Assembly (NCBI GenBank): GCA_017450215.1
Contig: JAFSVH010000087.1
Span: 1 to 48,286 of the forward strand
DNA length: 48,286 nt
Direction of reading: 5' to 3'
Source: Bacilli bacterium
GTDB lineage: Bacteria > Bacillota_I > Bacilli_A > ML615J-28 > CAG-698
Shown here: one piece after another, positions 1 to 48,286 of the stretch
Layout of the letters: the number at the start of each line of letters is the position of its first letter
Numbering within the stretch: the first letter of the stretch is position 1
The notes under the pieces: model-generated
The model's database searches: none
Told to the model about the DNA's origin: nothing
The model's input: only the letters and a program-made list of their open reading frames with translations
Translations under genes and position numbers: made by a program

Positions 1-195
1 CTTAATGATTATAATTCATATTTTCCTCAAAATACATTATATAATTGGAGTGTTGTAAGTTCATATAATAATTGGAGTTATAATATAAGTATATGGGGTA
101 CAATACAATTGAGTGGACAAGATATAATAGTGATTGAAGGTACATCTACACTTAATTCTAAATTAAAGATAAGATTGACGCTTTCGATTGAATAG
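1..195 (+). CDS. 3' end of an unknown protein (partial)
   Basis: The frame beginning at base 1 is open for 64 codons and ends at TAG 193-195, so this is the C-terminal part of a gene that starts upstream of the window. The fragment is rich in Asn, Ser, Tyr and Trp and alternates hydrophobic and polar residues (for example WGTIQLSGQDIIVIEGT), which suggests beta strands as in secreted or surface proteins; that is inference from composition only. A rho-independent terminator follows 13 bases later, which supports this being a true gene end. No family is recognised. Confidence 0.55.
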   Translation, partial: LNDYNSYFPQNTLYNWSVVSSYNNWSYNISIWGTIQLSGQDIIVIEGTSTLNSKLKIRLTLSIE

Positions 196-207
196 TTAAT
201 TAAACAA

Positions 208-235
208 ACTCTGCAATAAAACTTGCGGAGTTTTT
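208..235 (+). terminator. Rho-independent terminator
   Basis: A 9-bp stem (ACTCTGCAA at 208-216 with TTGCGGAGT at 223-231, one G-U pair) is followed directly by a T-run. It closes the transcript of the partial gene at the window start. Confidence 0.75.
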
Positions 236-249
236 AAAAGCAAAAATGC

Positions 250-278
250 TTAACAAATAACCTTAAATATGGTAAAAT
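250..278 (+). promoter_or_regulatory. Promoter for the ftsY-ylxM-ffh operon
   Basis: TTAACA (250-255), a 17-base spacer and TAAAAT (273-278), with TGG just before the -10 (extended -10). It leaves a leader of about 90 bases before ftsY, containing a small GGTG/CGCC hairpin around 299-314. Confidence 0.7.
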
Positions 279-376
279 CGTTATATGATATATTAAAAGG
301 TGGAAAAACGCCAAATGATGTGGTAGCTATTATTTATTTGAAAATAACTTTTGTTAGAGAGGAATTAATATAAATT

Positions 377-1372
377 ATGGGCTTATTTAGTTTTTTTAAA
401 AGTAAAGAAAAAACATTAGAAGAAAAAAATAAACAACGTAAATATTTAGTTGGTATGGAGAAAACAAGAAAGGGTGCTTTTGCTCGTCTTTCTTCTATCT
501 TTAATTCATATAGTGATATTAATGAAGAATTATTTGATGAATTAGAAGAAATCTTTGTAATGGCTGATATCGGTGTTGAAACAGTTGTTGACTTTGTTGA
601 CGAAATTAAAAATGATGTTAGAGTAAATGGTATTACAAATGTTCATGATTTAGAGCCAATTATTGTTGATAAGATGTTTGAAATATATCTGAAAGGTGAA
701 GTTGTTAACTCTAACTTAATAGTTAATAAAGATGGATTAAGTGTTTATTTATTTGTTGGTGTTAATGGTGTTGGTAAAACTACAACAATCGCAAAGATTG
801 CGAATAAATTAAAAAAAGAAAAGAAGAAAGTAATTCTTGCTGCTGCTGACACTTTTAGAGCTGGTGCTATTGAACAACTTAAAGTATGGGGAGATAGAGT
901 TGGTGTTAAAGTAGTCTGTGGAAAAGAGGGTGCTGATCCATCTAGTGTAATTTATGAAGCAATTAAGATAGCAAAAGAAGAACATTATGATTGTCTTCTT
1001 TGTGATACTGCAGGTAGACTTCAAACTAAAGTCAACTTGATGAAAGAATTAGAAAAGATGAAAAGAGTTATTGAACGTGAAGTACCTGATGCTCCTCAAG
1101 ATACTCTTTTAGTAATTGATGCAACAACAGGTCAAAATGGTTTATCACAAGCAAAAGCTTTTATAGAGGCAACTGATGTAACAGGTGTTGTTCTAACAAA
1201 GCTTGATGGAACTGCTAAGGGTGGAATTGTTCTTGCAATTAGAGATAAATATAGTATCCCAATTAAGTTTGTATGTCTTGGTGAAAAACTTGATGATATT
1301 GAATATTTCGATATTGAAAGTTATATCTATGGCTTGTTTGCTGATTTGTTAGGTAATAATGATGAAAAATAA
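377..1372 (+). CDS. ftsY: Signal recognition particle receptor FtsY
   Basis: FtsY is the membrane-associated GTPase that docks SRP-bound ribosomes at the Sec translocon. The 331-residue protein has a short charged N-terminus, a helical N domain (about 30-110) and an SRP-type G domain with P-loop GVNGVGKTT (128-136), DTAGR (210-214) and TKLDG (about 276-280). The acidic A domain of E. coli FtsY is missing, as is usual in Firmicutes. The start is supported by AGAGAGGA about 12 bases upstream. It is first in an operon with ylxM (14-base overlap) and ffh, so receptor and particle proteins are made together. In Bacillus, ftsY follows rnc-smc; here rnc lies 28 kb away. Confidence 0.97.
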   Translation: MGLFSFFKSKEKTLEEKNKQRKYLVGMEKTRKGAFARLSSIFNSYSDINEELFDELEEIFVMADIGVETVVDFVDEIKNDVRVNGITNVHDLEPIIVDKMFEIYLKGEVVNSNLIVNKDGLSVYLFVGVNGVGKTTTIAKIANKLKKEKKKVILAAADTFRAGAIEQLKVWGDRVGVKVVCGKEGADPSSVIYEAIKIAKEEHYDCLLCDTAGRLQTKVNLMKELEKMKRVIEREVPDAPQDTLLVIDATTGQNGLSQAKAFIEATDVTGVVLTKLDGTAKGGIVLAIRDKYSIPIKFVCLGEKLDDIEYFDIESYIYGLFADLLGNNDEK

Positions 1373-1784
1373 TATGCAAGGTAATGTAATAGATAAAAAG
1401 ACAAACAAATTAGAATATAAAAATTATATCAATTCTTTATTTGATTTATATTCTAGTTTATTAACTGAAAAGCAAATTGAATATTTTAAATATTATTATT
1501 TTTTAGATTATTCATTAAGAGAAATTGCTAGTATTTATAATGTAAGTAGTAATGCCATTTATGATCAAATCACTAAAATTGAGGAAGCATTAGAAAAATA
1601 TGAATCTTTACTTCATTTAAAAAAATTAAATGAAAAAAGATTAGATGTTCTTGAAGTGATGATAGATGATGTTGGAAAGTTAGAAGAGATTGTTAGAAGA
1701 ATTAATGATGAAGATTTAAATAGAGTATTTGAATCTATAAATAAAGATATTAAGAATATGAAAGAATTAGAAAAAATGGAGTGA
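1359..1784 (+). CDS. ylxM: YlxM/p13-like helix-turn-helix protein
   Basis: This small protein belongs to the UPF0122 (YlxM/p13) family, which is nearly always encoded beside ffh or ftsY and thought to act with SRP. The core (about 28-95) carries a sigma-like helix-turn-helix: LTEKQIEYFKYYYFLDYSL followed by REIASIYNVSSNAIYDQI. At 141 residues it is longer than the usual roughly 110; the extra part is a charged helical tail. The start overlaps the end of ftsY, and the second ATG (1362) is an equally possible start. It ends in TGA, showing that TGA is a stop codon here. The ffh start follows 4 bases after the stop, so coupling is likely. DNA binding itself is not shown by the sequence. Confidence 0.9.
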   Translation: MMKNNMQGNVIDKKTNKLEYKNYINSLFDLYSSLLTEKQIEYFKYYYFLDYSLREIASIYNVSSNAIYDQITKIEEALEKYESLLHLKKLNEKRLDVLEVMIDDVGKLEEIVRRINDEDLNRVFESINKDIKNMKELEKME

Positions 1785-1788
1785 ATAT

Positions 1789-3192
1789 ATGCCATTTGAA
1801 AGTTTATCTGAAAGATTACAAATGAGCTTACGTCGTATCACTGGTCGTGGTAAGTTAAACGAAAATGATATCGATGAAATGATGAAGGAAGTTAGGCTTT
1901 CTTTATTAGAAGCTGATGTAAATTATAAAGTTGTAAAAAGCTTTTGTGCTGATGTAAAAGAAAAAGCCATTGGTGTTGCAATTACTAAAACTGTTACACC
2001 AGGAGACCAAGTTGTTAAGATTGTACACGATGAATTAAAGAAGTTGATGGGTGAAGAAGCAGAACCTGTTCATTATAATACTTCTTCTGGTACTAGTGTG
2101 TTTATGCTAGTAGGTTTAAATGGTGCTGGTAAAACTACACATTGTGGGAAGCTGGCTCTTTATTTAAGGAAGAAGGATGCTAAACGTCCATTGTTAGTTG
2201 CTTGTGACGTTTATCGTCCAGCTGCAATTGATCAACTTAAAACAATTGGAAAACAAATCGGTATTGAAGTATTTAGTATGGATCCTAAGAACAAAGTAAC
2301 TACTATTGTTCAAGAAGGTATTAAATATGCTAAGAAAAATAATTATGATTTAGTAATTCTAGATACAGCTGGTAGACTACATGTTGATGAAGTCTTAATG
2401 AATGAACTTGATGAAGTAGTAAAAGTAGCTCATCCTGATGAGACTTTACTTACAATTGATGCTATGACTGGTCAAGATGCGATTAATGTTATAACAACAT
2501 TTAATCAACGTCTTGCATTAACTGGTTGTATTATGACAAAGCTTGATGGTGACACTAGAGGTGGTGCTGCTTTATCAGTAAGATATCTTACTAATGTACC
2601 AATTAAGTTTATTGGTGTTGGTGAAAAATTAGATCAATTAGAAGTATTCCATCCAGAAAGAATGGCTGGCAGAATTCTTGGAATGGGTGATGTTGTTAGC
2701 TTTGTTGAAAAAGCAGCTGAAAACATTGATGAAGATGAAGCACTTAAGATGATGGAAAAGATTCAAAAAGGTGTTTTCAATTATAATGATTTCTTAAAGC
2801 AAATTAAGATGATTAAGAGAATGGGATCATTGAAGATTTTATTAGGTATGATTCCTGGACTTGGTAGTAAGCTTAAGAATATCGATATAGATGATAAGCA
2901 ATTTTCATATATTGAAGCAATTGTTTTTTCTATGACACCAGAAGAAAGAAAGAAACCAGATTTACTTGCTAAGAATCCTAAACGTCGTGAAAGAGTAAGT
3001 AAAGGTAGTGGAAGAAGCTATCAAGAAGTTAATAACTTAGTTCAAAGATTTAATGATATGAAAAAACAAATGAGTGCTTTAGCAGGAGTAAGTCCTGAAG
3101 AAGCAGAAAGAAGAATGAAAACAGGACAAGGAATGCCTAGCCAAAAAGCTAAAAAAGGTAAAGGCAAAGGAAGAGGTCAATTTAGATTTTAG
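1789..3192 (+). CDS. ffh: Signal recognition particle protein Ffh
   Basis: Ffh binds 4.5S/6S RNA and signal peptides and targets nascent membrane proteins to FtsY. The 467-residue protein has the N domain (1-95), a G domain with P-loop GLNGAGKTT (109-117), DTAGR and TKLDGDTRGG, and a Met-rich M domain (about 300-435) with a basic tail. Length is normal for the family. In Bacillus rpsP follows ffh; here the next gene is a coiled-coil protein whose start lies 11 bases after the ffh stop behind a good ribosome-binding site. The SRP RNA gene was not found in the window. Confidence 0.98.
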   Translation: MPFESLSERLQMSLRRITGRGKLNENDIDEMMKEVRLSLLEADVNYKVVKSFCADVKEKAIGVAITKTVTPGDQVVKIVHDELKKLMGEEAEPVHYNTSSGTSVFMLVGLNGAGKTTHCGKLALYLRKKDAKRPLLVACDVYRPAAIDQLKTIGKQIGIEVFSMDPKNKVTTIVQEGIKYAKKNNYDLVILDTAGRLHVDEVLMNELDEVVKVAHPDETLLTIDAMTGQDAINVITTFNQRLALTGCIMTKLDGDTRGGAALSVRYLTNVPIKFIGVGEKLDQLEVFHPERMAGRILGMGDVVSFVEKAAENIDEDEALKMMEKIQKGVFNYNDFLKQIKMIKRMGSLKILLGMIPGLGSKLKNIDIDDKQFSYIEAIVFSMTPEERKKPDLLAKNPKRRERVSKGSGRSYQEVNNLVQRFNDMKKQMSALAGVSPEEAERRMKTGQGMPSQKAKKGKGKGRGQFRF

Positions 3193-3203
3193 GAGTTTTA
3201 ATT

Positions 3204-5015
3204 ATGAACGCTAAAAATGTTAATAACAAAGTTGATAACAAAGCTAATAGCAATATTATAAACATTTCTGATCTTATTAATGAAATCAAAAAATATAAAA
3301 AGAATGCCTTTTTAAGTGAAGGTAAATTAAAAGATATTGATAAAGATTTTTTGAAGAAAATAAAATTAAAAAGAAATGAAGTAATGCAACTTAAGAAAAA
3401 AATAGAAGCTAATGATATGGAATTAGATAAAGCATTTGAAGCTTTTGAAAATATCTATTATGCTAATCTTGATGCTCAAATACTTGCAGATACTAAAGAT
3501 AAAGTTTTAGCTCCTAAGACATTGTTACATAGAAAAAGTGTTCGTGATTATGATTTGAAAATTGATAAATTAATTAAAGAATATAATGAAGTTGTGAAAG
3601 AAAATTCGGAAGAATTACAAAATAAGAAGAAGAATTACACACAACTAATTATGGATTTAGATAGAAAAAGAAAAAGTGAAAGTGCAAAAGAAAGAAAATC
3701 AAGACAAGCTGAATTAAGTAGACTTAATAAAGCATTAAGTGAAACTAATGATCGTGATAAGATTAATGAACTTAATGAAAGAATTAATGTAATTAAGAAA
3801 GAAACTCTTGATGGAATTAGAGAAGTAGAAGAGAAGTATATTAATCAACGAAAAGATATTGATATCAATAATATTGAATTTCTTAGGGAAGATGAACTAA
3901 ACCAAGTTAAAATGAATTATGATTTTGAAATTAATAAATCACTAATTATTATTCAAAAAAGAAAAGATATTTTAAATTTTGATTTAGAAAACAAGAAATA
4001 TATGCTTGAAGTAAGAGAAACAGATGCAATATTTAAAAAAGATTTGGTTCTCAAAAAGAATGGAGCTTTAGTTGCTCATGATGACAATAATAAAGAATTG
4101 TATCGTAAATTAATTGATTCTATTGATGAATTAAATAATCTGCAAATAGAATATAATTCACGTTTGCTTGATTGTGTTAAGAAAGATTATAAAGAGAGAC
4201 TTGATTATGAAAATGATAATATCAGGTTTTTAGCAGTTGATGTTAATTTATCACTTGATAAATTAAAGAAGGATAGTCCTTTTGCTCTTTCTTTATCTCG
4301 CTTTAATAAATTGTATTTAGAACATTTAAAGTCTTGTGTTCAAAATGAATATGATAATATTTTAAATAATGTTAGATTGGCTTATTCATCATTTATGAAA
4401 GCAGATTATCAATATAAAGATATGAATGAAAAAATCACAAAATTGTTTGATGATTTTTATCATAATACAATAAAGAATGTTTCTTCTTTATATGAAATAA
4501 ATCAAAAACTTGAAGCTGGAATTATTAAGAATTTTAAAACTGCTAATGATGAAATAAATACAATTATTCAAGATAGACAAGATATTTATGAAGAATTAAA
4601 TAATAAAATTAATAATTGTATCTATCATTATGCTTTAGGTGATGATGAAGAAATCATAAAATATAAAGATGAAGACAAAATTAGAAAGCTTATTGATAAA
4701 AATAAGAGACATTATTTAATTGGTGAATATAAATCAATCGATGAAGAGATGGATGCTATTGAAAGTATTTATAGAGAACAGATTGATAATGTTAATAAAG
4801 AGAAAGCTGAACTTGATGCATATATTCAAGATGAAGAAAAGAAGATTCTTGATGATGAAGCAAGAGAAAAAGAATTGATTGAAAAGAATTATAATGATAA
4901 AAAGATTTCTATCAATGAAGAATATGATAAACAAAAAGAAGAAGTAATGAATAATTACAAGATTCAAATTAAGAAGAACGAAGAAGACTATAAAACTGAA
5001 AATAAATTATTATAA
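3204..5015 (+). CDS. Large coiled-coil protein of unknown function
   Basis: A 603-residue protein made almost entirely of charged helix (Lys, Glu, Asp, Asn, Ile and Leu in heptad-like spacing) with no signal peptide, membrane segment or catalytic motif that I can recognise. Strong coiled-coil stretches are at about 30-75, 110-215, 225-275 and 515-603. AGGAG just upstream supports the start. It sits between ffh and ruvA in the same direction, so it is probably co-transcribed with SRP genes. It could be a cytoplasmic structural or SMC-like scaffold, but no ATPase head is present, so this is not SMC. No known family could be assigned. Confidence 0.85.
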   Translation: MNAKNVNNKVDNKANSNIINISDLINEIKKYKKNAFLSEGKLKDIDKDFLKKIKLKRNEVMQLKKKIEANDMELDKAFEAFENIYYANLDAQILADTKDKVLAPKTLLHRKSVRDYDLKIDKLIKEYNEVVKENSEELQNKKKNYTQLIMDLDRKRKSESAKERKSRQAELSRLNKALSETNDRDKINELNERINVIKKETLDGIREVEEKYINQRKDIDINNIEFLREDELNQVKMNYDFEINKSLIIIQKRKDILNFDLENKKYMLEVRETDAIFKKDLVLKKNGALVAHDDNNKELYRKLIDSIDELNNLQIEYNSRLLDCVKKDYKERLDYENDNIRFLAVDVNLSLDKLKKDSPFALSLSRFNKLYLEHLKSCVQNEYDNILNNVRLAYSSFMKADYQYKDMNEKITKLFDDFYHNTIKNVSSLYEINQKLEAGIIKNFKTANDEINTIIQDRQDIYEELNNKINNCIYHYALGDDEEIIKYKDEDKIRKLIDKNKRHYLIGEYKSIDEEMDAIESIYREQIDNVNKEKAELDAYIQDEEKKILDDEAREKELIEKNYNDKKISINEEYDKQKEEVMNNYKIQIKKNEEDYKTENKLL

Positions 5016-5057
5016 TTTTTCTCAAATTATTTTAATATATTAAAAAGGAGCGATAAT

Positions 5058-5624
5058 ATGTTTGAATATATAAAAGGAAGAATCGAATCAATAAATGCAA
5101 AATATGTTGTTATTGATAATAATGATATAGGTTATATTGTACATGTTCCTAATCCATATAGTTTTAAAAAATATTTAGATGAAGGATTAGTTTTGAAAGT
5201 ATATATTTATGATTATATTCGTGAAGATATTCATGACTTATATGGCTTTGAAGCAAAAGAAGAAAAAGATTTGTTTATTCAATTATTATCAGTTAAAGGT
5301 ATTGGACCAAAGAGTGCTCTTGCCATTATTGCAAAAGGAGAAATTCAAGCACTTCAAGCAGCAATTAGTAGTGGTGATGTGAAATATTTTCAAAGGATTC
5401 CTGGAATTGGTGCAAAATCTAGTGGGCAAATTATTTTGGACCTTAAAGGGAAACTAGTTAGTCCAGTAGCTGAAAAAGAAGATCCTAAAATTAAGACAGT
5501 TAAGGATGCTTTGAAATCACTTGGATATAGTAGTAATGAACTTAAGAAATTAGATACTTTGTTAAATAATAATTTAGATTTATCTATAAGTGAATTAATT
5601 AAATTGTCATTAAAGAAATTATAA
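5058..5624 (+). CDS. ruvA: Holliday junction DNA helicase subunit RuvA
   Basis: RuvA binds four-way DNA junctions and loads the RuvB motor for branch migration in recombinational repair. The 188-residue protein has the N-terminal OB domain (1-63, beginning MFEYIKGRIESI), two helix-hairpin-helix motifs (VKGIGPKSA near 75 and IPGIGAKSS near 113) and the flexible C-terminal domain III that contacts RuvB. AAGGAG lies 7 bases before the ATG. ruvB starts 15 bases after the stop; the pair is the standard operon. No ruvC is nearby, as usual in Firmicutes, where RecU does resolution. Confidence 0.97.
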   Translation: MFEYIKGRIESINAKYVVIDNNDIGYIVHVPNPYSFKKYLDEGLVLKVYIYDYIREDIHDLYGFEAKEEKDLFIQLLSVKGIGPKSALAIIAKGEIQALQAAISSGDVKYFQRIPGIGAKSSGQIILDLKGKLVSPVAEKEDPKIKTVKDALKSLGYSSNELKKLDTLLNNNLDLSISELIKLSLKKL

Positions 5625-5639
5625 TAATAGGAGATATAC

Positions 5640-6626
5640 ATGGATTATAATTTTAATACAAATGATATTAGTGATATAACATTAAGACCGAAAAAGCTTA
5701 ATGAATATGTTGGACAAACAAAATTGAAAGAGATGTTAAATGTGTTTATCCAAACAGCAAAAATGAGACAAGAGAGTTTAGATCATGTTTTATTATATGG
5801 TCCTCCAGGACTTGGTAAGACTACACTTGCAAGTATCATTGCTAATGAAATGGAAACTCATTTCAAAGCAGTGACTGCTCCAAGTATTACTAGGACAGGA
5901 GATTTAGCTGCTATCTTGTCTGGACTTGATGCTGGTGATGTTTTGTTTATTGATGAAATACATCGACTACCAAAGATTGTGGAAGAAGTATTATATAGTG
6001 CGATGGAAGATTATTATCTTGATATAGTTGTTGGTAAAGATTCTACAGCACAAACAATTAGAATTGATTTACCTCCATTTACTTTGATTGGTGCAACAAC
6101 TAGATATGGTGATATATCATCACCATTAAGAGATAGATTTGGTATTGTTAATCAAATCAATTATTATACAACTGATGAACTTAATATGATTGTGAAAAGA
6201 ACATCGAAGGTATTTGATTTTGATATTGATGATGATGCTAGTTTAGAGATAGCAAAGAGGAGTAGAGGTACACCTAGAATTGCTAATAGATTATTTAGAA
6301 GAATTAGAGATTTTGCACAATTCGAAAAAGATGATAATGTAATTGATTTATCAATTACAAGAAAAGCTTTGAATAAGCTTGATATTGATGAGAATGGACT
6401 TAATATTACTGACCATAGATTACTTAGAACAATTATTGAAAAGTTCAATGGTGGTCCAGTTGGCTTATCTCCAGTTGCATCATCAATTGGTGAAGAATTA
6501 GTTACAATTGAAGATGTTTATGAGCCATATTTATTACAGGAAGGTTTTATTGTAAGAACACCACGTGGTCGTGTGGCAACAGAAAAAGCTTATAGGTGTT
6601 TAGGAATTGAACAAAAGAAAAAATAA
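5640..6626 (+). CDS. ruvB: Holliday junction ATP-dependent helicase RuvB
   Basis: RuvB is the hexameric AAA+ motor that drives branch migration with RuvA. The 328-residue protein shows Walker A GPPGLGKT (54-61), Walker [10 protein letters not shown], sensor 1 GATTR, the arginine-finger region SPLRDRFG and the C-terminal winged helix ending in TPRGRVAT. Length is typical. It follows ruvA closely behind AGGAG. A perfect 14-base palindrome lies between it and queA. Confidence 0.98.
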
Positions 6627-6629
6627 AAA

Positions 6630-6643
6630 GTGCTAATTAGCAC
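6630..6643. repeat. Perfect palindrome between ruvB and queA
   Basis: GTGCTAATTAGCAC is a perfect 14-base dyad placed just after the ruvB stop and 16 bases before the queA start. It could be an operator or a short RNA hairpin. It has no loop and no following T-run, so it is not a terminator. The arms resemble CIRCE half-sites but in the opposite order. Confidence 0.5.
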
Positions 6644-6658
6644 AGAATAGGACATATT

Positions 6659-7681
6659 ATGGACGTAAAAGATTTTGATTATTATTTACCTGAAGAATTG
6701 ATTGCACAAACTCCACTTGAAAAGAGAAGTGATTCAAGACTTGAAGTAGTTGATAGAATTAGTGGAAAAATAGAACACAAGCATTTTTATGATATTGTAA
6801 ATTATTTAGATGAGAATGATTGTTTAGTATTAAATAATACTAAAGTAATGCCATCAAGAATTTATGGTGAAAAAGTTGATACAAAAGCAAAGATTGAATT
6901 CTTGTTACTTAAAGAAATTGATAAAGATGTTTATGAAGCTTTATCAAGACCTTTTAGAAGAATTAAAGTTGGTTCTATTATTTATTTCAGTGATAGTTTA
7001 AAAGGTGAGATAATTGAAAAATTAGATGAAGGAATATGTCACATTAAATTTAGTTATAAAGGAATATTTATTGAAGAATTAGAAAAACTTGGAGAAACTC
7101 CACTTCCACCTTATATTCATGAGAAATTAAAAGATTCAAGTAGATATCAAACTGTTTATGCAAAAGAACTTGGTTCTGCTGCTGCACCAACAGCAGGGTT
7201 ACATTTCACTAAAGAATTATTAAAAGAATTAGAAGATAAAGGTGTTAAAATCTATTATGTTACACTTCATGTTGGTCTTGGTACTTTTAGACCAATGAGT
7301 GTCGATAAAGTGGAAGATCATGTGATGCATTCAGAATGGTATCATATGAGTAGTGAAGTAGCAAGTGCACTTAATCAAGCTAAAAAAGATGGAAAGAGAA
7401 TAGTTAGTGTCGGTACTACTAGTACTAGAACATTAGAATCTATTTATTCCAAATATGGATGTTTTAAAAATGTTAGTGAAGAAACTAATATCTTTATTTA
7501 TCCAGGATATAAATTTAAAGCAATAGATGCTTTAATTACTAATTTCCATTTACCAAAATCAACACTTGTGATGTTAGTTAGTGCTTTTGCTAGTAGAGAA
7601 ATAATTATGAATGCATATAAAGAAGCAATAGAAAGAAAATATCGTTTCTTTTCATTTGGCGATGCAATGTTTTTAAAATAA
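6659..7681 (+). CDS. queA: S-adenosylmethionine:tRNA ribosyltransferase-isomerase QueA
   Basis: QueA transfers the ribosyl part of SAM to preQ1 at tRNA position 34, giving epoxyqueuosine. The 340-residue protein matches the family from start ([15 protein letters not shown], the usual first motif) to end, with NNTKVMPSR, the TPLPPYI motif, [12 protein letters not shown] and NFHLPKSTL. Length is normal. The start is inferred from homology because the ribosome-binding site is weak. tgt follows 16 bases later, giving the usual queA-tgt pair. preQ1 synthesis genes are not in the window, so preQ1 or queuine may be made elsewhere or taken up. Confidence 0.97.
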
Positions 7682-7688
7682 GATATAG

Positions 7689-8830
<1,142 letters not shown>

Positions 8831-8831
<1 letters not shown>

Positions 8832-9682
8832 TGAAAAGATTATTTAAGATATTTTTACCAGTTCTTGCTTTATTATTGGTCTTCCTTTTAACAAGCTGTA
8901 ATAGTGTTGTTCCTAATTTAAATAGTATTACATTAAAGCTTGATGAGAAATTTGATGATTATATGTTTGAAAAAGCACCTGATTTTGAATTTAAATTCAA
9001 TGGGAATTTAAATACTGTTGATAGTGTTAATAAAACATATTATACTGTGTTTTCATATAATGAAGATGATATTTTAAGTGAAGCTTTAACAATGTTATTT
9101 GATCAATATAAAGATTCTATAAAATATGAAATTGTAAATACTGATGAAGTTAAGATGAGAAAATATTCACATCTTGATAGTGAAGGTAATTTATACAATG
9201 TTGAGATGGTGTGTGATGATGGAAAAGTATATGATGAAGTTGCATATATTTCACTACCTAATGGACTGAAATTAACTGTTGATTATTGTAGATTTATAAG
9301 TAATGGTGTTACATATTATACTTGGAGATATTCAAGATCTATTGCTATGTATTTGTATTATCCTTTAATGGTAGTAGATGATAATGGCATAAGAAAAATA
9401 GTATTACTTACTTTACCTAATATGGTTAGTTATACTATCAATCCTGATCAAAAATTAGCTAGTCTTCTTACTAAAGATACTTATTTAGATTCATCATTCT
9501 ATACATTTGAATATTTTGATGATGGTAATGATAAGGTAGAATATGTATTAGATTATTATAAAGATTATAATTTAAGTAAGATAAGTGATAATGTTTATAA
9601 TTTTGTTTATTTAAATAGTGAATTTAAGCTTATGCTTAATGAAAATAGTTTTGTTATTGAATGGATTAAATATCTAAAATAA
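8831..9682 (+). CDS. Lipoprotein of unknown function
   Basis: The 283-residue protein begins with a classic lipoprotein signal: MKRLFKIF, a hydrophobic stretch and lipobox LTSC with Cys23. The mature part is rich in Asp, Tyr and Val and looks like a soluble beta-rich domain; no family is recognised. Its start overlaps the tgt stop by one base, which suggests translational coupling at the end of the SRP-ruv-que operon. It is likely anchored on the outer face of the membrane. No strong terminator follows: only a weak AAATAC/GTATTT hairpin with a T-run at 9725-9745. Confidence 0.85.
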
Positions 9683-9724
9683 AATTAAAATAAATTTAAA
9701 TATTAATTCCAAAATAATAGCTTT

Positions 9725-9745
9725 AAATACAAATGGTATTTTTTT
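9725..9745 (+). terminator. Weak possible terminator
   Basis: A 6-bp AT-rich stem (AAATAC 9725-9730 and GTATTT 9736-9741) runs into seven or more T residues. The stem is weak, so read-through into ftsZ is possible. Confidence 0.35.
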
Positions 9746-9766
9746 GTTTATTTTTAACAAGTATTG

Positions 9767-9775
9767 TGTTATAAT
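9767..9775 (+). promoter_or_regulatory. Extended -10 promoter for ftsZ
   Basis: TGTTATAAT (TATAAT at 9770-9775) is a good extended -10 element. The best -35 at 17-base spacing is the poor TTTATT at 9747-9752. It gives a leader of nearly 90 bases before ftsZ. Confidence 0.5.
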
Positions 9776-9870
9776 CGAAAAAGATAAGATTTTATAAAAA
9801 ATGAATAAAAATATATATATTTAAAATATTAAAAATTTAATTAGTAATGTACCCTATGGAGGTAAATAAT

Positions 9871-10995
9871 ATGATGTATAATAGTCAAGATTCTTTTAAC
9901 GAAAAACCTGTACTTAAGGTAGTGGGTGTTGGTGGAGGTGGCGGTAACGCTGTTAACAGAATGATTGAAAATCAAGTGCAAGGTGTTGAATTTATCGTTA
10001 TTAACACAGATGCACAAGTTTTGAAGAAATCAAAAGCTAACACTCGTCTTCAAATAGGTAAACAATTGACAAGAGGACTAGGAGCAGGAGCTGATCCTGA
10101 AATTGGTAGACAAGCTGCCATTGAAAGTGAAGATGAAATCAGAAGCATTTTGGCTGGCTCTGACATGGTATTCATTACTGCTGGTATGGGTGGTGGTACT
10201 GGTACTGGTGCTTGTCCTGTTGTTGCAAAGATTGCAAAAGAATTAGGTTGCTTAACAGTTGGTATTGTTACTAAACCTTTCACATTTGAAGGAAGAAAGC
10301 GTCAACAACAAGCAACAAAAGGTCTTGCTGAACTTAAACCTTTTGTTGATACTATGATTGTTGTTCCTAATGATAAATTAATTACAATTACTGATCGTAA
10401 TTTAACAATGATTGAAGCATTCAAGGAAGTTGATAATGTATTAAGAAGAGGTGTTCAAGGCATTGCTGAAATAATTGCTATTCCTGGATTAATTAATGTT
10501 GACTTTGCTGATGTTAAAACAGTAATGAGAAACAAAGGAACTGCACTTATGGGTATTGGTATTGCTAGTGGTCCTAATAGAGCAATTGAAGCAGCAAGAA
10601 AATCAATTAAGAGTCCATTACTTGAAATTGATATCAATGGTGCTACAGATGCTATTGTATTTATCACAAGTGATATCGATGTTACAATGCAAGAAATTTA
10701 TGATGTTACTAATGAAATCAGAAATGCTTCAACTAGTGAAATTGATTTAATTATTGGTACAGGCTTTAATCCTGATTTACAAGGAGATTTAATTGTTACT
10801 GTTATTGCAACAGGATTTGATTCAAATAATGAACAAGAGCAATTAATGAAGAATAGCTTTGATGAACCAGAACCAAGTGTTATCAATGATTCTATGAAGG
10901 AAAATGGAAATGAATCTATTGATACTGAACAAGTAAGGCGTAAAAGAGAAAATGGTGAATCTATTCCTGAATGGTTAAAGAATAGATTTAAATAA
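9871..10995 (+). CDS. ftsZ: Cell division GTPase FtsZ
   Basis: FtsZ polymerises at mid-cell and organises division. From the ATG at 9871 the protein is 374 residues. It shows the nucleotide-binding [11 protein letters not shown], the tubulin signature GGGTGTG, T7 loop NVDFADVK and a conserved C-terminal peptide [10 protein letters not shown], which normally binds FtsA, SepF or similar anchors. An upstream in-frame ATG (9847) exists, but GGAGG at 9858-9862 is correctly spaced (8 bases) for 9871, so I chose that start (9874 is also possible). No ftsA, sepF or murein gene is next to it; ftsZ stands alone between a weak terminator and a strong hairpin. Confidence 0.98.
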
Positions 10996-10998
10996 AAT

Positions 10999-11034
10999 AT
11001 AAGCGATAGCAATGTTGTCATAGCTATCGCTTAT
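10999..11034 (+). terminator. Strong hairpin after ftsZ
   Basis: Perfect 12-bp stem (ATAAGCGATAGC at 10999-11010 with GCTATCGCTTAT at 11023-11034) with a 12-base loop. It has no long T-run after it, so termination may be partial, or it may protect the 3' end. Confidence 0.6.
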
Positions 11035-11099
11035 AATTTGATATTAATAACAATTTTATATAATCAAAATAATAAAAAATAATTTTTTATAATTTTTTG

Positions 11100-11128
11100 T
11101 TGACATAAAATAATTTCAATGATAAAAT
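11100..11128 (+). promoter_or_regulatory. Strong promoter for the NfeD/SPFH operon
   Basis: TTGACA (11100-11105), 17 bases, TAAAAT (11123-11128) with TGA immediately before the -10. This is close to consensus and lies 32 bases before the next start codon. Confidence 0.8.
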
Positions 11129-11159
11129 GGATGTATAAAGAATTAGGAGGAAGGAAAAA

Positions 11160-11513
11160 ATGAATATTACATGGTTCAAAGATGGAATAAAACCTGGTCT
11201 TGCTACTTTTTATGAAAGTAATATCACTTTGAATAAAGCAGCATCTAAATATTTTGAAGGTTATGATTTTGTTTTGCTTGGTATTGATTATCAGAATAAA
11301 TGTGTAGTAATTAAACCATCTGAAGAAAGTTCGGAGAATTCATTTAGAATTAGTATTGCTAATTCTTATAGTAGAATTACTAATAAAGAATTTATGAAAG
11401 AAATCATGAAGATATTAGATACTAGTCTTACTAATGCTTTAAAATTCTCAACTGAATGGGAAAAGAATGAAGGTGTTTTGCTTATTAATTTGAAGAACAA
11501 GGAGGTTCAATAA
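11160..11513 (+). CDS. Small conserved-looking protein upstream of NfeD
   Basis: The 117-residue protein has no signal peptide or membrane segment and looks like a small mixed alpha/beta domain, with no recognised motif. AGGAGGAAGG just before the ATG is a strong ribosome-binding site. It ends one base before the NfeD-like gene and shares a strong promoter with it and the SPFH gene, so it probably belongs to that membrane-domain operon. The function cannot be called from sequence. Confidence 0.8.
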   Translation: MNITWFKDGIKPGLATFYESNITLNKAASKYFEGYDFVLLGIDYQNKCVVIKPSEESSENSFRISIANSYSRITNKEFMKEIMKILDTSLTNALKFSTEWEKNEGVLLINLKNKEVQ

Positions 11514-11514
11514 T

Positions 11515-11979
11515 ATGCTATTAATGGATGTTTCAGCATTTTTGTCAAATATTGGAATGTGGGTTTGGCTTGGAATTATTGTTGCAGCTGTTGTCCTTGA
11601 AATACTAACTCCAAGTGATTTGATTTCAATTTGGTTTGCAGCAGGTGCTTTAGTTGCTCTTGTTATTTCAATATTCTTCCCAGAGATGCTTTGGTTGCAA
11701 ATAGTTGCTTTTATTGTTGTTTCTCTTGTTTTGATCTTTTCAACAAGAAAAATTTCAAAGAAACTACAAACAACTGGTGATACAAAAACTAATATTGATA
11801 GTATCATTGGAAAAGTAGGAAAGGTTAATATTGATATTATGCCTCATGAAGTTGGTGAAGTTAAAGTTGAAGGTAAATTATGGTCTGCTATATCTGAAGG
11901 TGCTATTGAAGCTGGAAGTTATGTTGAAGTGTTAGGTGTTGATGGCGTAAAACTTATTGTAAAGAAAATTGATGAATAA
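11515..11979 (+). CDS. NfeD-like membrane protein
   Basis: NfeD proteins are partners of SPFH/flotillin-type proteins in membrane microdomains. This 154-residue protein is the short, protease-free type: two or three hydrophobic segments (about 14-38, 40-62 and 63-80) followed by a soluble beta-barrel (OB-like) domain at about 92-154 containing IIGKVGKVNIDI and EGKLWSAISEG. AAGGAGGTT lies at a good distance before the ATG; Met4 is a second candidate start. The SPFH gene starts 41 bases downstream. The pairing and domain order are what the family predicts. Confidence 0.9.
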   Translation: MLLMDVSAFLSNIGMWVWLGIIVAAVVLEILTPSDLISIWFAAGALVALVISIFFPEMLWLQIVAFIVVSLVLIFSTRKISKKLQTTGDTKTNIDSIIGKVGKVNIDIMPHEVGEVKVEGKLWSAISEGAIEAGSYVEVLGVDGVKLIVKKIDE

Positions 11980-12020
11980 ATGATAAAAATAAAAAATAAA
12001 TAAAAAGAGAGGAAATAAAA

Positions 12021-12971
12021 ATGAAAGGTTTATTATTAGTTAATGTTGGTGCAATTATTGCAATTGGTGTTATTGCAATTTTTGCTCTTATAATTATTGC
12101 TTCTTGTGTAAGACAAGTTAGACAAACTACTGTATATATTATTGAACGTTTAGGTAAATATCATAAGACATGGAATACTGGTATTCATTTGAAAGCTCCA
12201 TTTATTGAACGTATTGCAAATGTTGTTTCATTGAAGGAACAAATTAGAGATTTCCCTCCACAACCTGTTATTACAAAAGATAATGTAACTATGCAGATTG
12301 ATACTGTTGTATTCTATCAAATTACAGATCCAAAACTTTATACATATGGAGTTGAAAATCCTATTGCTGCTATTGAAAATTTATCAAGTACAACATTAAG
12401 AAATATTATTGGTGAGCTTGATCTTGATGAAACTTTAACATCACGTGATATCATTAATAGTAAGATGAGAGCTATTTTAGATGAAGCTACAGATGCGTGG
12501 GGAATTAAAGTTACACGTGTTGAAGTTAAGAACATTTTGCCTCCAAAAGATATTAGAGAATCAATGGAAAGACAAATGAGAGCAGAACGTGAAAGAAGAG
12601 AGACTATTTTACTTGCTGAAGGTGAAAAGAAATCTGCTATCTTAAGAGCTGAAGGTGAAAAAGAATCAGCTATTCTAAAAGCTGATGCACAAAAAGAAAG
12701 AATGATTAGAGAAGCTGAAGGTGAAGCACAAGCTAGAATTAAGAAAGCTGAAGCAGAAGCTACTGCTATTAAATTAGTTAAACAAGCAGAAGCAGATTCA
12801 ATTGTTTTAATTAAGAATGCTGCTCCTACAAGTGAAGTTCTAACAATCAAATCATTAGAAGCTTTAAAAGAAGTTGCTAATGGTCAAGCTACTAAGATTA
12901 TCATTCCATCTGAGATTCAAAATTTAGCTGGCTTAGTTACAGCAGTAAAAGAAGTATCTAAAGATAAATAA
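12021..12971 (+). CDS. SPFH/stomatin-like (slipin) membrane protein
   Basis: A 316-residue SPFH (band 7) protein. It has an N-terminal membrane anchor (about 10-32), the stomatin signature region VRQVRQTTVYIIERLGKYH at 31-49, the SPFH core (about 35-185), a coiled coil rich in Ala, Glu and Lys repeats (LRAEGEKESAI and similar, about 190-265) and a hydrophobic oligomerisation end. It should form ring- or cage-like assemblies on the membrane together with the NfeD-like protein encoded just upstream, probably in quality control or microdomain organisation; this role comes from the family, not from this sequence. A strong terminator follows. Confidence 0.95.
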   Translation: MKGLLLVNVGAIIAIGVIAIFALIIIASCVRQVRQTTVYIIERLGKYHKTWNTGIHLKAPFIERIANVVSLKEQIRDFPPQPVITKDNVTMQIDTVVFYQITDPKLYTYGVENPIAAIENLSSTTLRNIIGELDLDETLTSRDIINSKMRAILDEATDAWGIKVTRVEVKNILPPKDIRESMERQMRAERERRETILLAEGEKKSAILRAEGEKESAILKADAQKERMIREAEGEAQARIKKAEAEATAIKLVKQAEADSIVLIKNAAPTSEVLTIKSLEALKEVANGQATKIIIPSEIQNLAGLVTAVKEVSKDK

Positions 12972-13005
12972 TATATTAATTTATAATTAGATTATTAAAT
13001 TAACT

Positions 13006-13049
13006 AATCCTAATTAATCATTTCCTATTTGATTAATTAGGATTTTTTT
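13006..13049 (+). terminator. Rho-independent terminator
   Basis: Perfect 14-bp stem (13006-13019 with 13031-13044) followed by seven T residues. It ends the NfeD/SPFH operon. Confidence 0.88.
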
Positions 13050-13057
13050 AAAAAGGC

Positions 13058-13086
13058 TTGAAAGAGTTTTATTATATTGATAAAAT
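13058..13086 (+). promoter_or_regulatory. Promoter for lipoprotein gene 13136
   Basis: TTGAAA (13058-13063), 17 bases, TAAAAT (13081-13086), with TGA before the -10. It lies directly after the previous terminator. Confidence 0.75.
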
Positions 13087-13088
13087 AA

Positions 13089-13107
13089 TGTTAGACTTTT
13101 TCTAACA
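13089..13107. promoter_or_regulatory. Inverted repeat at the transcription start (possible operator)
   Basis: TGTTAGA (13089-13095) and TCTAACA (13101-13107) form a perfect 7-bp inverted repeat with a 5-base centre, overlapping the predicted start of transcription just after the -10. It could be a repressor site or a 5' RNA hairpin that protects the message. Confidence 0.45.
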
Positions 13108-13135
13108 ATAAATATTATTTAAGGAGGAGGTTTAT

Positions 13136-14518
13136 ATGACAAAGAAAATATATTTGATTGTATTATTCTTCTTCTTACTTGCTTTATGTTCTTGCGGTGT
13201 AGAACAAGAAAAGAATCCTGTAGTTGATGATGGTATTAATTCATCAAATACATCAGATACAGAACATAGCAGTACAAGTGATAATGCTGAAACAGAAAAA
13301 AATGAGACTAAAATAAAAGAAGTAAAAGATGGCGATAAATCAATTTATTATACGCTATATGAAAACGAATTGTATTATTATACTAAATCAATTTCTTATA
13401 TGATTTGGTTTAATGAAAATGATGAAGCTTTGCTTGCATATAGAGTGTATTCTGTTGATATGGGTTCTCATACGCTTGCGAATGGAATTATTATCAACAT
13501 ATTAAATAAAAATTATGATTATGATGCATCTGTTGATGAAGATCAAGTTTTAAGGTTTGTAGAAAAGAATCAATATTTTGATAAAAATCAATATACCTTA
13601 AAAGGTGAAAATGCAAAGTCTATAATTATGATTACAGATAATCAACATAATCCACTATATAATAGTGCTCGAATTTTCATATATGATGAAAACAATATAG
13701 TAGGCTTTTTTGATATGAGATTAGGATTGGATGTTGATTATATCAATGAAGAAATATTCAAATATCAAGGATATATGCTATATCCAAAGAATGCTGTTGG
13801 TTTTCCTAAAGTTAATGGTGAATACCAAGATATTAGTAAAGAAGATATCTTAAATTGTTTTGATGATATTGAAGAATTAAATGTTTGCAATGAAGAAAAT
13901 TCTAATAGTCAAAATTCTGATAATCAAAAGACTGATTTACCATTTACTTATGTTAAAAGTGATAATGAATTAGTGATTGATAAGAGAAGTGACTTTTTCG
14001 CATTTAGAGATAGAATATTCAAAGATCCAGATGATAATAATGTATTAAGCTATGGTGAATATAATTATTCAAAAAATAGCTATGTTATTAGTGATTTTGC
14101 TATTCCTTTTGAGATATATAATGAAGATTATAATTATGAAATATATGTGGATGAAAATACAAAATTTTTATTAGATGATAGAGGAGCATTTAAAAGCGGT
14201 CAAACATTTATAGATCATTTTTATTTTTCAGGCAAAGACTTTAAAACAATTAATTGGCAACTTGATGTAAAAGATTATTACACTAAAAATATTTATATTT
14301 TTGTATATAAAGAAGATAAAATAGTAGGCCTTTATGTGTTTGGTTGGAAAGAAAGTGATAAGAAATATGATACTTTCCCTAATATTAATGGCTATGCATT
14401 AGATTCTAAAATTGCTGTATTATTCCCAATGGTTGATAATGAATATCAAGATATAACAAAAGAAGAATTAATACAATATTATGAATTAAATATTTCTATT
14501 CAAGGAAACAAAAATTAA
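13136..14518 (+). CDS. Lipoprotein with duplicated domain, unknown function
   Basis: A 460-residue lipoprotein: signal peptide with Cys20 (LCSC), then a Ser/Asp/Glu-rich linker (about 22-65), then two related modules. Module 1 (about 70-245) ends ...ARIFIYDENNIVGFF and GFPKVNGEYQDISKEDI. Module 2 (about 260-455) ends ...NIYIFVYKEDKIVGLY and LFPMVDNEYQDITKEEL. The shared order and spacing show an internal duplication. It is expected on the cell surface. It has its own promoter, a possible operator and a terminator, so it is a single-gene unit. AAGGAGGAGG gives a very strong start. No family is recognised. Confidence 0.85.
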   Translation: MTKKIYLIVLFFFLLALCSCGVEQEKNPVVDDGINSSNTSDTEHSSTSDNAETEKNETKIKEVKDGDKSIYYTLYENELYYYTKSISYMIWFNENDEALLAYRVYSVDMGSHTLANGIIINILNKNYDYDASVDEDQVLRFVEKNQYFDKNQYTLKGENAKSIIMITDNQHNPLYNSARIFIYDENNIVGFFDMRLGLDVDYINEEIFKYQGYMLYPKNAVGFPKVNGEYQDISKEDILNCFDDIEELNVCNEENSNSQNSDNQKTDLPFTYVKSDNELVIDKRSDFFAFRDRIFKDPDDNNVLSYGEYNYSKNSYVISDFAIPFEIYNEDYNYEIYVDENTKFLLDDRGAFKSGQTFIDHFYFSGKDFKTINWQLDVKDYYTKNIYIFVYKEDKIVGLYVFGWKESDKKYDTFPNINGYALDSKIAVLFPMVDNEYQDITKEELIQYYELNISIQGNKN

Positions 14519-14543
14519 TAATTAATTTAGATTAATAACAAAC

Positions 14544-14575
14544 AAGGTAATCATTTTGGCATGATTACCTTTTTT
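14544..14575 (+). terminator. Rho-independent terminator
   Basis: 10-bp stem AAGGTAATCA (14544-14553) with TGATTACCTT (14562-14571), followed by a T-run. Confidence 0.87.
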
Positions 14576-14576
14576 A

Positions 14577-14605
14577 TTGCTTGATAGAATTATAAATGAT
14601 ATAAT
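14577..14605 (+). promoter_or_regulatory. Promoter for the DUF218 lipoprotein gene
   Basis: TTGCTT (14577-14582), 17 bases, TATAAT (14600-14605) with TGA before the -10. The predicted transcription start near 14612 falls almost on the first in-frame ATG (14615), which argues that translation starts later, at GTG 14630. Confidence 0.75.
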
Positions 14606-14629
14606 CATAATAGAATGAAAGGTTATATC

Positions 14630-15607
14630 GTGATTTTTATGAGAAAAATTTGGTATTTATTATTTGCATTTATCTTTATTTTTATGTTGGTTGGATGTGT
14701 TGAAGAAGTAGATCCTGTTACGCCTGATGATCCAGAAGATAAAGTTTTAGGATCTTTATACATTCATTATGTTTTGAATAATGATGAAAATGACATTATT
14801 GAAAAAGTAAATGATATTGAAACATATAAATTTATTACTGTTACAAGAGAAGGCTATAATTTTGTCAATTGGTATAGTGATGAAGATACAAAAGATCGTT
14901 TTTTATTAAGTGATTTAGAAATGCCAACTGATGAAAGAGATAGTACTTTTATGGCTTATGCCAAGTGGGAAAAGACTAAATATATTGTAAAATTTATGTG
15001 CAATGATAAGCAAGTGTTTAGTCAAGCAGTAGAGCATGGTGATGCAGCAAAAGAGCCAAATGCTACTGTAATTCCTGGTTTTGTTTTTGTTGGTTGGGAT
15101 CAAGATTTTTCTTCTGTGACATCCAATTTAACAATCAATGCAATATATGAAGTAAAAGAAGAAGAAAGTAAAAATGTTTTAGTAGTATTGGGTAATTGGA
15201 TGAATGATGATGGTACAATATCACAGACAATGCGTAAGCGTCTTGAACTTGCTTTAGTTGCAAATCAACAATTTAAACCATCATACATTGTCGTTACTGG
15301 TGGTAAAGCTAATGCAAAAGCTGGAATTAGTGAAGCACAAGCTATGTATAATTATTTAGTTGATAAAGGTGTTGACCCTAATATCATCATTAAAGAAGAT
15401 CAATCAATGTCTACATATCAAAATGCTAATTATACAATGACAAAGCTTGAAAATATTGATTTTAAAAATTTAATTATTGTATCTACTATTGAGCATTTTG
15501 TTAATTATCAAACAATTAAATATTTTGATGATGCAGCTTTAAATAATGCGAAAATTAAAGCTAAGGGCATAGCTATTATGATTTATACTAATAATGGTAC
15601 TTATTAA
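14630..15607 (+). CDS. Lipoprotein with InlB-type repeats and a DUF218 (YdcF/ElyC-like) domain
   Basis: I chose GTG 14630 (325 residues) because GAAAGG lies 7 bases upstream; ATG 14615 and ATG 14639 are in frame. The signal peptide ends in lipobox LVGC (Cys23). About 40-170 holds beta-rich InlB B-repeat-like units (REGYNFVNWYSDEDTKDRF, then IPGFVFVGWDQDFSSVTS), common in Gram-positive surface proteins. About 175-325 is a DUF218 fold (KNVLVVLGNWMNDDGTIS, YIVVTGGKANAKAGISEAQ, then IIVSTIEHF). DUF218 proteins such as SanA and ElyC act on envelope or cell-wall metabolism; the reaction is unclear. A single-gene unit with its own promoter and terminator. Confidence 0.85.
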   Translation: MIFMRKIWYLLFAFIFIFMLVGCVEEVDPVTPDDPEDKVLGSLYIHYVLNNDENDIIEKVNDIETYKFITVTREGYNFVNWYSDEDTKDRFLLSDLEMPTDERDSTFMAYAKWEKTKYIVKFMCNDKQVFSQAVEHGDAAKEPNATVIPGFVFVGWDQDFSSVTSNLTINAIYEVKEEESKNVLVVLGNWMNDDGTISQTMRKRLELALVANQQFKPSYIVVTGGKANAKAGISEAQAMYNYLVDKGVDPNIIIKEDQSMSTYQNANYTMTKLENIDFKNLIIVSTIEHFVNYQTIKYFDDAALNNAKIKAKGIAIMIYTNNGTY

Positions 15608-15647
15608 AATAGATTATATAATGCAAGAGTGAAAAGTGAAGTATTAC

Positions 15648-15686
15648 ATCTCATTATTTGGTTTAACCTAATAATGAGATTTTTTT
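15648..15686 (+). terminator. Rho-independent terminator
   Basis: 11-bp perfect stem (15648-15658 with 15670-15680), an inner GG/CC pair, then seven T residues. Confidence 0.88.
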
Positions 15687-15687
15687 A

Positions 15688-15716
15688 ATGACAAAAAGAC
15701 TAAAATGATGTATAAT
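15688..15716 (+). promoter_or_regulatory. Promoter for enolase
   Basis: ATGACA (15688-15693), 17 bases, TATAAT (15711-15716). Near consensus, right after the terminator. Confidence 0.72.
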
Positions 15717-15729
15717 CGTATTGTATTAA

Positions 15730-17049
<1,320 letters not shown>

Positions 17050-17116
17050 TTTAATAATTTATTTATAATATTTGTCATCGATTTTGTTTTTAGTAATTTT
17101 AGTATAGGAGAAAAAC

Positions 17117-18064
17117 ATGAAAAGAAGATTTAAAGAAGAGGTTATCAACTTAAACAGTGTAAACTCAGATTTGATTGAAGAGAGTGTTCAAATCGAAGCT
17201 AAAAGTGCTTTAGAAGTTACTGAAAATTTAATCGATGACAAATTTTTAACTATACAAAAGAATGAAATTAAGATTAAATATAATATTAATTTCTCATTAA
17301 TCTATAGCTTTCCATTTTTAGATAATAGTGATTATAATGCCGCTATTGAAGATATTAATTATGGTATTGATTTTTTAACGGAAGATTTAAAAGAAGTAAG
17401 TGAGCATTATAAAATTATCAAAGGTTATTTTAAAGAATCAAATGATGAATTAAAAGAAGAAAAACTTATCGAGGATAAGAAACTTATCGAAGATAAGAAA
17501 CTTATCAAAGATAATAAACTTATCGATGATAAGTTAAAAGAATTATATGATCATTTATTATTAACTTTATCATTACAAAGAAACTTGCTTGCAAGCTTTG
17601 GTGAATTAAGAGATATCTATTTTGGTAAAATTAGTATAACTGCAGCTGCTGTTACAATGAATAAAGATAGTGATGAATTAGCTGAATTAAGTGAAAGAAT
17701 TATGAATATTGTGAAAGGACATAATTATTCTTTAAATAAAGCATATGAAAATATTTATTATCATAGTTCTGAATCTATAATGAGACTTGTCAATAAGATT
17801 GTGAAAGCAACTAAACAATTAAGTGATAATAATCTTGATATTCATCATGTAAGTTATTATGTACCAAGTGATTATGTTATTACTCTAGATGTGAAAGAAT
17901 GGACTTCTTTATATAATAAAATAAAGTTTGTATTTAAGAAGTTAAATTATAATCAAGACATTTTATATAATGAAATTAAAGAAGACTTTTTATCTTTTGA
18001 AGCTAATTATATGATTATTTTATTATATGAAGAAAAGATGAGATTGGAAAAGAAAGAATTATGA
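17117..18064 (+). CDS. Helical protein of unknown function with internal hexapeptide repeat
   Basis: A 315-residue, mostly helical, charged protein with no signal peptide or membrane segment. Residues about 116-139 are four tandem copies of a six-residue unit of the KLIEDK type, encoded by an 18-base repeat at 17462-17533. The parts before (about 30-110) and after (about 140-315) look like helical bundles. AGGAG lies upstream. It overlaps the PHP phosphoesterase gene by four bases (ATGA), so the two are translationally coupled and may work together. No family is recognised. Confidence 0.82.
   Translation: MKRRFKEEVINLNSVNSDLIEESVQIEAKSALEVTENLIDDKFLTIQKNEIKIKYNINFSLIYSFPFLDNSDYNAAIEDINYGIDFLTEDLKEVSEHYKIIKGYFKESNDELKEEKLIEDKKLIEDKKLIKDNKLIDDKLKELYDHLLLTLSLQRNLLASFGELRDIYFGKISITAAAVTMNKDSDELAELSERIMNIVKGHNYSLNKAYENIYYHSSESIMRLVNKIVKATKQLSDNNLDIHHVSYYVPSDYVITLDVKEWTSLYNKIKFVFKKLNYNQDILYNEIKEDFLSFEANYMIILLYEEKMRLEKKEL
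17462..17533. repeat. Four tandem 18-base palindromic repeats inside a gene
   Basis: Units 17462-17479, 17480-17497, 17498-17515 and 17516-17533 share AAACTTATCnAnGATAAn. In three units CTTATC and GATAAG form a 6-bp inverted repeat around three bases, so each copy is itself a small palindrome; the third copy has lost the symmetry. The unit length keeps the reading frame. Confidence 0.9.
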
Positions 18065-18894
18065 TTTTTAAAAGAAATAGAGTAAGTAAGGCAGACTTAC
18101 ATGGACATACAGTTAATTCAGATGGTGAATTAACTGTTTTAGAAATTATAGATATTGCAAAAGAAAGTGGCTTGACTCATTATGCTATTACAGACCATGA
18201 TTGTCTTATTGGTGCTGATGAAGCATATGATTTAAGTCAAATTAAAGATATTGGTATTAAGATAATATATGGTATTGAATTATCTACTCATAATTTAGAT
18301 GAATCAGTTCATATTTTGGGCTATTTTAAGAATAAGCTTTCTAGTGATGCTACTTTAAGAAAACTATTAAAAAAGCAAGTAGAAGAAAGAAAGGAAAGAG
18401 CATATAAAATGTTTGATTTATTAAAGGAACATTTTGATGTTGTTCTTGATCCTAAAGTAATTGAAGAAAAGAATAGTATTACAAGAGGAACAATGGCAAG
18501 AATGATTGCAAAAAAATATGGTTATGATAATAACAAAATCTTTGGTGAGATGATTGGTGATAATTGTCCTTGCTTCCTCCCTTCAACAAAGCTTTCAACT
18601 GTTGATGGAATTAAGATTATTCATGAAAATGGTGGTATTGCTGTGCTTGCTCATCCATGCTTACTTAAAGTAAATGATGTAATAGATATTGTGAAGCTAG
18701 GTGTTGATGGAATTGAAGCAATTTATCCTAAGACTTTTAATTCAGAAACTAAATATCGTGATATTGCAAAAAAATATAATTTAGTTGTAACTGCAGGTAG
18801 TGATTTCCATGCTCATAAGGATGGAAAGCATGGTGAGGTTGGAACTTGCACAATAAAAGGAAGAGAAGTAGATAAATTTTTAAATAGATTATAA
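18061..18894 (+). CDS. PHP-domain phosphoesterase
   Basis: A 277-residue PHP-family metal-dependent phosphoesterase of the single-domain type related to E. coli YciV (RNase AM). Motifs in order: DLHGHTVNSDGE (HxH), ITDHD, the IELST glutamate, AHPCLL and GSDFHAHK. All expected metal ligands are present. The substrate in this branch could be an RNA 5' end, 3',5'-bisnucleotide or another phosphoester, and cannot be fixed from sequence. It overlaps the previous gene by four bases, and rsmB follows closely, so it sits in an RNA-maturation neighbourhood. Confidence 0.93.
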   Translation: MIFKRNRVSKADLHGHTVNSDGELTVLEIIDIAKESGLTHYAITDHDCLIGADEAYDLSQIKDIGIKIIYGIELSTHNLDESVHILGYFKNKLSSDATLRKLLKKQVEERKERAYKMFDLLKEHFDVVLDPKVIEEKNSITRGTMARMIAKKYGYDNNKIFGEMIGDNCPCFLPSTKLSTVDGIKIIHENGGIAVLAHPCLLKVNDVIDIVKLGVDGIEAIYPKTFNSETKYRDIAKKYNLVVTAGSDFHAHKDGKHGEVGTCTIKGREVDKFLNRL

Positions 18895-18912
18895 ATAGTG
18901 AGTGTGGTTATT

Positions 18913-20187
18913 ATGAATATAAGAAAACTCGCAATGGAAGCAATTGAAAAAATAATTTATAAAGGTGCTTTTTCTAACATTGTAATTAATGAATGTTTGA
19001 ATAAATTTGAATTCAGTGATTCAGAAAGAGCATTATATACAATTCTTGTAATGGGAACAATTGAAAGAAAATTAACATTACAATATTTTCTAGAACCTTA
19101 TTTGAAGAAGAAACAAAAGCCTTGGCTTTATTCTCTTCTATTAATGAGTGTTTGTCAAATTGTTTATATGGATGTGAAAAATTATTATGTCGTAGATGAA
19201 GCTGTAAAACTTGCGAAGGTATATGATAATAATATTGCTTCTTTCACAAATGCAGTATTGAGAAATTTCTTGAGAAATCCTTTAAGAGATATTGAAGAAT
19301 TGAAAAATGAAAGTGAAACTAAATATTTAAGTATTAAATATTCTACACCTGAATGGTTAGTTGCTTATCTATTAAAAGATTATAAAATGGATGTAGTGAT
19401 TAAATTAATCGATTTTGAAAAAGAGAATAATCTAAATAGTATTAGAGTTAATACATTGAAAGCAACTAATGAAGAAATAGAAGAATTCTTTAATCGTTAT
19501 AAAATTGAATACAAAAAATCAGATTTAGTAAAGAATGGATATTTAGTGAGTGGTAGTGTAATTGATTTACCAATCTTCAAAATGGGTAAAATCACTGCTT
19601 CGGATGCATCCAGTCAACGAGTAAGTGAAGTGTTAAATCCAAGTGAAAATTCACTGGTATTAGACATGTGCAGTGCACCAGGCTCTAAGACTTGCCATAT
19701 GGCAGCTATTATGAATAATACAGGAAGAATTTATGCTTGTGATATTCATGAACACAAGCTTAAATTAATGAAAAAGAATTTTGATCGTCTTGGTGTTACT
19801 AATGTAATATTACAAGGAATTGATGCAAGACTTGTTAGAACAAAGGTAAGAAAAGAAGCGTTTGATTATTGTTTAATCGATATGCCATGTAGTGGTCTTG
19901 GTGTAATAAGTCATAAGGTTGATTTGAAATATAATATAACACTAGATAAAATCAATGAAGTAATTGAATTACAAAAACAAATTATTGAATCAAGTTATGA
20001 TGTGGTAAAAAAGGATGGCTTTATCCTTGTTTCAACATGCACAATAAATAAATCAGAAAATGAAGAACAAGTTAAATTATTTATGAATAATCATCCAGAT
20101 TTAATCAAAGTTTATGAAGAAACTATTATGCCTTTTGAGCATAATTGTGATGGATTTTATATTTGTAAATTACAAAAGAGAGGATAG
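18913..20187 (+). CDS. rsmB: 16S rRNA (cytosine-967-C5) methyltransferase RsmB
   Basis: RsmB methylates C967 of 16S rRNA using SAM. From ATG 18913 it has 424 residues: an N-terminal NusB-like RNA-binding domain (about 1-135) and a Rossmann methyltransferase domain with DMCSAPGSKT (SAM motif I) and both catalytic cysteines in PCSGLG and STCT. A GTG at 18898 is in frame and would add five residues; neither start has a good ribosome-binding site, so the choice is uncertain. Next in order come rlmN, rsgA and rpe, the Firmicutes arrangement, but without prpC and prkC. Confidence 0.95.
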   Translation: MNIRKLAMEAIEKIIYKGAFSNIVINECLNKFEFSDSERALYTILVMGTIERKLTLQYFLEPYLKKKQKPWLYSLLLMSVCQIVYMDVKNYYVVDEAVKLAKVYDNNIASFTNAVLRNFLRNPLRDIEELKNESETKYLSIKYSTPEWLVAYLLKDYKMDVVIKLIDFEKENNLNSIRVNTLKATNEEIEEFFNRYKIEYKKSDLVKNGYLVSGSVIDLPIFKMGKITASDASSQRVSEVLNPSENSLVLDMCSAPGSKTCHMAAIMNNTGRIYACDIHEHKLKLMKKNFDRLGVTNVILQGIDARLVRTKVRKEAFDYCLIDMPCSGLGVISHKVDLKYNITLDKINEVIELQKQIIESSYDVVKKDGFILVSTCTINKSENEEQVKLFMNNHPDLIKVYEETIMPFEHNCDGFYICKLQKRG

Positions 20188-20189
20188 AT

Positions 20190-21239
20190 GTGAGTTTTAC
20201 AAGCAATATTTACAATTACACACTTGAAGAATTAGAAGATATAGTTGTTCGTGGTGGCTTAAAGAAATTTAGAGCAACCCAAGTTTTCGAATGGTTATAT
20301 CGACATGGTGTAGATGACTTTGAAATGATGAATAATATTGGTAAAGAATCTAAGAAATATTTTAAAGATAATTTTGCTTGTAATATTTTAAAAATCGAAA
20401 AAGAGCAAATCTCAATTGATGGAACAAGAAAATATTTGTTTGAATTATATGATGGAAGGTTTGTTGAAACGGTGCTGATGAAGCACGATTATGGATATAG
20501 TGTATGTGTATCTAGTCAAGTAGGATGCAATATGGGATGTAGCTTTTGTGCTAGTGGGATGAATAAAAAAGAACGGAATCTTGAAGTTGGTGAGATGGTT
20601 CTTCAAGTTAAAACAATCAATGATATATTGAAAAGAGAAGGTGAAGAAAGAGTAAGTCATGTTGTAATAATGGGAATAGGTGAGCCTTTTGATAATTATG
20701 ATAATGTGATTAAGTTTATTAAAATTATTAACTTCTCTAAAGGACTTGAAATAGGATCTCGTCATATCACTTTATCTACTTGTGGCTTAGTACCTAAAAT
20801 TAAAGAATTTGCTTTCTTTCCTCTTCAAGTTAATCTTGCTATTTCACTTCATTTTCCTAATAATGAACTTAGAGATAAATATATGCCAATCAATAAAGCA
20901 TATAAGATTGAAGAATTAATAGAAGCTTTAAAATTTTATTTTGATATTACTAATAGACGGATTACTTTTGAATATATTCTTCTTGATGGAATTAATGATA
21001 CAAAAGAATGTGCATATCAATTAATAGATTTAGTAAAAGATATGAATTGCTATATTAATTTAATTCCTATGAATGAAGCTAATAAAATATTTAGAAGAAG
21101 TAGTGAAGAAAATACGAAGATTTTCTATGAGACATTAATTAAACATAGCTTAAATGTAACAAGAAGAAAAGAACAAGGTCATGATATTGATGCTGCTTGT
21201 GGACAACTTCGAATAAAGAGAATGGAAAAAAATATATGA
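20190..21239 (+). CDS. rlmN: Dual-specificity RNA methyltransferase RlmN
   Basis: RlmN is a radical-SAM enzyme that makes 2-methyladenosine in 23S rRNA (A2503) and some tRNAs. The 349-residue protein has the cluster motif CNMGCSFC (Cys113, Cys117 and Cys120) and the second catalytic cysteine in the C-terminal DAACGQL. The start is GTG, supported by AGAGAGG five bases upstream and just two bases after the rsmB stop. The stop overlaps the rsgA start (ATGA). Length is normal. Neighbours point to a ribosome assembly operon. Confidence 0.97.
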   Translation: MSFTSNIYNYTLEELEDIVVRGGLKKFRATQVFEWLYRHGVDDFEMMNNIGKESKKYFKDNFACNILKIEKEQISIDGTRKYLFELYDGRFVETVLMKHDYGYSVCVSSQVGCNMGCSFCASGMNKKERNLEVGEMVLQVKTINDILKREGEERVSHVVIMGIGEPFDNYDNVIKFIKIINFSKGLEIGSRHITLSTCGLVPKIKEFAFFPLQVNLAISLHFPNNELRDKYMPINKAYKIEELIEALKFYFDITNRRITFEYILLDGINDTKECAYQLIDLVKDMNCYINLIPMNEANKIFRRSSEENTKIFYETLIKHSLNVTRRKEQGHDIDAACGQLRIKRMEKNI

Positions 21240-22165
21240 AAGGATTAATTATTAAATCAATAAGTGGTGATTATGATTGCTATTTAGAGGATGGTAATAT
21301 AATTACTTGTAAGCCTCTTGGTATTTTTAGATTAAATAAAATAACACCTAAGGTTGGAGATTATGTTATTATTGAAAATGGAAAGATAGCAAAAATAGAA
21401 GAGAGAAAGAATGATTTTGAACGACCTGTTGTTGCTAATATTTCTAAAAACTTCATTGTTACTAGCGTTGTTGAACCAGATTTAAATTTAAATTTATTAG
21501 ATAGATTGATATCAATTACTGAATATAATGATATAGAAGCAATTCTCTTATTTACTAAGATGGACTTAGTTGATAAAGATAGTGAAAAAGAAAAAAACTT
21601 AAATGATATTTTTGATTATTACAAAAAAATAGGATATAAGGTTTATTTACTTCCTGAAATTGATAAGGATAAAGTAATTGATGAAATAAAGAATAATATT
21701 TGTGTTTTATCTGGTCAAAGTGGAGTTGGTAAAAGTACTTTTATAAATGCTGTAACAGGATTAAATATTAAAACTGATGAAATATCAAAAGTTTTAGGAC
21801 GAGGTAAACATACTACAAGACATACTGAATTGATTAGAATTAATGATGGCTGGATTGCTGATACTCCAGGTTTTGGTAATATTGAATTGAAAATTGATGA
21901 AGTTAGTTTGTCACAAAGCTTTGTGGAATTCTTCAGATGTAAATGTAAATACAATGGTTGCCTACATCTTAAAGAACCAGGATGTGAAGTATTAAATAAA
22001 CTTAAAGATGGTGAAATCTTAAAATCTCGATATGATAATTATGTACAATTCATTAAAGAGATAAGAGATGAAATTGTGGAATACAATAAGAAAGAGAAAA
22101 AGCCAGAAGTTATGGCATATTATAAAAAAATGCAAAAGAAAGAGAAAGGAAGACACAAACGATGA
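21236..22165 (+). CDS. rsgA: Ribosome small subunit-dependent GTPase RsgA
   Basis: RsgA helps late 30S maturation. I place the start at ATG 21236 (309 residues), which overlaps the rlmN stop by four bases; an in-frame ATG at 21197 would extend into rlmN and add 13 unlikely residues. The protein has an N-terminal OB domain (1-70), a circularly permuted GTPase with G4 TKMD (107-110), then P-loop GQSGVGKS (160-167) and DTPGFG, and a C-terminal zinc finger (CKYNGCLHLKEPGC). All are as expected. The stop overlaps the rpe start by four bases. Confidence 0.97.
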   Translation: MKGLIIKSISGDYDCYLEDGNIITCKPLGIFRLNKITPKVGDYVIIENGKIAKIEERKNDFERPVVANISKNFIVTSVVEPDLNLNLLDRLISITEYNDIEAILLFTKMDLVDKDSEKEKNLNDIFDYYKKIGYKVYLLPEIDKDKVIDEIKNNICVLSGQSGVGKSTFINAVTGLNIKTDEISKVLGRGKHTTRHTELIRINDGWIADTPGFGNIELKIDEVSLSQSFVEFFRCKCKYNGCLHLKEPGCEVLNKLKDGEILKSRYDNYVQFIKEIRDEIVEYNKKEKKPEVMAYYKKMQKKEKGRHKR

Positions 22166-22815
22166 TTATAGCTCCATCAATCTTATCTTGCGATTTTTCT
22201 GATTTGAAAGGTGAAATTGAATCAGTGAGCAATGCAGAATATATTCATGTAGATGTTATGGATGGTCATTTTGTTCCTAATATTACAATAGGTCCTGTTG
22301 TATTAAAGAGTATCGGTAATATTAAGAAGCAAGTATATGATGTACATCTTATGATTAGTGATCCAACTAAATACATGATAGATTTTGCAAAAGCAAAAGC
22401 AGATATTATTACATTTCATTATGAAGCATTAGACAATAAATCAGAAATAATTAAATTGATAAATAATATTAAAAAATTAGGTATCAAAGCAGGTATATCA
22501 ATAAAGCCAAATACTGATGTAAAAGTATTAGATGATTATCTTGATATAGTTGATTTGATTCTTGTGATGTCTGTTGAACCAGGATTTGGTGGACAAAAAT
22601 TTATGCCTTATTCACTAGAAAAGATTAAATATTTGAGTGAAACTAAAAAGAAACATAATTATAAATATTTGATTGAAGTAGATGGTGGTATAAATGATGA
22701 AACAATTAAATTAGTTAGTGATGCAGGAGTTGAAGTTTGTGTTGCTGGTTCATTTATATTTTCTTATCCAAGATGTGAAAGAAATGAATTAATTAATAAA
22801 TTAAAGGAATATTGA
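22162..22815 (+). CDS. rpe: Ribulose-phosphate 3-epimerase
   Basis: Rpe interconverts ribulose-5-phosphate and xylulose-5-phosphate in the pentose phosphate pathway. The 217-residue TIM barrel shows IAPSILSCDF, HVDVMDGHFVPNITIGP, VHLMI, SVEPGFGGQ and VDGGI, so all metal and catalytic motifs are present. It is coupled to rsgA by an ATGA overlap, the same order as in Bacillus. It ends in TGA and is followed by a strong terminator. Confidence 0.98.
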   Translation: MIIAPSILSCDFSDLKGEIESVSNAEYIHVDVMDGHFVPNITIGPVVLKSIGNIKKQVYDVHLMISDPTKYMIDFAKAKADIITFHYEALDNKSEIIKLINNIKKLGIKAGISIKPNTDVKVLDDYLDIVDLILVMSVEPGFGGQKFMPYSLEKIKYLSETKKKHNYKYLIEVDGGINDETIKLVSDAGVEVCVAGSFIFSYPRCERNELINKLKEY

Positions 22816-22820
22816 TATTA

Positions 22821-22848
22821 AAAAAGCAATCTTAATTGATTGCTTTTT
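22821..22848 (+). terminator. Rho-independent terminator after rpe
   Basis: 11-bp stem AAAAAGCAATC / GATTGCTTTTT with loop TTAATT, running into T-rich sequence. The A-run on the other side could also allow minus-strand function. Confidence 0.88.
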
Positions 22849-22853
22849 GTGTT

Positions 22854-22979
22854 TTACCCATAAATTGCTTGTGCTTTTTTGAATATTCATCCAAAGAATT
22901 TATCAATTAGATCAGATGGAATCATTTGTATTTCTGCATATATGACATTTTGTTTATAAATACAAAAAAAGCTAATCAT
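22854..22979 (-). other. Possible decayed coding fragment (weak)
   Basis: On the minus strand a frame from ATG 22979 reads 30 codons, meets TGA at 22889-22887, and then reads on another 10 sensible-looking codons to TAA at 22856-22854. The residues around the stop (IPSDLIDKFFG, then IFKKAQAIYG) look protein-like. TGA is a stop in this genome, so this may be a remnant or chance. It lies downstream of the rpmB terminator. Confidence 0.2.
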
Positions 22980-23001
22980 AGTTTTATATGATTAGCTTTT
23001 T
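22966..23001 (-). terminator. Terminator for rpmB (minus strand; possibly bidirectional)
   Basis: 15-bp stem (22966-22980 with 22987-23001) and a 6-base loop. Read on the minus strand it ends in a run of T residues, 45 bases after the rpmB stop. Confidence 0.82.
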
Positions 23002-23045
23002 ATAATCCCTAAGTGAACATCACTTTAAGATACTTTTTTTAATCA

Positions 23046-23249
23046 TTATGCACGCTTAATAGAACCGTTCTTAGCTGCAGTTCTTAAAGCACGAGTAGAA
23101 ACGTAAACACGCTTAACTTTGCCATCTTCATCTATAATTCTAACTTTTTGTAAGTTTGCTTTCCATGTACGACGAGAAGCTGTTAATGAGTGAGGACGGT
23201 TGTTTCCAGTTACTGTTCCTAGTCCAGTGAAATAACATTTACGAGCCAT
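23046..23249 (-). CDS. rpmB: Ribosomal protein bL28
   Basis: bL28 is a small basic protein of the large ribosomal subunit. The 67-residue protein begins [21 protein letters not shown] and contains [14 protein letters not shown] and [11 protein letters not shown], as expected. The start at 23249 is set by the family N-terminus and by AAGGAGG on the minus strand; an upstream ATG at 23270 is in frame but unlikely. Only one of the zinc-type cysteines is present, so this is a cysteine-poor form. The gene is inverted relative to its neighbours and has its own promoter and terminator. Confidence 0.98.
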
Positions 23250-23278
23250 AATAATCCTCCTTAATTCCATACTAAACC

Positions 23279-23307
23279 ATTATACCATCTCTGTCCTTTT
23301 TTAGCAA
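23279..23307 (-). promoter_or_regulatory. rpmB promoter (minus strand)
   Basis: On the minus strand: TTGCTA (23307-23302), 17 bases, TATAAT (23284-23279), within the 11-mer TGGTATAATGG. Confidence 0.8.
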
Positions 23308-23403
23308 GAAAAATTTTATTTTTATTGTCGTGTTTGTTTAGTATAAAAATATGTTTTATTTCATTTTGTCTATTGTTTTATCATTTCTCATTGTTTTAGC
23401 ATA

Positions 23404-23432
23404 TTGATTTTAATTTCTTGATATGGTATAAT
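23404..23432 (+). promoter_or_regulatory. Promoter for fakA
   Basis: TTGATT (23404-23409), 17 bases, TATAAT (23427-23432), again within TGGTATAATGG. Divergent from the rpmB promoter. Confidence 0.8.
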
Positions 23433-23475
23433 GGTATAGTTATAGTAATCTATAATGATGTTGTGGAGGCAATCT

Positions 23476-25155
23476 ATGAAAATAATGAGGGTTGACGGTA
23501 ATTTGTTTAAGACGTTAGTCATTAACGGTGCTGCTAACTTAAGAGCAAATTATCAAATAGTTGACTCACTAAATGTATTCCCTGTTCCTGATGGAGACAC
23601 TGGAACTAATATGAAAATGACTATTGAAGGCGGTGTTAATGAAATCGCATCAATGGATGATACTAATATTTATGAAATTTCTAAAAAGTTATCTAGAGGT
23701 ATGTTAATGGGAGCTAGAGGAAACTCTGGTGTTATCTTATCTCAATTATTTAGAGGTTTATCGAAGGGATTTGAGAATTTAGTAAGTGTCAACGCTATTA
23801 GCCTTGCTGAAGCTTTTGAGAGCAGTGTAAAACAAGCTTATAAAGCTGTTGTTACACCTGTTGAAGGAACTATCTTAACAGTTGCTAGGGAAGCTAGCGA
23901 GAAAATGAGTTTGATTGCGAACTCAAGAATGTCTATAAATGAATTCTTTAAAGAATATCTTCAAGAAGCCAAGAAGAGTCTAGAGAACACTCCTAATTTA
24001 TTACCTGTATTAAAAGAGGCTGGTGTTGTAGACAGTGGTGGTACTGGATATGTTTATGTTATTGAAGGCATGTTAAAGGCATTAGAAGGAGAAATTATTA
24101 CAGATGCTAATCTTGATTCTGCTAGTCATTATGTTCAATTTGATGTAAAGGCTGAAGTAGAAAATGAATTTGGTTATTGTACTGAATTCTTAGTAGATTT
24201 AACAAAAGTAGACGATCCTGATAATTTTGATGAAAAAGTAATTTTAGAAAGAATTGAACCTCTTGGTAATTCCATAGTTCTATTAAAAGATGAAAATATT
24301 GTAAAGACACATATTCACACTTTGACACCAGGTGTAGTACTTAATATTGCACAAGAATATGGTGAATTCATTAAGATTAAAGTTGAAAATATGACTTTGC
24401 AACATTCTGAATTACAAGAGATTAAACATGTTGAAGAAGGCTCTTGTGCTTGTGGTGAAGTTCATCATAAGAAACCTGTTAAACCAGAAATAAGAAGCAA
24501 ATATTCAATTGTAAGTGTTGCTACTGGTGAAGGACTTATGGAAACATTTAAGAACATGGGAGTTGATTATGTAGTAAGTGGTGGACAAAGTATGAATCCA
24601 TCAACTGAAGATTTTATCAATGGCTTTGATACATTAAACGCTGATAATATTATTGTTTTCCCTAACAATAAAAATATTATTTTAGCTGCTAATCAAGCTG
24701 CTAAGATTTATACTGAAAGTAATATCATCGTTATTAATAGTAAAACCATTGCTGAAGGATTCTCTGCTCTTACAATGTTAGATATTAGCTTAGAACCAGA
24801 TGAGTTAGTTAAAGAGATGGATGAAGCTATATCTCAAGTATTAAGTTGCTCAGTAACTTATGCTGTTAGAGATACAGAGGTTGACGGAATTAAGATTCAA
24901 AAGAATGATTTCATTGGCATTTTAGGTGGTAAGATTGTAGCTGCTAATCGTAAGAGAATAGATTTAATGAAAGCTGTCTTCAAGCAAGCTAATCTAGAAG
25001 AAAAAGACATCGTTACTATTATTTGGGGTAAAGATGTTACTGAAAAAGAAGTCAATGAACTTACTAGAAATTTGAAGAAGAATTATAGTAATCTTGAAGT
25101 AGAATTAATAAAAGGAGATCAAGAAGTCTATAGTTATATTCTAGCAATAGAATAA
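23476..25155 (+). CDS. fakA: Fatty acid kinase, ATP-binding subunit FakA (DAK2/YloV)
   Basis: FakA phosphorylates exogenous fatty acids held by FakB proteins, feeding acyl-phosphate to PlsX/PlsY for membrane lipid synthesis. I chose ATG 23476 (559 residues) because GTGGAGG lies six bases upstream; 23455 is an alternative. Domains: N-terminal DhaL-like kinase (about 1-200) with VFPVPDGDTGTNM and ARGNSGVILSQ; a middle domain (about 210-330); a Cys/His-containing linker (SCACGEVHHKK); and a C-terminal domain ending at about 559. No fakB is in the window. Its neighbourhood (rpmB, recG, plsX) is conserved in Firmicutes, which supports the call. Confidence 0.93.
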   Translation: MKIMRVDGNLFKTLVINGAANLRANYQIVDSLNVFPVPDGDTGTNMKMTIEGGVNEIASMDDTNIYEISKKLSRGMLMGARGNSGVILSQLFRGLSKGFENLVSVNAISLAEAFESSVKQAYKAVVTPVEGTILTVAREASEKMSLIANSRMSINEFFKEYLQEAKKSLENTPNLLPVLKEAGVVDSGGTGYVYVIEGMLKALEGEIITDANLDSASHYVQFDVKAEVENEFGYCTEFLVDLTKVDDPDNFDEKVILERIEPLGNSIVLLKDENIVKTHIHTLTPGVVLNIAQEYGEFIKIKVENMTLQHSELQEIKHVEEGSCACGEVHHKKPVKPEIRSKYSIVSVATGEGLMETFKNMGVDYVVSGGQSMNPSTEDFINGFDTLNADNIIVFPNNKNIILAANQAAKIYTESNIIVINSKTIAEGFSALTMLDISLEPDELVKEMDEAISQVLSCSVTYAVRDTEVDGIKIQKNDFIGILGGKIVAANRKRIDLMKAVFKQANLEEKDIVTIIWGKDVTEKEVNELTRNLKKNYSNLEVELIKGDQEVYSYILAIE

Positions 25156-25160
25156 AATAT

Positions 25161-25187
25161 AAGGGGCTTGAATGAGCCCCTTTATTT
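25161..25187 (+). terminator. Hairpin between fakA and recG (possible partial terminator)
   Basis: 8-bp GC-rich stem AAGGGGCT (25161-25168) and AGCCCCTT (25175-25182), then TTTATTT. The T-run is short and no promoter is visible before recG, so it may attenuate rather than stop transcription. Confidence 0.6.
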
Positions 25188-25202
25188 AGAAAGGAGAGAA
25201 AT

Positions 25203-27242
25203 ATGGCAACTTTAATAAGTGATGTTGAATATGTAAATGCTAAAACGGCAAACGTACTAAAGAAAAACAATATTAATACAGTATTAGATTTGCTATATAA
25301 TTTCCCTAATCGTTTTGAAGATTATACTATCGTAAGATATGATGATATATTAGATGTTACTAAAACTGTTACCATTGCTGGTATTATTCAAGGTAAACCA
25401 ACATTAATGAATTTAAAGACATCACTTGTGATGATGAATTTCTTTGTGGAAGTAGATGGAAATGTAATTAAAGCTACTATCTTTAATCGTCAATTCTTAA
25501 GATCTAAAATATTCTATGGAAAGTTTGTGCGTTTAACTGGTAAGTTTGATAGTGCTAAAAAAAGATTCACTGCTAGTGAAATAGCATTTGATGAATTTGA
25601 TAGTTCTATTACTCCAGTATTTAATCTAAAGGGTATCGATGATAATAAAGTATTAGATTTAAAGCAACGAATTTTTGAAGATTATAATAATGAATTAGTG
25701 GAAGAATTACCACTTGATATTAGAATAAAGCATAATTTGCTTCCAATTAAAGATGCAATAAGAAGAATCAATATACCTGAAGAAATGAATGAAACTATTG
25801 ATGCTGTAGGAAGAATTAAGTTTGAAGAATTATTTAAATTTCAACTTAAAGTTAAATATATGTTCTATCAAAGACATCATAATCCAGAAGGTGTAAAAAT
25901 TGATTATGATAAAGAAAAGGTTAATGAATTCATTGATTCTTTACCATTTAAATTAACAGTTGATCAAGAAAAAGCATTGAATGATATTTTAGGTGATATC
26001 AATTCAACATATAAAATGAATAGATTGCTTCAAGGGGAAGTAGGTAGTGGTAAGACTGTTGTAAGTGCAATCAGTTTATATGCTGTTGTTACAGGTGGAT
26101 ATCAAGGAGCTATTATGGTTCCTACAGAAGTTCTTTCTTTCCAACATTATAAAGCATTTAAAGATTTGTTTACTATTAATGGTAAACAAATTGTATCAAT
26201 TGCTCTTCTTACTTCATCAACTTCAAACAGTGAACGTGAAGATATATTAGAAGGATTAAAAAATGGTTCAATTGATATTGTAATTGGAACACATAGTTTA
26301 ATTCAAAAGACAGTTGTATTTAAAAAATTAGGTTTAGTTGTTACTGATGAAGAGCATAGATTTGGGGTTAGACAAAGAGTATCAATGGTTGGTAAAGGAT
26401 ATTTAATTGATCATTTAAAGATGAGTGCTACTCCAATTCCTAGGACTTTAACAATCAGTTTATTAGGTGAAAGTGATATATCAATTATTAAGCAATTACC
26501 TGGTAATAGAAAAGAAGTAATTACTAAATATGTAAATTATGATAAGACAAGAGAAGTAATTGCTCATATTAATGAAGAATTAGCTAGAGGAAAACAAATC
26601 TATGTTATCACTCCAATGATAGAAGAAAGCGAAACATTAGATTTATATAATGCTAATTTAGTATATGAAAAATTTAAAAATTATTATAAAGATAAAGCAG
26701 TTGTTGGTCTTGTTCATGGAAAGCTTAAGACAGAAGAAAAAGCTGATGTTATGACAAGATTTTCAAATGGTGAAATTAACATTTTAATTGCAACTTCAGT
26801 AATTGAAGTTGGAGTTAATGTGGTTAATGCAACTACCATTGTAATCTTAGATGCTGATAGATTTGGTATTGCACAACTACATCAAATGAGAGGTCGTGTT
26901 AGAAGAAGTGATGATCAAGCTTATTGCTTCTTAGTTAGTAATAGTACAGTTGAATCTTCGATTAAGAGAATACAAACTGTTGAAGGAACTAATGATGGTT
27001 TCTCACTTGCTGAAGAGGATTTATTGATTAGAGGTCCTGGTGAAATCTTTGGTGAGAAGCAAAGTGGGAATGTATTATTTAAGATGGCAAATATCATTGT
27101 TGATACAGATATCTTAGATGAAGTGAATGATTGTATTAATGAAATAATTAATAATGGTAAGTTGTTTAATGATCCAGAATATAAGGGATTACTAGAAATT
27201 GCTCATTCTAATTATGAAGCAAAGAAGGAAATAATCGAATAG
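25203..27242 (+). CDS. recG: ATP-dependent DNA helicase RecG
   Basis: RecG remodels stalled replication forks and branched DNA. The 679-residue protein has an N-terminal wedge/OB domain (about 1-170), Walker A GEVGSGKT, the superfamily 2 motif II as DEEHRFGVRQR (most RecG proteins have DEQH), SATPIPRT, and the helicase C-terminal motifs QMRGRVRR and TNDGFSLAEEDLLIRGPGE. Length is normal and AAGGAGAG sets the start. It lies between fakA and plsX as in other Firmicutes, without the sdaAB and fapR genes found there in Bacillus. Confidence 0.97.
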   Translation: MATLISDVEYVNAKTANVLKKNNINTVLDLLYNFPNRFEDYTIVRYDDILDVTKTVTIAGIIQGKPTLMNLKTSLVMMNFFVEVDGNVIKATIFNRQFLRSKIFYGKFVRLTGKFDSAKKRFTASEIAFDEFDSSITPVFNLKGIDDNKVLDLKQRIFEDYNNELVEELPLDIRIKHNLLPIKDAIRRINIPEEMNETIDAVGRIKFEELFKFQLKVKYMFYQRHHNPEGVKIDYDKEKVNEFIDSLPFKLTVDQEKALNDILGDINSTYKMNRLLQGEVGSGKTVVSAISLYAVVTGGYQGAIMVPTEVLSFQHYKAFKDLFTINGKQIVSIALLTSSTSNSEREDILEGLKNGSIDIVIGTHSLIQKTVVFKKLGLVVTDEEHRFGVRQRVSMVGKGYLIDHLKMSATPIPRTLTISLLGESDISIIKQLPGNRKEVITKYVNYDKTREVIAHINEELARGKQIYVITPMIEESETLDLYNANLVYEKFKNYYKDKAVVGLVHGKLKTEEKADVMTRFSNGEINILIATSVIEVGVNVVNATTIVILDADRFGIAQLHQMRGRVRRSDDQAYCFLVSNSTVESSIKRIQTVEGTNDGFSLAEEDLLIRGPGEIFGEKQSGNVLFKMANIIVDTDILDEVNDCINEIINNGKLFNDPEYKGLLEIAHSNYEAKKEIIE

Positions 27243-27269
27243 ATAGTTTTAATAAGAGGAGATTAATAA

Positions 27270-28280
27270 ATGATAAAATTAGCTGTTGATGCAATGGGTG
27301 GAGATAACGCACCTAGTGAAATCGTCAAGGGTGTTAATCTTGCTATAAAAAAGCATGAAGATTTGGAAATTGTATTATATGGTGATAAAGAACAAATAGA
27401 AAAATATTTAGAAAAAAATGATAGAGTTTCTATTGTTCATACTCCATATAAATTAGATATGGGTGAAAAAAATCCAGTTATGGCAATAAGAGGTAATAAA
27501 GAATTATCCTTAGTTAAGGCTTTTAGTGCAGTACATGATAAAGAATGTAATGGCGCTGTTACTTGTGGACCAACTCAATGTGTTGTAGTTGGTGCACATA
27601 TGATAGTTAAGAAGCTTCCAGGAATGCAAAGAGTTGCACTTGCACCAAGTTTACCTTGTGTTGGTGGAAAGAGTAGAATGATTTGTGATGTTGGTGCTAA
27701 TGTAGAACTTAAACCAGAGCATATTGAGCAAATAACATTGTTTGCATCTACTTTCTTAAAGAAGACAAGAGGAGTTGAAAATCCATTAGTTGGTCTTCTT
27801 AATATTGGAGTAGAACCTGGAAAAGGAAGAGAACAAGATCGTGAGACATTTAAGGTCTTAACTGAAAATCCAAATATTAATTTTTATGGTAATGTAGAAC
27901 CTACGGAAATATTAAATACACCTTGTGATTTACTTGTTAATGATGGATTTAGTGGTAATTTAATAACAAAAACAATTGAAGGTACAGCAAAAGCAATTGG
28001 ACAATTATTAAAAGAAAATATTAAATCATCATTAGGTGGTAAGATTGGTTATTTATTTATGCGTAAAAATCTAGCTAGATTTAAAAAGATACTTAGTAGT
28101 GATGAAGTTGGTGGATCACTTTTATTTGGAGTTGATGGTGTTATCGTAAAAGCACATGGATCAAGTAAAGCTTATGCAGTTAGCCGTGCTATTGAACTTT
28201 GTATGGAAGGTGTAAATGGCGGTTATATTGAAACAATGAGAAAGTATCTTGAAGAAGAAACTAACACAGAAAATAAATAA
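27270..28280 (+). CDS. plsX: Phosphate acyltransferase PlsX
   Basis: PlsX makes acyl-phosphate from acyl-ACP, or works in reverse on FakA-made acyl-phosphate, to supply PlsY. The 336-residue protein begins IKLAVDAMGGDNAPSEIV, the family hallmark, and contains LLNIGVEPGKG and VNDGFSGNLITKTIEG. GAGGAG sets the start. In Bacillus fabD, fabG and acpP lie between plsX and rnc; here rnc follows directly after 54 AT-rich bases, so the fatty acid elongation genes are not at this locus. Confidence 0.97.
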   Translation: MIKLAVDAMGGDNAPSEIVKGVNLAIKKHEDLEIVLYGDKEQIEKYLEKNDRVSIVHTPYKLDMGEKNPVMAIRGNKELSLVKAFSAVHDKECNGAVTCGPTQCVVVGAHMIVKKLPGMQRVALAPSLPCVGGKSRMICDVGANVELKPEHIEQITLFASTFLKKTRGVENPLVGLLNIGVEPGKGREQDRETFKVLTENPNINFYGNVEPTEILNTPCDLLVNDGFSGNLITKTIEGTAKAIGQLLKENIKSSLGGKIGYLFMRKNLARFKKILSSDEVGGSLLFGVDGVIVKAHGSSKAYAVSRAIELCMEGVNGGYIETMRKYLEEETNTENK

Positions 28281-28334
28281 AAAAATTATTAAATAATAAA
28301 ATATTAAATAATAAATTATTAAAAGGAGGACCAT

Positions 28335-29042
28335 ATGAACTATAATGATTTTCCTAAACAATTTAAAATAGTATGTAAGAATCTAAGTATTGGCTTTAAT
28401 GACATATCCTTATATTATGAAGCATTTACTCATCCTTCATATGCAAATGAGAATAAGCATATAAAAGGAATTAAAGATTATGAAAGAATTGAATTCCTTG
28501 GTGATGCTTTACTAGATTTTTTAGTTGGAGAATATTTATATAAAACTAGAAAAGACGATGAAGGTAATATGACTAAATTAAGAGCTAAATATGTATGTGA
28601 AGATGCTAATTCATATTACACACAAGAATTAGGTCTTGATAAATTAATTATGGTTGGTGTAGGTGCAAATAAAACTGGAGAAGGAAAGAAGAAATCAGTT
28701 TTAGGTAATATCTTTGAAGCTTTTGTTGGGGCTATGTATTTAGATCGAGGATTAGAATATGTTAGAAACTTTTTTGCTATTCATATCTTTCCAAAAATTG
28801 ATGATAATCCAGATGGTTTCTTTGTAGATTATAAGAGTAGATTACAAGAAACAGTACAAGCTGAGAGAGTTGATGTACCAAAATATATATTAACAAAAGA
28901 ATATGGACTTGCACATGATAAAACATTTGAAATGATAGTGAAAGTCGGAGAAGTAATACTTGGAAGGGGAAGCGGTAAAAGCAAAGAAAAAGCAGAACAA
29001 GAAGCTGCTAAAGATGCTTTAAGTAAACTTGCTACAATATAA
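28335..29042 (+). CDS. rnc: Ribonuclease III
   Basis: RNase III cuts double-stranded RNA in rRNA processing and mRNA decay. The 235-residue protein has the endonuclease domain (1-150) with the signature ERIEFLGDALLD (50-61) and a C-terminal dsRNA-binding domain (about 160-232, ending SKEKAEQEAAKDAL). Glu53 and Asp57 are present. In the second metal-site motif the usual AD..EA reads GN..EA, so the position of E. coli Asp114 is Asn125 while Glu128 is kept. AAGGAGGA gives a strong start. dnaD starts three bases after the stop; smc and ftsY, its usual neighbours, are elsewhere. Confidence 0.97.
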   Translation: MNYNDFPKQFKIVCKNLSIGFNDISLYYEAFTHPSYANENKHIKGIKDYERIEFLGDALLDFLVGEYLYKTRKDDEGNMTKLRAKYVCEDANSYYTQELGLDKLIMVGVGANKTGEGKKKSVLGNIFEAFVGAMYLDRGLEYVRNFFAIHIFPKIDDNPDGFFVDYKSRLQETVQAERVDVPKYILTKEYGLAHDKTFEMIVKVGEVILGRGSGKSKEKAEQEAAKDALSKLATI

Positions 29043-29044
29043 TT

Positions 29045-29701
29045 ATGTCACAAAATTATAATCTAATTAAATCAGGTGTTATTGATTTTAATAACATCTT
29101 AATAGAAAAATATGCTTTTATCGGATTAAATGAACAAGAAGTTGTTACTTTAATTAAACTACAGAATATATTAAAACAACCTACACAAGATAATGTGACA
29201 TCATTAGTTGTTGATAAATTACCAAAGATTATGAGTGAAGCAATGTCAATTAGTAGTGATGAAATAAGTGATTTACTTGCAAAATTGATTGAAAATAAAT
29301 ATATAGATATTCTTGAATCAAATGGAGATATCATATATTCACTTGATCCTATTTATAAAAGACTTGCCAATATTATTGATAATGATGAAGCAGTTAATGA
29401 AGAACTAGATTCAATTAATCTTGTGAAGAAGATTGTTGGAATTGTTGAAAAAGAATTTGGTATTTTAATTTCACCATTAGACCTTGAAATAATTAAAGCT
29501 TGGGTTAATGATTATAAATATAGCTTCGATGAAATGAATGATGCTATATTAGATGCATTAAAGAAAAAAAGAAAAAGTGTTAAAGTTGTTAACGACATTT
29601 TAAAAGCAAAAAGAATTGCATATATGAATGAGACAAAACAAAAGAAAGATGACAACATAGAAGCACTTTTTAATGATATTTATGGAAAAATTAAAAGTTA
29701 A
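29045..29701 (+). CDS. dnaD: DnaD-domain replication initiation protein
   Basis: DnaD helps load the replicative helicase and remodel DNA at initiation and restart in Firmicutes. The 218-residue protein has an N-terminal winged-helix oligomerisation domain (about 1-110) and a C-terminal DnaD domain (about 125-200, with FGILISPLDLEIIKAWVND and the helical end ILKAKR). Length fits. It is followed by nth with a 29-base overlap, the same pair as in Bacillus, which supports DnaD rather than DnaB. No ribosome-binding site is obvious; it is probably coupled to rnc. Confidence 0.9.
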   Translation: MSQNYNLIKSGVIDFNNILIEKYAFIGLNEQEVVTLIKLQNILKQPTQDNVTSLVVDKLPKIMSEAMSISSDEISDLLAKLIENKYIDILESNGDIIYSLDPIYKRLANIIDNDEAVNEELDSINLVKKIVGIVEKEFGILISPLDLEIIKAWVNDYKYSFDEMNDAILDALKKKRKSVKVVNDILKAKRIAYMNETKQKKDDNIEALFNDIYGKIKS

Positions 29702-30299
29702 TTATATATTGGAACAATTAGAGCTCATGTTCCCTAATGCGGGATGTGAGCTTAATTATTCTAATGTTTTTGAATTATTAATTGCGGTTGTTTTATCAGC
29801 TCAAACTACAGATGTTAGAGTTAATATTGTTACTAAAGAATTGTTTAAAAAATATAATAATGTTTATGAATTAGCAAATGCTGATTATGATGAATGTTTG
29901 AACATAATTAAATCACTTGGATTAAGTAAGAATAAAACAACAAATATTATTAATTTATCAAAAGAATTAGTTAGTCGTTATAATGGTGAAGTACCATCAA
30001 ATTTTGATGATTTGGTTACTTTATCTGGAGTAGGAAGAAAAACTGCAAATGTGGTTTTAGCAGAAGGATTTCATATTCCTGCTATTGCTGTTGATACCCA
30101 TGTATCAAGAGTGGCTAATCGACTTGGATTAAGTGATAGTAAGGATGTATTAAAAATAGAAATGGATTTAAGAGATAAAATTGATAAAGAAAAATGGCAT
30201 AAAGCACATCATCTATTTATTCATTTTGGACGTTATTTTTGCAAAGCACAAAACCCTAAATGCAAAGAATGTCCATTTAGAAATAATTGTTTCAAGTAA
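29673..30299 (+). CDS. nth: Endonuclease III (DNA glycosylase/AP lyase)
   Basis: Nth removes oxidised pyrimidines and cuts at the resulting abasic site. The 208-residue protein has the helix-hairpin-helix LSGVGRKTA with catalytic Lys123, Asp141 in VDTHVSRV, and a complete 4Fe-4S site Cys190-X6-Cys197-X2-Cys200-X5-Cys206. The start at 29673 lies inside dnaD; ATG 29682 is an alternative giving three fewer residues. Neither has a clear ribosome-binding site, so translational coupling is likely. It is last in the fakA-to-nth series. Confidence 0.97.
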   Translation: MIFMEKLKVNYILEQLELMFPNAGCELNYSNVFELLIAVVLSAQTTDVRVNIVTKELFKKYNNVYELANADYDECLNIIKSLGLSKNKTTNIINLSKELVSRYNGEVPSNFDDLVTLSGVGRKTANVVLAEGFHIPAIAVDTHVSRVANRLGLSDSKDVLKIEMDLRDKIDKEKWHKAHHLFIHFGRYFCKAQNPKCKECPFRNNCFK

Positions 30300-30346
30300 T
30301 TTATAAAAGATTAATTATTTAATGATAATTATGTATGATTTTTTTC

Positions 30347-30375
30347 TTGCATATGATTGCGTAGTATAGTATAAT
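30347..30375 (+). promoter_or_regulatory. Promoter upstream of gene 30406
   Basis: TTGCAT (30347-30352), 17 bases, TATAAT (30370-30375), 30 bases before the start codon. Confidence 0.75.
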
Positions 30376-30405
30376 CTAACTAGAATTAATTATACGAGGT
30401 GATGT

Positions 30406-30636
30406 ATGATATTGTTTAATCAACTGAAGCAAGCTGACATCGTTTTTTTCGCTGTTTGTATTGCTATTATTGTGATTATTGTCGCTGTTTGGTTGTTAAT
30501 TCCTGTTTTTAATAAACGTCAATATAAGGAGCAAAGGGATAGTTTACGTAAAAGAGAAGCTGCTTTTAAAGGCTTATCGGATACAAAAACTGATGAAGCT
30601 TCTGATAAAATAGAAGAGGACATAAAACTAGGGTAG
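30406..30636 (+). CDS. Small single-span membrane protein
   Basis: A 76-residue protein with one membrane helix (about 12-35, rich in Ile and Val) followed by a charged tail rich in Lys, Glu, Asp and Arg. By the positive-inside rule the tail (NKRQYKEQRD) should be cytoplasmic. GAGGTGAT lies upstream. It has its own promoter and a hairpin terminator that begins before its stop codon. No family is recognised; it could be an accessory subunit for a membrane complex. Confidence 0.75.
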   Translation: MILFNQLKQADIVFFAVCIAIIVIIVAVWLLIPVFNKRQYKEQRDSLRKREAAFKGLSDTKTDEASDKIEEDIKLG

Positions 30637-30670
30637 TTAGACTGACTACTCGTTTTAATGTCCGCTTTTT
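30618..30670 (+). terminator. Long hairpin with T-run overlapping the end of gene 30406
   Basis: Interrupted stem: GGACAT (30618-30623) with ATGTCC (30658-30663), AAAAC with GTTTT, and GTAGT with ACTAC, followed by GCTTTTT. The left arm lies in the last codons of the gene, so a ribosome finishing translation could block it. It may act as an attenuator for the genes downstream. Confidence 0.6.
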
Positions 30671-30688
30671 GTTTATAGGAGAACTTTA

Positions 30689-31870
30689 TTGAGAAGAGGA
30701 TTAAGAATATTTGCTGCTGTTGTTTATTTTTTAATGGTATCAGTTATTGGTATTTTTATAGCACTTATAATTCCCCAGATTAGATTAATGGAATTACCTT
30801 TTGACAAAGCTCAAGAAGCACTTGATGCTATGGAATTAAGTGATGTAGTTAGATTTACTCCTGGATATTATGATAGTGATATTGCTTATTTTGGAACATA
30901 TAATGATGTGAAAATTGCAATATTCCGTGCTGCACCTTTAATTGAAGATGAACAAGGCTTAGCAGAAGCAAAGATGACAATTGCTTATGAAGGTTATCTT
31001 TTTAACATAGGTGGTAAATATGAACACCAAGGTGAAGAAAACAATGAAACTAAATTAGTTTATACTGATAGTGATGATGTAGAACATATTTACAAATTAG
31101 TCCGTTATGATGTTGATGGAAATGAAGTAAATGATGCTATCAGTACATTGTACACTCATGATTTTGTCTATTTTGAGATTCATCAAGAAGATACAAAAGA
31201 TCTTAAAACTTTTAAATTTATAGATAAAAATGGTGATGTGTTTGCTTCTTTTAATGATTTGAATTTAGATTTTAATCATCAATTCTTTATCGATGTAAAA
31301 GATTTTAAAGATGAATATAATAAAGATTTTGCATCAATTAAGCTACAAGAGTTAGAAGATGTATTCTTAAGTAAGAATAGTACATATCGAAAAAACAATT
31401 ATGATGATATTAAAAAAGAAGCTGATAGAAGTGGTGTTATATTTATAATTATTTATTTTGTAATTGCCTTTATGATTGGTGATTGCTTAGTAGGTAAACG
31501 ATATATCATAAAATTAATTAAGATTATTGTTAGAAAGATACGCAAAGATGAGAAAAACGAAGTTAGTGATGATGGATTTTCTAATGATTATTATACAAAT
31601 GTAACAGTTATATTAGAAGTTCCTGATGATTGTGAGGATACTTTTGTTATTACATATCATAATGTAAAGAATGATGTTGAATTTAATTTAACAAAAGTTG
31701 AGGGTTATAAAACGACAAAGAGAGTCCATGCCGGTGTTTATGTTAATGCTTTTGTGGAAAGTGTAGAAGGTAAATATAAAGCTACAAATTTACCAACTAA
31801 ACTTGATATAAGAGGATTTACAAAAACATTTGTGATTAAATTTGAAAGAATCAATAAAAACAAGATATAG
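30689..31870 (+). CDS. Two-span membrane protein of unknown function
   Basis: The 393-residue protein starts at TTG, supported by AGGAGAA a few bases upstream. It has a membrane helix at about 5-32, an outside domain (about 33-245), a second helix at about 249-270 and a cytoplasmic, beta-rich C-terminal domain (about 300-390). It sits 22 bases before the ABC ATPase gene with no terminator between, so it is likely co-transcribed with the importer and may be an accessory or regulatory membrane subunit. No family is recognised. Confidence 0.8.
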   Translation: MRRGLRIFAAVVYFLMVSVIGIFIALIIPQIRLMELPFDKAQEALDAMELSDVVRFTPGYYDSDIAYFGTYNDVKIAIFRAAPLIEDEQGLAEAKMTIAYEGYLFNIGGKYEHQGEENNETKLVYTDSDDVEHIYKLVRYDVDGNEVNDAISTLYTHDFVYFEIHQEDTKDLKTFKFIDKNGDVFASFNDLNLDFNHQFFIDVKDFKDEYNKDFASIKLQELEDVFLSKNSTYRKNNYDDIKKEADRSGVIFIIIYFVIAFMIGDCLVGKRYIIKLIKIIVRKIRKDEKNEVSDDGFSNDYYTNVTVILEVPDDCEDTFVITYHNVKNDVEFNLTKVEGYKTTKRVHAGVYVNAFVESVEGKYKATNLPTKLDIRGFTKTFVIKFERINKNKI

Positions 31871-31892
31871 AGATAGGAAAGGTAAAAGAAAT

Positions 31893-32975
31893 ATGAGAAT
31901 TAGTATTGAGAATTTAACAAAAATCTTTCCAAGTAGACATAAAGCTGGTGAGAATGTTACTGCAGTAAATGATATGTGCATTGAAATTCCTTCTGGTAAA
32001 TTAGTAGGATTGCTAGGCCCTTCAGGATGCGGTAAATCTACAACATTATTTATGCTAAGTGGACTTGAAAAACCAACATCAGGACATATCATCTTTGAAG
32101 ATGAAGATGTAACTACTCTTGCTCCTGAAAAGAGAGGAATTGGATTAGTATTCCAAAATTATGCTCTTTATCCACATATGACAGTTGAACAAAATATTAT
32201 GTTCCCACTTGTTAATATGAGACTTCCAAAGGAAGAAGCAAGACAAAGAGCATTAGAAGCTGCTGAGTTAGTTCAAATTGAAGAATTATTAACTCGTAAA
32301 CCAAGTGAATTATCAGGTGGTCAACAACAACGTGTTGCGATTGCTCGTGCACTTGTAAAAATGCCTAATGTATTATTACTTGATGAACCATTGTCAAATC
32401 TAGATGCTCGTTTAAGACTTCAAACTCGTGAAGAAATTAAGAGAATTCAAAGAGCTACAGGTATTACAACTGTATTTGTAACACATGACCAAGAAGAAGC
32501 AATGAGTATTTGTGATCAAATGGTTGTTATGAAATTAGGTGTTGTTCAACAAATGGGTGAACCACAAGAAATTTATGATAATCCTAATAATTTATTTGTA
32601 GCTAATTTCTTAGGTACTCCACCTATTAATATTTTTAAAGGCAAAGTTGAAAATGGTGGAATCTATATTGGAGATGAAAAAGTAGGAGAAACTAATGTTG
32701 GTGATCAAGAAGTGTTTATCGGTATTAGACCTGAAGGATTCATTTATGATCCAATGGGTGCACTTACTGTAAATGTTCAAAATGTAGAAGTAATGGGTAG
32801 AGATAAGACTGTTGTTTCAACTCATCCATCATCTACTAAACCTACAATTAGATCTATTATTGATTCAGATATTAAGCTTCCAAAGGATGCTTTACAACTT
32901 AAGTTTAATATTAAACCTAATAAATTATTCTTATTCAATGCTGAAACTGAGGAGAGAATCTACGATGGAAGATAA
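31893..32975 (+). CDS. ABC transporter ATP-binding protein, sugar-importer (MalK/UgpC) type
   Basis: The ATPase of an ABC importer. I chose ATG 31893 (360 residues), which matches the family start (MRISIENLTK) and lies behind AGGAAAGG; an in-frame ATG at 31842 is inside the previous gene. Walker A GPSGCGKST (42-50), signature LSGGQQQR, Walker B LLLLDEPLSNLD, and VTHDQEEAM with the switch histidine are all intact. The C-terminal part (about 240-360) is a TOBE/OB regulatory domain as in MalK and UgpC. It overlaps the first permease by 11 bases. The family imports sugars, glycerol-phosphates and sometimes nucleosides; substrate is not readable here. Confidence 0.96.
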   Translation: MRISIENLTKIFPSRHKAGENVTAVNDMCIEIPSGKLVGLLGPSGCGKSTTLFMLSGLEKPTSGHIIFEDEDVTTLAPEKRGIGLVFQNYALYPHMTVEQNIMFPLVNMRLPKEEARQRALEAAELVQIEELLTRKPSELSGGQQQRVAIARALVKMPNVLLLDEPLSNLDARLRLQTREEIKRIQRATGITTVFVTHDQEEAMSICDQMVVMKLGVVQQMGEPQEIYDNPNNLFVANFLGTPPINIFKGKVENGGIYIGDEKVGETNVGDQEVFIGIRPEGFIYDPMGALTVNVQNVEVMGRDKTVVSTHPSSTKPTIRSIIDSDIKLPKDALQLKFNIKPNKLFLFNAETEERIYDGR

Positions 32976-34077
32976 ACAAGTAAGAGATGAAAGTTTAGCT
33001 GTCGAAGAAAATCTTGATAACCAAGAAATGGATAACCAAGAATTGGATGACCAAAAATTGGATGACCAATTAGATAGTCTAATAGAAGAAGCTGTTCTCG
33101 AAACAGAATCTCAAAAGCCTAGACAAAAAATGAGGCTTGAGAGTTTTAAACGAGGTGCTTATCATGAACAAGGTTGGTTATTCGTTCTTCCAGCAGTTTT
33201 GTTAATGTGTGTTTTCACATTCTATCCAATTATAAATACATTTGTGAGTGCATTTAAAGTTGGATATAAACCACTTGACTCAGCATATGAATTAAAGTGG
33301 GGATTTGAAAACTTTGTAAGAGTTTTAAGAGGAGATACAGGAACTGGTGGTGCTAATTTTGCTAGATGCTTCTGGAATACATTAGCATTCACATTTATAT
33401 CTGTTCCAGTTTCTACGCTTCTTGCATTGCTTATTAGTGTTGCTTTAAATTCTATTAAGGTTTTGCAAAAAGCATATCAAACAATATTCTTCCTTCCATA
33501 TCTTACAAATGCACTTGCTATGGGTGCCGTATTTGCAACACTATTTAATGTTGTAGGTACTGGTAATACTGTTGAGACAGTAGGACTTATAAATGTATTG
33601 CTCGGACGTACTGCTGATAATTATATAAATTGGATTAATTTAGGTTCTGATATTTGGGCTAATAGATTTGTAGTTATTATTTATGAGATTTGGTCTGGTT
33701 TACCATTTAAGATTTTAATCTTATTCAGTGCACTTCAAAATGTTAATAAACAATATTATGATGCTGCTAAGGTAGATGGTGCTTCTAAATCTACAATTCT
33801 TTGGAAGATTACTGTTCCACTTATTTCACCGATGTTATCATATTTATTAATTACTGGTATTATGGGTGGTATGAAAGTATATACTGCTGTAGTTGGTTTG
33901 TTTGGTGAATCAATGGGTCAGGAATATGAAGTTGGAACGATGGTTGGTTATTTATATAACTATATTGAAAAAGGTGAGACGGGTTATGCTGCAGCAGGAT
34001 CACTTATCTTGTTCGGTATAATAATGATTATAACTCTTATTAACTTATATGTTAGTAAGAAGAGAGTACATTACTAG
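32965..34077 (+). CDS. ABC importer permease 1 (MalF/UgpA type)
   Basis: Start ATG 32965 lies behind GAGGAGAG and overlaps the ATPase gene end; it gives 370 residues. An unusual acidic N-terminal tail (about 1-65) contains four five-residue repeats of the DNQEL type. Then come about six membrane segments beginning at about 72 (GWLFVLPAVLLMCVFTFYPI) and the coupling motif YYDAAKVDGASKSTILWKI near 265-283, which contacts the ATPase. The C-terminus ends in the last membrane helix. It pairs with the next gene. Confidence 0.95.
   Translation: MEDKQVRDESLAVEENLDNQEMDNQELDDQKLDDQLDSLIEEAVLETESQKPRQKMRLESFKRGAYHEQGWLFVLPAVLLMCVFTFYPIINTFVSAFKVGYKPLDSAYELKWGFENFVRVLRGDTGTGGANFARCFWNTLAFTFISVPVSTLLALLISVALNSIKVLQKAYQTIFFLPYLTNALAMGAVFATLFNVVGTGNTVETVGLINVLLGRTADNYINWINLGSDIWANRFVVIIYEIWSGLPFKILILFSALQNVNKQYYDAAKVDGASKSTILWKITVPLISPMLSYLLITGIMGGMKVYTAVVGLFGESMGQEYEVGTMVGYLYNYIEKGETGYAAAGSLILFGIIMIITLINLYVSKKRVHY
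33016..33075. repeat. Four in-frame 15-base tandem repeats in the permease N-terminus
   Basis: Units start at 33016, 33031, 33046 and 33061, consensus GATrACCAArAATTG with a diverged last copy. They encode the acidic, Gln-rich cytoplasmic tail of permease 1. Copy number could vary without changing frame. Confidence 0.85.
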
Positions 34078-34087
34078 GAGGTTTGCT

Positions 34088-35017
34088 ATGGAAAAATCAA
34101 ACGACTTACAAGTAATGAATAATAGTGAATTTAATCTAGATGCTAATAAAGAGAAGAAAAAAGAGAAAGTAATTGTTACTATTAGAAATGTATTTGTTTA
34201 TATTTTCTTAACATTAGTTGCTATTTTCTCATTCTTCCCATTCTATTGGATGATAATGACTTCTCTAAAATCTGAAGCAGATTTTAGACAAGCAGTGCCT
34301 GGATTCTTCCCAAGAGCTGAATTTGGAGGATTCCAATGGTCTAACTATGCTAATGTATTAGCAGGTAGAAATAGTGTGTTTGGTCAAATTCTATTTAATA
34401 CTGTTTTTGTTGGTATTTTCTCAACTGTCATGAGCTTGATAATAACTATTTTAACTGCTTATGCTCTTGCAAGAATGAATTTCTCAGGAAAGAATATCTT
34501 ATTTGCTTTAATGCTTGGTACTATGATGATTCCTGGTGAAATGTTTACAGTTACTAACTATATTACAGCATCAAGACTTGGATGGGCTAATACATATGTA
34601 GCTTTAATTGTTCCATTCCTAGTTAGTATTTATTATATTTATCTATTAAGGAATGCGTTTATGCAGATACCAGAAACTTTGTACAAAGCTGCAAAGGTTG
34701 ATGGTATCACTGATATGGGTTATCTTGTTAAGGTAATGGTACCTTTAACCGCTCCAACATTGATTTCTATTACATTGCTTAAGTTTATTGGTACTTGGAA
34801 TTCATATATTTGGCCAAGATTAATCAACAAACAAAGAGCATGGAGATTGCTTTCTAACTGGGTATCAGGTGGATTTACTCAAGCTGGATCTAGTGAGCCA
34901 TCAAATACACTTAAGATGGCTGCTGCATGTATCACATCTATTCCACTATTCTTGCTATTTATCTTCTTTAGAAAATATATCATGCATGGTGTAAGTAAGA
35001 GTGGTATTAAAGGATAA
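34088..35017 (+). CDS. ABC importer permease 2 (MalG/UgpE type)
   Basis: The second permease. ATG 34088 follows AGGAGG and gives 309 residues; an in-frame ATG at 34049 lies inside the previous gene. Six membrane segments start at about 33 (VFVYIFLTLVAIFSFFPFYW), and the ATPase-coupling motif LYKAAKVDGITDMGYLVKV is at about 198-216. The C-terminus (SKSGIKG) is typical of this family. It starts ten bases after permease 1, confirming one operon. Confidence 0.96.
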   Translation: MEKSNDLQVMNNSEFNLDANKEKKKEKVIVTIRNVFVYIFLTLVAIFSFFPFYWMIMTSLKSEADFRQAVPGFFPRAEFGGFQWSNYANVLAGRNSVFGQILFNTVFVGIFSTVMSLIITILTAYALARMNFSGKNILFALMLGTMMIPGEMFTVTNYITASRLGWANTYVALIVPFLVSIYYIYLLRNAFMQIPETLYKAAKVDGITDMGYLVKVMVPLTAPTLISITLLKFIGTWNSYIWPRLINKQRAWRLLSNWVSGGFTQAGSSEPSNTLKMAAACITSIPLFLLFIFFRKYIMHGVSKSGIKG

Positions 35018-35070
35018 TTTAAATTGTTAATACATTTTAATGTAATAAAAAAGGATAAGGAGAAATTTTA

Positions 35071-36552
35071 ATGAAAAACTTTTTAAAAACAATTAGAACA
35101 TTAAGTTTAGTTTTAGTTCTTGGAGTTGTTTTGTTTGCCATGACTGCCTGCGATGGTTTTGGTGTAGATAATTCTAAGAAGATTATTTTCTATCACACAA
35201 TGGGTGATAGTTTACAACAAGTTTTAGAAACTGCTAAAGCAAAATTTGAAGCAAAGTTCCCTGGTTGGGTAATTGAACATACTCAAGTTGGTGGATATGA
35301 TGATGTTAAGAGTGCAGTTGTTGCTGACTTACAAGGTCAAACTCAACCATCACTTGCTTATTGTTATGCAGACCATGTTGCTCAATATTTAACAACAAAG
35401 AAAGTTGTTGATATGAGTAAGTACATTAATAGTACTGAACAGATTACTTATACTTCATATGAGTATGAGATGGATGGAGAAGATTATAAGCTTGATGAAG
35501 AAGGCAATAAGATTGTTGCATCAACTGTTGAAGCACAAGAAGTTGTTGGATATACTGCTGCTGAAATTGAAGACTTTGTAAAAGGTTATTATAATGAAGG
35601 TTTTGCAACAAACTATGCTGATTATGAAAAATATGGATATAGTGCAACTTCAATTTTGACTCTTCCATTCGTAAAATCAACAGAACTTGTTTATTATAAC
35701 AAGACTGCTTTAGTTGATTGTGGAATCGTTGATGCAGCTGGTAAAGCTAAAGCTCCTGTTACATGGGACGAATTATGGGAAGATGCAGCTATTATTAAAG
35801 CTAAATATCCTGATTCAACTCCAGTAGGATATGATAGTGAAGCAAACTGGTTCATCACAATGTGTGAACAAAATGGTTGGGGTTATACAAGTGCTACTGA
35901 ACCTCATTATTTATTCAAAGGTGAAAAACAAGCACAATGGCTTGATACTTTAGCTGGATATTATGATAAAGGCTATTTAACAACTCAATCTGCTTATGGT
36001 TCATATACATCTAACTTATTTACTAAAGGTGTTGAAACAGGTGTTACATTCTCAATCGGTTCAAGTGGTGGTGCTAATCACCAAAAGCCAGCTGATGGCA
36101 CATTTGAATGGGGTGTTGCTAGACTTCCTGGTTCACTTCAATCTGATGGCACAATAGCTTATAAAGCTATCTCTCAAGGACCATCTCTATGTATGTTTTT
36201 TGAAGATGTAGAAAACGCAGAAGAAAAAGCATTAATGACTTGGGAATTTGTAAAAATATTATTAGAACCTGATTTCCTTGCTGCATTCTCAATTGCATCT
36301 GGTTATAACCCACCAAGACAATCTACATTTGATATTGAAGCATATCAAGATCACTTAAATGGTACAAGTATTACAGCTGCTGCTGCAAGAGCTGCAGCAA
36401 CAATGGTAGATGATTTCTTTACATCTCCTGCATTCGTTGGTTCTTCAACTGCTAGAACACAAGTTGGTAATGTTTTAGTTTATGCTATGACAGGACAAAA
36501 AACAGCTGAAAAGGCATTGGCAGACGCATATGTTAACTGCGGTGGTAAGTAA
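35071..36552 (+). CDS. ABC importer substrate-binding lipoprotein
   Basis: A 493-residue extracellular solute-binding protein of the sugar type (family 1). The signal peptide ends in lipobox TAC with Cys27. The mature part begins KKIIFYHTMGDSLQQVL, as in UgpB- and MalE-like proteins, and contains SLAYCYADHVAQYL (lobe 1), PVTWDELWEDAAIIKAKYP and a late SGYNPPRQS motif. An acidic insert at about 120-190 is longer than usual. AAGGAG sets the start. It should capture the substrate at the cell surface for the two permeases. It overlaps the nuclease gene by 23 bases. Confidence 0.95.
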   Translation: MKNFLKTIRTLSLVLVLGVVLFAMTACDGFGVDNSKKIIFYHTMGDSLQQVLETAKAKFEAKFPGWVIEHTQVGGYDDVKSAVVADLQGQTQPSLAYCYADHVAQYLTTKKVVDMSKYINSTEQITYTSYEYEMDGEDYKLDEEGNKIVASTVEAQEVVGYTAAEIEDFVKGYYNEGFATNYADYEKYGYSATSILTLPFVKSTELVYYNKTALVDCGIVDAAGKAKAPVTWDELWEDAAIIKAKYPDSTPVGYDSEANWFITMCEQNGWGYTSATEPHYLFKGEKQAQWLDTLAGYYDKGYLTTQSAYGSYTSNLFTKGVETGVTFSIGSSGGANHQKPADGTFEWGVARLPGSLQSDGTIAYKAISQGPSLCMFFEDVENAEEKALMTWEFVKILLEPDFLAAFSIASGYNPPRQSTFDIEAYQDHLNGTSITAAAARAAATMVDDFFTSPAFVGSSTARTQVGNVLVYAMTGQKTAEKALADAYVNCGGK

Positions 36553-37822
36553 AAATATTAAAAAATTATTTGTCTTAGCACTTGCTTTAATAATTACATT
36601 AGTTTTAGTTGGTTGTGGTGAGACAGTAACAATTGACCAATATGGTGAATATGATGCTGTGACTAAAACTTGTGAATTTCAAGTGACTTATACAGATAAT
36701 AGTAGTTTCCTTACAGATGGTGCTGGATATGCTACACTTATCAGTTTAACTGATGGTGATACAACTAATTTCAGACTACCTGGAGGACAAAATATTACAA
36801 TTAGATATCATGGTGTTGATACTCCTGAATCTACAGGAAGTGTAGAAAAATGGGGTAAGGCAGCAAGTTTATTTGTAAAGAGTAAACTTGAAACTGCTGT
36901 ATCTATCGTTTTAGAAGCAACATCAACTCCAGCATCTCATGATAGTTATGGTGTTAGATATCTAGGTTATGTATGGTATAAATTAGGCGAAAATGATCCA
37001 TTTAAATTACTAAATCTTGAACTTGTAGAAAACGGATTTTCTAAGAATAAATGTATCAATACACCTGACTTTAAATATTATTCATATTTCAAGAAAGCTG
37101 AAGATTTTGCAAAGAATAATGGTCTAAGACTTCATGGAGATTATAAAGATCCATATTATTCTACTGCAGCTGAAAAAATAACATTAAAAGATTTCTTTGA
37201 TAATCCAGACGCATATTACAATAGTGATGCTGAAGCTGGATCAAAAGTAAGAATTCAAGCATATATTACTGATTTAACAGTTTCAGGAAGTGGTACTTAT
37301 ACATTTACTGCAACTCAAGAAGTTGATGGACAAAAATATAGTATGCCTATCTATGCTGGATATTCTTCAGCTCCTGTTTCAGGATTTATTAAAGTTGGTA
37401 ATCTATATTCATTAACTGGTAATATTGCAAAACATAATGGATCATGGCAAATATCTGGTTTAATTTATGTTGCAATGCAAACTGGTGGTGATTATGTTAC
37501 TATGCTTCAAAGAGATTATTATTGTACATTCGATTCAAAGATTGCTTATGGAGATAAATGGGGTACATCATTATTCAATAGTGGTACTGTTACAAGTGCT
37601 GAAATTGTAGATGGAAAAGTACAATTTGTTGCTACTGTTAAGAGAAATACTTCTGATGGATATAGTGATGATATTCAAATGACATTTGTTTATAAAGAAG
37701 CAGCTGAAGCTGGTTTTGATCCAGCTACATTAGTTGGTAAAACTGTAAGTGGTGTTGGCTTACAATTAGAAAAGAATTCTAATGTTATTACAGTATCTCA
37801 AAGTGATATTAGATTTGAATAA
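36530..37822 (+). CDS. Secreted SNase-type nuclease lipoprotein
   Basis: A 430-residue lipoprotein (lipobox LVGC, Cys29) with a thermonuclease-like domain (about 65-210). The key residues of staphylococcal nuclease are all visible: Asp in DGD (about 75-77), Arg92, Asp97 and Glu100 in IRYHGVDTPE, and Arg143 in GVRYLGY. A second, OB-like domain (about 215-310) and a beta-rich C-terminus follow. It should cut DNA and RNA at the cell surface. The start overlaps the binding-protein gene (ATG 36530; GTG 36542 is also possible), so expression is coupled to the importer. This link is the main hint that the substrate derives from nucleic acid. Confidence 0.9.
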   Translation: MLTAVVSKNIKKLFVLALALIITLVLVGCGETVTIDQYGEYDAVTKTCEFQVTYTDNSSFLTDGAGYATLISLTDGDTTNFRLPGGQNITIRYHGVDTPESTGSVEKWGKAASLFVKSKLETAVSIVLEATSTPASHDSYGVRYLGYVWYKLGENDPFKLLNLELVENGFSKNKCINTPDFKYYSYFKKAEDFAKNNGLRLHGDYKDPYYSTAAEKITLKDFFDNPDAYYNSDAEAGSKVRIQAYITDLTVSGSGTYTFTATQEVDGQKYSMPIYAGYSSAPVSGFIKVGNLYSLTGNIAKHNGSWQISGLIYVAMQTGGDYVTMLQRDYYCTFDSKIAYGDKWGTSLFNSGTVTSAEIVDGKVQFVATVKRNTSDGYSDDIQMTFVYKEAAEAGFDPATLVGKTVSGVGLQLEKNSNVITVSQSDIRFE

Positions 37823-37870
37823 AATAAAAAAATGCTAAAAAACTTTAAAAAAATATAAAGGAGAAAATTA

Positions 37871-40800
37871 ATGAAAATCAAAAAAGTTTTTGGATGGTTG
37901 TTATTGCTAGTTATTGCTTTAACACTTGTTGCATGCGATGGTGCTGGTAAAGTCAATTATGAAGAATTACTAAGTACTTATTTATTAAATGTATCTAGTC
38001 CTTTAACTGCTGACTTCACACTTGATTCAAAATTGAAAATCGGTGAAAATGAATACGATTTGAAGTGGACTTCTAGTGATGAGTGTGTAAAGATTGCTAG
38101 TGAGGCTGTTGATGGTGCTTATACTGTAACTGTTACTAGACCTGACGAAAAAAAGGAAGTTACATTAACTGTTGAACTAGGTGGAGTTACTAAGGAATTT
38201 ACCTTCCAAGTAAATCCATATGATGTTTATGATTTCACTGGTAAATATGTATTCAAACAAGAAAAGACTACTGTTTCAAGTGATTTCGCACTTGATACTG
38301 AATTTGAACAATTCGGTAAGAAATGTACTATTTCTTGGGAATCTTTAGATACTGATTACATTACAATTAGTGAAGATGGAAAGACTGCTCAAGTTTTAGG
38401 CAGTAGCGTTGAAAAGAATGTTACATTAAAAGCTACTTTCTCATATAATGGTGAAATCTCAGCTAAGAGATTTGTTGTTACTGTTTATGATGAAATGGAT
38501 CCAATGGAATTAATTGATTATTGGTATAAGAATACAGGTGTTTCTCAAACATTATCTGGTTATGTTGTAGTTGTTGGTACTGTATTTAGTGCAACATACA
38601 ATAACATTAGCTTATATATGGTTGATGATTCTTTGAAGGCTGGTTATTATCTATATAGAGTTGGCTGTACTCAAGAAGTTGCTGATAAGTTAGCTCCTGG
38701 TGTACATGTAACAGTAACTGGAACAACTAACACAAATTATAGTGGATTAATGGAAACTAATGCTGGTGGTCAAATCGTTGTTGATGATGATGTTGAAAAG
38801 ATTGATATTATGTCAACTGTTGTTGATTTTGATAGTGAATTAACATCTAAATCTCCATCTGCTGTTTATCGTCAATCTACATTAGTTAAATTAAATGGTT
38901 GGAAGATTACTGAAAAGACTAAAGCTCCAACTCGTGGTGTTACTACTTCAATGTTAAAGATTGAACGTGATGGTGTTACAATTACTGTAGACGTAAGTAA
39001 ATATTTAGAAGGCTATTATTCTCCATGGGATGCTGATGCAGATCCTAAGTTCGATGCTATTGTTGCTAAATATGGTGAATTAGAAGTTGGTGATTATATT
39101 GATATTACTGGTATTTTAGGTAATTACAATGGACATCAAGTTCATGTAATTGATGCTGATTTATTAGTTAAGAGTAGTGCTCCTACTGGTCCATCTTTAG
39201 GTGCTGCACTTGCTGGATTAATTGAAAGCACTGAAATCCCTGCTAAGATTAGTGATTCTACAAGTATTGCTTTACCTGCTGGTGAAGGCGATGCAACAGT
39301 TACTTGGGCTCTTACTAAAGAATCTAAAGTTGCAAAAGTTGAAAATGGCAAATTAGTTATTACTCCTGGTGATAAGGCTGCTAAAGTTACTTTGATTGGT
39401 ACTTATGCTAATGGTGATTTCTCAACTGCTGTATATTATAGTGTTACTGTTGGTGTTCAAGATAATACTGTTAAGACTATTGCTGAAGCTAAAGCTTCTG
39501 ATAAAGGTAGTGAAGTTACTGTTCAAGGAACTGTAATGGCTACTTCAGCTCGTGGATATATCTTATATGATGGAACTGATGCAGTTTATGTTTATGCTAA
39601 TGGTTCTACAGTAGATGCTGAAAAAGCATTTGCTTGGAAGGCAGGAGACACTGTAAAAGTTGCTGGTAAGATGGATTATTATAATGTTATCGAATTAGTT
39701 CCAACTGAAAGTGTTGCTGTTGAAATTGAAGCAAAAGCTGCACCAGATGTTTCATTATATAATTCTTCAAAAGTTGCAGATTATGTAGCTGCTGATAAAG
39801 CTTATCCTCAAGATTATGCTGAATTCACAGGTGTATTAACTGTAAGTGGAAATTATTTCAATGTTGGTTGGGATGGCGTTGAAGCTCAAGTTTCTCTATC
39901 ATATTTGAATGATGATCTAAAAGCTGTATTTACTGCATTAAATGAACAAACTGTAACATTTAGAGGATATACAATTGGTCATTCTTCTAATAAATATTTG
40001 AATGTTATGGTTACTGAAGTTTGTGGAACTCTACCTGTTAGTGTTGTTAAATTACTTCCAAATGGAACTGAAGTAACAGTTGAAGGTAAAGTTGTTGCAT
40101 TATCTAGTCGTGGCTATGTTGTTTACGATGGAAAAGATGCTATTTATGTTTATGCACACGGTTCAGCTGAAGCTGCTGAAAAAGCATTCTTCTATGAAGA
40201 AGGAGATTATATCAGTGTAACAGGTGCTAAAGGCTTCTATAATGGAGCTCAAATTGTTCCTACATCTAGTGAATATTTAGTTGAATATGAAGAATTTGAT
40301 GGCCCAGAAGCAGAAGAAATTGATGAAGCTGCAATCAGAGCATATGTTGCTGCTGAAAATACAGAATTTGCTAATAAGCTTGTAAAAGCAACTGGTAAAG
40401 TTCTTATCAATAATGGCTATTACAATGTATTATTATCAACTGAAGGAGAAGTACAAGTTTCATTATCTTATTTAACTGATGAACAAAAAGCTGAATATGA
40501 AAATGATAAAGAATATACAATTTATGGATGGACTATTGGTCAATCATCTAATAAATATATGAACATTATTCCATGTACATATATTGAACCACTTGGTGAT
40601 TATGTTGAAGTATATGAAGAAGGTGCTTTATATGTTAATCTTGCATTCACTGAGACTGATTGCTCTTGGGGTGGAACTCAATTAACATTTGGTGTTAATG
40701 GATTTAATGATATTAAAGCTGCTGTTGCTGCTGCTACAGAAGGACAAACTATTTACTTACAATCAGGTGAATATGTAGTTGTTGAATCTGGTGGTGATGC

Positions 40801-41566
40801 ATTTGCATTTGATAAATCACTTAAGTTCGTTGGTCCTAATGCTGATATTCCTGGCTATGTAACTAGAAGATATGAAGATGCTATTATTAAATTTGGTAAC
40901 AACACTGTAGGTGCTACATTTGTTAACAAATTAGAATTTGTTGGTTGTGAAGTAAGAGGAAACGCAATTGGTTATGTTGCTGGTCACTTATTTGATTCAA
41001 CTGATACATCTGAATCAATCTCTTTCACAAACTGTGTATTACATTCATCTAATACTTTCATTTCTCTTGAAAAAGGAACAAATCAAGAAGTATATGTAGA
41101 TGGTTGCTATATTCATGGTATTAACCAATTCTTTGTATGGATTAGAACTGATACTGCAAATAAATTCACTTTAAAGAATTCATTATTTGATGCTCAAGAT
41201 TGTGGACAAGTAACTAGTCCATACGCTACAATGATGAGAGTTAGAAATCAAGCTGAAGTTAAGATTTATCATAATGTATTCATTGGTGATGAATTGAATA
41301 ATGGATATTTTGAACCTAGTGTAGGTCCTGAAGGATCATTCGATGTTCAATATAATGAATTTAGATTAGTTACTAAATTTGTCTATAAATTTGGTGATAA
41401 TGAAAAGATTACTTTCAATAATAACATCTATACAGATGGTGATGGTGAACCACTTCTTGAAGCACCAACTTTAGAAGTTGAAGGTGTTGAAGTTACAAAA
41501 GATGAAAATATATTTGAATCTAAAGAAGCTTTAGAAGCTGCTTGGTTAGCTTTCACAGCAAATTAA
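37871..41566 (+). CDS. Giant lipoprotein with Ig-like, OB-like and beta-helix regions
   Basis: A 1231-residue lipoprotein (lipobox LVAC, Cys22). Regions in order: two bacterial Ig-like domains (about 30-117 and 118-205); a first OB-like region (about 210-440); a third Ig-like domain (about 440-530, DATVTWALTKESKVAKVENG); two copies of a two-part OB-like module (about 530-745 and 745-950) with repeated GSEVTVQGTVMATSARGYIL / GTEVTVEGKVVALSSRGYVV; and a C-terminal right-handed beta-helix (about 955-1200, GFNDIKAAVAAATEGQTIYL). The OB units resemble those of YhcR-type nucleases. No catalytic residues are recognised. AAAGGAG precedes the ATG; it follows the nuclease gene by 48 bases and closes the operon before a terminator. 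Confidence 0.9.
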   Translation: MKIKKVFGWLLLLVIALTLVACDGAGKVNYEELLSTYLLNVSSPLTADFTLDSKLKIGENEYDLKWTSSDECVKIASEAVDGAYTVTVTRPDEKKEVTLTVELGGVTKEFTFQVNPYDVYDFTGKYVFKQEKTTVSSDFALDTEFEQFGKKCTISWESLDTDYITISEDGKTAQVLGSSVEKNVTLKATFSYNGEISAKRFVVTVYDEMDPMELIDYWYKNTGVSQTLSGYVVVVGTVFSATYNNISLYMVDDSLKAGYYLYRVGCTQEVADKLAPGVHVTVTGTTNTNYSGLMETNAGGQIVVDDDVEKIDIMSTVVDFDSELTSKSPSAVYRQSTLVKLNGWKITEKTKAPTRGVTTSMLKIERDGVTITVDVSKYLEGYYSPWDADADPKFDAIVAKYGELEVGDYIDITGILGNYNGHQVHVIDADLLVKSSAPTGPSLGAALAGLIESTEIPAKISDSTSIALPAGEGDATVTWALTKESKVAKVENGKLVITPGDKAAKVTLIGTYANGDFSTAVYYSVTVGVQDNTVKTIAEAKASDKGSEVTVQGTVMATSARGYILYDGTDAVYVYANGSTVDAEKAFAWKAGDTVKVAGKMDYYNVIELVPTESVAVEIEAKAAPDVSLYNSSKVADYVAADKAYPQDYAEFTGVLTVSGNYFNVGWDGVEAQVSLSYLNDDLKAVFTALNEQTVTFRGYTIGHSSNKYLNVMVTEVCGTLPVSVVKLLPNGTEVTVEGKVVALSSRGYVVYDGKDAIYVYAHGSAEAAEKAFFYEEGDYISVTGAKGFYNGAQIVPTSSEYLVEYEEFDGPEAEEIDEAAIRAYVAAENTEFANKLVKATGKVLINNGYYNVLLSTEGEVQVSLSYLTDEQKAEYENDKEYTIYGWTIGQSSNKYMNIIPCTYIEPLGDYVEVYEEGALYVNLAFTETDCSWGGTQLTFGVNGFNDIKAAVAAATEGQTIYLQSGEYVVVESGGDAFAFDKSLKFVGPNADIPGYVTRRYEDAIIKFGNNTVGATFVNKLEFVGCEVRGNAIGYVAGHLFDSTDTSESISFTNCVLHSSNTFISLEKGTNQEVYVDGCYIHGINQFFVWIRTDTANKFTLKNSLFDAQDCGQVTSPYATMMRVRNQAEVKIYHNVFIGDELNNGYFEPSVGPEGSFDVQYNEFRLVTKFVYKFGDNEKITFNNNIYTDGDGEPLLEAPTLEVEGVEVTKDENIFESKEALEAAWLAFTAN

Positions 41567-41601
41567 TAAGTATTATTAATAAGATTCTAAATAATTAAAT
41601 T

Positions 41602-41656
41602 AATGTCTATAAACTATGGATGAATTATTATTTGTCTATTGTTTATAGACATTTTT
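41602..41656 (+). terminator. Rho-independent terminator of the importer/nuclease operon
   Basis: Perfect 13-bp stem AATGTCTATAAAC (41602-41614) with GTTTATAGACATT (41641-41653), a 26-base loop, then T residues. Confidence 0.8.
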
Positions 41657-41665
41657 ATAAATATA

Positions 41666-41695
41666 TTGAAAGCCCATACACTATCATGATATAAT
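41666..41695 (+). promoter_or_regulatory. Promoter for lipoprotein gene 41720
   Basis: TTGAAA (41666-41671), 18 bases, TATAAT (41690-41695) with TGA before the -10. Confidence 0.72.
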
Positions 41696-41719
41696 AAATG
41701 CATAAATAAATGAGGTGTT

Positions 41720-42784
41720 ATGATGAAAAAATATATATTATTAGTTTTATGTTTGTTATCTATTGTTATATTATCTTCATGTGGAGATAAATATAGAAAA
41801 AAGATAAATGAAGAATATTATGAATTTAAAGCTATAATTAAGGAACCTAATGTGATTAGAAAAAGTGGATGGGTTTATTACACAGCTGTTGGGTCAAATT
41901 ATTTTGACTTTTCATCTAAATCATTATTTGAATTAACAACAGATAATATTGATCTTGGTTATACAATTAAAGCATTAGATACATATGATCATATTACTAC
42001 TGTATATATTGATAATGATTATTATAAATATATATATGATATTGATGATGGGGAATGGTTTTATTATAAAGCACTACAGAATAAAAAAACTCATCAATCT
42101 GATGTTGAAGGAATATATTATAAAATTACTTTTTATAATGGCGATATTCCAGATGGACTTGATACTAAAGAATACGTTTTAACATATGATTTGAATGAAT
42201 TAATACCATTTAAAAGAGATGGAAAAACATTAATTGCTGCTTATTATTCTAAAAAAGCAGAATTGGAAAAACCATATCATTACAAAAAACAAATATCCTT
42301 ATTGTTTATGTCTGATTTAATCCAAGTAAAAAAATTTGGAAAAATATATTATAAAATTAGTTATGTTAGATATAGTGATATGAATAAAGCCTTTGTGATA
42401 GATTTTGATGAATCAAAACAAAATACTTATCTTTATGAAGATATGTTTTACAAATGGAATTACTTAGTTTATACATTTGATGATAAAGAATTTATAGCTT
42501 ATAGAGGATATAAAGAAGAATTTTTAGAATTAAAGGAAAAATATAATTTGAAGAAACGAGACTATTTCTTCTATAGTCAGTATAGTTCTAGAAGTATTTA
42601 TAGACCTAAAGTCTATGGTGTATTTGATTTACTAGGCGATGAAGAAACTTATTTTTATAATTTATATACTGATATTAGTACTAAAGAAAGTGAATACAGG
42701 AAGTATTATTATAATTTTATTATTTTTGTTGATTTGGAAAAGATAATGAATATTTATTATAACAATAATATTATGTTTAAATAA
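41720..42784 (+). CDS. Lipoprotein of unknown function
   Basis: A 354-residue lipoprotein with signal peptide and lipobox LSSC (Cys21). The mature protein is very rich in Tyr, Lys and Asp, with alternating patterns that suggest a beta-rich surface domain; no motif is recognised. GAGGTG precedes tandem ATGs (41720 and 41723). It has its own promoter. Very AT-rich with many TAT and AAA codons, somewhat more extreme than neighbouring metabolic genes. Confidence 0.82.
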   Translation: MMKKYILLVLCLLSIVILSSCGDKYRKKINEEYYEFKAIIKEPNVIRKSGWVYYTAVGSNYFDFSSKSLFELTTDNIDLGYTIKALDTYDHITTVYIDNDYYKYIYDIDDGEWFYYKALQNKKTHQSDVEGIYYKITFYNGDIPDGLDTKEYVLTYDLNELIPFKRDGKTLIAAYYSKKAELEKPYHYKKQISLLFMSDLIQVKKFGKIYYKISYVRYSDMNKAFVIDFDESKQNTYLYEDMFYKWNYLVYTFDDKEFIAYRGYKEEFLELKEKYNLKKRDYFFYSQYSSRSIYRPKVYGVFDLLGDEETYFYNLYTDISTKESEYRKYYYNFIIFVDLEKIMNIYYNNNIMFK

Positions 42785-42813
42785 TAAATAAATAAACTTA
42801 ATTATTATTTTTA

Positions 42814-42824
42814 TGGTATAATGG
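42814..42824 (+). promoter_or_regulatory. Extended -10 promoter for gene 42865
   Basis: TGGTATAATGG, identical to the -10 regions of fakA and rpmB. No good -35 is seen at 17 bases. Confidence 0.6.
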
Positions 42825-42864
42825 TATTAGTATTTATATTTGTAATATTTCTTGTTGAGGGCGA

Positions 42865-43671
42865 ATGAAAATGAAAAATAAAAAAATGATATTGATAGAA
42901 TCATCAATAATGGTAATTATTTCTATAATTTTGTTATTGTTCTTTTTAATTAAAAAAGATTATGATTTGTTTATTCCGTTTTCATTATTAATTCCTATGT
43001 TCTTATTATCTCTTTCTTATATTGTTTTAGATGATAATAAGAGCAATAATGAAAATAAAGGAACTTATTTATTCTTTTATATATTATATTTAATTGTATT
43101 TGAAATTATAAATCTTAATTTTAGTAGATTTAGAATAGCTTATATACCATTTGGTTTTTTGTGTTTATTTTTAATAATATTAGGAATATTGAAATATAAA
43201 AGCATAAAGAAGGATAATGAAAAAATAAAGAAAGTAGTAGATATTATGACTAATATCATTATTATTCCATATGTTACTTTATTTGCTTTTTCATTACAAG
43301 GAAGGGTATATATAATAATATTTACAATTGTTGTTTATTTATTTTTCTATTTCACTATGTGCTTTAATGATAATTATAAACGAATAAGTTATTTTCTTAC
43401 TATTGTATTTCTATCAGTAATAAGTTGGCTTATCGCTTTAACATTGTTTTTTGATTATGGGCATGTTCTTTATTTAATTCTTACTTTTGTTTTCTTTATT
43501 CAAATTGTATTTAATTTATATATTTTGTTCTTAAATAATAAAATAATTAAAATAAAGAATAGAGAGATGAATTATGTAATGGATAATAAAATAACAATTA
43601 GTTTTATTGCTATTAATGCTGTTTTATTCTTTGTGCTGTTCATTTCAAGAATTTTAGCTGAATATATTTAG
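42865..43671 (+). CDS. Polytopic membrane protein of unknown function
   Basis: A 268-residue, very hydrophobic protein with about seven to eight membrane segments (about 8-28, 33-55, 68-85, 92-112, 128-143, 147-170, 176-200, 205-228 and a last one near 245-265). Loops are Lys/Asn-rich and short. No transporter or enzyme motif is recognised. GAGGGCGA is a moderate ribosome-binding site. It ends just before a terminator shared with the converging rqcH gene. Confidence 0.8.
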   Translation: MKMKNKKMILIESSIMVIISIILLLFFLIKKDYDLFIPFSLLIPMFLLSLSYIVLDDNKSNNENKGTYLFFYILYLIVFEIINLNFSRFRIAYIPFGFLCLFLIILGILKYKSIKKDNEKIKKVVDIMTNIIIIPYVTLFAFSLQGRVYIIIFTIVVYLFFYFTMCFNDNYKRISYFLTIVFLSVISWLIALTLFFDYGHVLYLILTFVFFIQIVFNLYILFLNNKIIKIKNREMNYVMDNKITISFIAINAVLFFVLFISRILAEYI

Positions 43672-43681
43672 ATATATAAAT

Positions 43682-43713
43682 AAAAGATGATACCATTTTT
43701 GATATCATCTTTT
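43682..43713. terminator. Bidirectional terminator between converging genes
   Basis: 11-bp stem AAAAGATGATA (43682-43692) and TATCATCTTTT (43703-43713) with A/T-runs on both sides. Its right arm overlaps the rqcH stop codon on the minus strand. Confidence 0.8.
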
Positions 43714-45280
43714 ATTCTGTTCTTTCGATTTCTTGCATTATTTCGTTAATGTCTGGGTCTGCCCAGGCATTTTTTTCATTTGTATAAATGACAAAAGAAC
43801 CTTTTGTGCCTTTTACTTTTTTAACCCATTTTACTAATGTATAATCTACACATACTGATTTAGAGTTTTGAGCTTTTGAATAATAAGCTGCAATGTTACT
43901 TGCAAGTTTTATTGATTCATTATCTAGGATACCTCTTAATATGACATGACTTCCTGGGATGTTTTTTACATGGAAGAAGTAGTCATCTTTGTGTGCTAGT
44001 GTGTGAGTTAAATAATTATTCTGAGTGTTGTTTTTACCTACAAAAATAATATTACCTCTTTTATCTATATATTTTAGAATATGAGGTTTTTTTGTTTTTA
44101 TTCCTTCTTTTTTTAATCCTATTTCAATCATCAATTCTTTTAAGTCTGATTGAGTTACATGATCTATTTGAGATAATAAATCATTGTAATACAAAATATC
44201 ATTATCGGTATCTTTAATAGTAGCTGATAATATTTCAATAGTTCTTTTGGCTTTTTTAACCTTATTGAAGTAGAAATTGATATTTTCATTTATGGAAATA
44301 TTAGGATTGATTGCAATTGTAATAGGTTCATTATCAATACTAAAATAATTATTAACTATTATTTCAGTCATTCCCTTTTTCACTTTGTTAATGCTTGAAA
44401 GAAGAAGATTAGCTTTTAATTCAATTTCTTTATAATTCTTTGCTGCTTCAAGTTCTATTAATTGCTTTTCTTTCTTTAAAGTAAGTTTAGATATTTCTTT
44501 TTCTATATATTTTATTGTATTCTTTTCGTCAATACTTTTTTGTTTATTTTGGTTAATTGTTGTATAGAAATATTCCAGCATTTCACTTAAATTATTAAAA
44601 TGCATTTCTTCACCAATTAAAGAATTTAATTTAAAGCAATAGAAAATGTATTTATCATTTGTTTTATAAATAATTGGATCAGTTTCTCTTGCTATTACTT
44701 CATTTAAACCATAAGATTTAATTTCTTCGCTTACTATTTTTGAAATACCTTCTAGATTATTGATATTAAAATCATTATTACCAATTGTAAAAGGATTAAT
44801 TTTATTTGATTCAGGATATTCATATTTTAGTTTAACTTGAATCGGGTGCATATCTGTCAAATATGTTTTCTTCCCCGCTTCAACAATCATTCCTTCATTA
44901 TCTAAAATAATGAGATTGGTGAATTTACCCATAAGTTCAATTACAATTGTATATTGTTTTTCATAACCTAAATCATTAAAAGAAGTAATATCAATTAAAG
45001 CAATTCTATCATTATCTTTTTGATAGATTTTTTTTATTATTCCACCTTCGATATGCTTTTTAAAGAATAATGATAAATTAGTATTACTTGACATGAATTT
45101 TTCTTTTGTAAGTCTTAGGTGAGGAAAACTAGGGTTAGATGATATATATAATGAATTCTTATTACTTAAAACGAATTGATATTCATTTTCAGTGATAGAA
45201 TTAATTTTATATATTTTACTATTTTCTATTATTTTTAATTCACCAATTAAATGATGTAAAAATAAACCATCAAAAGGCAT
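43712..45280 (-). CDS. rqcH: Ribosome quality control protein RqcH (NFACT/FbpA family)
   Basis: RqcH binds stalled 50S-peptidyl-tRNA complexes and, with tRNA-Ala, adds C-terminal alanine tails that mark the nascent chain for decay. The 522-residue protein begins MPFDGLFLHHLIGEL (family start), has the NFACT-N domain with Asp91-Arg92 (the DR pair needed for tailing), a helix-hairpin-helix region, a central coiled coil (about 250-300 and 330-365) and a C-terminal NFACT-R domain (DYFFHVKNIPGSHVIL). Older names are fibronectin-binding protein and YloA. It is the only large minus-strand gene here. In Bacillus yloA lies close to gmk-rpoZ, as it does here. Confidence 0.95.
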   Translation of the reverse strand: MPFDGLFLHHLIGELKIIENSKIYKINSITENEYQFVLSNKNSLYISSNPSFPHLRLTKEKFMSSNTNLSLFFKKHIEGGIIKKIYQKDNDRIALIDITSFNDLGYEKQYTIVIELMGKFTNLIILDNEGMIVEAGKKTYLTDMHPIQVKLKYEYPESNKINPFTIGNNDFNINNLEGISKIVSEEIKSYGLNEVIARETDPIIYKTNDKYIFYCFKLNSLIGEEMHFNNLSEMLEYFYTTINQNKQKSIDEKNTIKYIEKEISKLTLKKEKQLIELEAAKNYKEIELKANLLLSSINKVKKGMTEIIVNNYFSIDNEPITIAINPNISINENINFYFNKVKKAKRTIEILSATIKDTDNDILYYNDLLSQIDHVTQSDLKELMIEIGLKKEGIKTKKPHILKYIDKRGNIIFVGKNNTQNNYLTHTLAHKDDYFFHVKNIPGSHVILRGILDNESIKLASNIAAYYSKAQNSKSVCVDYTLVKWVKKVKGTKGSFVIYTNEKNAWADPDINEIMQEIERTE

Positions 45281-45312
45281 ATTATCACCTCTTTTTTACT
45301 ATTTGCTTTTTT

Positions 45313-45341
45313 ATTCTATCATTCTTTTAAGGTTTATTCAA
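45313..45341 (-). promoter_or_regulatory. rqcH promoter (minus strand)
   Basis: On the minus strand: TTGAAT (45341-45336), 17 bases, TAGAAT (45318-45313) preceded by TGA. Confidence 0.65.
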
Positions 45342-45415
45342 ATGTATTTAAATAAACAAGTGCTTTAATGATTCTATTTACTTGAATAGTTTTAAATAAA
45401 AAATAATAATAGCTC

Positions 45416-45444
45416 TTGAAATTTAAACAAATTTCGACTATAAT
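45416..45444 (+). promoter_or_regulatory. Promoter for the DUF4143 ATPase gene
   Basis: TTGAAA (45416-45421), 17 bases, TATAAT (45439-45444), 33 bases before the start codon. Confidence 0.78.
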
Positions 45445-45477
45445 CAAATTGAAATAGAAAATAGTCGGAGGAAGAAT

Positions 45478-46740
45478 ATGGCTTATATTAATAGAGCATT
45501 AGAAAAAGTATTAGTTAGGAGATTTGAATCTGCAAAGGCAGTTGCTTTAACAGGAGCAAGACAAGTTGGGAAAACAACTTTAACTAAACATGTTTATCCC
45601 AATGTAAAAAGAATTAATTTAAAAAATGTTACTCTTTATAATAGTGCTAAAGAAGATCCACAAGGTTTTTTGGAAAGCTTTAATTATCCTTTATTTATTG
45701 ATGAGATACAAAGAGTTCCTGAACTAATTGATGCAGCAAAAGTAATTTTAGATGATGTGTCAACAAGGGGAAACTATATTTTTTCCGGTTCTCAAAAATG
45801 GGAATTAATGAAGGGCTTATCGGAATCTTTAGCAGGAATAGTATCAATTATGGAATTAACTCCTTTATCGTTAAGGGAGATATATGATATAAAATTTAAT
45901 GATGCATTTATTCCAACTAAGGATTACATTTCAAAAAGAGAAAAAGAAATTGTTAAATATGATAATTTATGGAAAATCATTCATAGGGGTGGATATCCTG
46001 AATTATATGAAAGTGATTTGCGCGAATGGGAGGATTATTATTCATCATATGTTAGTACATATATTGAAAGAGATGTATATGAGATAACTAAAGTTCGTGA
46101 TTTTAATACGTTTTATAAGTTTATGGTGTCTGTTGCGGCGAGAACTGGTAATATGCTTGATTATAATAACATTGCAAAGGATGTAGAAATATCGATAGAA
46201 ACGGTAAGACTTTGGATTTCAATTTTAGAAAAAACAGATATTATATTTTTGTTAGAACCATATTATAATTCTCATTTGAATAGAGCAATCAAGACGCCTA
46301 AGGTTTATTTTAGAGATACTGGCCTTGCTGCTTATTTAACTTCATGGCTCACTAAAGAGACATTAGAGAATGGAACTATGAATGGAGCTTTTTTTGAAAC
46401 GTTTGTTATTAATGAAATAATTAAATCTTATATCAACTCTGGAAGAGAATATAAAAACAAAATCTATTATTACCGTGGAAAAGATAAAATAAAGAAAAAA
46501 GTAAATGGCGAAATCTATGAAGAAGAAAACGAAATTGATTTTATCATAGAGGAAAATGGAACACTATATCCAATAGAAATTAAAAAAACAACTAACCCTA
46601 AATCAGATATGGCATCTGCTTTTGATGTGCTTGATAAGGATATTGCAAAGAAAAGAGGGGAAGGTGTTATTATTTGCAGGTGTGAATATAAATTAAAACT
46701 TCGTGACAATTTATTTGCTTTACCAATCGAATATATTTAA
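45478..46740 (+). CDS. AAA_14/DUF4143-family ATPase
   Basis: A 420-residue member of the common but uncharacterised ATPase family with an AAA_14 domain (Walker A GARQVGKT, 26-33; Walker B LFIDEIQRVPE; sensor FSGSQ) and a C-terminal DUF4143 region. The end has a PD-(D/E)XK nuclease-like pattern: Asp354 in EIDFII and Glu367, Lys369 in PIEIKK. These genes are often present in several copies, scattered and horizontally moved, and their role is unknown. GGAGGAAG sets the start and it has its own strong promoter. It separates rqcH from gmk, so it looks like an insertion into an otherwise conserved neighbourhood. Confidence 0.92.
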   Translation: MAYINRALEKVLVRRFESAKAVALTGARQVGKTTLTKHVYPNVKRINLKNVTLYNSAKEDPQGFLESFNYPLFIDEIQRVPELIDAAKVILDDVSTRGNYIFSGSQKWELMKGLSESLAGIVSIMELTPLSLREIYDIKFNDAFIPTKDYISKREKEIVKYDNLWKIIHRGGYPELYESDLREWEDYYSSYVSTYIERDVYEITKVRDFNTFYKFMVSVAARTGNMLDYNNIAKDVEISIETVRLWISILEKTDIIFLLEPYYNSHLNRAIKTPKVYFRDTGLAAYLTSWLTKETLENGTMNGAFFETFVINEIIKSYINSGREYKNKIYYYRGKDKIKKKVNGEIYEEENEIDFIIEENGTLYPIEIKKTTNPKSDMASAFDVLDKDIAKKRGEGVIICRCEYKLKLRDNLFALPIEYI

Positions 46741-46916
46741 AGATTTAATTTTACAAAACGCTTAAGAATATTATTTTAGGTATCTTTTAATGAACCCTTA
46801 TTGCAATTATAAAAGTGAATATGGTTTTGATGAATTATAGAGACGAGGTTATAGAATATAAAATAATTTAGTTATTTATTGTAAATGTTAATTTATATTA
46901 CCTTGAATAAGATATC

Positions 46917-47000
46917 TAATATCTTTTGATATTTAATATCTTTTGATATTTAATATCTTTAGATATTTAATATCTTTGATATTTAATATCTTTAATAATG
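46917..47000. repeat. Five tandem 16-17-base palindromic repeats
   Basis: Units start at 46917, 46934, 46951, 46968 and 46984, with consensus TAATATCTTTTGATATT. Each of the first four contains AATATC and GATATT around a 3-4-base centre, so each is a small palindrome. The third has an A for G change of centre, the fourth lacks one T and the fifth is degenerate. A further GATATC lies just before (46911-46916). Confidence 0.92.
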
Positions 47001-47003
47001 TAT

Positions 47004-47045
47004 AAAAAAGATTGCATTACGATATAATCATAGTGCATCTTTTTT
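47004..47045 (+). terminator. Possible terminator before gmk
   Basis: AAAAAAGAT, a bulged T and GCATTA pair with TAGTGC and ATCTTTTTT around an 11-base loop; a T-run follows. It would end the ATPase transcript. Confidence 0.65.
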
Positions 47046-47083
47046 ATTTTAAGTGACAATTTATGGCTGTTTTTCTTTTTCTC

Positions 47084-47112
47084 TTTATTTTATAGTTTTT
47101 TTGTTGTATAAT
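47084..47112 (+). promoter_or_regulatory. Promoter for gmk-rpoZ
   Basis: A weak -35 TTTATT (47084-47089), 17 bases, and a good -10 TATAAT (47107-47112), 25 bases before the gmk start. Confidence 0.55.
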
Positions 47113-47137
47113 CATATAAATGGAGTAAAAAAAGAAT

Positions 47138-47773
47138 ATGAAACTTGATAAGAAAGGATTATTAATTGTTATTTCAGGTCCTTCTGGAGTCGGTAAAGGA
47201 ACTGTCAGAGATGCACTTTTTCAAATGAAAGGTCATGATCTAACATTTTCTGTGTCTATGACAACAAGACAACCTAGAGAAGGTGAAGTTGATGGAAGAG
47301 AATACTTCTTCGTTACAAGGGATGAATTCGAAGAACGAATTAAAGAAGGTAAATTCTTAGAATATACTGAATTTGTTGGAAATTATTATGGAACTCCACT
47401 TGATAAAGTTAATGAAGCTTTGAAAGATGGAAAAGAGATGGTACTTGAAATTGAAGTTGAAGGTGCTAAACAAGTAAGAAAAATAATGCCTGATGCTGTA
47501 TTTATTTTTATTGCTCCACCTACAATTGGTGATCTTGAAAAGAGACTTAATAAACGAGGAACTGAAAGTAAAGAAATTATCAATGAAAGATATCAAAAAG
47601 CTATAAGAGAAATAGGCCTTGCTTATCAATATGATTACATTGTTGTTAATGATACAGTTGATAATGCAGCTGATAAGATTATGGCTATTATTAGAGCAGA
47701 ACATGCAAGAACTACTAGAAGTTTAGAAGGTTATATGGAAAACTTAAAATTAGAGGAGGTAGACCATGACTGA
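47138..47773 (+). CDS. gmk: Guanylate kinase
   Basis: Gmk converts GMP to GDP. The 211-residue protein has P-loop GPSGVGKGT (14-22), the GMP-binding MTTRQPREGEVDGREYFFV and EYTEFVGNYYGTP, and the C-terminal YDYIVVND motif. Length is normal. It ends in TGA and overlaps rpoZ by eight bases, the standard Firmicutes gmk-rpoZ pair. remA and yloC, which precede gmk in Bacillus, are not here. Confidence 0.98.
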   Translation: MKLDKKGLLIVISGPSGVGKGTVRDALFQMKGHDLTFSVSMTTRQPREGEVDGREYFFVTRDEFEERIKEGKFLEYTEFVGNYYGTPLDKVNEALKDGKEMVLEIEVEGAKQVRKIMPDAVFIFIAPPTIGDLEKRLNKRGTESKEIINERYQKAIREIGLAYQYDYIVVNDTVDNAADKIMAIIRAEHARTTRSLEGYMENLKLEEVDHD

Positions 47774-47981
47774 ATATGAAGGAATTAGATTTCCAGCTAT
47801 TGATCAATTAGATAAAAAAGCTAGTTCAAAATATAAATTAGTAATTGCTACTGCAATTAGAGCTAGACAAATTAAATATCATCCTGATTGTATATTGATT
47901 GAAAAACCTGTAAGCAAGAAACCTATTGGCAGGGCTTTAGAAGAAATATACGAAAATAAAATTGAAATTGAAAATAAATAA
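47766..47981 (+). CDS. rpoZ: RNA polymerase omega subunit
   Basis: Omega supports assembly of the beta' subunit. The 71-residue protein contains the family core: RFPAIDQLDKKASSKYKLV, then AIRARQI, and KPIGRALEEIYENKI. AGAGGAGG lies just before the ATG, inside the end of gmk. A hairpin terminator follows. Confidence 0.95.
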   Translation: MTEYEGIRFPAIDQLDKKASSKYKLVIATAIRARQIKYHPDCILIEKPVSKKPIGRALEEIYENKIEIENK

Positions 47982-48003
47982 TAAATATTAAATAATAATT
48001 AAC

Positions 48004-48036
48004 AATAGGCAATTTAGTTGTTAAATTGTCTATTTT
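48004..48036 (+). terminator. Rho-independent terminator after rpoZ
   Basis: 13-bp stem (48004-48016 with 48022-48034, one G-U pair), loop GTTGT, then T residues. Confidence 0.75.
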
Positions 48037-48060
48037 ATAATGAATTTAAAGGAGTTAACG

Positions 48061-48286
48061 ATGGATGAAGAGTTGAAGAAGCAGAAGGCCATCAAGACTA
48101 AAAATCTCATAATAAGAATTATTATGGCATTCTTAGTTGTTGCGGCACTTGCCATGCTTTTTATACTATTTAAGAATCAAATCCTCGAAATTATAAAACT
48201 CGCAAAGGCAGGAAAAAAAGAAGAATTAGCAGACTTTATAAATGAAAAAGGAATTTATGGAGCATTGTTAATTATGTTACTTGAAG
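48061..48286 (+). CDS. TVP38/TMEM64-like membrane protein, N-terminal part (partial)
   Basis: The frame from ATG 48061 is open to the end of the window (75 codons). AAAGGAG lies just upstream. A charged N-terminus is followed by one membrane helix (about 17-40), then LEIIKLAKAGKKEELADFI and GIYGALLIMLLE, which is how TVP38/TMEM64 (DedA-like, SNARE-associated) proteins begin before their conserved core. The core is outside the window, so the family call is tentative. Some members affect lipid handling in the membrane. Confidence 0.6.
   Translation, partial: MDEELKKQKAIKTKNLIIRIIMAFLVVAALAMLFILFKNQILEIIKLAKAGKKEELADFINEKGIYGALLIMLLE

Follow-up and report, generated by a model that had tools for sequence, protein, structure and literature searches.

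A lipoprotein with paired OB modules as a probable capture component of a conserved SNase-ABC transporter operon proposed for nucleic-acid scavenging

The 'DNA-degradation loci' of Ca. Izemoplasmatales hold extracellular nucleases, an ABC transporter and a large secreted protein side by side, the last having nucleic-acid-binding and lamin-tail domains according to the available part of the source (PMC8289736). Xianfuyuplasma coldseepsis zrk13 is a published DNA degrader that grows better on DNA, and Hujiaoplasma nucleasis zrk29 is a published nucleic-acid degrader. For the Mycoplasma SNase-ABC-P80 operon of the MAG_5040 type, import of nucleic acid precursors has been proposed (PMC3585158, available text). 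The DNases Xds and ExeM lose their activity when the OB or YhcR-like region is deleted, a region said in ExeM to hold two putative OB folds, and their lamin tail is largely dispensable for activity (PMC6085458 and PMC6746945, in the portions accessible to us).

We analysed a window of 48,286 nucleotides, the whole of contig JAFSVH010000087.1 from a Bacilli bacterium (assembly GCA_017450215.1), in which an ABC ATPase, two permeases, a solute-binding lipoprotein and an SNase lipoprotein form a co-directional run that is closed by a lipoprotein we call gene 6 (Table 1). The window shares with the Izemoplasmatales locus an extracellular nuclease gene in the form of an SNase lipoprotein with its active-site residues kept, a run of ABC genes (ATPase, two permeases and solute-binding protein) directly upstream of the SNase, and a large, putatively secreted OB protein recognised by OB profiles and by tRNA_anti-codon. 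In the genome taken as X. coldseepsis zrk13 (G087), two DHH-type genes come after the operon locus, and Pfam confirms one of the two; gene 6 of this locus carries aBig, OB and lamin-tail domains, and we infer that it is the 1,049-aa protein of the published locus, as described in the available part of PMC8289736. In contrast, gene 6 of the window has no lamin tail and ends in a beta-helix instead. Phosphohydrolase (DHH) and phosphate transporter genes are neighbours of the Izemoplasmatales locus, and the DHH pair of the window's genome is on another contig and non-adjacent. The Mycoplasma operon has the same content, namely an SNase, an ABC ATPase, two permeases and a sugar-type solute-binding lipoprotein, but in the order SBP-SNase-ATPase-permeases; its genes form one transcript, the window operon being predicted from gene order, and the available text on the Mycoplasma system leaves an OB-array lipoprotein unmentioned (PMC3585158). 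ExeM, Xds and NucH combine an OB (YhcR-like) region with a lamin tail, like gene 6 of the lamin-tail relatives, but they carry a catalytic EEP domain in the same chain, as far as the available text goes (PMC6085458, PMC6746945). Pfam and NCBIfam scans detected no EEP domain in gene 6 of the window, where the nuclease is the separate SNase gene.

Table 1. Genes of the operon and domains of gene 6, with positions in the window (domain residues in brackets).
Feature	Position	Strand	Basis
393-aa conserved protein of unknown function, before ABC ATPase	30689..31870	+	ORF
ABC transporter ATPase, UgpC/MalK-like by eye; TTG start uncertain	31842..32975	+	ORF; same place in relatives
ABC permease 1, mechanical ORF start	32812..34077	+	ORF; profile
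ABC permease 2	34049..35017	+	Pfam BPD_transp_1 E 4.4e-13
Solute-binding lipoprotein	35071..36552	+	Pfam SBP_bac_8 E 4.8e-24
SNase lipoprotein: SNase domain (90-199), OB (214-310)	36530..37822	+	Pfam SNase E 1.9e-12; OBa profile 32.5 bits
Gene 6 lipoprotein, aBig/OB/beta-helix, 1231 aa	37871..41566	+	single ATG ORF
Gene 6 signal peptide (1-22), lipobox LVAC	37871..37936	+	translation, by eye
Gene 6 aBig domain 1 (28-117)	37952..38221	+	aBig profile
Gene 6 aBig domain 2 (115-216)	38213..38518	+	aBig profile; Pfam
Gene 6 N-terminal OB (217-298, weak)	38519..38764	+	OBa profile 24.8 bits
Gene 6 aBig domain 3 (445-556; envelope overlaps next OB)	39203..39538	+	aBig profile
Gene 6 OBa copy 1 (531-611)	39461..39703	+	65.7 bits; model m65b9d60593aa
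Gene 6 OBb copy 1 (630-717)	39758..40021	+	57.4 bits; predicted model
Gene 6 OBa copy 2 (718-797)	40022..40261	+	55.8 bits; VIA-align Z 14.2 to AsnRS chain over domain
Gene 6 OBb copy 2 (817-904)	40319..40582	+	50.4 bits; predicted model
Gene 6 right-handed beta-helix (920-1223)	40628..41539	+	own profile 375 bits; model pTM 0.88; VIA-align

The 393-aa protein preceding the ATPase may open the unit. It has no Pfam match, and phmmer detected homologues in 22 of the 80 named loci, mostly immediately ahead of the ATPase, with further homologues in L034, L244 and L246. The true start of permease 1 is probably downstream of 32812. Permease 2 has an NCBIfam UgpE/MalG-like match below cut-off, the PDB relatives of the solute-binding lipoprotein are UgpB and sugar-binding proteins, and the ABC parts resemble CUT1 sugar or glycerol-phosphate type importers. 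In the SNase, residues D75 G76 D77 T78, R92, E100 and R143 are invariant in 7/7 rows of an alignment of the window with six relatives (A1, excluding one relative whose row has unreadable stretches), and the active-site residues align with those of staphylococcal nuclease. The C-terminus of the SNase protein and the modules of gene 6 are linked by the OBa profile only, being at chance level in direct pairwise comparison. PADLOC matched the SNase to 'SNc+LTD' (E 1.6e-21); this defence reading was set aside because the ABC operon context suits nutrition better. A plasmid search with the SNase gave partial matches only, and Rfam found no family in the window.

Searching the genome contigs with the whole gene 6 protein found nothing, and the SNase alignment was therefore used for the locus search. 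An aBig/OB lipoprotein stands directly after the ABC-linked SNase in 36 of the 43 genomes of the order; of the remaining seven, three are cut off where the contig ends and four assemblies lack an ABC-linked SNase, and gene 6 is in place on 36/36 contigs that run past the operon SNase. As a control, an OB-profile protein followed the SNase in 0/9 fetched SNase loci that have no ABC genes. The named loci, which are the best 80 of 281 and lie partly on the same contigs as the genome set (e.g. L131 and G020), comprise 68 with an OB protein, 5 with aBig only, 6 contig ends and 1 with no profile match, while class-level loci, chosen from strong SNase-profile matches, have an OB protein in 18/19 and a further 2/2 cases, with one aBig only. 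Because best or strong SNase matches were selected, these last two sets are not random samples. The same gene order occurs in about ten further families, with G087 among their genomes, and Anaeroplasma bactoclasticum ATCC 27112, a cultured strain, has the operon at locus L138. Across loci gene 6 ranges from about 320 to 2050 aa and its C-termini are mixed; OB/aBig proteins without an SNase are also present in the same genomes. Outside the order a lamin-tail domain ends gene 6 in L247, L249 and L257 (Pfam), two of which match the accessory (non-catalytic) regions of ExeM/NucH. The lamin tail is absent from gene 6 of L248 and L244, and is therefore not constant even among relatives; on gene 6 of the window the Pfam scan detected none at E up to 1.

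Gene 6 of the window begins with a predicted signal peptide in which residues 19-22 form the lipobox (by eye) and Cys22 is its last residue, as expected of a bacterial lipoprotein. Pfam detects aBig_2 in two stretches (whole-protein E 1.6e-11) and the OB family tRNA_anti-codon in another two (E 4.3e-10), and with our own profiles the domain order reads aBig-aBig-OB-aBig-(OBa-OBb)x2-beta-helix, with a second weak OB-like match at residues 381-426 between aBig 2 and aBig 3. The sequence-only reading had described three Ig-like domains, an OB-like region, two related two-part modules and a beta-helix; all of these parts are present, but the third aBig domain (445-556) comes after the first OB region (217-298). 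Its description of the order as unusual is fair for this single protein, although an OB/aBig part is what gene 6 of this operon normally carries. A PDB sequence search with gene 6 returned chance-level matches only (E 0.11 and 0.69).

The two modules do descend from a duplication, as had been supposed from their likeness: residues 528-717 and 718-905 score 346 in pairwise comparison, with 76/181 columns identical, and 500 shuffles gave a mean of 37.6 (sd 6.6) and a maximum of 68. The first OB region shows only a weak resemblance to these modules (score 52; shuffle maximum 67). The assignment of these modules to OB folds agrees with the predicted structure (tandem model, pLDDT 80, pTM 0.75) and its structural matches. 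Among the best PDB matches of this model are the p204 HIN-dsDNA complex (E 1.3e-8), RPA-ssDNA, RADX-ssDNA, BRCA2-ssDNA and SSB, although TM-scores are low for HIN, RPA and SSB (0.14-0.27 over the query) and the PDB probably holds a disproportionate share of OBs with bound nucleic acid. In VIA-align OBa matches the anticodon OBs of AspRS/AsnRS (Z 12-14), and engineered protein-binding OB domains (OBodies) are also among the top matches. As to the YhcR-type OB/BOF (YgiW) family, NCBIfam stress_OB_fold scores 24.6 bits on gene 6 against a cut-off of 35, and the YgiW structure 1nnx matches the tandem model with TM 0.71 over the target. Absences from these structure-match lists are not counted as evidence. 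A comparison of the OB surfaces for basic patches had been suggested; a charge calculation from sequence gave a negative net charge in every gene 6 domain, with pI 4.4 for the whole mature protein, and for this reason we discarded the idea that DNA is bound through an electrostatic surface. Across relatives the OBa domains have a median pI of 4.64 and a median net charge of -4 (n=471), and the OB profiles conserve aromatic but no basic residues.

The right-handed beta-helix proposed for the C-terminus is likewise supported by the predicted structure (pLDDT 83.7) and its matches, with VIA-align Z 21.7 to residues 438-727 of PL6 alginate lyase (rmsd 3.3, 248 aligned) and Z about 18-20 to pectin methylesterases. 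The predicted fold is a parallel beta-helix as in pectate-lyase-like enzymes (PL6, CE8). Pfam Beta_helix reaches E 0.075, below the family cut-off, no carbohydrate-active Pfam family is over cut-off on gene 6, and the invariant columns of the helix consist mostly of Gly, Asn, Phe and Gln. Profile search among relatives marks the helix as a non-regular part of gene 6, a lineage addition in whose place other lineages have a lamin-tail domain or nothing recognised. Elsewhere in the same genome there are paralogues with the same beta-helix and with InlB-type repeats.

Which polymer gene 6 holds had been left open, and the operon context now points to nucleic acid. We put at roughly two in three the probability that gene 6, tethered to the surface, serves as the capture component of a conserved operon that scavenges extracellular nucleic acid. 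A lipid anchor would keep the protein at the membrane with the aBig domains as spacers, and the paired OB modules would keep DNA and/or RNA close to the cell, with stacking on conserved aromatic residues in place of a basic binding surface. The co-encoded SNase lipoprotein, with an OB domain of its own, would then cut the held nucleic acid, the solute-binding lipoprotein and ABC importer would take up nucleotides or short oligonucleotides, and in some lineages neighbouring DHH/DHHA1 (NrnA-like) enzymes may finish the oligonucleotides inside the cell. Wall-less and related gut bacteria probably use the operon to feed on nucleic acids, which they would catch, cut and import.

The acidic domains, the sugar-importer-like transporter and the OB/aBig proteins that occur in the same genomes without an SNase all count against nucleic-acid capture. 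The OB and aBig domains might instead form a scaffold that docks the SNase and the solute-binding protein together and passes products straight to the importer, with no binding of nucleic acid; acidic OB surfaces with no conserved basic residues, the strict neighbourhood of gene 6 with both genes and the OBodies among the top VIA-align matches would all suit this. But the SNase protein itself contains an OB domain, and ExeM and Xds, in which nuclease and OB region share one chain, cannot cleave DNA without that region (PMC6085458 and PMC6746945, available text), which suggests contact with the substrate; we regard the scaffold as unlikely. We give even less credence to a polysaccharide system in which a CUT1 sugar importer works with a glycan-binding lipoprotein (OB, beta-helix) and the nuclease is there for another reason. 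OB folds can bind oligosaccharide, and the CUT1-type permease, the UgpB and sugar-binding relatives of the solute-binding protein and the PL6- and pectin methylesterase-like fold of the helix lean in that direction, yet Pfam places no glycoside hydrolase, lyase or esterase family over cut-off on the six window proteins from 34049 to 43671, the enzyme that stays constant at this locus among relatives is the nuclease, and the beta-helix is not regular in gene 6.

Finally, gene 6 could be a general adhesin or surface filler whose position in the operon is incidental, as its repetitive make-up, variable length and C-termini and the paralogues elsewhere in the genome might suggest; given its presence on every order-level contig that continues past the operon SNase, this is highly improbable.

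Polysaccharide utilisation loci have surface glycan-binding lipoproteins of the SusE/SusF type, and the scavenging operon would be analogous to them in combining a surface capture protein, a surface enzyme and an importer in one locus. The polymer is another and an ABC importer stands in place of TonB-dependent transport; no homology is claimed. The proposal that gene 6 captures nucleic acid gives the orphan question about its polymer a testable form, and it carries a system known from marine Izemoplasmatales over to bacteria of rumen and gut, the cultured A. bactoclasticum strain among them. If the transporter carries nucleotides or oligonucleotides, this would be a new kind of substrate for the CUT1 importer type and would explain uptake in wall-less bacteria living on scavenged nucleic acids. 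More tentatively, at somewhat below even odds, the locus may be a general nucleic-acid utilisation locus, nearly fixed in gut and sediment mollicute relatives and several Clostridia-labelled lineages, with a capturing OB array as its constant sixth gene and a CUT1 importer turned to nucleotides or short oligonucleotides that NrnA-like enzymes finish. A literature search of titles and abstract openings, mostly outside subscription papers, did not find an OB-array lipoprotein as a constant SNase-ABC partner outside Izemoplasmatales.

The operon was also expected in H. nucleasis zrk29, and this expectation failed: a search of the genome taken as this strain (G137) with the SNase alignment gave no match at E 1e-15, and the operon is therefore not the sole way to a nucleic-acid-degrading lifestyle. 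OB- and lamin-tail-like proteins are present elsewhere in that genome.

Gene 6, which encodes the aBig/OB/beta-helix lipoprotein, is preceded on the same strand by genes for an ABC ATPase, two permeases, a solute-binding lipoprotein and an SNase lipoprotein. Within this operon, neighbouring ORFs overlap or lie no more than 53 bases apart, with 48 bases between the SNase gene and the start of gene 6. A terminator-like site (30631-30651) precedes the unit and a promoter-like site (41666-41695) follows it, although sites of these kinds are about as numerous in this region as in shuffled sequence. The SNase aligns to staphylococcal nuclease and keeps the active-site pattern, with D75-T78, R92, E100 and R143 invariant in all 7 aligned rows; we take these to be active-site residues with roles as in the known nuclease. 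By profile it also has an OB domain C-terminal to the nuclease domain. The solute-binding lipoprotein shows a distant likeness to UgpB and sugar-binding proteins, and the importer is of the type found in sugar or glycerol-phosphate systems.

Gene 6 and its domains (ORF position in nucleotides of the window, domains in residues of the protein).
Feature	Position	Strand	Remark
Gene 6 ORF	37871-41566	+	1231 aa, lipoprotein signal
aBig domain	28-117		profile
aBig domain	115-216		profile
First OB region	217-298		profile, weak; another weak match at 381-426
Third aBig domain	445-556		profile
OBa-OBb copy 1	531-611, 630-717		profile
OBa-OBb copy 2	718-797, 817-904		profile
Beta-helix	920-1223		profile

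Profile searches recovered the domains listed in the sequence-only reading but corrected their order, since the third Ig-like domain, placed there ahead of the first OB region, sits behind it. The two OBa-OBb modules had been proposed as related copies, and they are: 76 of 181 columns are identical and the alignment score of 346 is far beyond chance (500 shuffles, mean 37.6, maximum 68). The tandem OB part (residues 528-910) was modelled together with 12 tandem arrays of related loci; the model has a pLDDT of 80 and a pTM of 0.75 and consists of four strand-rich units, ordered as four OB barrels would be. Its top Foldseek matches in the PDB include the p204 HIN-dsDNA complex (E 1.3e-8), followed by ribosomal protein S1, RPA, RADX, BRCA2, Teb1 and SSB; query TM-scores are low, 0.14-0.27 for multi-domain matches, which flexible linkers would explain. 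A HIN domain is made of two OB folds, and the two-part module of gene 6 is likewise an OB pair. Single OB domains match the N-terminal part of AsnRS/AspRS, the anticodon-binding OB, in VIA-align (Z up to 14.2, rmsd 2.0, 92 aligned). The predicted model and these matches to OB proteins support the OB folds suggested earlier for the repeats.

The position of such a protein behind the SNase is strongly conserved. The SNase alignment finds matches at E 1e-8 in 42 of the 43 genomes of the order, and in 36 of the 43 the protein directly 3' of the operon SNase carries aBig/OB profiles (25/28 in the window's family, 11/15 in the sister family; in one of the 36 the contig starts at the SNase, with the ABC genes off the contig). 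As for the remaining genomes, three contigs stop at the SNase and four assemblies lack an ABC-linked SNase. Behind SNases without ABC genes, no OB-profile protein was found in the 9 loci fetched from order genomes, which hold more such SNases. Among the best 80 of 281 named loci, 68 have an OB protein beside the SNase (3 of them with no ABC gene seen on the contig), 5 have an aBig-only protein, 6 reach the contig end, and at one (L173) the neighbour is a 441-aa secreted protein that no profile matched. Their labels include Anaeroplasma bactoclasticum ATCC 27112 (L138), Acholeplasmatales and Anaeroplasmataceae, and numerous MAGs among them bear the names Clostridia, Lachnospiraceae or Oscillospiraceae. 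Of 19 loci chosen across nine families of the class, 18 have the OB protein and the other is aBig-only; 2 of 2 more also have it. In the class, an SNase match at 1e-15, which counts the SNase and not the operon, occurs in 189 of 395 genomes. The conservation is wider and stricter than was found reported in the open papers searched. On the other side of the balance, OB/aBig proteins are also present elsewhere in the same genomes, away from the operon, and it is therefore the place, not the domain, that is specific to the operon.

The window operon belongs, as a variant, to a kind of locus already described. Culture supernatant of X. coldseepsis zrk13 is reported to degrade DNA, and the strain to grow faster with DNA and to induce a DNA-degradation cluster that includes thermonuclease and ABC transporter genes, 'EddB' about 20-fold. 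We infer that the large secreted protein (1,049 aa) of the Izemoplasmatales DNA-degradation loci (PMC8289736), which has a lamin tail and nucleic-acid-binding domains, is gene 6. A lamin-tail domain ends gene 6 in L247, the locus taken as zrk13, and in the related loci L249 and L257, and is absent from L248 and L244. ExeM/NucH models match gene 6 of L247 across the lamin tail (E 5.2e-38) and that of L249 across the OB regions (E 5.7e-16), in both cases with the accessory, non-catalytic part of the model. For Xds and ExeM, it is reported that DNase activity needs the OB or YhcR-like region, the lamin tail being dispensable or a helper only. In Mycoplasma, SNase, ABC and P80 genes share one transcript and import of nucleic acid precursors has been proposed (PMC3585158), a link restated in a review (PMC12115388). 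Loci of the zrk13 family have two DHH phosphoesterase-like genes, one Pfam-confirmed, 3' of gene 6 or of a further SNase gene, whereas the window genome has its DHH-type pair on another contig. NrnA, a DHH-type enzyme, is described as degrading 2-5-mers, which, together with the DHH-type genes of these loci, suggests that short oligonucleotides may be imported. In the zrk13-family loci L247, L273 and L274 the operon is flanked by recR/ybaB-like genes (by eye) and the DHH-type pair, and the same interval holds an additional small SNase.

Several points count against a nucleic-acid role. Every domain of gene 6 is acidic by net charge, the conserved positions of the OB profiles are mostly aromatic, glycine or aliphatic and not basic (one Lys-rich OBb column excepted), and the importer is of the sugar/glycerol-phosphate type. 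H. nucleasis zrk29 is reported to use DNA and RNA, yet the genome taken as this strain (G137) has no match to this SNase at 1e-15, and such a lifestyle is therefore possible without this operon. Judged from sequence, any binding of nucleic acid by gene 6 should proceed via stacking or bridging metal ions. On balance the OB/aBig part is most likely, at a probability of roughly two in three, the part of a scavenging operon that holds the nucleic acid.

The beta-helix was modelled with a pLDDT of 83.7 and a pTM of 0.88. Foldseek matches it to pectin methylesterase and pectin lyase (E 7e-4) and VIA-align to residues 438-727 of PL6 alginate lyases (Z 21.7, rmsd 3.3, 248 aligned), so that the right-handed beta-helix first read from the sequence holds up in prediction; sharing this fold is no evidence of function. 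The beta-helix profile matched the window protein, two proteins on another contig of the same genome and, more weakly, a few relatives. Apart from the window's own gene 6, the only gene-6 protein to have it is that of a congener (L111, 55 bits), and no named or class-level locus gave a match. Being this scarce, the beta-helix is a local extension of an otherwise standard gene 6. The two proteins on the other contig (L031, 6033-11762 and 12766-15924) are large surface-type proteins that combine the beta-helix with Listeria-Bacteroides (InlB-type) repeats.

Outside the operon, a congener encodes a 1888-aa lipoprotein with eight tandem OBa-OBb pairs (L036, 5155-10821); on its contig, neither an SNase nor an ABC gene was found next to it. 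The window genome has a second SNase with an OB domain and without ABC genes (L110); the protein encoded behind it has 1794 aa and seven aBig domains, without an OB match. In L050 (5823-9974) permease-type genes, identified by eye, are followed by an OBa lipoprotein, with no SNase up to the contig end; OB lipoproteins may also accompany ABC systems that lack an SNase. PADLOC labels the window SNase (36530-37822) as 'SNc+LTD' candidate defence (E 1.6e-21), and automatic defence annotation of SNase operons could be misleading. A 393-aa protein without a Pfam match (30689-31870), with homologues in 22 of the 80 named loci, usually immediately 5' of the ATPase gene, is possibly a further transporter partner.
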